Assembly: GCA_024691425.1 (NCBI GenBank)
Contig: JAILNQ010000106.1
Coordinates: 1 to 34,186, forward strand
Origin: Lachnospiraceae bacterium
GTDB taxonomy: Bacteria; Bacillota; Clostridia; Lachnospirales; Lachnospiraceae
Length of the DNA stretch: 34,186 bases
Direction: 5' to 3'
Shown: positions 1 to 34,186 of the stretch, in pieces
How the letters are laid out: each line of letters opens with the position of its first letter
How positions within the stretch are numbered: position 1 is the first letter of the stretch
Notes under the pieces: generated by a model
Seen by the model: the letters and a program-made list of their open reading frames with translations, nothing else
Databases searched by the model: none
What the model was told of the DNA's origin: nothing
Translations under genes and position numbers: made by a program

Positions 1-374
1 CATCCGCCGTTGATCATGTTCTCGATCTGAGAAACCTGAGTCTGAACGTCGTTTGAAGCGTACTGAAGGTCAACTTCGTATCCAGCTGCCTTGAGCTGCT
101 CTTCCATGTTTGCGCCGTCCTGGTTCCATCTCTGAAGATCCTTTGTAGGCATTGCAACGCCGACCTTCTGGCCTGCGCCAACGTCTTCTGCAGGAGCTGC
201 TTCTTCTGCAGGAGCTGCTTCTTCTGCAGGAGCTGCTTCCTCTGCAGGTGCTGCTTCTTCTGCTGCAGGTGCTGCTGCCTCAGCTGCAGGTGCTGCTGCC
301 GTAGCGCCGCATCCTACAAGGAGAGAAGCTGTCATTGCTGTTGCAAGTAAAACTGATAATACTTTTTTAGACAT
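1..374 (-). CDS. ChvE-like sugar ABC transporter substrate-binding lipoprotein (partial, C-terminus beyond left edge)
   Basis: Only the first 124 codons are present. The protein starts MSKKVLSVLLATAMTAS and has a lipobox LVGC (Cys22), so it should be an acylated lipoprotein on the outer face of the membrane. Residues of about 25-62 form an Ala/Pro/Glu linker built of AAPAEE repeats, followed by the start of a periplasmic-binding domain (VGVAMPTKDLQRWNQDG, then a QVSQIENMI segment). That beginning resembles ChvE-type multiple-monosaccharide binding proteins, which deliver sugars to an ABC importer. The ATG is supported by a GGGAGG ribosome binding site about 7 bases upstream. It follows the sugar-sensing gene series but has its own promoter after a terminator, so it is a likely target of the YesN-type regulator encoded at 1596. 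The ligand and the transporter genes lie outside the view. Confidence 0.85.
   Translation of the reverse strand, partial: MSKKVLSVLLATAMTASLLVGCGATAAAPAAEAAAPAAEEAAPAEEAAPAEEAAPAEEAAPAEDVGAGQKVGVAMPTKDLQRWNQDGANMEEQLKAAGYEVDLQYASNDVQTQVSQIENMINGG
184..300. repeat. Imperfect 18-bp tandem repeats coding for an AAPAEE linker
   Basis: About six imperfect copies of an 18-base unit (GCAGGAGCTGCTTCTTCT on the plus strand, with drift toward the promoter-proximal end) encode the Ala/Pro/Glu tether between the lipid-anchored Cys and the sugar-binding domain. The reading frame is kept throughout. Such repeats can change copy number by slippage, altering tether length but not function. Confidence 0.8.
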
Positions 375-398
375 TTTTCGTCCTCCCTTTTTTTTCTC

Positions 399-419
399 CG
401 GGTGGCACTATGTCACCCG
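399..419 (-). promoter_or_regulatory. Leader hairpin upstream of the ChvE-like gene
   Basis: A 21-base inverted repeat (CGGGTGACA-TAG-TGCCACCCG on the minus strand) forms nine pairs, one of them G-T, with a 3-base loop. It lies between the predicted promoter and the ribosome binding site of the ChvE-like gene, so it would sit in the 5' untranslated mRNA. A run of A rather than T follows on the minus strand, so it is not an intrinsic terminator. It could stabilise mRNA or be an operator; the sequence does not decide. Confidence 0.55.
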
Positions 420-443
420 ACAGTTAACACAATAACACCACAT

Positions 444-472
444 AATCTAGAAAGACTTGTTTATTTCTTCAA
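444..472 (-). promoter_or_regulatory. Predicted sigma-A promoter of the ChvE-like gene
   Basis: On the minus strand, TTGAAG (467-472) and TAGATT (444-449) are separated by 17 bases. Transcription would start near 437 and include the leader hairpin. Both hexamers match consensus at four of six positions. Located just after the terminator of the preceding genes. Confidence 0.5.
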
Positions 473-497
473 AATTTTATGTTCATTGATACGGGTA

Positions 498-545
498 TAA
501 AAAAACTAGCACAATTTTGTTACAGTAGTATCAAGATTGTGCTAG
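498..545 (-). terminator. Rho-independent terminator after the XylF-like gene
   Basis: On the minus strand, CTAGCACAAT (536-545) pairs perfectly with ATTGTGCTAG (506-515). Three more inner pairs follow a single mismatch, and a run of seven T follows immediately. It lies just beyond the stop codon of the XylF-like gene and should end the minus-strand series coming from ftsH and the sensor genes, isolating the ChvE-like gene. Confidence 0.85.
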
Positions 546-568
546 CACGATATTCTTAAAGATATGTA

Positions 569-1606
569 TCACTTCTTCTGAACGTTCAGGTAAATCTCGT
601 TCTTCTGGTGATATTTGCCGGTGATGACCTCATCCATGTTCGCCTTTGTTACGGCTATCGGTTTCAGTTTCTCATACGGCACATCATACGTTCCGTCGTT
701 GAATGTGTATTTGAGCCCGAGAGGTATTCCGTTCGCCATGTCGACCGCCCTCTCCGCGGCTTTTATCGCAAGCTTTTCAACCGGTTTGTATACCGTCATG
801 TACTGGGTGCCCTCTACGATCCTCTGGCATGCCTCAAGATCGGCATCCTGCCCGACCACGCACACCTTTCCTCCGAGCCTGTGCTCTATGAGCGCTCTTA
901 TGGCATGCGCCGCAAGGTTATCGTTTCCGCACATTATCGCATCGGGAACTTTCCCGGTCTGTAAATACTCATCCGTAACGGTGAATCCGTTCTCTGCCAC
1001 CCATCCGTTCGAGAACTCGGCATAATCGACTTTTATCTTCGTGGTGGACAGCACTCTTTCAAATCCGTCCTGAACCATCTGCACGTTGTAATCGGTCGGT
1101 GATCCTTTTACCTGTATGATGGTTCCTTCATTTCCGATATCCTTCTTAATATATTCGGCCATAAGCTCGCCGACTTTTTCATTGTCCACTGACAGATAAA
1201 GGTCCACGTTCGCATTTCTTATAGGGCGGTCGTACGCTATGACTTTTATTCCCTCGCGCCTTGCGGCCTCTATCGTATCTTTCAGTGCTATGTCATCGAT
1301 CGCGATAACGACTATGACATCCATTTTTTTGTCTATGAAATATCTTATCTGCTTTATCTGCTCTTCAACGGCTCCGTTGGCGTTCTGCACGTTTACTTCC
1401 GCGCCGAGCTCCTGTGCTTTCGACACGAAAAGATCCCTCTCCCTCGACCACCTTTCTATAAGAAGAGAATCGATCGAGAGACCGATCTGGATACTGTCGC
1501 TTTCCATTTTCGGTTTTTCCACGTTGTTCGGTGCCGAGGCAGAGCATGCCGATAAAGCCAGCATGACAGATGCCATTGTGATCGCTAAGATTTTCTTATA
1601 AGCCAC
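569..1606 (-). CDS. XylF-like sugar-binding lipoprotein
   Basis: A 345-residue periplasmic-binding-protein fold (Peripla_BP_4 type) with an N-terminal lipoprotein signal ending LALSAC (Cys21). The C-terminal half carries the segment GQDADLEACQRIVEGTQYMT, which closely resembles the XylF D-xylose-binding family, followed by TVYKP. The start is GTG at 1604-1606, inside the last codons of the response regulator gene (11-base overlap), with GAGAGGG upstream; translation is probably coupled. No permease or ATPase gene adjoins it directly. It could be the binding component of an ABC importer encoded elsewhere, or an extra sensory input for the kinase. In Clostridium beijerinckii a XylF-type protein works with LytS/YesN in xylose sensing; the same role here is inferred from order only. 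Sugar specificity is unproven. Confidence 0.85.
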   Translation of the reverse strand: MAYKKILAITMASVMLALSACSASAPNNVEKPKMESDSIQIGLSIDSLLIERWSRERDLFVSKAQELGAEVNVQNANGAVEEQIKQIRYFIDKKMDVIVVIAIDDIALKDTIEAARREGIKVIAYDRPIRNANVDLYLSVDNEKVGELMAEYIKKDIGNEGTIIQVKGSPTDYNVQMVQDGFERVLSTTKIKVDYAEFSNGWVAENGFTVTDEYLQTGKVPDAIMCGNDNLAAHAIRALIEHRLGGKVCVVGQDADLEACQRIVEGTQYMTVYKPVEKLAIKAAERAVDMANGIPLGLKYTFNDGTYDVPYEKLKPIAVTKANMDEVITGKYHQKNEIYLNVQKK

Positions 1607-3206
1607 TTCCTGCCCTCTCCCTGTACTCTGTCGGGGTCATCCCCGTTGCCTTTTTGAATATCCTTGAGAAGTAATTCGGATCGGAATATCCGCATACACT
1701 TCCCACTTCCTTTATGCTCCTTGAAGGATCCTTCAGCATCTCCTTGGCCTTTTCAACCCTTATCTTCGTAAGGTACTCGACAAAGCCCTCGTTCATCTCT
1801 TCCTTGAAGAGCTTGCTGAAATAATACGAGCTTATGTTCAGCTTCTCGGAAATCTCATTCAGCGAGATCTCCTTGCCCGCATTGTTCTCTATGTAGTCTA
1901 TCGCCTGCCTGACCAGATGATGTGTATGGTCCGAGCTTCCGGTCGTCATGTTCGATACAGCGTTCTTCATCTTGTCCATGAACCACGTCTTGACTTCTTC
2001 AAGCGATGACATGCTTATTATCTCGGAAAGATAATCCTTGCGGCTCTCAAATTCATACAGGTGTCCGCCGCTTCTGTACATATCGCTTTCTGCGCGGAGC
2101 ACGAACTCCAGTGATTTCAGCTTTATGCTCATTATGTCGTCTGCATGCTTGTCGCACATCCAGTCAAAGAACTTTCCGCTCCGAAGAAGGCATCCGTCAA
2201 CATCTCCCTCGGCGAGCTTTTCGAAAATCTCATTCTCAATGTCGGCCGGATAGCTTTCCTCATATGAAACCGCGATAGGAAGGTCATCTACATGAGCAAC
2301 GCTTCCTTTTGTTGAATACAGCGCTTTCATCGCTTCCTCATATGATTCATAGCAGTTCTTGAGTTTCTTTATGCCGCCTATTCCGATCCTGTACTGAATG
2401 TCCGTGGCATTGCGCATCTCCCTGACGGCCACGCGGGACTTTTCGATCAGGTCGCTTCTTTCCATATATTCCATGGAAAGATCCTTCCTCGGAACGAACA
2501 CCGGGATTTTGTTGGAACTGATGGAGCCGACGACGGCATCCGGGAAAGTATCCTTTATTATTTCCCTTACCTTCGTATAGTAAACCGTCTGCGCTCTTAC
2601 GGCCGAGCCGACCGCATTCGTCAGATAATTACCCTGCTGGCTTTCGCCGAACATCACGGCGGCCATGTATCCGTAATCCGCCTCAAGGCTCAGAAGACTC
2701 CTGTAGTTTTCGATATCTTCTTCGAACGGCTCCTGGAATATTATGCTCGATATGAACCCGTTCTCTATAATAGGAACGACTGTCTCAAGTCTTTCCTTTG
2801 TCTTGAGGTCCTGCCTTCTCTTCTCTCTTCTCGTATCAAGTTCGCCGATAACGCGGTCTATCGCCTTGACTATCGATTTCTGGTTGTAAGGCTTGTTGAG
2901 GTAGTCAATGACTCCGAGGTTGATAGCTTCCTTCGCGTAATCGAATTTATCGTACGCCGTCAGGACGACGAAAATCACTGAAGGAAGGATCTCCTTTATT
3001 TCCTTCATGGCTTCTATCCCATTGATACCGGGCATCTGGATATCCATGAAGATTACGTCCGGCCTGAATCTTTCGGCGACTTCGATCGCCGTTCTTCCTG
3101 ACTTCGCGCTTTCAATCTCGAACTGTCCGTCGAAGTTCTTGTTTATGATCATTGATAACGAATTGATGACAATGCCTTCGTCATCGGCAAGCATTATTCT
3201 GTACAT
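1596..3206 (-). CDS. YesN-type response regulator, receiver plus AraC DNA-binding domain
   Basis: 536 residues. Residues 1-120 form a CheY-like receiver with the acidic pair DDE at 8-10, the phospho-acceptor Asp55 in IFMDIQMPG, and the conserved Lys in YLNKPY near 106. A middle region of about 300 residues has no recognised domain but is usual for YesN proteins. The last 100 residues form an AraC-type double helix-turn-helix (ISLNEISEKLNIS, then the signature around GYSDPNYFSRIFKKATGMTP). It should be phosphorylated by the kinase encoded just upstream (33-base gap) and activate sugar uptake genes. The ATG is preceded by AGGAGCGG. The nearest candidate targets are the XylF-like and ChvE-like genes to the left. 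Confidence 0.93.
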   Translation of the reverse strand: MYRIMLADDEGIVINSLSMIINKNFDGQFEIESAKSGRTAIEVAERFRPDVIFMDIQMPGINGIEAMKEIKEILPSVIFVVLTAYDKFDYAKEAINLGVIDYLNKPYNQKSIVKAIDRVIGELDTRREKRRQDLKTKERLETVVPIIENGFISSIIFQEPFEEDIENYRSLLSLEADYGYMAAVMFGESQQGNYLTNAVGSAVRAQTVYYTKVREIIKDTFPDAVVGSISSNKIPVFVPRKDLSMEYMERSDLIEKSRVAVREMRNATDIQYRIGIGGIKKLKNCYESYEEAMKALYSTKGSVAHVDDLPIAVSYEESYPADIENEIFEKLAEGDVDGCLLRSGKFFDWMCDKHADDIMSIKLKSLEFVLRAESDMYRSGGHLYEFESRKDYLSEIISMSSLEEVKTWFMDKMKNAVSNMTTGSSDHTHHLVRQAIDYIENNAGKEISLNEISEKLNISSYYFSKLFKEEMNEGFVEYLTKIRVEKAKEMLKDPSRSIKEVGSVCGYSDPNYFSRIFKKATGMTPTEYRERAGSGL

Positions 3207-3239
3207 ATTCCGCTCCTGCCTTCATATTATATGTGCCAC

Positions 3240-4739
3240 CTAAACATGCATGGGCACCTTGATAACAAATTCCGTTCCTTTTCCTTCACCTTCGCTGAAT
3301 ATTTCCATGACATCGCTGCGTCCGGTGAAAATCTGAAGCCTCTCGATAACATTTCCGAGCCCGATCCCGTTAGATGCGGCGTGATCTGCCGATGGCTCGC
3401 CGACCGCCTCGCCGGAAAGGATCCTGTCGATCTGTTCCTGGCCCATTCCTATGCCGTTATCCTTTATCGAGAGCATGACATTTCCGTTTTCTCTGTAAAC
3501 ATTGAGGTCTATATGCCCCTCCCAGTCTATGTCTCTTATGCCGTAGTTGACGGCATTCTCAACTATAGGCTGAAGTATCATGCTCGGAACCCTGACCTCG
3601 GTGACTTCTTCATCGACATGCTTTCTGTAATGTATCTCGCCGGTGAATCTCACGTTAAGTATATACACGTATTTGTCTACAAGTGTTATCTCTTCGGCAA
3701 TGGATGCATCATTATCTATCTTCTTTATATTATATCTGAAGAAATCCGCCATGTTCTCGATGAATTCCGTCGTTTTATCCGCTCCCTCCATCATGGCGAG
3801 CTGTTCGCCGGCATTCAAGGTGTTGAAAAGGAAATGCGGATTGATCTGTGCCTGGAGAGAACGCAGCTGAACTTCCTTCATCCTGTTCTCCATGACGAGC
3901 TCATGTTCTTTGAGCCGGCTTTCACGCAGTACGCTGTCCTTTATCTCTGCTATGTATTTCTGTATGCTGAGCAGCATCTGCTTGAATGCTTTTGAAACGA
4001 CGCTTATCTCATCTCCGCCTTCGGTCACTTCAACCTCAACATCAAAGTTTCCTTCCGCAACCTCATTCGCCGCCTGCGACAGATCGATGAGCGGAAGCGT
4101 CATGCTTTTGGTCATGAGGAATACGACTATAACGTTGACGATACCGATGAAGAACAGAATCAGTATCGTTATCATTTCCATCGAACGGAGCGAGGAAAGC
4201 AGTATGCTGTAGTCCGAAGTGTTCTTTTTGAACTGCTTGTTGTTGAGCGCATATATGCATGCCTGAAGATCTGAATACATCCCGACAGTCTCTTCGAACG
4301 ACGCCTTGTATTTTTCAACATTACGTCCTCTCTTTGCAGTGATCGTCTCGCCGGCGACCTGAAGATAATTCTCCGACTGATGTATTATGTTCTCCTGCAT
4401 CGCATAGACCGCGGTACCGGAATTTTTAAGATCGAGCGAGGCAAGTCCGTTGCGGTAATCCTGCTCTGCGCGGTAATAGTCATTAAGAGAGGTTGTACTT
4501 TTGCTCTCAAGATAATCCTTCATGGAATTCTGTATGGAAGTAAGGTCGTCTGAAAGATTGTTCAGACTGACATTGACGACATAGATCTCATCCACTTTTG
4601 CGATCATCGTATTGATGCTTACATACATGTATATGTTCACAATAAGGATCAGCACCGTCGGTATGATGAACGCAATGAGCAGTTTCGACCTTACCGAAGC
4701 ATTATTCCATTTTCTTCTTATCGCTCCGGTCATTGTCAT
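3240..4739 (-). CDS. YesM/LytS-type membrane sensor histidine kinase
   Basis: 499 residues. One membrane segment lies at about 20-42, an extracytoplasmic sensing region at about 43-186, a second membrane segment at about 187-209, and a HAMP linker at about 209-262. A His_kinase domain has LRSLQAQINPHFLFNTLN with phospho-His302, followed by an ATPase domain with N-box PIVENAVNYG (391-400) and G-boxes DNGIGM and NGIGLGNV. The extracytoplasmic part is mostly helical and lacks its own ligand domain, which fits sensing through the binding protein encoded upstream. The first ATG (4737-4739) overlaps that gene's stop as ATGA. A second in-frame ATG at 4731-4733 is better spaced from AGGA and may be the true start. 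It should phosphorylate the regulator encoded next. Confidence 0.93.
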   Translation of the reverse strand: MTMTGAIRRKWNNASVRSKLLIAFIIPTVLILIVNIYMYVSINTMIAKVDEIYVVNVSLNNLSDDLTSIQNSMKDYLESKSTTSLNDYYRAEQDYRNGLASLDLKNSGTAVYAMQENIIHQSENYLQVAGETITAKRGRNVEKYKASFEETVGMYSDLQACIYALNNKQFKKNTSDYSILLSSLRSMEMITILILFFIGIVNVIVVFLMTKSMTLPLIDLSQAANEVAEGNFDVEVEVTEGGDEISVVSKAFKQMLLSIQKYIAEIKDSVLRESRLKEHELVMENRMKEVQLRSLQAQINPHFLFNTLNAGEQLAMMEGADKTTEFIENMADFFRYNIKKIDNDASIAEEITLVDKYVYILNVRFTGEIHYRKHVDEEVTEVRVPSMILQPIVENAVNYGIRDIDWEGHIDLNVYRENGNVMLSIKDNGIGMGQEQIDRILSGEAVGEPSADHAASNGIGLGNVIERLQIFTGRSDVMEIFSEGEGKGTEFVIKVPMHV

Positions 4740-5785
4740 TTCCTGTTCGTTTTTTCAGCAAGCATCTGATGTGCTTTTGCCTGGTCTACTACTTCTATTC
4801 CCACGGGCAGATATGAATTGGTATAGCCCATGCTGTTGTATTCATAAAGCGCCTGGATGCACGATTTTCCCATTTCATCCGTATCGATCGAAACGGTCGA
4901 AAAGATGACCTGTTTATCAACGGCATCAAGAATTGTATCGTTTGCGAAATACCCTATGATCTGAATCTGTCCGACAAGGTTGTAATCTACAACTGCCTGA
5001 TATGCGCATCTTGTATAGACGCTGTTGACGCAGAGCATGATATTCGGAAGATTCTCCTTTTCAAGGAAAATATTTCTGATGCTCTCCTCTGCACTGAAAA
5101 TATCTTCTGCCTCGATCCTCGTAACAACTATCTCGGGCAGCACTTCCTCTCCGTTCTCTTCTGTCTTCTCACGGAGATGATCCTCGATAGCCATGACGAT
5201 CAGGTTGGATGCGCCCTCTGCCATGTCGCCGTCGACTAAAATGTCGACAGTTCCCGGTGTCGTTCCGGATTCGATCAGTCTGTCGATCTCAATGGCATAC
5301 ATCTGTCCGAGCTCATAATAGTTGAGACCGACATAGCATTGTCTTTTTGACGTTTCCACATCGTTCTGCAGTACCACAACGCCTATTCCGGCATCCGCGG
5401 CTTTATCTATGAGAGCGCTGACTTCCTCATTCGCTCCGCCCGAATACACGATTCCGTCCATCTTGGAATTGACTGCGATGCGCAATAGCTCTTCTATTGA
5501 AAAGTCTCCTCCAAGCCCTGTGCGGAGGTCCTCTAGATATATGTTGTATTCCCGCGCCTGTTCATTCGCGGACTTGAAAACCTCCTGCCAGAAGTCGCTG
5601 TCGGAATCTTCAGCAACAAACGCATAGTGCTTTTCGTACCCTATCGTCTCTTCCTGTTCGACGCTGTACATCGTGCGCGTAATGACACGGAACAGTATCC
5701 CCGTTGCAACGGCAGCGGTGATCATGATTATGGTTCCGACGATCATGAACCGGTAAGATTTGTTTGAGTATTCAGACTTTCGCAT
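4736..5785 (-). CDS. Membrane-anchored periplasmic-type sugar-binding sensor protein
   Basis: 349 residues. An uncleaved membrane anchor lies at about 12-33 (no lipobox), then a RbsB/Peripla_BP_4 fold starts near HYAFVAEDSDSDFWQEVF, with MDGIVYSGG and IGVVVLQND segments typical of ribose/galactose binding proteins. Because it is tethered by a transmembrane helix rather than lipid and lies immediately before the kinase gene with a 4-base overlap, the likely role is ligand reception for that kinase rather than transport, as described for three-component sugar sensors of the XylFII-LytS-YesN type. The ATG at 5783-5785 lies 14 bases inside the end of ftsH, with AAAGG upstream within the ftsH coding end. 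Ligand unknown. Confidence 0.85.
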   Translation of the reverse strand: MRKSEYSNKSYRFMIVGTIIMITAAVATGILFRVITRTMYSVEQEETIGYEKHYAFVAEDSDSDFWQEVFKSANEQAREYNIYLEDLRTGLGGDFSIEELLRIAVNSKMDGIVYSGGANEEVSALIDKAADAGIGVVVLQNDVETSKRQCYVGLNYYELGQMYAIEIDRLIESGTTPGTVDILVDGDMAEGASNLIVMAIEDHLREKTEENGEEVLPEIVVTRIEAEDIFSAEESIRNIFLEKENLPNIMLCVNSVYTRCAYQAVVDYNLVGQIQIIGYFANDTILDAVDKQVIFSTVSIDTDEMGKSCIQALYEYNSMGYTNSYLPVGIEVVDQAKAHQMLAEKTNRK

Positions 5786-7778
5786 CTACTACCGTGCCTT
5801 TATCGGCTTCCTCGGCTCCGCCGCAGGCAGTATCTGTGCCGCCGGCAGCATCCCGGCTTTCTTCTTCATCTTCCTTAGCTTCAACGCTCTTGTCGCTGTC
5901 TTCTTCGCTGTCTTCTTCGGGATATTTCGTCCGGAATATTTCCATGAACTGCTTGCCGGTGATGCTTTCCTTCTCAAGAAGATAGTCTGCAAGAGTATCA
6001 AGGAGATCTCTGTTTTCCGTAAGAAGACGTTTTGCTTCCTCGTACGCTTCAGAAAGCAGCCTCATGACTTCCTCGTCAACGCCTGCTGCAGTCTCGTCAG
6101 CGCATTCCATAACCATGCGGCCGCTTAAGTATCTGTCCTCGATGCTCTCGAGCTTTATGAGCCCGAACTTTTCAGACATTCCGTATCTTGTCACCATGGC
6201 CCTTGCAAGCGCCGTCGCTTTTTCTATATCGTTGCTCGCGCCGTTCGTGACAGATTCGAAAATGAGCTCTTCTGCCGCACGTCCTGCAAGCGCGGTAACT
6301 ATCTGTTCATACAGTTCATCTTTCGTTTCAAGATGTTTCTCCTCTTCAGGAACATACCATGCATATCCGAGAGCTCCCATCGTTCTCGGAACGATAGTTA
6401 TCTTCTGGATCGGGTCGGTATTTTTCTGAAGCGCGGATGCAAGTGCATGACCTATCTCGTGGTATGCGACGATCCTGCGTTCCTTCTTCGTCATTATGCG
6501 GTCTTTCTTTTCCTTACCCATCATAACGACTTCGATCGCCTCAAGAAGATCTTTCTGGTTAACGGCTTCCCTGCCGCTCTTTACGGCATTGATGGCCGCC
6601 TCGTTAACCATGTTGGCAAGGTCGGATCCGACTGCTCCCGCAGTAGCAAGAGCGATTTCGTCAAAGTCGACCGAATCATCAAGAAGGACATCCCTTGAAT
6701 GAACTTTGAGCGTTTCCTTCCTTCCCTTGAGGTCAGGTTTGTCAACGATGATACGTCTGTCAAACCGTCCGGGACGGAGAAGCGCCTTATCTAATATCTC
6801 CGGTCTGTTCGTCGCAGCAAGGATCATTATTCCCTTTGCGCTGTCGAAACCGTCCATCTCTGAAAGAAGCTGATTGAGCGTCTGCTCACGCTCATCGTTG
6901 CCTCCTCCGTAACGTGAATCCCTCGATTTTCCAATAGCATCTATCTCATCAATGAAAATAATGCACGGAGCATTCTTCTGGGCATCCTTGAACAGATCCC
7001 TTACTCTTGATGCTCCGACACCGACATACATTTCAACGAAATCGGATCCCGCAAGAGAGAAGAACGGAACGTGCGCTTCGCCGGCAACCGCCTTTGCAAG
7101 AAGCGTCTTACCTGTTCCGGGAGGGCCTACGAGAAGCGCTCCTTTCGGAAGCTTAGCTCCGATCTTGACGTACTTTCCGGGATTATGCAGAAAATCAACT
7201 ACTTCCTGCAGCGATTCCTTCGCTTCGTCCTGTCCGGCAACATCCTTGAATGTCACTCCGGTCTCTTTCTGCACATACATCTTCGCATTGCTCTTCCCGA
7301 CACCCATCAGGCCTCCTCCGCCGCCCATACGCTTCATGAAGAAGCTGATGACGAGCCAGAACAGAAGTATAGGCAGAATGTATGAAAGGACGAACGACAG
7401 AATGATCGAGGATGAATCCGATTCCTTCTGCTCGAATTTAACACCCGCATCAAGCAGCCTGTCCGGAAGAGAATCATCATACACGGGGATCGTGTAATAC
7501 TTCATCTGAACATAGGCGTCTTCCTGACCTTTCGGTATGATCGTGATCTCATCCGTTCCTATGACAACGCTGTCCACCTCACCCTTCTCAACCTTCTCGA
7601 TGAAAGCATCATAGGTGATCTTCTGGTTAGTTGCGCTCGAAAAAATATTCCTCATATAAGAAAGGATCACGAAGAGCACAACAGAAACGACAAGAATGAT
7701 GAGCAGCATCTGCTGGTTCTGTTTTTTGTTCTTATTATTGTTGTTATTGTTTCCCTGGCCGTTGCCCTGATTATCCAT
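5772..7778 (-). CDS. ftsH: ATP-dependent zinc metalloprotease FtsH
   Basis: 668 residues, usual length. FtsH is a membrane-anchored AAA+ protease that extracts and degrades membrane and regulatory proteins. The N-terminus is Asn-rich (NNNNNN at 10-15), followed by a membrane helix at about 24-40, an extracytoplasmic FtsH-ext region, and a second helix at about 125-148. The AAA domain has Walker A GPPGTGKT (218-225), Walker B IIFIDEID (273-280) and the arginine-finger region LRPGRFDRR. The zinc site is HEIGH (440-444); the more usual form is HEAGH. The last 45 residues are Asp/Glu-rich. The start has AAGGAG and a strong promoter. Its end overlaps the next gene by 14 bases, so the sugar-sensor genes may be partly transcribed from the ftsH promoter. 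Confidence 0.98.
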
Positions 7779-7817
7779 TTGAGCTCCTTATAACCTTCAA
7801 GTTTGGTTTATCGATTT

Positions 7818-7846
7818 ATTATAGTTATAAACATGCGTAAAATCAA
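7818..7846 (-). promoter_or_regulatory. Sigma-A promoter of ftsH
   Basis: On the minus strand, TTGATT (7841-7846) and a perfect TATAAT (7818-7823) are 17 bases apart. Transcription would start about 30 bases before the ftsH ATG. It may also feed the overlapping sensor genes downstream. Confidence 0.75.
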
Positions 7847-7873
7847 CTTTTTGATGTGAATTTTGTGTGTTTA

Positions 7874-7882
7874 TGATATAAT
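7874..7882 (+). promoter_or_regulatory. Extended -10 promoter of the MBOAT gene
   Basis: TGATATAAT (7874-7882) is a perfect extended -10 element. A TTGATG at 7851-7856 is 20 bases away, too far for a good -35, so the extended -10 probably carries the activity. It is divergent to the ftsH promoter, within about 60 bases. Confidence 0.5.
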
Positions 7883-7920
7883 ATGCCACGATTCATAGCC
7901 GGACAGAACTGGAGATATCG

Positions 7921-9396
7921 ATGGTACTTCCCTCCTACTCTTTCATATTCATATTCCTGCCGATAGTGATCGTTCTTTACTGGATCGCGGTTTCGCGGCA
8001 ACTGTACACGTTCGGCAAAATCATTCTTCTCATTTCCTCGTTGTTCTTTTACGCTCTTTTGACCCCCGGGATCAAGGGACTTGTCGCGCTTCTTTCATCG
8101 ATAGCCGTCTGCTATGTCATCGCGCGGTTCGGACTGTCAGAGAAAATCCCTCCCCTGGCAAGGAAATTTCTCCTTTTAGCGGGGATCATCCTGAACATCG
8201 CGTTTCTCATATACTGCAGATATCTTTCATACATACAGGAACTCGTCGAGAAAGCAGGCGGATCATTTTCGATGAAAGCGATCGTTGTCCCTGTCGGAAT
8301 AAGCTATTTCACATTTTCACAGATAGCTTATCTTGTCGATGTTTACAGGGATCCGTCGATCAAGTATTCCATTCTCGACTATGCTCTTTTCGTGAGCTTC
8401 TTCCCGAAGATCAGCGTAGGACCTATAGCTCTTACGTCTGAAATGATCCCGCAGTTCAATGACAGCTCGCGTAAAACAATAAATTACGACAACATGGCAA
8501 AGGGGTTCTACCGGTTCACCCTCGGCCTTTCAAAAAAGCTGATATTAGCTGATAATCTCGCAAAGTTCGCTGACCTGGGCTATGCAAACATACCGAATCT
8601 CGGAACATTCAACGCAGCACTCGTGATACTGTCGTACACGCTTCAGATCTATTTCGATTTTTCAGGATACTGCGACATCGCCTCCGCCATATGCCTTATG
8701 CTCAATCTTGACCTGTGCGAAAACTTCGACGGGCCTTACCGTTCCCTGTCGATCGTCGAGTTCTGGAAAAGATGGCATATATCGCTCACAAGATTTTTCA
8801 GGAACTATCTGTACATACCGATGGGCGGTAACCGCAAGGGAAAGATCAGGACTTACTTCAACAATCTTTTCATCTTCCTCGTGAGCGGGCTCTGGCACGG
8901 AGCCGCGACGCATTTTGTCATATGGGGCGGTATGCACGGAATAGGGATCATCATAAGCCGGCTGATATCAGAGTTTACCGCGAAGATCCCCAAAGCCGTC
9001 CGATGGCTTGCAACATTTGTGTTCGTTAACCTTGCATGGGTATTTTTCCGCGCCGAGGATACAGGAGTTGCGATCAGCATGTTCCGGCAGCTGTTCGCAG
9101 GCGGACTTCTGCCCCTCAACAGCGCCCTCATTGCAACATGCATACCAACGGAATTCCAGCTGCTTCAGTGGCTCATATTAAAAGCCGCACCGGATATGAC
9201 GTACTACAGCGGATGTGCGATCTGGATCGGGCTGGTTGCAGCCGGCATATATTTTTCGGTCTTTTCAAAAACCGCAAAGCAGAGATGCGATGCATTTGTC
9301 GCATCAAAAACAAAGGTCGCCGTAACGGTGATACTTTTTGCATGGTCAGTGCTTTCACTTTCCGAGGTTGCAGAGTTCATTTACGTAAATTTCTGA
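7921..9396 (+). CDS. MBOAT-family O-acyltransferase (AlgI/DltB type)
   Basis: 491 residues with about ten hydrophobic segments. Family hallmarks include FDFSGYCDIA (245-254), FWKRWHISLTRFFRNYLYIP (281-300), the following GGNRKG, and the catalytic-site region SGLWHGAATH with His326. Members move acyl (often acetyl) groups across the membrane onto surface glycans or teichoic acids. The next plus-strand gene, four bases downstream, encodes an SGNH-like exported protein, the usual partner that transfers the acyl group outside. The start ATG has GGAG seven bases upstream. The acceptor polymer cannot be told; no teichoic acid dlt or alginate genes lie nearby. Confidence 0.93.
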   Translation: MVLPSYSFIFIFLPIVIVLYWIAVSRQLYTFGKIILLISSLFFYALLTPGIKGLVALLSSIAVCYVIARFGLSEKIPPLARKFLLLAGIILNIAFLIYCRYLSYIQELVEKAGGSFSMKAIVVPVGISYFTFSQIAYLVDVYRDPSIKYSILDYALFVSFFPKISVGPIALTSEMIPQFNDSSRKTINYDNMAKGFYRFTLGLSKKLILADNLAKFADLGYANIPNLGTFNAALVILSYTLQIYFDFSGYCDIASAICLMLNLDLCENFDGPYRSLSIVEFWKRWHISLTRFFRNYLYIPMGGNRKGKIRTYFNNLFIFLVSGLWHGAATHFVIWGGMHGIGIIISRLISEFTAKIPKAVRWLATFVFVNLAWVFFRAEDTGVAISMFRQLFAGGLLPLNSALIATCIPTEFQLLQWLILKAAPDMTYYSGCAIWIGLVAAGIYFSVFSKTAKQRCDAFVASKTKVAVTVILFAWSVLSLSEVAEFIYVNF

Positions 9397-9400
9397 TGCT

Positions 9401-10447
9401 ATGACAAACAGACAGTATTTTGTGAAGACAATCGCATATTCACTCATTGTCCTAGCGCTCATCGCCTGCGCGGTGATCGTTCTCGATCCGTTTGTGCATT
9501 ATCACGCTCCCTTCTTCGGGCTTGCCGCCGTTGAGACCGATGAACGCGGGCAGCAGATAGGCGTGGCTAAGAACATGGACTATGATACTGCTATCGTAGG
9601 CTCTTCAATGAGCGAGAACTTCGAAGCAGGATGGTTTGATGACGGGATCATCGGGAACCGTACCGTCAAGCTTTCGATGAAGGGCGCTCATTTTGACGAC
9701 TATTCAAGGCTCATAAATGCCGCGCTCGCAAAGCCTGCGACAAAGACGATAATAATCTCGCTCGACAACTACATCATTCTTCATAATCCGGATGAGCATC
9801 TTACAACGATACCCGAATATCTTGAAAATGATGATCTTTCCGATGACGCATATTATCTGTGGAATAAATCCGTTGCCATGGTTTATCTGCCCCAGTTCAT
9901 CATAAATAACTTCACTGAGGGATTTTCGGCCGACAGCGCCTACAGCTGGGCAAACATGTACACATTCGACAAATATGCCGCAAGGGCCACTTATCTGCCG
10001 TACAGGCTCATACAGCCCGACAGCGAGCAGCCGTACAATTCATACTACGAATACGTAGATGAATTCCTCGCCGGTATACTTCCGTACATCGAAGCCCGCC
10101 CGGATGTTGAGTTCATATTCTATTCACCGCCGTACAGCATTCTCTACTGGGACGACTGCATTCTGAGGGGAAGACTGACCGCAGAGATATGCGCGATCAA
10201 CGAAGTGTACAAAAAGCTTCTTGAATACGACAATGTCAGAATGTTCTATTTTCAGGACAACTGGGATATCATAACTGATCTTGACAACTACAAGGACTAC
10301 TCGCATTTCAGCAAGGACATAAGCCATTACATATATGAGTGCATGCGCGACGGCAGATGCGAGCTGACGCAGGAAAATTCATTTGACGTTCTGCTGAAGT
10401 TCTCGGAAGACGTGGCGGATTACGATCACGAATCCTCTTTCCATTAG
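9401..10447 (+). CDS. Membrane-anchored SGNH-like protein, partner of the MBOAT acyltransferase
   Basis: 348 residues with a signal anchor at about 10-29. An SGNH-like fold is suggested by YDTAIVGSSMSENF (nucleophile Ser in GSS, 67-69), a middle FIFYSPPYS strand, and the C-terminal DYSHF (Asp299, His302), matching the D-x-x-H catalytic pair. This layout resembles DltD/AlgJ-type acyl-transfer partners of MBOAT proteins, so it probably completes glycan O-acylation outside the membrane. It starts four bases after the MBOAT stop without a clear ribosome binding site, pointing to coupled translation. Its stop overlaps tail-to-tail with the stop of the converging nucleotidyltransferase gene (TTAG shared). 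It recalls DltD only in layout; the exact acceptor is unknown. Confidence 0.75.
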   Translation: MTNRQYFVKTIAYSLIVLALIACAVIVLDPFVHYHAPFFGLAAVETDERGQQIGVAKNMDYDTAIVGSSMSENFEAGWFDDGIIGNRTVKLSMKGAHFDDYSRLINAALAKPATKTIIISLDNYIILHNPDEHLTTIPEYLENDDLSDDAYYLWNKSVAMVYLPQFIINNFTEGFSADSAYSWANMYTFDKYAARATYLPYRLIQPDSEQPYNSYYEYVDEFLAGILPYIEARPDVEFIFYSPPYSILYWDDCILRGRLTAEICAINEVYKKLLEYDNVRMFYFQDNWDIITDLDNYKDYSHFSKDISHYIYECMRDGRCELTQENSFDVLLKFSEDVADYDHESSFH

Positions 10448-11361
10448 GATTCCCATAAACGCAGAGGATATACTCCCTCTTTCTTGAGCCCGGATATCCT
10501 TTCCCTGACATATTCCTTGTCTTCTTTATAGGTAACTCCGAACCATCTGTCGGATGAAGACAGAACCTTTACCTCAGCCCTGCCTGACTTTATCATCTCA
10601 TCAACAACGAAAGGCAGATAGCACTCGGCTTTTTCTATGTTCTTCGGAAGCTCATTTCTGTAGAACTCACAGAACGCCCTGTCCGTCTCTTTGAGAAAAT
10701 CACCGGTGAATCCCCACATGTTCATGCTGGTCACGCTGTCTTCCGATATCGGGATATAGTCCGTTCCGTTCTCAGTGTATGCGGCTCCTTCTGCTGTTTT
10801 TATGATCTTCGTGCGCTCGGTAATATCCGAAAGATTTCCGTCAGAATCTACCGTGCATATGCCACGGCTTACCGAACCGTTATCGGTAAGAGTATTTCCC
10901 AGCCTGTATCCGACCATGCAGTATTTTCCGCTCTTATTTTCTGTGCTTGCGAGATAATCGTAGATCACTCTGAAAGCTTCGCATCCGTAAAAATCATCCG
11001 CATTGATCACGGCAAACGGTCCGTTCACGATATTCCTGACAGATCTTACCGCATGAGCGGTGCCGTAAGGCTTCGTCCTCTCCGGATAGAGCTTTGCGCC
11101 TTCAGGAATATCAGTAAGTTCCTGGAATGCATATTCAACCTCTATATGCTCTGAAACGGCATCTCCGACCGCTACCTTAAAAAGTTCAAGGTTTTCTCTT
11201 TTTATAATGAAAATCACTTTCCCGAATCCCGCGCGCGCCGCGTCGAATATGGAAAAGTCGATGATCTTGTCATTCTCGTCGTCAACGGTGTCGATCTGCT
11301 TGAGTCCGCCGTACCTCGACCCCATGCCAGCTGCCATTATAACAAGTACAGGTCTGTCCAT
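10444..11361 (-). CDS. Nucleotidyltransferase family protein (sugar-phosphate nucleotidyltransferase-like)
   Basis: 305 residues. The N-terminal NTP_transferase fold shows MAAGMGSRYGGLKQ at about 9-22, the nucleotide-binding signature with the Arg and Lys expected for NTP contact, and a metal-binding INADDFYG segment near 120. Such enzymes couple a nucleotide triphosphate to a sugar phosphate or to a small alcohol phosphate. The substrate cannot be read from the sequence. It starts 14 bases after the UPF0371 gene with a GGAGG site, so the two are probably co-transcribed. No phosphotransferase partner, which often accompanies this group, lies adjacent. Confidence 0.82.
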   Translation of the reverse strand: MDRPVLVIMAAGMGSRYGGLKQIDTVDDENDKIIDFSIFDAARAGFGKVIFIIKRENLELFKVAVGDAVSEHIEVEYAFQELTDIPEGAKLYPERTKPYGTAHAVRSVRNIVNGPFAVINADDFYGCEAFRVIYDYLASTENKSGKYCMVGYRLGNTLTDNGSVSRGICTVDSDGNLSDITERTKIIKTAEGAAYTENGTDYIPISEDSVTSMNMWGFTGDFLKETDRAFCEFYRNELPKNIEKAECYLPFVVDEMIKSGRAEVKVLSSSDRWFGVTYKEDKEYVRERISGLKKEGVYPLRLWES

Positions 11362-11375
11362 TTATGCCTCCGGTC

Positions 11376-12854
11376 CTATTTATCCTTTTTCTTAACGGTC
11401 TTAACCGGCTCGCTCGTAACGTCGATCCCGAGCCTTTTGAACGTGCGTATGTCCGCAGGTGAGAGCATTACCGAAGTATGCGCCTGCAGTCCTTTGAGTT
11501 TCGGTATCTGCGCGAGCGAAACCTTCGCGTTCTCATCCGAAATCGATGCTATCGAAAGTGCTATCAGTACTTCATCAGTATGGAGCCTTGGGTTCTTTCC
11601 TCCGAGGAACCTGACCTTGAGCTCAGCTATAGGTTCGATGGCCTCAGGTGAAATCAGGTGCGTGTCATGATCCACCCCTCCGAGATATTTGAGAGCATTG
11701 AGCAGAAGCGCGGCGGATGCACCGAGAAGGTCTGTTGTTTTGCTCGTTATGATCTCTCCGCTCTCGAGCTCTATAGCTGCAGTAGGAACTCCGAGTTTTT
11801 CCGCACGCTCGTTCGCCGCAACCGTGACCTTTCTGTCATCAGTCGTGATTCCTGCCTGCTTCATCAGGAATTCTATTTTGAGCACTTCGCTCTCGTTGGC
11901 CTTTTCTTCGACCACTCTGTTAAGCGTTGTGTAATATCTTCTTATGATCTCCTGCTTAGACGCATAGCAACATACATCATCATCTATTATGCAGTTCCCC
12001 GCCATGTTGACGCCCATGTCGGTCGGTGACTTGTAAGGACTTGTTCCGTATATCTCCTCGAACATCGCATTGAGGACCGGGAATATCTCTATATCCCTGT
12101 TGTAATTGACTGTTGTCTCGCCGTACGCCTCAAGATGGAACGGATCGATCATATTGACATCATCAAGGTCCGCCGTTGCCGCTTCATAAGCGAGGTTGAT
12201 CGGATGCTTGAGCGGTATGTTCCAGATAGGGAATGTCTCGAACTTTGCATACCCTGCTTTTATTCCGCGCTTATTCTCATGGTAGAGTTGAGACAGACAG
12301 GTCGCCATCTTTCCGCTTCCGGGACCCGGAGCCGTTACGACGACGAGCGGTCTTGTCGTGATGACATAGTCATTCTTTCCGAAACCGTCATCGCTCACGA
12401 TGAGCGGAATATTGGACGGATATCCTTCTATGAAGTAATGCATGTAGACGTTGATGTTTCTCTTCTTCATGCGCTCTTTGAACTTTTTCGCGGTCTCCTG
12501 TCCGGTGAAATGAGTAACTACCACGGAAGAAACATACAGTCCTTTATCCTCGAAAAGCTGCTTGAGCCGGAGAACATCCTCGTCATAAGTGATCCCTATA
12601 TCTCCTCTGATCTTCTTGCGGTCGATGTCCATCGCGGAAATAACTATCACGATCTCAGCCTGGTCCGCAAGCTGCATGAGCATCCTCAGCTTACTGTCAG
12701 GTTCAAAGCCGGGAAGCACTCTTGATGCGTGATAATCATCATAAAGCTTTCCGCCGAATTCAAGATACAGCTTGTCGCCGAACTCGCCTATTCTTTCCCG
12801 GATATGCTCCGACTGCATCTTCAGGTATTTTTCATTATCAAATCCGATCTTCAT
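11376..12854 (-). CDS. UPF0371 / DUF1846 family protein
   Basis: 492 residues, the usual length for the family, recognised from its beginning MKIGFDNEKYLKMQSEHIRE. There is a P-loop-like APGPGSGK at about 175-182, and regions such as HHLISPE-like and GGKNPRLHTDEVLIALS near the C-terminus. The family's biochemical role is not established; the glycine-rich loop suggests nucleotide binding. The start was set at MKIG rather than at an upstream in-frame codon 36 bases earlier, because AGGAAAGG stands just before this ATG and family members begin here. It has its own predicted promoter downstream of ptsI and is followed closely by the nucleotidyltransferase gene. Confidence 0.88.
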   Translation of the reverse strand: MKIGFDNEKYLKMQSEHIRERIGEFGDKLYLEFGGKLYDDYHASRVLPGFEPDSKLRMLMQLADQAEIVIVISAMDIDRKKIRGDIGITYDEDVLRLKQLFEDKGLYVSSVVVTHFTGQETAKKFKERMKKRNINVYMHYFIEGYPSNIPLIVSDDGFGKNDYVITTRPLVVVTAPGPGSGKMATCLSQLYHENKRGIKAGYAKFETFPIWNIPLKHPINLAYEAATADLDDVNMIDPFHLEAYGETTVNYNRDIEIFPVLNAMFEEIYGTSPYKSPTDMGVNMAGNCIIDDDVCCYASKQEIIRRYYTTLNRVVEEKANESEVLKIEFLMKQAGITTDDRKVTVAANERAEKLGVPTAAIELESGEIITSKTTDLLGASAALLLNALKYLGGVDHDTHLISPEAIEPIAELKVRFLGGKNPRLHTDEVLIALSIASISDENAKVSLAQIPKLKGLQAHTSVMLSPADIRTFKRLGIDVTSEPVKTVKKKDK

Positions 12855-12897
12855 AATTGCCTTTCCTGTCAAGTCATGTACCAAAAACAACTCATAA

Positions 12898-12927
12898 ATA
12901 TTATCATAATCGCTAGCGGATGTTCAA
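12898..12927 (-). promoter_or_regulatory. Predicted promoter of the UPF0371 gene
   Basis: On the minus strand, TTGAAC (12922-12927) and TAATAT (12898-12903) are separated by 18 bases, with TGA before the -10 giving an extended element. It lies in the 77-base gap after ptsI, so the UPF0371 and nucleotidyltransferase genes may be expressed both with and without ptsI. Confidence 0.42.
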
Positions 12928-12931
12928 GGCA

Positions 12932-14554
12932 TCAGTCGCACTCCCTTATCCGTTTCCGGAGAGCTAGGACCATATTCGGAGAAACCGACAGGGCATCAAT
13001 TCCGAGCTTTATGAAATCCTGCGTATGCGAAAGATCTGCCGCGGCCTCACCGCATATATCAACAGTGATCCCTGCCTTATGCGCATTTTTGACTGTCATC
13101 TCTATCATTTTGAAAACAGCGGGATGAAGCGTGTTGAAATACGTCTCAAGCTTCGGATTCTGCCTGTCTATTGCGAGAGTGTACTGCGTCAGGTCGTTCG
13201 TTCCTATGCTGAAGAAATCCACATACTTCGCAAGTTCATCGCTTATCATCACTGCCGCAGGGGTTTCGATCATTATCCCGATCCTTATTTCCTTGCTGTA
13301 TTCGATGTGCTCGCCATCAAGCTCATCTTTGACCTCTTTGATGATCTCTTTTATCTGCTTCACTTCATCCACCGAAATGATCAGCGGGAATAGAATATCA
13401 AGGTTTCCGTATGCAGAAGCCCGATAGAGAGCACGGAGCTGTGTTTTGAAAATCCCGGGCTGCGCTAAGCTTATTCTTATCGCCCGAAATCCTAGCGCGG
13501 GATTGGTTTCCTTCTCCGGCCTGAAATATGATGCCTGCTTATCCGTGCCGAGATCAAGAGTTCTTATGATGACTTTCCTGCCCCTCATTTTCTCGAGCAC
13601 TTCCTTGTATATATTGAACTGTTCCTCTTCCGAAGGATATGTCGGGGATTCCATGTATATGAACTCGCTCCTGAACAGTCCGATCCCTCCGGCATCATAT
13701 GCAAGAGCGGTCTCTACTCCTTCTGCGCTTCCTATGTTCGCATATATATTGATGTATTCACCGCTTTTCGTTATGTTGTTCTTACCCTTCAGAAGAAGGA
13801 GCATGCGCTGCTGTTCCTCAAACTCCTTCTGCTTTCTCTTCATTTTTTCAAGAGTACGCTTATCGGGATCGATGATGAGCTCTCCCTTCGTTCCGTCAAG
13901 CACGGCGGTCCTGCCGTCATATATGGAGAGCATTTCCTGTCCGAGACCGACTACCGAAGGAATGCCGAGTGTCCCAGCAAGTATCGAAGCGTGGCTTACA
14001 GGAGATCCGAACATCGTTGCGAGCGCTAAGACGTTGCCTGAGTTGAACTGCACGATATCGCCCGCGCTGAAATCATCCGATGCGAATATGCACGGCTCAC
14101 CGGGCTCTATCATTTCTGTCTCCGCACCGCACAGTATGCGCAGCATCCTCTCTGATACATCCCTTACATCTGCCACATGACTCTGCAGATATTTATCTTC
14201 TATCGAACTGAAGAGCCTGGAGAACTCATCGGAGGCAAGTGCCACTGCATAGGCTGCATTGTATCTTGATTTTCTGATCTGTTTTTTGACGAACTCGGTA
14301 TACTGGGCGTCCTCAAGAAGCATTTCCTGCGCAACGAAAATCGACGCGTTCGTTTCTCCAAGATAAGCTACGGACGACTCATACAGCTCCTCAAGCTGGC
14401 TTATGGCTTTCTGGCGTGCTTCATTGAAGGCGTTTATCTCAGCCCTCGTATCCTCAACCGTTGCCCTTGAAATATGCTTGTCCGGGTGCATATAGACATA
14501 GAGCTTGCCTATCGCTATTCCCGAAACAACCTTTGTTCCCTTCAGTACGACCAT
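12932..14554 (-). CDS. ptsI: PTS enzyme I (phosphoenolpyruvate-protein phosphotransferase)
   Basis: 540 residues, slightly short of the usual 570. Enzyme I takes phosphate from phosphoenolpyruvate and passes it to HPr for sugar uptake. The N-terminal domain carries the phospho-His in SPVSHASILAG (His188), where GGxTSH is more usual. The PEP-binding barrel shows GIGLFRSEF, RTLDLGTDKQ, MIETPAAVMI, FFSIGTNDLTQY and the catalytic Cys in VDICGEAAAD (Cys501), all positions expected of an active enzyme. The start has AAGGAAGAGGAAG. No HPr gene or sugar permease gene adjoins it, so it is the general enzyme serving distant genes. The slight drift around His188 keeps the His itself. Confidence 0.93.
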   Translation of the reverse strand: MVVLKGTKVVSGIAIGKLYVYMHPDKHISRATVEDTRAEINAFNEARQKAISQLEELYESSVAYLGETNASIFVAQEMLLEDAQYTEFVKKQIRKSRYNAAYAVALASDEFSRLFSSIEDKYLQSHVADVRDVSERMLRILCGAETEMIEPGEPCIFASDDFSAGDIVQFNSGNVLALATMFGSPVSHASILAGTLGIPSVVGLGQEMLSIYDGRTAVLDGTKGELIIDPDKRTLEKMKRKQKEFEEQQRMLLLLKGKNNITKSGEYINIYANIGSAEGVETALAYDAGGIGLFRSEFIYMESPTYPSEEEQFNIYKEVLEKMRGRKVIIRTLDLGTDKQASYFRPEKETNPALGFRAIRISLAQPGIFKTQLRALYRASAYGNLDILFPLIISVDEVKQIKEIIKEVKDELDGEHIEYSKEIRIGIMIETPAAVMISDELAKYVDFFSIGTNDLTQYTLAIDRQNPKLETYFNTLHPAVFKMIEMTVKNAHKAGITVDICGEAAADLSHTQDFIKLGIDALSVSPNMVLALRKRIRECD

Positions 14555-14607
14555 AGCTTCCTCTTCCTTTATGAACCGTATGAAATGCGTTAAATTTCGT
14601 ACTATCT

Positions 14608-14616
14608 ATTCTACCA
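14608..14616 (-). promoter_or_regulatory. Extended -10 promoter of ptsI
   Basis: On the minus strand TGGTAGAAT (14608-14616) gives an extended -10 with TAGAAT; no good -35 is seen. It sits 13 bases from the -10 of the opposite-strand copper ATPase gene, so the two promoters share DNA. Confidence 0.45.
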
Positions 14617-14626
14617 TATTTTGTAG

Positions 14627-14632
14627 TATAAT
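14627..14632 (+). promoter_or_regulatory. -10 element for the copper-type ATPase gene
   Basis: A perfect TATAAT at 14627-14632 lies 42 bases upstream of the ATG. The expected -35 position is about 14604-14609, poorly conserved and overlapping the ptsI -10 element. An activator or competition with ptsI transcription may matter. Confidence 0.4.
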
Positions 14633-14674
14633 TCTTTTGTTTAATAAATCTTGTGTTTTCTGAAAGGATTCACC

Positions 14675-16774
14675 ATGCCGAATAACAGAAAAATGCTGAC
14701 AGACCTGATCGTTTCAGTCATACTTACACTCATTCTGGTCTATCTGTCCATGGGGCACTCACTTTTAAATCTCCCCTTCCCGGAATATCTCCGGAACAAT
14801 CAGATACTGCTTTTAGTATTACGGACGGTTCTGTCGCTTTCTGTCATATTCATAAACCGCCGCCTTTTCATCAGCGGATTCTCATCGTTATTCAGACGCT
14901 CGCCGAACATGGATACCCTGGTCTGTCTCGGAGCGCTGGCAGCATTCATATACAGTGTTACCGTTTCTGTCATTAATCTGATCTACTACTCAGGCGCTGA
15001 AGAATATATCGGAGACAGCGAGCTGTATTTCGAAACATGCGCCATGATACTGACGCTGGTTTTTGCCGGCAAATATATTGAAGAGCTTGCCAAAAGAAAA
15101 ACAGGAAGTGCCATAGACGACCTTATGGACATGTCTCCTAAGACCGCTCTTCTTATGAAAAACGGACAGGAGACGGAAGTTGCGATCGATGAAGTTAAGG
15201 TCGGAGATATATTCATCTTAAAACCCGGAATGTGCGTTCCGGTGGACGGCATCATAGAAACGGGAACAAGCGCAGTCAATGAAGCAAGTCTTACTGGTGA
15301 ATCCATGCCTGTAGACAAAGAGCCCGGGATGCCGGTCAGCGCTTCAACTATCAACATGTCAGGCTACCTGACGTGCCGTGCAACAAGCGTCGGAGGCGAT
15401 ACAGCATTTTCAAGGATAGTGAAGATGGTAAGGGATACGTCATCCGGCAGCGCACATATAACAAAGGCCGCAGACAGGATCTCATTCTTTTTCATCCCTG
15501 CCGTCATAGCCGCAGCCATCATAACATTCATCATCTGGATGCTTTCCGGTATCGGCATAGGATTTTCGCTTTCAAGAGCGATCTCCGTGCTGATCGTAAG
15601 CTGTCCGTGCGCACTCGCTCTTGCAGCTCCTGTTGCGATAATGGCCGGAAGCAGCGTCGGCGCGAAGCACGGAATTCTTTATAAAACCGCGCAGGCAGTT
15701 GAAAGCACCGGAAGAACTCAGATAGTCGTCGTAGATAAGACTGGAACATTAACGACCGGCAGTCCGAAAGTAACCGACATTATCAGTACCGTGAACGATA
15801 TCGAGCACAGAGACCTTCTGCTTTCAATAGCTTATGCGCTTGAGTCAAAAAGCGAACATCCCCTGGCAAAAGCGATCTGCGCATTTGCCGAGAAGCGTTT
15901 CGTTCCCGTCATGGAAACCGAAGATTTTGAAGCCATTCCCGGAAAGGGCATAAGAGCCACGCTTTTCGTCGGAGGAAGAAGACGTACTGTTTATGCAGGA
16001 AATGAAGCATTCATCGGCGAGTCCCTTCTCGGAAAGACCGGGGATGACGCGGCAGAATTCGACAACGATTTTTCCGCAAGGATCGGAAAGCTTGTCGCTG
16101 AAGGAAAGACTCCGACTTTATTCGCATCTGACTCGGGAATGCTAGGCGTCATTGCGGCAGCGGACGAGATAAAGGAAGGAAGCCGCGAAGCCATTGAAGC
16201 TCTTCATAACGAGGAAATACATGTCTGCATGGTAACAGGAGACAGGCTTGCGACATCAGAAGCAGTCGGAGCTTTGGTAGGGATCGAAGAAGACGAGGTC
16301 ATTTCCGAAGTAATGCCTGAAGAGAAGGCAACGATCGTCGAAAAGCTCCGCGAAACCGGAAGAGTCGCCATGATAGGTGACGGCGTCAATGATGCTCCCG
16401 CACTTTCCGTTGCGGATGTAGGAATAGCGATAGGTGCAGGTACGGACGTTGCGATAGATGCGGCTGATGTAGTTCTTGTTCAGAACAATCTCGTGACCGC
16501 GGTCGATGCCATCAGGCTATCTAAAGAAACGCTCCGGATCATACACCAGAATCTGTTCTGGGCGTTCTTCTATAATGTCATAGGAATCCCTCTTGCTGCC
16601 GGATGTTACTATAAAGCATTCGGATGGCTTCTGAATCCGATGTTCTGCGCAGCGGCCATGAGCGTCTCCAGTTTCTTCGTGATAACGAACGCTCTGCGCC
16701 TGTTCTCCTTCAGAACGACCGAGATCATCCCTGAATCTGACGAATCTGACGATGAGGAAGAAGATGTGCTATAA
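14675..16774 (+). CDS. P1B-type heavy-metal ATPase, Cu(I)-type, without N-terminal metal-binding domain
   Basis: 699 residues. The protein begins directly with membrane helices, so the usual N-terminal HMA domains with CxxC are absent. It has TGES in the actuator domain (about 207-210), the transport-site motif SCPCALA with CPC at 310-312, the phosphorylated DKTGTLT (Asp354), SEHPLAKAI, and GDGVNDAPAL. Later helices carry YNVIGIP and MSVSSFF, matching the N-Y and M-SS signature of Cu(I) exporters (CopA group). The likely role is copper efflux. The start is the ATG after AAAGGA, eight codons inside a longer in-frame reading. The C-terminus is acidic (DESDDEEED). No CsoR, CopY or CopZ gene lies beside it; an SGNH hydrolase gene follows after eight bases. 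Confidence 0.92.
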   Translation: MPNNRKMLTDLIVSVILTLILVYLSMGHSLLNLPFPEYLRNNQILLLVLRTVLSLSVIFINRRLFISGFSSLFRRSPNMDTLVCLGALAAFIYSVTVSVINLIYYSGAEEYIGDSELYFETCAMILTLVFAGKYIEELAKRKTGSAIDDLMDMSPKTALLMKNGQETEVAIDEVKVGDIFILKPGMCVPVDGIIETGTSAVNEASLTGESMPVDKEPGMPVSASTINMSGYLTCRATSVGGDTAFSRIVKMVRDTSSGSAHITKAADRISFFFIPAVIAAAIITFIIWMLSGIGIGFSLSRAISVLIVSCPCALALAAPVAIMAGSSVGAKHGILYKTAQAVESTGRTQIVVVDKTGTLTTGSPKVTDIISTVNDIEHRDLLLSIAYALESKSEHPLAKAICAFAEKRFVPVMETEDFEAIPGKGIRATLFVGGRRRTVYAGNEAFIGESLLGKTGDDAAEFDNDFSARIGKLVAEGKTPTLFASDSGMLGVIAAADEIKEGSREAIEALHNEEIHVCMVTGDRLATSEAVGALVGIEEDEVISEVMPEEKATIVEKLRETGRVAMIGDGVNDAPALSVADVGIAIGAGTDVAIDAADVVLVQNNLVTAVDAIRLSKETLRIIHQNLFWAFFYNVIGIPLAAGCYYKAFGWLLNPMFCAAAMSVSSFFVITNALRLFSFRTTEIIPESDESDDEEEDVL

Positions 16775-16782
16775 TACCTCTT

Positions 16783-18126
16783 ATGGGGTTACTTAAGTCA
16801 CTTCGGAGCTTTTTCCGCCGGCTCTTCAAAAAGATCGGAAGAAAGCTCGGATGCACAGGTATCATAGTCATCGTATCAGTCGCGATTGGAACAGTTCTTG
16901 CAATCGCTGTCTTTGGTGCTCTGTTTTATTTCGCCCCAGGCAAAAACCCGATAATAGGATTACCGTCTCATATCTCGGTTTCAAATGATCTTCCCGAAGA
17001 AGAGGATGAAGCTTCTGAACCGGATGGCGGCGAAACGATTTTCATAGAGATCGCTTCAGAGAACACGAAAGTCGAAAGCACCCCTGAAACCGCCGTCCTT
17101 GAACTCAAAGAAGGCACGCAGAAAGGATACATGAACCGTTGCGTGTTTCTCGGCGACTCAAGAACAGTTGCAATGGTAAACTACGGCCTTATCAATGATG
17201 ATGCCGCGCTTGCCGAGATCGGAATATCCCACCCGTCCTTCAAAGGAAACCGGTTCCTTAACAACGCCGGAAAAGAATACACGCTGAAATCATATCTCGA
17301 ATCCCATCAGGCCCCTGTCATCTATATAGCACTCGGAGTCAACGGAATAAATGATGCGAATGAAGAGCATTACAAGAGCACTTACCTGGATCTTATCGAT
17401 ACGGTTATGAATGAAGCTCCGAAGTCGAACATCGTCCTCATGTCGATAGGTCCCGTTGATGACAACGGCATGTACAAGAGGACCGTGCAGAATTCCTGGG
17501 TAAGAAAATATAATGATTTTCTGCTGGAGACGGCAAAAGAAAAGCATATTTTCTATCTGAACATTTCGGAAGTGCTGACAGGATCTGACGGGCAGGTCAA
17601 AAGTGAATATAACGGCGGAGACGGACTGCATTATTCAAACAGCGGATGCCAGGCGATATTTGATTACATAGTTTCTCACCCCGTTCCGGGCATTGCGGAT
17701 GACGGTGAGTATGTCGTGCACTATGTCAAACCTAACAGAAGGAATACGAAAGTCACGATGGATGACGGTTCCGGAATCGATGAGGCAAACCTTCAGGAAC
17801 TGCTCAACCTCATGATGCAGCAGATGCCGACCGAGACACCGTCTGCCGCCGATCCGGCAGTCACCGCTACTCCGGATGATCCGGCAGTCACCGCTACTCC
17901 GGATGATCCGGCAGTTCCCACAAGTCCTGCTCTGCCTCCGGCAGATGTACCGCCTGCACCGACTTCGGTACCTCCGGCTCCGACAGACCCTCCTGCAGAA
18001 GAACCTGCTCCGGCTCCGACAGAAACGCCGACACCTGAACCCGAGCCTGAAGAGCCGAGCGATGATGATTCTCAAGAATCGGATGATAGCGGAGATGATG
18101 ATGACTCAGATGATGACGACGAGTGA
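16783..18126 (+). CDS. Membrane-anchored SGNH/GDSL hydrolase with Pro-rich, Asp-rich C-terminal tail
   Basis: 447 residues. A basic N-terminus precedes a single membrane helix at about 25-50. The extracellular SGNH domain (about 115-305) has FLGDSRT (Ser126 nucleophile), ALGVNGIND (Gly/Asn oxyanion block, about 184-191) and GGDGLHYSNSG (Asp280, His283). It should hydrolyse esters on cell-surface glycans. From about 345 the protein is low-complexity: two copies of DPAVTATPD, then Pro/Ala/Thr-rich stretches, ending in an Asp/Ser tail (DDDDSDDDDE). The tail could cross the wall or bind cations. The start ATG is eight bases after the copper ATPase stop with no strong ribosome site, so translation is likely coupled. 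The acidic end and metal-exporter neighbour are suggestive only. Confidence 0.85.
   Translation: MGLLKSLRSFFRRLFKKIGRKLGCTGIIVIVSVAIGTVLAIAVFGALFYFAPGKNPIIGLPSHISVSNDLPEEEDEASEPDGGETIFIEIASENTKVESTPETAVLELKEGTQKGYMNRCVFLGDSRTVAMVNYGLINDDAALAEIGISHPSFKGNRFLNNAGKEYTLKSYLESHQAPVIYIALGVNGINDANEEHYKSTYLDLIDTVMNEAPKSNIVLMSIGPVDDNGMYKRTVQNSWVRKYNDFLLETAKEKHIFYLNISEVLTGSDGQVKSEYNGGDGLHYSNSGCQAIFDYIVSHPVPGIADDGEYVVHYVKPNRRNTKVTMDDGSGIDEANLQELLNLMMQQMPTETPSAADPAVTATPDDPAVTATPDDPAVPTSPALPPADVPPAPTSVPPAPTDPPAEEPAPAPTETPTPEPEPEEPSDDDSQESDDSGDDDDSDDDDE
17851..17916. repeat. 27-bp tandem repeat coding for DPAVTATPD
   Basis: Two identical 27-base units (17851-17877 and 17878-17904) and the beginning of a third (to about 17916) lie in frame in the Pro-rich tail of the SGNH hydrolase. 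Perfect identity implies recent duplication, and copy number may vary among strains. Confidence 0.9.
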
Positions 18127-18129
18127 CCG

Positions 18130-20031
18130 TCATTCTCTGACATATACTTCCAAAGTGAACGTGCAGTTATCCCCTTTTGCGTTAATGACCGTTTTTCCGG
18201 GCGAGATCGGTTTCAGCGTTCCGTCTTTCTTTACCTGACATACCGACAGGTCGCTGGAGCTGAACTTTATGTTATAAGAATTGATCTCATATCCTGAAAG
18301 CTCATGCAGCTCATAATCCCCGAACACCGCCAGAAGTCTTACCTTCAGTATTATCGGTTCCTTAACGCTGACATCATAGTGAGTGCATACAGGATAGAAT
18401 TCTTTTATCTGCGCATCATCGCAGTCATCCGGCAGAACCCGGATGCATATATCTCTTCTTAATCCGCCATACTCAACCCGAACGATCGACTGACCGGAGC
18501 GGAGCGGTTCAAGCGTATTGTCTTCATTTACCTTCAGAAACGTTTCATCGTACTTTTCTATCTTGACATCATCCGCATCGATCCTGCTCTTTCTTCTGTA
18601 GGAATCCATCACGTAGTATTTTATGCTCACCTTGCCTGAAACTGCCGCAGTATATGTCAGCTGATCCGTAAGGAGCATGATATATCCGGACCCGAGCAGC
18701 GATTCATCAATGCTTATTTTCTGTTTCAGATTTTCCGCGCCTTCATCGCTGCGGTCGATTTCATCAGTGTAATCAATGACGACCGGAGCAAAACGTGTTG
18801 CCCATACGCCCCATTTTGAAGCACCTGTCCCTGAGTATGCGTAACCGATTATGGTTCTGTCTTCATTGCTGATATGCCCTCTCTCATCGGTCATGATCCC
18901 GCAGTTGTGGCATCCCGCGATGACATCCGTATTCAGCTCCGATACTCTGTCGAAGCTGATTCCGTCATATGATTCATAATAAAGCAGGCAGCTTTCATCC
19001 GTGAATCTGCGGTTAGTCGTAAGCGCTACGAATTTATGGCTGTCCTCAAGATAAGCGACATCCCACGAATCCGAATCTTCATATGTATACTGATCGGAAT
19101 CGGTGTAATCGCTTCTGATGACCGATATACCTTCAAAGGTGAGCTTTCCGGGCCAGAGCGGGTCGGTAAGATCCGCCGTGTGAAGCTCGGTGGCCCTCAC
19201 CCATCCGTAAACATCAGAGAATGAATCCAATGTGTTATATATGTATATCTTGTCATCAACGACAACAAAGCTAGGCTCTCCGATGCCCCAGCCGATCTCT
19301 ATTCCGTCAAAATACACTATCGGAACGGGGAGACCTCCCCATCCTTTTCCATCCCATTTCTCGAACGGACCGTCGGGATTCTCCGACCTTGCAATGAACG
19401 CATTATTGCACAGGCCGTCCTCATTGATCGTTCCTGTGTATCCGAGATAATAGTATCCATCATAATAGAACACATCCGGATCGCAGACAGATTTGAAATC
19501 AGCCGATCCGGGAGTCGGTGCGAGCACTACTTTCTCGTCTCCCCAGGTCGTGCCGCCGTCATCTGAATGTCTGTATGTTATCCAGTCGTATTCCTTCTTG
19601 CTGTCACCGGGAGAAGCGAACCATGCGTCAACGCTGCCGTCATCCCTCTTCATGATCGACGGACCGTACCGGTAATCAGGTTTACCGCTGCCCCATAGTG
19701 CAAAAACATCCGTGCCGCTTCCTTCAAGGCGCATCCTGACATGCTTATCGACAAGATTTTCATTGAATCCGTCCGGCTCTATCGGGACATCCTTCACATC
19801 CGTAAGCTCAACTCCCGTGTCTTCTGTCTCTTCATCAGCAGTGCTGATTTTATCGCTTTCCCCGGAAGGTTGTTCAGAATCAGACGTCTGCGGCTTCGGT
19901 GCTGTCTCGGCAGCCGGAGGCTGATAACGGGCTCTCGTAGCTTCCTCACATCCCATGAAGCACAAGGATGCCGCAAGGCATATCGCAAGCACAAGCAGTA
20001 TTAAGTTTTTCAGGATTCTTTTTCTTTCCAC
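18130..20031 (-). CDS. GH43-like beta-propeller lipoprotein with C-terminal Ig-like domains
   Basis: 633 residues. The signal has a lipobox FMGC (Cys28), followed by a Pro/Glu/Ser-rich linker (about 35-85). The central domain (about 90-430) resembles five-bladed propeller glycosidases: an Asp-box SDDGGTTWG, CDPDVFYYDGYYYLGYTG (typical of GH43-type strand motifs) and a later GEPSFVVVDDKIYIYN. Two Ig-like (BIG2-type) stretches follow (about 455-540 and 545-633, each with LKP- or LEPLRSG-type signatures). It probably binds or cuts a polysaccharide outside the cell. The start is a GTG (20029-20031) with AAGGA before it, overlapping the AlkD gene end by 22 bases. Catalytic residues were not assigned with confidence, so a non-enzymatic binding role is possible. 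Confidence 0.75.
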   Translation of the reverse strand: MERKRILKNLILLVLAICLAASLCFMGCEEATRARYQPPAAETAPKPQTSDSEQPSGESDKISTADEETEDTGVELTDVKDVPIEPDGFNENLVDKHVRMRLEGSGTDVFALWGSGKPDYRYGPSIMKRDDGSVDAWFASPGDSKKEYDWITYRHSDDGGTTWGDEKVVLAPTPGSADFKSVCDPDVFYYDGYYYLGYTGTINEDGLCNNAFIARSENPDGPFEKWDGKGWGGLPVPIVYFDGIEIGWGIGEPSFVVVDDKIYIYNTLDSFSDVYGWVRATELHTADLTDPLWPGKLTFEGISVIRSDYTDSDQYTYEDSDSWDVAYLEDSHKFVALTTNRRFTDESCLLYYESYDGISFDRVSELNTDVIAGCHNCGIMTDERGHISNEDRTIIGYAYSGTGASKWGVWATRFAPVVIDYTDEIDRSDEGAENLKQKISIDESLLGSGYIMLLTDQLTYTAAVSGKVSIKYYVMDSYRRKSRIDADDVKIEKYDETFLKVNEDNTLEPLRSGQSIVRVEYGGLRRDICIRVLPDDCDDAQIKEFYPVCTHYDVSVKEPIILKVRLLAVFGDYELHELSGYEINSYNIKFSSSDLSVCQVKKDGTLKPISPGKTVINAKGDNCTFTLEVYVRE

Positions 20032-20699
20032 TTGAGTTCCTTTAAGTATGCCTTCTGCTCCGGCGTGATGCGATAGCTTTCAACAGACTTCTGTATCGCT
20101 TTATTGTGCGTCCATCTGTCAAGGCGGCGCTTTTCTATGAACGGAACGGCCGCTTCGTATTGTTTTGCTAAAGCCGTGGCAAAATACCAAGCCACCATCA
20201 TTCTGACATAATAATCGCGAGACCTGACTTCTGCAACCATTTTAAGGTATTCCGGCTTGAAATCACCGTCGAGGAAATGGCTCATCAGCATGCCTATGGC
20301 AAACCTTACCGTATATGTCATGCTCTGGCCTATCCATTCCTTTATGCTTTCAAGAAGCTCCTTGCGGTGTTTTGCGAAAACCTTCGGAGACATCTGATCG
20401 CATGTGGCCCAGTTGTCGACATACGGAAGGAACCGGTTCACTTCGGCGATGCAGCGGTCATAGTCTTTCATGCGCGAGATCACGAACGAATGCAGCTGAT
20501 TTTCCTCAAAGTACTTATGAGGAAGGCTGTTCATCAGTTCTCCGTCTTCTTCAATTTTCGCTGCAAGCTTTTTCAGCTCGGGTGTCCTAACGCCTATAAT
20601 GGTTTCTGCTTCAACGGACGGAATGATCTTGACCTGAAGCTCGCGATATTTCAGGTCCTGCATTTCCCATAACTGCTTTCTGATTTCCTCAATATTCAT
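20010..20699 (-). CDS. AlkD-type DNA alkylation repair protein (HEAT-like DNA glycosylase)
   Basis: 229 residues from the chosen ATG. The ALK-fold family (COG4912) removes alkylated bases. Recognisable blocks include QDLKYRELQVKIIPS, IGVRTPELKKLA, FLPYVDNWATCDQMSPKVF (DNW region used for DNA contact in AlkD) and a C-terminal RWTHNKAIQKS. The start was set at MNIEEIRK, 75 bases inside a longer reading, because homologues begin here; the ribosome site (TAGGTAG) is weak. The stop lies inside the beginning of the lipoprotein gene. The promoter is unclear. It faces trmL with start codons about 90 bases apart. Confidence 0.88.
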   Translation of the reverse strand: MNIEEIRKQLWEMQDLKYRELQVKIIPSVEAETIIGVRTPELKKLAAKIEEDGELMNSLPHKYFEENQLHSFVISRMKDYDRCIAEVNRFLPYVDNWATCDQMSPKVFAKHRKELLESIKEWIGQSMTYTVRFAIGMLMSHFLDGDFKPEYLKMVAEVRSRDYYVRMMVAWYFATALAKQYEAAVPFIEKRRLDRWTHNKAIQKSVESYRITPEQKAYLKELKWKEKES

Positions 20700-20754
20700 A
20701 GTGCTACCTATATTATCACATTTTGGATCATTCTGCACAGACTTACGATTATGC

Positions 20755-20782
20755 TTGATGTCAGAAGATGCCATATTATAAT
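20755..20782 (+). promoter_or_regulatory. Promoter of trmL, implying a near-leaderless mRNA
   Basis: TTGATG (20755-20760) and a perfect TATAAT (20777-20782) are 16 bases apart. A start about seven bases after the -10 falls on or next to the trmL ATG at 20789, leaving no room for a ribosome binding site. Confidence 0.5.
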
Positions 20783-20788
20783 AAAAGA

Positions 20789-21280
20789 ATGAACATCGTA
20801 CTTCTTGAACCCGAAATACCGGCCAACACCGGTAATATAGGAAGAACCTGCGTTGCTACAGGCACAAAGCTGCACCTTATCGAGCCGCTCGGTTTTCACC
20901 TCGATGAAAAGAGCATAAAACGCGCCGGTATGGACTATTGGCATCAGCTTGATGTCAGACGGTATGTCAATTATCAGGAGTTTTTGGAAATAAACAGACC
21001 GAAGCGTGTTTTCATGGCAACCACAAAAGCACTTACTTCGTACACAGATGTGAGCTTTGATCCGGATGATCATATCCTGTTCGGAAAAGAAAGTGCCGGC
21101 ATTCCGGAAGAAATGCTCATAAAAAACAGGGAATTCTGCATCAGGATCCCGATGCTTTCAGATATCAGATCCTTGAATCTCTCAAACAGCGTTGCGATCA
21201 TTCTTTATGAGGCACTGCGCCAGCAGGGATTTTCGGGGCTTTCGGACCAAGGCAGCCTCCACCGTCTGTCCTGGGACTGA
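20789..21280 (+). CDS. trmL: tRNA (cytidine/uridine-34-2'-O)-methyltransferase TrmL
   Basis: 163 residues, a typical single-domain SPOUT methylase that methylates the ribose of the wobble base in certain leucine tRNAs using SAM. It begins MNIVLLEPEIPANTGNIGRT, the family's first motif. The knot region shows LFGKESAGIPEEML and IRSLNLSNSVAIILYEALRQ, the SAM-binding and dimer motifs. The start was set at MNIV as in homologues, not at an in-frame ATG 21 bases earlier, which the predicted -10 would overlap. No SD sequence is visible. It stands alone on the plus strand and converges on the minus-strand DtxR-like gene. Confidence 0.95.
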   Translation: MNIVLLEPEIPANTGNIGRTCVATGTKLHLIEPLGFHLDEKSIKRAGMDYWHQLDVRRYVNYQEFLEINRPKRVFMATTKALTSYTDVSFDPDDHILFGKESAGIPEEMLIKNREFCIRIPMLSDIRSLNLSNSVAIILYEALRQQGFSGLSDQGSLHRLSWD

Positions 21281-21319
21281 TAATTCCAGGAGCCGGACTT
21301 ACTGCTTCCGGGGAGCCGG

Positions 21320-21679
21320 TTATGAGCTGATGAATCTTTTTATACCGTCATATGTGGAATCACTGATATAATAACCCATGGTCCATGCATCCGATTTTGC
21401 AACGCTTTCATCGATTCCTAGAACATTCTGAAGAAATCCGCAGAGCATGACATATCTTTCATATATTTCCTCGGCTATCTTCTGCCCTTTTTCCGTAAAC
21501 TCGATCTCTCCATTTTCTTTCATCAGGATGATGTCCTTCTTCCTGAGATTTGACATGGCAAGAGAGACGCTCGCTTTTGAAAATCCCAGCTCGCGTGCAA
21601 CGTCTATGGAATGCAGGCATTTTATCCTGCCTTTTAACATATATATTGTCTTGATATAGTCTTCTGCGGATCGGTTCAT
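21320..21679 (-). CDS. DtxR/MntR-family transcriptional regulator with altered metal site
   Basis: 119 residues from the ATG; a GTG four codons upstream overlaps the methyltransferase stop and is an alternative start. The winged-helix half is intact (SAEDYIKTIYMLKG, HSIDVARELGFSKASVSLAMSNL, FTEKGQKIAEEIYER). The dimer/metal half is changed. Where family members have ERH they have Tyr here (Tyr76), and where they have C/E-x2-EH (MntR Glu99, Glu102, His103) this protein has Trp99, Gly102 and Tyr103. The residue matching MntR Glu11 is Lys; only the Asp matching Asp8 remains. The protein may therefore bind DNA without classical metal sensing. It is the last gene of the downstream feo cluster and is a candidate for acting on the TTAG-N6-CTAA sites. 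Confidence 0.85.
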   Translation of the reverse strand: MNRSAEDYIKTIYMLKGRIKCLHSIDVARELGFSKASVSLAMSNLRKKDIILMKENGEIEFTEKGQKIAEEIYERYVMLCGFLQNVLGIDESVAKSDAWTMGYYISDSTYDGIKRFISS

Positions 21680-21687
21680 TCTTAAAT

Positions 21688-22332
21688 TCACTTCGGTTTT
21701 CTCGCTACGCAGTGCATTCGGAAAAAACCCCTTCTTTCAAACAGTTCCATATCAAGACCGGCTTTTTGGCACAGCTCATCAACCTCATCCTTTCCATAGA
21801 CATGAACATCTCCGTGTCCTGCCATATTGATGATAGGAAGCTCAATATGGTTCATAAACCAGCGGATGATTGCGCTCGTTGATGTCATATCCCTCAGAAC
21901 GAGCCTTCCTCCGGGGCGAAGCACTTTATGAACACTGTTGAAAAAATCCTGCACGTTCGGATAATGGTGAAAACTCTGGCAGCATATCACCGCATCAAAA
22001 GAGTCCGGCTCAAACGGAAGATTTTCGCAATCGCCTACCACAAGTTCGACTCCTGGCATATTCTTTGACTTTGCGGCCTCAATCATCTTCGGTGTCAGAT
22101 CTATCCCGGTATATTTCTTGTCTGGATATTTATCCGTAAGAAGAGAAAGCATCGGCGCAGTTCCGCACCCGCAGTCGAGCAGATCCGTAAAGTCTTCCTT
22201 TTCAAGCTCCACAAGCACGTCCGGATAGTCTTTCTTGCACATTTTATAAACACCGGCCTGGTCGCTTTCGTATACATCCGCTGCTTTCGAAAACTCCTCG
22301 ATGGACATTTTCTTGAATTCTCTGTCAGTCAT
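21688..22332 (-). CDS. Class I SAM-dependent methyltransferase
   Basis: 214 residues of Methyltransf_11 type. SAM-binding motif I is LLDCGCGTAPML (about 51-62), followed by the acidic Asp after strand 2 in KYTGIDLTPKMI, GDCENLPFEPDSFDAVICCQ, and RPGGRLVLRDM. The C-terminal part (about 150-200: IIRWFMNHIELPIINMAGH) probably forms the substrate pocket and is not diagnostic. Its substrate is unknown. The ATG has a strong GGGAGGTGAC. It overlaps the FeoC-like gene by 8 bases and the regulator gene follows at once, so it belongs to the downstream iron operon, which is odd for a methylase. Confidence 0.9.
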   Translation of the reverse strand: MTDREFKKMSIEEFSKAADVYESDQAGVYKMCKKDYPDVLVELEKEDFTDLLDCGCGTAPMLSLLTDKYPDKKYTGIDLTPKMIEAAKSKNMPGVELVVGDCENLPFEPDSFDAVICCQSFHHYPNVQDFFNSVHKVLRPGGRLVLRDMTSTSAIIRWFMNHIELPIINMAGHGDVHVYGKDEVDELCQKAGLDMELFERRGFFRMHCVARKPK

Positions 22333-22597
22333 ATTTTTTCGTCACCTCCCACATTTCTCCCATGTTTTTAAATCCACCCTCCGGAAGGCACCCTTTACAC
22401 GGTGCGGTGCCGGAGTGCATTGCGCACTCCGAGCACGACGCACCACACGAAAGGAGGGAGATTTTTCGGATGGCTCCGATCTGTTCCAGATATTCAAGCT
22501 TTCGCTTGATATCGTCAGTATCAGTTTTCAGTTCGGACGCAAGCAGTTCGATCGTCCTTGCATGTCCGTCCTTAAGCAGTTCAAGAAGTTCTTCCAT
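22325..22597 (-). CDS. FeoC-like winged-helix protein with cysteine cluster
   Basis: 90 residues. Residues 1-50 look like a small winged helix (TIELLASELKTDTDDIKRKLEYLEQIGAI). Five Cys follow at 51, 55, 58, 67 and 70 in CGASCSECAMHSGTAPCKGC, consistent with an Fe-S cluster as in FeoC of Gram-negative bacteria. FeoC proteins are thought to regulate FeoB or feo transcription. It lies 58 bases after feoB with AAGGGGAT upstream and overlaps the methyltransferase gene. An iron-sulfur role is inferred. Confidence 0.75.
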   Translation of the reverse strand: MEELLELLKDGHARTIELLASELKTDTDDIKRKLEYLEQIGAIRKISLLSCGASCSECAMHSGTAPCKGCLPEGGFKNMGEMWEVTKKYD

Positions 22598-22655
22598 GTT
22601 TTTCCCTTATCCCCTTGCACCTCGGCCCGTTTAATCCGCCTCAGTCCCTGTCATG

Positions 22656-24671
22656 TTACCAGATCAGCAGTCCTATATGATAAGCCAGGAATGCGAGTAT
22701 GAGCGAGACCGCCGTATAGTAGAGCACGATCCTTGCAGTCCACTTTGCGGAATGGGTCTCCTGAAATGTTGCGGCCAGCGCTACAACGCAAGGCATGTTG
22801 AAAGTCATGGCAAAAATGAAAGCGAGCGCTTCGGGCTTCGTAACATTCGCAAGCAGGAGGCTGCTGAGGTTCGATGTATCCGCTCCTCCGGCCATAGCCT
22901 GAGAAAAGGCCGTGCCGTAAGAGCCGCCGCTGTAGAGAGCGCTGATAACGCCTACTGCTCCTTCCTTGCCGACAGCCGACGCTATGTAGGAAAGGAACAG
23001 CTGCCAGGGCAGTCCGAAGAACTTCGTGACAGGTTCTATTATAACACCGAGCCTATAGAGAATACCGCCGGACCCGGAAGGAGAATATGACAGAAGCCAG
23101 AATATGCCGCATACAAGAAGGATAACTTTGGTGACTCTTACAAACGTCTCCTTTGTCCTGCCGAGCACATATCTGAAAAGTGCGCCCCATTTCGGCTTGT
23201 GATATGGAGGAAGCTCCATGATCATTCCGAAGCGGTCCTCTTTCTTTACGAGTTTTCCGCCGAATATCTTTGCCGTTACCCACATATGAGCGAGCATCGT
23301 AAGGAGTATCACCGCGATCACAGCAACTGCACCAGGTCCGAAGAATATTGATGAGAGCATCGGGATCGTCGCCCATGCGGCTCCGCACGGAACGGCCCAA
23401 GCCAGTGCAATGGTCAGTACCTTCTGACCCCAGTTGTCGATGACTCTTGCGCCCGCTGCACCGCCCATGGTGCATCCGAAGCTGACAAGAAAGGGCATTA
23501 CGGACTTGCCCTGAAGTCCGAGTTTTCCCATCGTATTATCGAACACATACGATATCCGCGCCATAACACCGACTTCCTCGAGAAGTCCGAACACGAGTGT
23601 TACACCGAACACAAAACCAAGCATTTTGAATATGTACGAGAACGACTGGATAATAACGTCGCCGACAACAAGAACGAGAAATTCCGGACATCCGGCTGAA
23701 GAAAGAGCGCTCATCACCGGGGCCTTGATCGCCAGTATGGCCTCGCCGACTCCCATGAGCGGCAGCGCCGGTATGAAGGAAGCTATAAGCCCGAGAAGAA
23801 CAGTCAGTATTACCGCCGCCTTTCCCCATGTCCTGTTCGTATATATCCTGTCAAGCCTGCTCAGCGAGACAGGCTTCTCATCTGTTCTGACTGCTCCGCC
23901 GAGCAGCTCGTCGATCCATTTGAACTTGCATCCTCCTGTGGCAACCGCCCCGCTGGAATTTTTCCTTGCTGCCTCGATTTTATTGAAGGTATCCGCACCG
24001 AGGCTGTTCTTGAGCTTAGCCATGACCACCTCGTCATTTTCGATCACTTTTACCGCGAGCCACATGGAAGAATATCCTTCTATTGTATTGTCGGGAATAA
24101 GATCGCAGATATCCTGATATTCCTTAATGCTCTCGTACTGTCCCGCCAGATCGTCGATCTTAATTTTCGCGTTCGTCGACAGAGCTCTTTCAAGCGTCCT
24201 GTAGAAGCTGTCATATGACTTGACGTCCGTTGCTGAAAAAGGCACTACAGGTATTCCGAGCTTTTCTTCAATTGCTTTTGCATCGATTTTCTTACCTTGA
24301 TCCTCCGCTACATCCGCCATGTTAAGAAGAAGGAAACACGGCACGTTGATGCCGGCATAGTCAGCCAGCATGAACAGGCTTCTCTGCAGCTGGGAGCTGT
24401 CCGCAAGTATGCAGACTACATCGGCCTTGCCTGATGCAATGAAATCCCTTGTGATCACTTCCTCGTCAGAGTTAGCCGAAAGACTGTATGATCCCGGAAG
24501 ATCCGCAACCTTATATTCCTTTCCTCCGTACGAAAAGCTTCCTTCTTTCTTTTCTACCGTCTTGCCGGGCCAGTTGCCCACATGCTGGCGCATGCCCGTA
24601 AGCACGTTGAAAAGAGTCGACTTCCCGGAATTAGGCTGTCCGAGAAGCGCTATCGTGGCACCTGTGCTCAT
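22656..24671 (-). CDS. feoB: FeoB ferrous iron transporter, divergent form
   Basis: 671 residues. FeoB is a GTPase-linked Fe(II) importer. The N-terminal G domain has GQPNSGKST (G1, about 11-19), the switch region QHVGNWPGKTVEK, ADLPGSYS (G3) and LLLNMAD (G4, about 115-120). Membrane helices fill the rest, with GLLEEVGVMARISYV. Conserved gate segments are altered compared with the other copy: GCTMGGAAGARVID instead of GCGVPGVMASRT, and AVPCGAAWATIP instead of FIPCGAKVPF. The protein lacks the acidic loop of the other FeoB and may differ in metal choice or regulation. It overlaps feoA by four bases (ATGA) and is followed by the FeoC-like gene. Confidence 0.95.
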   Translation of the reverse strand: MSTGATIALLGQPNSGKSTLFNVLTGMRQHVGNWPGKTVEKKEGSFSYGGKEYKVADLPGSYSLSANSDEEVITRDFIASGKADVVCILADSSQLQRSLFMLADYAGINVPCFLLLNMADVAEDQGKKIDAKAIEEKLGIPVVPFSATDVKSYDSFYRTLERALSTNAKIKIDDLAGQYESIKEYQDICDLIPDNTIEGYSSMWLAVKVIENDEVVMAKLKNSLGADTFNKIEAARKNSSGAVATGGCKFKWIDELLGGAVRTDEKPVSLSRLDRIYTNRTWGKAAVILTVLLGLIASFIPALPLMGVGEAILAIKAPVMSALSSAGCPEFLVLVVGDVIIQSFSYIFKMLGFVFGVTLVFGLLEEVGVMARISYVFDNTMGKLGLQGKSVMPFLVSFGCTMGGAAGARVIDNWGQKVLTIALAWAVPCGAAWATIPMLSSIFFGPGAVAVIAVILLTMLAHMWVTAKIFGGKLVKKEDRFGMIMELPPYHKPKWGALFRYVLGRTKETFVRVTKVILLVCGIFWLLSYSPSGSGGILYRLGVIIEPVTKFFGLPWQLFLSYIASAVGKEGAVGVISALYSGGSYGTAFSQAMAGGADTSNLSSLLLANVTKPEALAFIFAMTFNMPCVVALAATFQETHSAKWTARIVLYYTAVSLILAFLAYHIGLLIW

Positions 24672-24895
24672 GCCGTCACCTCCTCAACTGTTATTCCTCT
24701 GCACTCATTTCTGTTAAGAGCGATCATGGTATCTCTCGAATATACGAGAATCGGCCTGTTTTTGTCGTTTTTAACGACTCTTACTCTGCATCCCGGAGTA
24801 AGCCCTATTGACGTGATCCGGCTCATGAATCTCGTATCACCGCTGATCTCGCTGATAAGCGCCTCCTTATTTTCTTTTACTTCGCTAAGACTCAT
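24668..24895 (-). CDS. feoA: FeoA-family SH3-like protein (downstream cluster)
   Basis: 75 residues. FeoA is a small cytoplasmic SH3-like protein needed for FeoB activity. Family pattern: TRFMSRITSIGLTPGCRVRVVK then RPILVYSRDTMIALNR. The ATG has a strong AAGGAGGAG. First gene of the downstream cluster, just after a promoter holding a TTAG-N6-CTAA operator. Confidence 0.93.
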   Translation of the reverse strand: MSLSEVKENKEALISEISGDTRFMSRITSIGLTPGCRVRVVKNDKNRPILVYSRDTMIALNRNECRGITVEEVTA

Positions 24896-24925
24896 CTGTT
24901 CTCCTCCTTAACCATGTACTGTTTT

Positions 24926-24954
24926 CATATGTTAGTTTATGCTAACATTGTCAT
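24926..24954 (-). promoter_or_regulatory. Promoter and operator of the downstream feo cluster
   Basis: On the minus strand, ATGACA (24949-24954) and a weak CATATG (24926-24931) are 17 bases apart. Between them lies an inverted repeat, ATGTTAG-N6-CTAACAT (24929-24948), with core TTAG-N6-CTAA at 24932-24945. The same core lies at the same place in the other feo promoter. A bound repressor would block RNA polymerase directly. The half-site resembles DtxR/IdeR-type boxes. Confidence 0.65.
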
Positions 24955-24972
24955 AAAAAAATATTACTTCTC

Positions 24973-25755
24973 TCATCCGAGAGCAACATCCAATGCCATC
25001 ATGAGCGTAAATCCCGTCGCGAACATTATTACGCCGATATTCGTATGTTCGCCTGCCGACATCTCCGGTATAAGCTCCTCTACTACTACATACATCATAG
25101 CGCCTGCCGCAAAGCTTAAAAGATACGGCATCGCCCGAACGATAAGCCCAGCCGCGAGAATGGTGAGCGCCGCACCGACAGGCTCAACCGCGCCCGACAG
25201 AACGCCGTCGAGAAATGCTCTGCCTTTACTCTTGCCCTCGGCGCAAAGAGGCATTGAGATAATGGCTCCCTCAGGGAAATTCTGTATGGCGATTCCGAGC
25301 GCTAACGCCAGCGCGCCGCCTGCCGTAATGGACGCATTTTTAGAGATCAGTCCGGCGTAGACAACACCGACGGCCATTCCTTCAGGGATGTTGTGAAGAG
25401 TGACCGCAAGAACCATCATGGTGGTTTTCTTAAGTCTCGCCTTAGGGCCTTCTGCCTTTTCGGCGTTCATATGAAGATGAGGTGTGACAGAATCGAGCAC
25501 AAGCAGGAAAAGGATTCCGAGCCAGAATCCTGCGCATGCAGGAACAAAGCTCAAACTGCCGAGTCCTTCCGACTGCTCCATCGCCGGTATGATGAGGCTC
25601 CATATCGATGCCGCGACCATAACGCCGCTTGCAAAACCCGTAAGGGCTCTCTGAACCTTTGCACCGAGTCCGTTTTTCAGAAGGAACACGCATGCCGACC
25701 CCAGTGCCGTTCCGGTAAAAGGTATCATTATGCCCATCAGAACTTCTATGCTCAA
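24973..25755 (-). CDS. ZIP-family metal transporter (GufA-like)
   Basis: 260 residues with about eight hydrophobic segments. ZIP importers carry divalent metals such as Zn(II), Fe(II) or Mn(II). Signature helices contain TLHNIPEGMAVGV (HN-x-PEG metal site) and IAIQNFPEGAIIS (QN-x-PEG). A mid-loop with HLHMNAEK may bind metal. The start appears to be TTG (25753-25755) with GAGGTAAG just before it, overlapping the preceding stop; an ATG six codons later is the alternative. It follows the MBL/methyltransferase gene by ten bases and is probably the last gene of the upstream cluster, adding a second metal importer beside FeoB. Confidence 0.93.
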   Translation of the reverse strand: MSIEVLMGIMIPFTGTALGSACVFLLKNGLGAKVQRALTGFASGVMVAASIWSLIIPAMEQSEGLGSLSFVPACAGFWLGILFLLVLDSVTPHLHMNAEKAEGPKARLKKTTMMVLAVTLHNIPEGMAVGVVYAGLISKNASITAGGALALALGIAIQNFPEGAIISMPLCAEGKSKGRAFLDGVLSGAVEPVGAALTILAAGLIVRAMPYLLSFAAGAMMYVVVEELIPEMSAGEHTNIGVIMFATGFTLMMALDVALG

Positions 25756-25765
25756 TAAGCTTACC

Positions 25766-27283
25766 TCATTTCACGCATTTAAAATACACGATCGATCCGT
25801 CCATATGGTATTCAACGTCCGAATAAAGCCTGCGCAGGATATCAAGCAGCTGCTCTCTTGTTGGAAACGGCGGAGAAAACCACCCTTTCTTCGACAGGAT
25901 CCTGTGCACAAGCCAGTCTGTTCTTGCGGATTCTCCTTTGATATAAAAGCACGCTATGAACATCCCGCCCTTCTTGAGAACGCGGTATGTTTCGCGGAAC
26001 GCTCTGTTTTTATCGGGGAAAGCGTGAAACCCGTTCATGCTCATGACGATGCCGCAGCTTTCGTCAGATATCGGAAGATGTGCCACATCCCCCTGCATCA
26101 GAGTGATATGTCCGCAGTTCTTCAGTCTCTGTTCGGCTTTTTTCAGCATGTCCTCGCTATAGTCCAGACACGTGATCTTCGCCGATGTCAGTTTTTTCCA
26201 TTTCTTCTCGGTAAACACCGCAGTTCCGACCGGAACATCAAGTATCGTGCCATCGTAATCATCCGGGATGTACGACAGCACATTCCTTGCCACTTCGTTA
26301 TCATCAGTCCCGCTCCAGAAGAAATCCATATAAGCCCTGCTCAGAAAATTCCCCCGTGTGAGCACAGTATCATAAATGTCCTTCGAGGCATGATATGCCT
26401 CCGTTATCTTATCGGAAACAGGAAGCGCTTTTGCAAGTCTTTCCGTTCTCGCTCTTTTTTCCGTATCGCCTCTTTCATCATATCCGTCATAAGGCGCCAT
26501 AGGATCGTGGGGCTTCTGTTTTCTGAAGCTGTTGCACACTCTGTCCTTGTGGGCAAAAACAAAATCCGGATCGTCCGACCATCCCGTATGGCCCGTTATG
26601 ATCTTAGGTCTGATGCCCCTGTTTCTTATCAGATTCTCAAGTTTTACAAGAGATCTTTTTGCAAGATTGTTATCTTCGGCCAGCGAATTGATGAAACTGT
26701 ACCCGCCGTCGGCTCCGAGCCATATCGTATCACCCGTGAACAGATAGGCATTGTCTATCAGGTAGACCATATGCCCCCACGTATGACCGGGGACAAGGAT
26801 CGCTTCAACCCTGATATCGTCGATATAGAAGACATCTCCATTCCTGAGAAGAGCGCGTTCGTTATCGCACTTTACCATAGGGAGCTTATACAGGCCGAAA
26901 ATCACTCTGCGCCTTTTCTGGCCGGTCATATAGCGATTTTCGATCTCACTTATATAAAGCTTGGCTTTTCTGAAAAGTCCGGCGCTGTCACGCTCCACGG
27001 CGCCTACATGATCCGTGTCCTGATGAGTGATCAGGATATGACGGATAGAGGCGGGATCTATGTCGAGCCACTTCATTTTTTCCTCTAGCCGGTCATAATT
27101 GTAACCCGCATCGATCATTATCGTAGTGCCGTTTTTCGTATAAAAGAATATATTGGCTATCCATTCGCGGACACATGCGACATTGTCATCTATCCACCCT
27201 GTGTTGAGAGGCTTGAATATCTCCTTGCCGCGGTATCCCCACGACATGACTTTCTTTTGAAATTGAGACGCCTTTTTTGACAT
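25766..27283 (-). CDS. Metallo-beta-lactamase-fold hydrolase fused to a SAM methyltransferase
   Basis: 505 residues. Residues of about 25-245 are an MBL-fold domain: ITHQDTDHVG (His87, Asp89, Asp91, His92; HxHxDH with the second His replaced by Asp), PGHTWGHMV (His167), FTGDTIW (Asp185) and TGHTGWS (His232). Residues of about 300-505 are a class I methyltransferase: DGTILDVPVGTAVF, ITCLDYSEDML, GDVAHLPISDESCGIV and LKKGGMFIACFY. The substrate of either half is unknown. The ATG has AAGGGAAA. It sits between the Cys-rich Feo peptide and the ZIP gene, 23 and 10 bases away, so it belongs to the iron operon. The other iron operon also has a methyltransferase, a repeated pairing worth notice. Confidence 0.88.
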   Translation of the reverse strand: MSKKASQFQKKVMSWGYRGKEIFKPLNTGWIDDNVACVREWIANIFFYTKNGTTIMIDAGYNYDRLEEKMKWLDIDPASIRHILITHQDTDHVGAVERDSAGLFRKAKLYISEIENRYMTGQKRRRVIFGLYKLPMVKCDNERALLRNGDVFYIDDIRVEAILVPGHTWGHMVYLIDNAYLFTGDTIWLGADGGYSFINSLAEDNNLAKRSLVKLENLIRNRGIRPKIITGHTGWSDDPDFVFAHKDRVCNSFRKQKPHDPMAPYDGYDERGDTEKRARTERLAKALPVSDKITEAYHASKDIYDTVLTRGNFLSRAYMDFFWSGTDDNEVARNVLSYIPDDYDGTILDVPVGTAVFTEKKWKKLTSAKITCLDYSEDMLKKAEQRLKNCGHITLMQGDVAHLPISDESCGIVMSMNGFHAFPDKNRAFRETYRVLKKGGMFIACFYIKGESARTDWLVHRILSKKGWFSPPFPTREQLLDILRRLYSDVEYHMDGSIVYFKCVK

Positions 27284-27306
27284 GGCTATTTCCCTTTAGC
27301 GGCCAG

Positions 27307-27492
27307 TCACCGCCCGCGGTTCTCCTTCCTGTTGCAGGAAGCGCACAGACCGCAGTGCGCGCAGTTCCCGCCACAGGAAGATATCCCGTTCTTTTTGTCT
27401 TTTATCATTTTAAAGATCACGGCTGTCACTACGGCTATGAGGACCGCCGAAACAACTATCGTCCCAAGATTTGCCGTTATCCATGCAATCAT
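27307..27492 (-). CDS. FeoB-associated Cys-rich membrane protein
   Basis: 61 residues. A single membrane helix lies at about 8-28, then a basic stretch and a cysteine cluster CGGNCAHCGLCASC (Cys40, 44, 47, 50, 53). This matches the small FeoB-associated Cys-rich proteins found after feoB in Clostridia, thought to help iron transfer. The ATG has AAGGAG. It lies 25 bases after feoB. Confidence 0.9.
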   Translation of the reverse strand: MIAWITANLGTIVVSAVLIAVVTAVIFKMIKDKKNGISSCGGNCAHCGLCASCNRKENRGR

Positions 27493-27517
27493 CCGTTATC
27501 TCCTTTTTTGATGCACG

Positions 27518-29926
27518 TTACGGATTGGCAGATACTGCCATCGTAAGCTTGTCTGCTTCTTTATACTTCTTGAAGAACAGCATGTAGATCATCACTGCAA
27601 GTGCTGCAAAAGCTACTATCAGTCCAAGAATGTTCACGTTACCAGTGAACAGACCGCCAAACTGGTTGATCATTAAAGCAATGATGTATGCGAATCCGCA
27701 CTGATAACCGATCGCGAACCATGTCCACTTCGGATTGTTCATCTCACGCTTTATTGCACCGATAGCTGCAAAGCAAGGTGCGCACAGAAGATTGAACACC
27801 AGGAACGAGAATCCCGTCACGCTCGTGAATGCCGCCGCAAGAGACTGCCACGCAGTAAGCTCTCCACCTCCGTACAGAATACCCATTGTACCGACAATGT
27901 TCTCCTTTGCGACAAGGCCGGTGATAGATGCGACCGCCGCCTGCCAGTTGCCCCATCCGAGAGGGATGAAGATCCATGCTATGGCGCTTCCGATCCTTGC
28001 AAGTATCGAAAGGTCGAGTTCGTCATCGGCAAGCATCCTGAAGCCGTCGGATGTGAATCCGAAGTAGCTTGTGAACCATACAACTATCGTGGAAAGGAGT
28101 ATGATCGTTCCGGCTTTCTTGATGAATGACCATCCACGCTCCCACATTGATCTCAGGACATTTCCGAGCGTCGGCATATGATATGCGGGAAGCTCCATTA
28201 CGAAAGGAGCAGGATCGCCCGCGAACATTTTTGTCTTCTTAAGCATTATACCCGAAATTACGATGGCTGCCATCCCTATAAAGTATGCGGATGTCGATAC
28301 CCAAGCGGATCCGCCGAAAATCGCTCCTGCTATCATCGCGATGAACGGAACCTTTGCTCCGCAGGGGATGAATGTCGTTGTCATGATCGTCATACGGCGA
28401 TCTCTTTCATTCTCAATAGTACGGCTTGCCATTACTCCGGGAACGCCGCAGCCCACGCCGATGAGCATCGGGATGAATGATTTTCCTGAAAGACCGAATC
28501 TTCTGAACACACGGTCAAGGACAAATGCGATCCTTGCCATGTAGCCGCACGCCTCAAGGAACGCGAGCATCAGGAACAGGACAAGCATCTGAGGTACAAA
28601 TCCGAGAACCGCACCTACGCCGGCGACTATACCGTCAAGAATAAGTCCCTTGAGCCAATCAGCTGCACCGACTGCATCAAGACCTGACTCCACGAGAGCG
28701 GGAATTCCGGGAATCCATGTGCCGTACTCTGCAGGATCTGGCTCCTCACCGATCTCCTCGAGCGTCTTTACGGCCTCCTCATAATCTTCTATGCTCGCCG
28801 TCTCTTCAGATGTCTCAAGAGTTTCCTCATCCTCTACGGAATACGTGAATTCACCTGTTGGTTCAAAGCCGTTTTCTTCAACATACGCATCATATCCGTC
28901 TACGATCGCGGATGCATCGCCGAATCTCTCTGCGATCTCTCCATAACCTCCGTCATTTCCGAAAAGATGGAATCCGTCTCCGAAAATGCAGTCATTTGTA
29001 AAATCAGTTGCCGGAGCTCCGACGCCTACCATAGCTACCCAGTAAACTATGAACATGACCGCGGCAAAAATGATAAGACCGAGGAACCTGTTAGTAACGA
29101 TCTTGTCGATCTTATCGGAAGTCGTGAGCGCTCCCGCATTTTTCTTTTTGTAACATGACTTTATTACTTCTGCAATATATACATAGCGTTCATTGGTGAT
29201 AATGGATTCTGCATCATCATCAAGTTCCTTTTCGGCCGCCGCTATATCGTTTTCTATATGTGAAAGCTTGTCGGCTGGAATACTGAGCTTCGCCATGACT
29301 TTATCATCACGCTCGAACACCTTTATCGCATACCATCTCTGCTGTTCTTCAGGCATGTCATGAACAACCGCTTCCTCTATGTGCGCTATCGCATGCTCTA
29401 CGGGGCCTGAGAAAGTATGCTGCGGAACCGTTTTTGTTCCCCTTGCTGCTTTTATCGCCTCTTCAGCGGCTTCAAGCACGCCCTCTCCTTTGAGCGCTGA
29501 TATCTCCGTAACTTTACAGCCGAGCTGTCTGGACAGTTCGTCGATATTAATCTTATCACCGTTCTTCCTGACCACGTCGATCATGTTGACGGCAACCACG
29601 ACCGGTATGCCGAGCTCTGTGAGCTGTGTCGTAAGGTACAGATTTCTCTCAAGATTCATTCCGTCTATGATGTTCAGTATTGCATCGGGACGCTCGCCTA
29701 TAAGGTAGTTCCTGGCGACCACTTCCTCCAGCGTATAAGGGGAAAGTGAATATATTCCCGGCAGGTCAGTGATCGTAACATCATCATGCTTTTTAAGTTT
29801 TCCTTCTTTCTTTTCCACGGTAACGCCCGGCCAGTTTCCGACGAACTGATTGGAGCCGGTGAGCGTGTTGAACAGTGTTGTCTTTCCGCTGTTCGGATTT
29901 CCCGCTAGTGCGATAGTAAGACTCAT
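27518..29926 (-). CDS. feoB: FeoB ferrous iron transporter with acidic extracytoplasmic loop
   Basis: 802 residues, longer than the usual 650-780. The G domain has GNPNSGKTT (about 9-17), QFVGNWPGVTVEK, TDLPGIYSLSP and VAVNMIDV (G4). The membrane part carries LGFVPQMLVLF, LEACGYMARIAFV, GVGCGVPGVMASRT and FIPCGAKVPF, the standard gate motifs. Between the first membrane helix (about 281-300) and the next (about 428) is an enlarged loop, strongly acidic from about 330 to 400 (VEDEETLETSEE, TLEEIGEEPDPAEY), which should face outside. It may attract cations. AGGATGAG precedes the ATG. It follows two feoA genes in the same direction and is the main FeoB by motif conservation. Confidence 0.96.
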   Translation of the reverse strand: MSLTIALAGNPNSGKTTLFNTLTGSNQFVGNWPGVTVEKKEGKLKKHDDVTITDLPGIYSLSPYTLEEVVARNYLIGERPDAILNIIDGMNLERNLYLTTQLTELGIPVVVAVNMIDVVRKNGDKINIDELSRQLGCKVTEISALKGEGVLEAAEEAIKAARGTKTVPQHTFSGPVEHAIAHIEEAVVHDMPEEQQRWYAIKVFERDDKVMAKLSIPADKLSHIENDIAAAEKELDDDAESIITNERYVYIAEVIKSCYKKKNAGALTTSDKIDKIVTNRFLGLIIFAAVMFIVYWVAMVGVGAPATDFTNDCIFGDGFHLFGNDGGYGEIAERFGDASAIVDGYDAYVEENGFEPTGEFTYSVEDEETLETSEETASIEDYEEAVKTLEEIGEEPDPAEYGTWIPGIPALVESGLDAVGAADWLKGLILDGIVAGVGAVLGFVPQMLVLFLMLAFLEACGYMARIAFVLDRVFRRFGLSGKSFIPMLIGVGCGVPGVMASRTIENERDRRMTIMTTTFIPCGAKVPFIAMIAGAIFGGSAWVSTSAYFIGMAAIVISGIMLKKTKMFAGDPAPFVMELPAYHMPTLGNVLRSMWERGWSFIKKAGTIILLSTIVVWFTSYFGFTSDGFRMLADDELDLSILARIGSAIAWIFIPLGWGNWQAAVASITGLVAKENIVGTMGILYGGGELTAWQSLAAAFTSVTGFSFLVFNLLCAPCFAAIGAIKREMNNPKWTWFAIGYQCGFAYIIALMINQFGGLFTGNVNILGLIVAFAALAVMIYMLFFKKYKEADKLTMAVSANP

Positions 29927-29973
29927 TTTTCTCTCATCCTTTCTGTTTTCTGATCATTGATTCATAACAGGCT

Positions 29974-30195
29974 TCATTTGACCTCGATCATTTCTGCATC
30001 CGCTTTACGGATGGAAAGCTCATAGTTCCTTACATTCACTTCGATCGGATCGCCGAGCGGCGCAACCTTGCGGACAAACACTTCCGTGTTCTTCGTGATC
30101 CCCATATCCATGATCCTGCGTTTTACCGCTCCCTCGCCGTGAAGTTTGACTACTGTAGCCGTTTCTCCGATTTTTAAATCTCTTAATGTTTTCAC
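29974..30195 (-). CDS. feoA: FeoA-family protein (second of the upstream cluster)
   Basis: 73 residues, SH3-like FeoA: MKTLRDLKIGETATVVKLHG, RRIMDMGITKNTEVFVRKVAPLGDP, and NYELSIRKADAEMIEV. This is the more canonical FeoA of the two. The start is GTG (30193-30195) with a strong AAGGAGGAGCG. Gap of 47 bases to feoB and 32 bases from the previous feoA. Confidence 0.95.
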   Translation of the reverse strand: MKTLRDLKIGETATVVKLHGEGAVKRRIMDMGITKNTEVFVRKVAPLGDPIEVNVRNYELSIRKADAEMIEVK

Positions 30196-30227
30196 TTATC
30201 GCTCCTCCTTCTGTTTCATATATACAC

Positions 30228-30440
30228 TTAAACCATTATCTTTCTGGCAAGCTCATCACTGACGGCGACCCGGCTTTCCTTCACCTTTACTATCAGATTC
30301 GTGCCGAGAGAGCTTACAATGCTCACTTCTCCTCCGACATTGAATCCGAGATCCTCAAGATGCTTTTTGACCTCTGGGCTTCCGCCGATCCTTTTGATTA
30401 TCATAGGCTCTTCTTTTTCTGCAAAAACAAGCGGCATCAT
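30228..30440 (-). CDS. feoA: FeoA-family protein (first of the upstream cluster)
   Basis: 70 residues. SH3-like: EVKKHLEDLGFNVGGEVSIVSSLGTNLIVKVKESRVAVSDELARKI. It begins with two ATG codons in tandem; AGGAGGA lies before them. First gene after the promoter with three operator copies. Paired FeoA proteins before FeoB are common in Clostridia. Confidence 0.92.
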   Translation of the reverse strand: MMPLVFAEKEEPMIIKRIGGSPEVKKHLEDLGFNVGGEVSIVSSLGTNLIVKVKESRVAVSDELARKIMV

Positions 30441-30466
30441 ACTGTTCCTCCTGTGTATTCTTGTTG

Positions 30467-30480
30467 TTAGCTCTTGCTAA
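30467..30480. promoter_or_regulatory. Operator copy A of the upstream feo cluster
   Basis: TTAGCTCTTGCTAA, an imperfect inverted repeat with the TTAG-N6-CTAA core. It lies in the leader, 27 bases before the first feoA ATG. Confidence 0.6.
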
Positions 30481-30498
30481 CCTGTAGGCATAAGAAAA

Positions 30499-30516
30499 GG
30501 TTAGCGTACCCTAACC
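30499..30516. promoter_or_regulatory. Operator copy B of the upstream feo cluster
   Basis: GGTTAGCGTACCCTAACC, core TTAG-N6-CTAA at 30501-30514, one mismatch from a perfect 18-base palindrome. It lies at the expected transcription start, centred 30 bases from copy C and 34 bases from copy A. Confidence 0.7.
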
Positions 30517-30523
30517 GATACCA

Positions 30524-30552
30524 AGTATAGTTAGCGTACGCTAATATGTCAA
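30524..30552 (-). promoter_or_regulatory. Promoter and operator copy C of the upstream feo cluster
   Basis: On the minus strand a perfect TTGACA (30547-30552) and TATACT (30524-30529) are 17 bases apart. The spacer contains a perfect palindrome TTAGCGTACGCTAA (30531-30544). A strong promoter that a dimeric repressor could cover fully. Confidence 0.82.
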
Positions 30553-30582
30553 GCATTTTCTTTATATTTTGTTTTTACGGGT

Positions 30583-31305
30583 TTATTTCCACGGTCTTGC
30601 TTGGCCGATCCAACCGTTTTCTTTCCAGTACTTATAGTCGGTATACTCGCTATCCTGTTTCCCGAGGCTCGTCTGGAGCATCCTTACGGCGTAGAACTTT
30701 GCTTTCACCGCAAGATCTGTATGACCGGGTCTGCTGTAATCGATGGCACGCATTTTTATTGCTTCGCTAGTAAGCCTCTTTTTGAAAGACGCTTTCTTCT
30801 TTTCATCGATCTTATTCCAGTCGATATCCGCCATTAGTTTGAATGTGATAACCCTGATCGAAGAGATGCCCCACCATGAAAGACTGTCCTTGATATCCTT
30901 TGCTGTGGACTTTCCGCCTGCGCCGAGGCACTGGGTGATGATCACCGCATGCTTTCCGAACATCTCCTTTGCAGGACGATGCGGCATCCAGCGATAGCCG
31001 AAGTGATCCAGCATGGTCTTCATAGCGCCGGTAGCATGGAACACATAGGCAGGGGACGTAAACACAAGCAGATCAGCTTCAAGCAAAGACTTCTCGATCT
31101 TCTGAACATACTCTGCATCTTTGCAGAGATGCTCATCTTTTAGGAAACACGCCGTACATCCCACGCAGAAGTTCGGGCAATCCTTAGGAAGATAATACTC
31201 CGTGATCGTTGCATCATCTCTGAAACTCTCTAAGAACATTTCTTTCATTCTGTATGTCACACCATGTTTTTCGGTCCCATTGATCACTGTTATCTTCATT
31301 TTCAT
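30583..31305 (-). CDS. Flavodoxin-fold NAD(P)H-dependent oxidoreductase with Cys cluster
   Basis: 240 residues. An FMN-binding flavodoxin fold begins ITVINGTEKHGVTYRM (phosphate loop), with FTSPAYVFHATGAMKTMLDH typical of the FMN_red/iron-sulfur flavoprotein family. Five Cys at 43, 47, 50, 53 and 61 (CPNFCVGCTACF and then LCKD) may hold a cluster or disulfides. Its electron acceptor is unknown. The start ATG overlaps the TetR stop by four bases, so the pair is one operon. It may be a redox enzyme induced by the TetR ligand. No terminator is visible before the feo promoter downstream. Confidence 0.85.
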   Translation of the reverse strand: MKMKITVINGTEKHGVTYRMKEMFLESFRDDATITEYYLPKDCPNFCVGCTACFLKDEHLCKDAEYVQKIEKSLLEADLLVFTSPAYVFHATGAMKTMLDHFGYRWMPHRPAKEMFGKHAVIITQCLGAGGKSTAKDIKDSLSWWGISSIRVITFKLMADIDWNKIDEKKKASFKKRLTSEAIKMRAIDYSRPGHTDLAVKAKFYAVRMLQTSLGKQDSEYTDYKYWKENGWIGQARPWK

Positions 31306-31961
31306 CTTCCTCGGTGATTTTTCTTTATCTGCTTCCGGTCGATTTTTGTATCTCTGGCATATAGTCTGTTAAACTGTCTGATATGCGCCTCCATTGTTTT
31401 GCGCGCCTCCGCCTCACGTTCCGGTTCACGGTCGCATATGGTAAGCAGAAAATAGATCGGCGCATAGAAATGCAATGTCATGATTTCAACGTTCTCCGCC
31501 TGCAGAACACCTGACGAAACCATCAGGCCGAAAAGCATTCCCTGATAGGAAAGCGGATCATCCACATACTGTTTCGTATAAGCCGCAGCTAGTTTCCTGT
31601 CATGAAACTGTTCGATGGTGAGCATTTTACGGAAACGTCTTGTGCAGTCATCGTGCAGGAAATACTGAAACAGATCGTTCCCGAGAGCGATCAGCTGCTC
31701 TTCCGATATATGCTTATATATTTCCGCATCCGCTGCAGCGTCCGATCCGCTGATCTGCAGGGAACCCGCCTCCTCCAGAAAGCGCCTGTCCATCTCTTCA
31801 ATGATCGCATCGAAGATAGCCTGCTTGTTCTTATAATGCTTATAAAGGGACGGCGCCTTAATACCTACCCTCTCGGCAATATCCGCAACAAAAACATTTG
31901 CATATCCCTTTTCGGAAAAAAGCGTCAAAGCTTCATCCAGTATTCTGTGTTTGGTATCCAT
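31302..31961 (-). CDS. TetR-family transcriptional repressor
   Basis: 219 residues. The N-terminal helix-turn-helix is typical: ILDEALTLFSEKGYANVFVADIAERVGIKAPSLYKHYKNKQAIFD compressed over residues 7-51, with SLYKHYKNK as recognition region. The C-terminal ligand domain is not assignable. It probably represses its own operon, including the flavoprotein gene, through the two palindromes just upstream. The start ATG has AAGGGAT. Confidence 0.93.
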   Translation of the reverse strand: MDTKHRILDEALTLFSEKGYANVFVADIAERVGIKAPSLYKHYKNKQAIFDAIIEEMDRRFLEEAGSLQISGSDAAADAEIYKHISEEQLIALGNDLFQYFLHDDCTRRFRKMLTIEQFHDRKLAAAYTKQYVDDPLSYQGMLFGLMVSSGVLQAENVEIMTLHFYAPIYFLLTICDREPEREAEARKTMEAHIRQFNRLYARDTKIDRKQIKKNHRGR

Positions 31962-32009
31962 TTATTATCCCTTCTTTATGCTGTTTCGGACAACCGGTCT
32001 GCGTTCGAT

Positions 32010-32027
32010 GGCTAATTTTGATTAGCC
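32010..32027. promoter_or_regulatory. TetR operator 2
   Basis: GGCTAATTTTGATTAGCC, an inverted repeat with arms GGCTAAT and ATTAGCC, placed at the expected transcription start of the tetR operon. Arms match those of operator 1. Confidence 0.65.
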
Positions 32028-32029
32028 TT

Positions 32030-32058
32030 ATTATAAGCTAATTCGAATTAGCCGTCAA
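32030..32058 (-). promoter_or_regulatory. Promoter and operator 1 of the tetR operon
   Basis: On the minus strand TTGACG (32053-32058) and a perfect TATAAT (32030-32035) are 17 bases apart. The spacer is filled by a perfect 16-base palindrome, GCTAATTCGAATTAGC (32037-32052). With operator 2 this suggests tight autoregulation. Confidence 0.8.
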
Positions 32059-32062
32059 GAAA

Positions 32063-32167
32063 TTATTCATTCAGTGATGGAGCAGCAAAAAAAGAAGAGG
32101 AAAAATCCTGTTTAAAAGCCTTTGCTTCCGACTCATATTCCTTTATAGGTCTTTTCAGTGTTATCAT
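32063..32167 (-). pseudogene. Truncated GNAT acetyltransferase fragment
   Basis: A 34-codon reading, MITLKRPIKEYESEAKAFKQ followed by DFSSSFF, resembles the first residues of GNAT-family acetyltransferases, which continue for about 130 more residues. Here it stops right before the TetR promoter. A good AGGAG site precedes the ATG, so a short peptide may still be made. It looks like a remnant left after a deletion. The 118 bases upstream (32168-32285) hold nothing recognised. Confidence 0.5.
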
Positions 32168-32285
32168 TTCGTATCTCCTGTCAATTGTCTTTTTATATTG
32201 TCTGCAACAGAGCGGAAAACCTTCGGTTTCATCGGTATGATCCTGCTCCACATCCGGACCCCTTGATAAGAATAAAGGATTGTGT

Positions 32286-33161
32286 TCAACTATTCTGAAT
32301 AATCTCGACCAGTCCGCTGATCGCCTTGTTCAGGTGCTTATCCTTATGGATCAGTACCTGAGAATAGGCGGGGAATCCGGCTCCCTTCCAAGTAAGACGA
32401 GTAAGTTTGCCTGTCTTTACTTCAGTTTCCGCGGTCATATCCGGTATGAACGCCACTCCGAAGCCGTTGATCGCAAACTGCTTCAGGATTTCTTTGCTGC
32501 TCGTTTCAAGCACTATCTTCGGAGAGATTCCATTCTTCTCAAGGCAGGAAACCAGCATGTTTCTGAAGCTGCAGTTATGCCCCGTCAGAAGAAGCGGAAG
32601 CTCCTCCATATCTTTTTCCCGGATGTTTTTGCCGGCCACAGGATGGTTGCTGGATATGTAGAAGCCTAATTTTTCGCGCCTCTTGTGCAGGATCTTGATC
32701 CTCTCATCCTCGATCAGAGGGTTGAGCGTATAGACCATGTCAAGCTCTCCCTTCTGCAGAAGGTCAGGAATATTCTCATGCGTAACGAACTGTATTCTGA
32801 TCTCTGTCCGGGGATTATTCCTGTTGTACTCCATAAGGATCTGCGGGAACCGGCTTATGCACAGTGACTCTGATACACCCAGTTTCAGGACACCTGCGGG
32901 ATTCTCCTCATCTGTAACGTCAAGCCGGATTTCCCGCTCGAGCTGAAGCATCTTCTCTGCATATGCAATCAGACGTTCCCCCGATGATGTTACTGTAATC
33001 GTTTTTCCGAGGCGCTCAAACAGAACGCAGCCTAGTTCGTCCTCCAGCTGCTTGATCTGCGTTGTAACGGTGGACTGGGCATAGCCCAAGCCGTCGGCCG
33101 CGGCAGAAAAACTGTTCAATTCGGTGATTTTCAAAAAAGTGCTAAGCTGAGTGATCGTCAT
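32286..33161 (-). CDS. LysR-family transcriptional regulator
   Basis: 291 residues. The N-terminal helix-turn-helix is classic: MTITQLSTFLKITELNSFSAAADGLGYAQSTVTTQIKQLED compressed over residues 1-41. The effector domain follows from about 85 (GVLKLGVSESLCISRFPQIL). The start was set at MTIT, 42 bases inside a longer reading, as AGGAGATG lies just before it and the family starts here. It is divergent to the DinB-like gene and probably controls it, itself, or both. Inducer unknown. Confidence 0.92.
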   Translation of the reverse strand: MTITQLSTFLKITELNSFSAAADGLGYAQSTVTTQIKQLEDELGCVLFERLGKTITVTSSGERLIAYAEKMLQLEREIRLDVTDEENPAGVLKLGVSESLCISRFPQILMEYNRNNPRTEIRIQFVTHENIPDLLQKGELDMVYTLNPLIEDERIKILHKRREKLGFYISSNHPVAGKNIREKDMEELPLLLTGHNCSFRNMLVSCLEKNGISPKIVLETSSKEILKQFAINGFGVAFIPDMTAETEVKTGKLTRLTWKGAGFPAYSQVLIHKDKHLNKAISGLVEIIQNS

Positions 33162-33187
33162 ATCACATCTCCTATGTTCATATTTAT

Positions 33188-33202
33188 TGAATAATATATT
33201 CA
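33188..33202. promoter_or_regulatory. Candidate LysR binding palindrome
   Basis: TGAATAATATATTCA, arms TGAAT and ATTCA with a 5-base centre, lies 27 bases before the LysR ATG in the divergent intergenic region. AT-rich palindromes of this size suit LysR regulators, but AT-rich DNA yields such repeats by chance too. Confidence 0.4.
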
Positions 33203-33278
33203 TTTATTTCAATTTTTCTGATAGAGCGTTTGATGATATTATAAAATCACATTCAAGCAAACACAAGGAGGATTTCTT

Positions 33279-33803
33279 ATGAACGAACTATGTATGATCA
33301 TTAAAGACACTGTGAAACCGAATTTCCTGAACATCCGTACTTCCATAAAGGCCTATGACAGAAACGCGCTCTGCTGCGGGGCTCCATGCTGGAGATGGGC
33401 ATACCACGCTCTTCACTCAGCCGACAAATGGTTCATCAATCCGTTTGTTTACGACGAACCTGACTTTCACGAAGACGGAATGGATAATCCCGATAATCCG
33501 ACAAGCGTCGTTCTGTCAGATGAGCAACTCCTGTCTTATCTTGATGGGATAGAGAAAAAAACAATGGAATATCTGGATTCGCTTACAGATGATATGCTTT
33601 ATGAAAAGCCGGAGAAATGCACCTATACGCGCATGGAACTTGTTCTCCGCCAATACAGGCATCTGTCGTTTCATACCGGAATGCTGAATGGACAGACTGC
33701 AGCTGCTACCGGGAAGTTTCCCATGTGGGTTTCAGAAACGGATAAATATGTTGATGACGGAATCTTTTTCGGGCGATATCGCAAAGGACAGGTTACTGCA
33801 TAG
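33279..33803 (+). CDS. DinB-superfamily-like protein
   Basis: 174 residues. DinB-like four-helix proteins use a His triad to bind a metal. Here WAYHALHSADKW (His43, His46) and the HxxxH in QYRHLSFHTGML (His128, His132) match. Function is unknown; some family members are thiol-dependent enzymes. The ATG has a strong AAGGAGG. A weak promoter (TATAAA at 33240-33245) may serve it. The gene is divergent to the LysR gene. Confidence 0.72.
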   Translation: MNELCMIIKDTVKPNFLNIRTSIKAYDRNALCCGAPCWRWAYHALHSADKWFINPFVYDEPDFHEDGMDNPDNPTSVVLSDEQLLSYLDGIEKKTMEYLDSLTDDMLYEKPEKCTYTRMELVLRQYRHLSFHTGMLNGQTAAATGKFPMWVSETDKYVDDGIFFGRYRKGQVTA

Positions 33804-33823
33804 AAATAAAAGCTCCGCGGAGT

Positions 33824-33991
33824 AATACCTTTGGAAAGATCATTATAATTTGCTCTTACCAACGAATTTCTGAAATACCAGGCATTCTCAGCGAATATAT
33901 CATTGGTAACATCGAAGCCCATAGTCCGCAAATACAGGATAAAGAATACGGCCGTAGTTCTTGTGTTTCCTTCTCCAAATGCATGTATCAC
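33824..33991 (-). pseudogene. Internal fragment of a Fic-family protein
   Basis: About 56 codons show the Fic active-site motif HAFGEGNTRTTAVFF, then LRTMGFDVTNDIFAENAWYF and RNSLVRANYNDLSKG, as in Fic/DOC AMPylating proteins. The rest of the protein (over 100 residues on the N-terminal side and a C-terminal tail) is missing: translation continues past the match into unrelated sequence antisense to the DinB-like gene, and no start with a ribosome site exists. The fragment keeps the catalytic His but would not fold alone. The stretch 34004-34067 holds nothing recognised. Confidence 0.72.
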
Positions 33992-34061
33992 AAAGATTAC
34001 GGTCTTCGAGGATCACTTCACCACCGACTTCAAGTCCGGAGTCAACATCGAAATCAAAGCA

Positions 34062-34111
34062 TAAAACAAGGCTCCTCGCCGCCGACGCATTTGCCGGTAG
34101 TGAGGAGCCTT
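34062..34111 (-). terminator. Rho-independent terminator for the gene entering from the right edge
   Basis: AAGGCTCCTC (34068-34077) and GAGGAGCCTT (34102-34111) form a perfect 10-pair stem around a 24-base loop. On the minus strand the stem is followed by GTTTTATG, a short T-rich tract, just after the stop codon at 34119. On the plus strand only CTTCTTTT appears further off. Confidence 0.7.
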
Positions 34112-34118
34112 GGTCTGC

Positions 34119-34186
34119 TTACTCTTCTTTTGTAAGAACTTTTCTCTGCCAGCTTCTTTTTCCACACTCCGGGCATTTCATATACC
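34119..34186 (-). CDS. C-terminal end of a zinc-ribbon-type protein (partial)
   Basis: The last 21 codons before the stop read YMKCPECGKRSWQRKVL then TKEE. A CPxCG knuckle near the C-terminus is typical of small zinc-ribbon tails. Only this part is in view; whether the ATG two codons from the edge is a start or internal cannot be told. The terminator follows directly. Confidence 0.5.
   Translation of the reverse strand, partial: YMKCPECGKRSWQRKVLTKEE

What the first reader, a model, noticed from the sequence alone, without database searches (positions are those of the whole stretch)
21320..30552. Two Feo operons sharing one operator type, each with a SAM methyltransferase
The upstream cluster is feoA-feoA-feoB-Cys peptide-MBL/methyltransferase-ZIP; the downstream is feoA-feoB-FeoC-like-methyltransferase-DtxR-like. 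A methyltransferase domain occurs in both, with different architecture. Established: FeoA/FeoB/FeoC move Fe(II). Inference: a methylation step, possibly on a small metal-binding molecule or a metal-site protein, is coupled to iron acquisition. I know of no described role for such enzymes in Feo operons.
Basis: partly seen in the sequence, partly recalled or inferred. Interest (0 to 1): 0.7.

Follow-up and report, generated by a model that had tools for sequence, protein, structure and literature searches.

The report
Methyltransferases in a bacterial iron-starvation regulon
In a group of gut bacteria, many of them from ruminants, enzymes that add methyl groups to molecules sit beside iron-uptake genes and share their DNA switch, which suggests that chemically altering a small molecule is part of how these microbes cope with too little iron.

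Summary
Two adjacent minus-strand feo operons each carry a class I SAM methyltransferase (a 505-aa MBL-methyltransferase fusion, and MT214) and share a palindrome, GTTAGCNNNNGCTAAC: three copies before feoA1, one of them inside the promoter spacer, and one before feoA3. It looks like an iron-starvation operator: 79 exact sites in 37 genus genomes (reversed control 1), before feo, DtxR, flavodoxin, ZIP, P-type ATPase and ABC genes. Methyltransf_11 genes are enriched near it (11 within 1 kb, 0.48 expected), also on contigs not scored as carrying feo. Direct feo adjacency is mostly confined to this genus: 6 of 16 FeoB2 loci, 0 of 40 feoB loci chosen from other genera. MT214 occurs in 12 of 173 genera sampled, in part behind the operator and beside hydrolases, a reductase and transporters. 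I read the methyltransferases as accessory iron-starvation enzymes acting on small molecules, most plausibly metal chelators; the substrate is unproven. Published Bacteroidetes transcriptomes list iron-induced methyltransferases. The operon's DtxR-like protein has lost most metal ligands and is probably not the sensor.

The parts
30524..30552 (-). promoter-like site TTGACA-17-TATACT of the first feo operon
   Evidence: 11 of 12 consensus matches, best of 12 sites in 10.7 kb (12.5 expected in shuffles)
30530..30545 (.). operator copy 1, in the spacer between -35 and -10, one mismatch of 12
30500..30515 (.). operator copy 2, one mismatch of 12
30466..30481 (.). operator copy 3, exact GTTAGCNNNNGCTAAC
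30228..30440 (-). feoA1
   Evidence: PF04023 52.6 bits
29974..30195 (-). feoA2
   Evidence: PF04023 77.6 bits
27518..29926 (-). feoB1, 802 aa
   Evidence: PF02421, PF07670, PF07664, PF17910; TIGR00437 550 bits
27307..27492 (-). FeoB-associated Cys-rich membrane peptide
   Evidence: PF12669 53.9 bits
25766..27283 (-). metallo-beta-lactamase-fold domain fused to a class I SAM methyltransferase, 505 aa
   Evidence: PF00753 residues 40-217, PF08241 residues 348-443; motif HQDTDH and later His/Asp ligands conserved in the aligned relatives that carry the domain
24973..25755 (-). ZIP/ZupT-like divalent metal transporter
   Evidence: PF02535 74.6 bits; ZupT model 107 of 252 bits
24931..24946 (.). operator-like site of the second feo operon, one mismatch of 12
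24668..24895 (-). feoA3
   Evidence: PF04023 57.3 bits
22656..24671 (-). feoB2, 671 aa
   Evidence: PF02421; TIGR00437 361 bits
22325..22597 (-). FeoC-like winged-helix protein with a Cys-rich tail
   Evidence: PF09012 19.9 bits, under its cut-off of 21
21688..22332 (-). MT214, class I SAM methyltransferase
   Evidence: PF08241 92.7 bits; AlphaFold2 model pLDDT 82.4
21320..21691 (-). DtxR/MntR-like protein with degenerate metal site
   Evidence: PF01325 and PF02742; ligand positions replaced

Best explanation
Shown by sequence: both operons carry a palindrome that recurs in the genus before feo, DtxR, flavodoxin, ZIP and ABC genes, and in other genera of the family before DtxR, flavodoxin-like, feo, ABC and ECF genes. 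In the window's genus several methyltransferase families (MT214, F18, F15, LCM, PEMT/ICMT) lie behind it, inside or outside feo operons. Inferred: it is the operator of a DtxR-type iron-starvation regulon. When iron falls, repression is lifted and Feo imports Fe(II) while IrtAB/YbtPQ-like ABC and Trep_Strep-type ECF systems import metal-ligand complexes. The methyltransferases, with their MBL, alpha/beta-hydrolase, ATC-hydrolase-like, transglutaminase-like and ketopantoate-reductase-like partners, then act on the imported or cellular small-molecule ligand, for example by methylating a donor O, N or S so that iron is released or the ligand cannot chelate it again. The feo operon is one of several places where these genes have settled.
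For: Operator in the promoter spacer. 79 exact sites against 1 reversed in 37 genus genomes; in 150 family genomes 106 against 9, in 51 genomes. Operator units include feo, DtxR, DUF3793-flavodoxin, ZIP, DUF6110-P-ATPase, ABC pairs, Trep_Strep-EcfT. Methyltransf_11 near 75 exact sites: 11 within 1 kb against 0.48 expected, 27 within 5 kb against 1.85; on contigs not scored as carrying feo 17 against 1.34. 12 of 63 genus operator sites with a unit have a methyltransferase in it, one behind DUF3793-flavodoxin (L115). In the own genome an F15-F18 methyltransferase pair follows an operator-like site with one mismatch. MT214 of other genera: a site with at most 2 of 12 mismatches within 200 bp upstream in 8 of 21, 0.53 expected. 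The MBL domain is fused to two different methyltransferases and to a reductase. ABC half 1 of L062 scores best, among single-half PDB chains listed, with IrtA and with 6p6i_A, taken as YbtP. Fold neighbours of MT214 include many natural-product methyltransferases. Iron depletion induces TetR-ABC-ABC operons and class I SAM and ICMT methyltransferases in Bacteroidetes (PMC10434189, passages).
Against: No substrate is known and fold does not show function; METTL6 and Trm112-bound enzymes tie with the natural-product enzymes. In other genera 0 of 32 exact sites (21 loci that I chose) had a methyltransferase in the unit, so these enzymes are accessory, not core. One-mismatch sites are not enriched in the own genome (27 against 83 reversed), and 6 of 21 MT214 loci have no site with at most 2 mismatches within 2.7 kb. 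MT214 and the fusion are rare in the family: 5 of 60 and 2 of 60 genomes. In the equibactin system the YbtPQ-like pair may export (PMC3672683, passages), and ABC half 2 is no closer to YbtQ (255 bits) than to TM_0288 (262 bits). Genus genomes are related, so the enrichments overstate independence. Iron response was not measured. P-type ATPase, MATE and MacB-like genes behind the operator could equally point to efflux.
Confidence: 0.42

Rival explanations
1. The methyltransferases belong to a biosynthetic route for a small metallophore or signal that is exported under iron starvation; the ABC pair, MATE and MacB-like proteins are exporters and the hydrolases and reductase are tailoring enzymes.
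For: ABC pairs, MATE and HlyD/MacB-like genes follow the operator; a GNAT acetyltransferase and an acyltransferase occur nearby; an ORF that looks by eye like an AMP-forming ligase lies in L105, though the weak site there is inside another ORF; the YbtPQ-like EqbKL pair may export.
Against: No NRPS, NIS synthetase or nicotianamine synthase was recognised among the genes annotated here, though no systematic search was made. Several hydrolase families fit breakdown better than assembly. ABC half 1 is nearer to IrtA and YbtP than to MsbA.
Confidence: 0.2
2. The methyltransferases detoxify: iron starvation raises the uptake of other metals, metalloids or metal-binding toxins, and methylation plus efflux (P-type ATPase, MATE, ABC) disposes of them.
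For: P-type ATPase units share the operator and sometimes the unit with MT214 (L112) or F18 (L154); F15 just passes the TehB profile (22.0 bits, cut-off 20.4); weak arsenite-methyltransferase matches; DUF6110 proteins are reported with P1B6 ATPases (PMC9374683, passages).
Against: The arsenite methyltransferase matches are far below cut-off (49.6 of 263 bits). Flavodoxin, feo and DtxR behind the same operator are an iron-starvation set.
Confidence: 0.17
3. Hitch-hiking: the feo region is a hotspot for mobile small-enzyme genes, and the methyltransferases are there without a role in iron.
For: Feo adjacency is patchy in the genus (6 of 16 FeoB2 loci), absent from 40 chosen feoB loci of other genera, and the nearest MT214 homologs of the first survey are not beside feo.
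Against: Methyltransferases sit near the same operator away from feo (17 against 1.34 expected on contigs not scored as carrying feo). Gene overlaps of 4-8 bp tie MT214 to the FeoC-like and DtxR-like genes.
Confidence: 0.15
4. The methyltransferases modify a protein or membrane lipid to remodel the cell envelope under iron starvation.
For: F18 carries N-terminal hydrophobic stretches (read from its sequence); PEMT/ICMT-type enzymes occur in an operator unit; a phosphatidylethanolamine N-methyltransferase is among MT214's fold neighbours.
Against: MT214 and the MBL-methyltransferase show no obvious membrane segments (read from sequence) and pair with hydrolases, a reductase and transporters.
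Confidence: 0.06

Closest known systems
Iron stimulon of Bacteroidetes (P. gingivalis, P. intermedia, B. thetaiotaomicron; PMC10434189)
   Same: Iron depletion induces flavodoxin, TetR plus two ABC genes, class I SAM methyltransferases and ICMT-family methyltransferases (passages read).
   Different: Another phylum. Homology of those methyltransferases to MT214, F15 or F18 was not tested here. The passages read mention no operator of this kind, no methyltransferase inside a feo operon and no MBL fusion.
Equibactin locus of Streptococcus equi (PMC3672683)
   Same: DtxR-like regulator, a three-gene ABC importer (eqbHIJ) and a YbtPQ-like pair (passages); L233 has feoA3-feoB2-ABC-ABC-Trep_Strep-EcfT-ABC behind one operator.
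   Different: Equibactin has an NRPS; none was recognised here. That EqbH is a Trep_Strep protein was not tested.
IrtAB / YbtPQ siderophore importers
   Same: ABC half 1 (L062) scores 330 bits with IrtA and 314 with 6p6i_A (taken as YbtP), 258 with MsbA.
   Different: Half 2 does not discriminate: YbtQ chain 255, TM_0288 262 bits.
Canonical Feo operon (FeoA, FeoB, FeoC or Cys-rich peptide)
   Same: FeoA, FeoB and Cys-rich peptide present, FeoC-like below cut-off; two feoA genes in one locus and the Cys-rich peptide are described (PMC8749426, passages).
   Different: Methyltransferase, MBL and ZIP genes added; the word methyltransferase does not occur in that paper's main text.
GtmA, gliotoxin S-methyltransferase (5jgk)
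   Different: 15 percent identity, one row among many tied ones; shared fold only.

Membership tests
Feo ferrous iron transport operon | FeoB with G domain, gate and C-terminal domains | tested here: met
   feoB1 550 and feoB2 361 bits to TIGR00437, cut-off 315.65; Pfam domains
Feo ferrous iron transport operon | FeoA beside FeoB | tested here: met
   three FeoA genes over the PF04023 cut-off
Feo ferrous iron transport operon | FeoC | tested here: inconclusive
   90-aa protein at 19.9 bits, cut-off 21
DtxR-type iron regulon | palindromic operator before several iron genes | tested here: met
   weak sites alone are not significant
DtxR-type iron regulon | DtxR-family protein with intact metal ligands in the genome | tested here: met
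   second DtxR at G000:C102 (L155) keeps RH and ACRIEH; the operon-encoded copy does not
DtxR-type iron regulon | repression by Fe(II), binding of DtxR to the operator | not testable with these tools
   needs binding assay and transcriptomics
class I SAM methyltransferase | Rossmann-like methyltransferase domain with SAM-binding motif | tested here: met
   PF08241 92.7 and 71.6 bits; MT214 fold matches; the fusion has the variant motif DVPVGTA
metallo-beta-lactamase fold hydrolase | HxHxDH and later His/Asp/His ligands | tested here: inconclusive
   PF00753 58.6 bits but variant HQDTDH (HxDxDH), with PGHTWGH, TGDT, TGHTGW; activity unknown
xenosiderophore uptake and processing system | siderophore-type importer co-regulated with processing enzymes | tested here: inconclusive
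   one ABC half is IrtA/YbtP-like, the other is not decisive; no substrate
siderophore biosynthesis cluster | NRPS, NIS synthetase or nicotianamine synthase-like condensing enzyme | not tested
   none recognised among annotated neighbours (the listing was cut); no systematic search was made

The most novel reading that the evidence does not exclude
Methylative iron release: an iron-starvation regulon of anaerobes imports foreign iron chelators (IrtAB/YbtPQ-like and ECF importers) and takes them apart in the cell with a modular set of methyltransferases, an MBL-fold enzyme, hydrolases and a reductase, methylating the metal-binding groups so that Fe is set free and the ligand cannot capture it again. 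In the window this module has been built into two feo operons.
Probability: 0.2. Interest if true: 0.85.

Novelty: new variant of a known kind. Interest (0 to 1): 0.57.

Why it matters
How anaerobic gut Firmicutes obtain iron when free Fe(II) is short is, to my knowledge, poorly known. A named operator, a census of its units and a defined methyltransferase set turn an odd neighbour of feoB into a testable iron-regulated pathway, and may link it to iron-induced methyltransferases already listed in Bacteroidetes. If the substrate is a metal chelator, it would be a mode of iron release other than reduction or hydrolysis of the siderophore.

Tried and rejected
Feo adjacency as the defining feature: rejected as too narrow. 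Of 19 MT214 loci fetched from other genera, 18 gave a gene map (L190 gave none) and 1 showed feo within the seven genes printed on each side (L184). The nearest homologs of the first survey, G041 and G008, showed no feo match, and the fusion of G010 lies at a contig end with no feo on 12.6 kb.

Operon-encoded DtxR-like protein as the iron sensor: rejected as unlikely, because the positions of MntR H77, E99, E102 and H103 (numbering recalled) read Y, W, G, Y. L052 is partly degenerate; L184 keeps C-E-H.

Literature on a described role: ten searches gave none in their listings; the library holds open-licence papers only.

Led nowhere: structure comparison of the MBL-methyltransferase (model pLDDT 70.7, pTM 0.51; fold search not accepted, machine busy). 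The Bacteroidetes methyltransferases were not compared by sequence.

Limits of the counts. One search lists fewer sites than it counts (79); 75 were used, and the methyltransferase places there were typed from the truncated listing, so the observed numbers are lower bounds. Contigs were scored as carrying feo only. One search counts only sites with a recognisable unit (63, in 49 of the 57 loci given), one unit twice (L133), and one weak 150-aa match (L108); one search counts all 32 sites in 20 regions that I chose plus L233. The profile was built from regulon methyltransferases and may miss other families. In one search the 40 foreign loci were chosen from the longer list, from 38 genomes, and only 20 had five genes on both sides. 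Of the 16 FeoB2 loci, seven had fewer than five genes on a side (L052, L075, L076, L078, L082, L083, L086). L053, L071 and L128, also listed, came from other searches, so I use 6 of 16 and not the 8 of 19. L058 and L085, L063 and L081, L055 and L127, L057 and L146, L059 and L130 appear to be the same loci fetched twice (equal contig lengths). The output was cut.

Full report
What is there. The window is a whole contig (34,186 bases) of a 2.56-Mb genome, 84 percent complete. The first operon runs feoA1, feoA2, feoB1, PF12669 peptide, MBL-methyltransferase fusion, ZIP; the second feoA3, feoB2, FeoC-like, MT214, DtxR-like. Genes are 10 to 58 bp apart or overlap by 4 to 8 bp; the 77-bp gap before feoA3 holds an operator-like site.

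The operator. GTTAGCNNNNGCTAAC occurs three times before feoA1 (one exact, two with one mismatch of 12) and once, with one mismatch, before feoA3. One copy lies in the 17-bp spacer of the best promoter-like site of the region. In 37 genomes of the genus 29 hold an exact copy, 79 sites in all, against 1 for the reversed pattern. In 150 genomes of the family, one per genus, 51 hold a copy, 106 sites against 9 reversed, so single sites there may be chance. In the own genome the 10-base core with at most one mismatch is not enriched (27 against 83 reversed).

The regulon. Units behind exact sites in the genus hold feoA/feoB, DtxR, ZIP, DUF6110-P-ATPase, ABC pairs, DUF3793-flavodoxin, MATE and methyltransferases (63 sites with a unit in 49 loci). 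In other genera 32 sites in 21 loci that I chose gave DtxR, feo, ABC pairs, Trep_Strep-EcfT and, read by likeness, DUF3793 and flavodoxin genes, and no methyltransferase. Flavodoxin and DUF3793 were confirmed by Pfam in L186 and L115. One foreign locus, L233, has feoA3-feoB2-ABC-ABC-Trep_Strep-EcfT-ABC behind one operator. I infer an iron-starvation regulon; no expression was measured. The genome's other DtxR (G000:C102, L155) keeps the ligand pattern RH and ACRIEH, while the operon-encoded copy reads Y, W, G, Y at the positions of MntR H77, E99, E102 and H103 (numbering recalled).

Methyltransferases in the regulon. Methyltransf_11 hits number 360 in the 37 genus genomes. Within 1 kb of 75 exact sites there are 11, expected 0.48; within 5 kb 27, expected 1.85; on contigs not scored as carrying feo 17, expected 1.34, in 9 genomes. 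The genomes are related, so I do not lean on the P values. At 12 of 63 sites the unit holds a methyltransferase of the MT214, F18, F15, LCM or ICMT types. L115 has DUF3793-flavodoxin-F18-F15 in one unit. The window's genome has an F15-F18 pair behind an operator-like site (one mismatch) at C9. F15 itself occurs in 16 of 150 family genomes at E 1e-45.

Feo adjacency. Of the 16 FeoB2 loci of the genus found, 6 have a methyltransferase within five genes (window, L052, L079, L081, L082, L084), 10 do not; seven of the 16 had fewer than five genes on a side. Of 40 feoB loci chosen from other genera of the family none has one, though only 20 had full flanks. Fisher exact P is 0.00025.

Wider range of MT214. 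Matches at E 1e-45 or better occur in 21 of 392 genomes of the order, 12 of 173 genera, two families. Of 19 loci fetched 18 gave a map. Feo is shown in one (L184, next to a DtxR-like gene 64 percent identical to the window's). Others show ZIP-KPR-MT214 (L181, L182), DUF6110-P-ATPase with DUF3793-flavodoxin (L186), MT214-F18-ABC-ABC (L188), ABC-TetR (L185), alpha/beta hydrolases (L180, L183, L192), a transglutaminase-like protein (L181), an ATC-hydrolase-like protein (L191) and ICMT (L193); some, such as L176, L179 and L194, show few or none of these. A site with at most 2 of 12 mismatches lies within 200 bp upstream of MT214 in 8 of 21 loci, expected 0.53; within 2.7 kb upstream at most one mismatch in 6 of 21; L179, L180, L185, L187, L189 and L017 have none with at most 2 mismatches in 2.7 kb.

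The MBL domain. The scan for the fusion gave 22 loci, 19 titled Lachnospiraceae, with the match limited to the MBL part in a Coriobacteriales genome and a Methanobrevibacter bin. 6 of 22 hold feoB on the same locus (L052, L053, L058, L063, L071, L073); the other 16, some cut short by contig ends, do not. Copies without the window-type methyltransferase (L063 to L069, L072) are 69 to 82 percent identical in the MBL part. The domain is fused to the window-type methyltransferase, in L062 to an F18-type one and in L065 to an ApbA reductase; in L063 it stands alone beside F18. Such shuffling suggests one pathway.

What it may do. ABC half 1 (L062) scores 330 bits with IrtA and 314 with 6p6i_A, taken as YbtP, against 258 for MsbA; half 2 is not decisive. 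The MT214 model (pLDDT 82.4) has natural-product methyltransferases such as TleD, RebM and AtmM among its nearest folds, with METTL6 and Trm112-bound enzymes tied with them. Hydrolases, a reductase and transporters as neighbours favour processing of a small ligand. This step is inference; my confidence in the whole statement is 0.42, and in the regulon membership alone about 0.85.

Literature. PMC10434189 (passages) reports iron-depletion induction of flavodoxin, TetR-ABC-ABC operons, class I SAM methyltransferases (15.8-fold PG1870, 64.1-fold PIOMA14_I_0824) and ICMT proteins. PMC8749426 on Feo evolution does not contain the word methyltransferase in its main text. PMC9374683 places DUF6110 with P1B6 ATPases (passages). 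PMC3672683 describes a DtxR-like regulator, the EqbHIJ importer and YbtPQ-like EqbKL (passages). The listings of ten searches showed no described role for a methyltransferase in a feo operon.

Noticed in passing
21320-21691: DtxR-like gene of the second operon has lost most metal ligands; a relative in L184 (64 percent identical) keeps C-E-H, so the loss may be recent.
   Followed up: partly
L233 (G004:C7): Operator, feoA3, feoB2 (44 percent), two ABC half-transporters, Trep_Strep, EcfT and a further ABC gene in one unit: a Feo system joined to a siderophore-type importer set.
   Followed up: partly
L065 3274-5142, also L064, L066: The same MBL domain fused to an ApbA/ketopantoate-reductase-like domain in L065; L064 and L066 carry proteins of the same cluster.
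   Followed up: no
L122 5169-6476, L110 4208-4954: Enolase and a histidine-phosphatase (phosphoglycerate-mutase-like) gene directly behind exact operators; glycolysis genes in a metal regulon are unexpected.
   Followed up: no
L072 10001-10864, L068: MBL domain 69 percent identical in a Methanobrevibacter bin and 76 percent in a Coriobacteriales genome, suggesting transfer between distant lineages or a binning error.
   Followed up: no
L052 17553-18404, L177 2201-2872: DUF6796 membrane proteins of unknown function recur near the methyltransferases.
   Followed up: no
G000:C105 (L021): The third feoB of this genome showed no operator with at most one mismatch and no match to either window methyltransferase in 16 kb.
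   Followed up: partly
30583-31961: FMN reductase and TetR genes lie just upstream of the first operator, on the same strand.
   Followed up: no
L071 10961-11332, L104 6017-6430: Small proteins joining a PF12669-like Cys-rich segment to an HMA metal-binding domain, in several loci first behind the operator.
   Followed up: no
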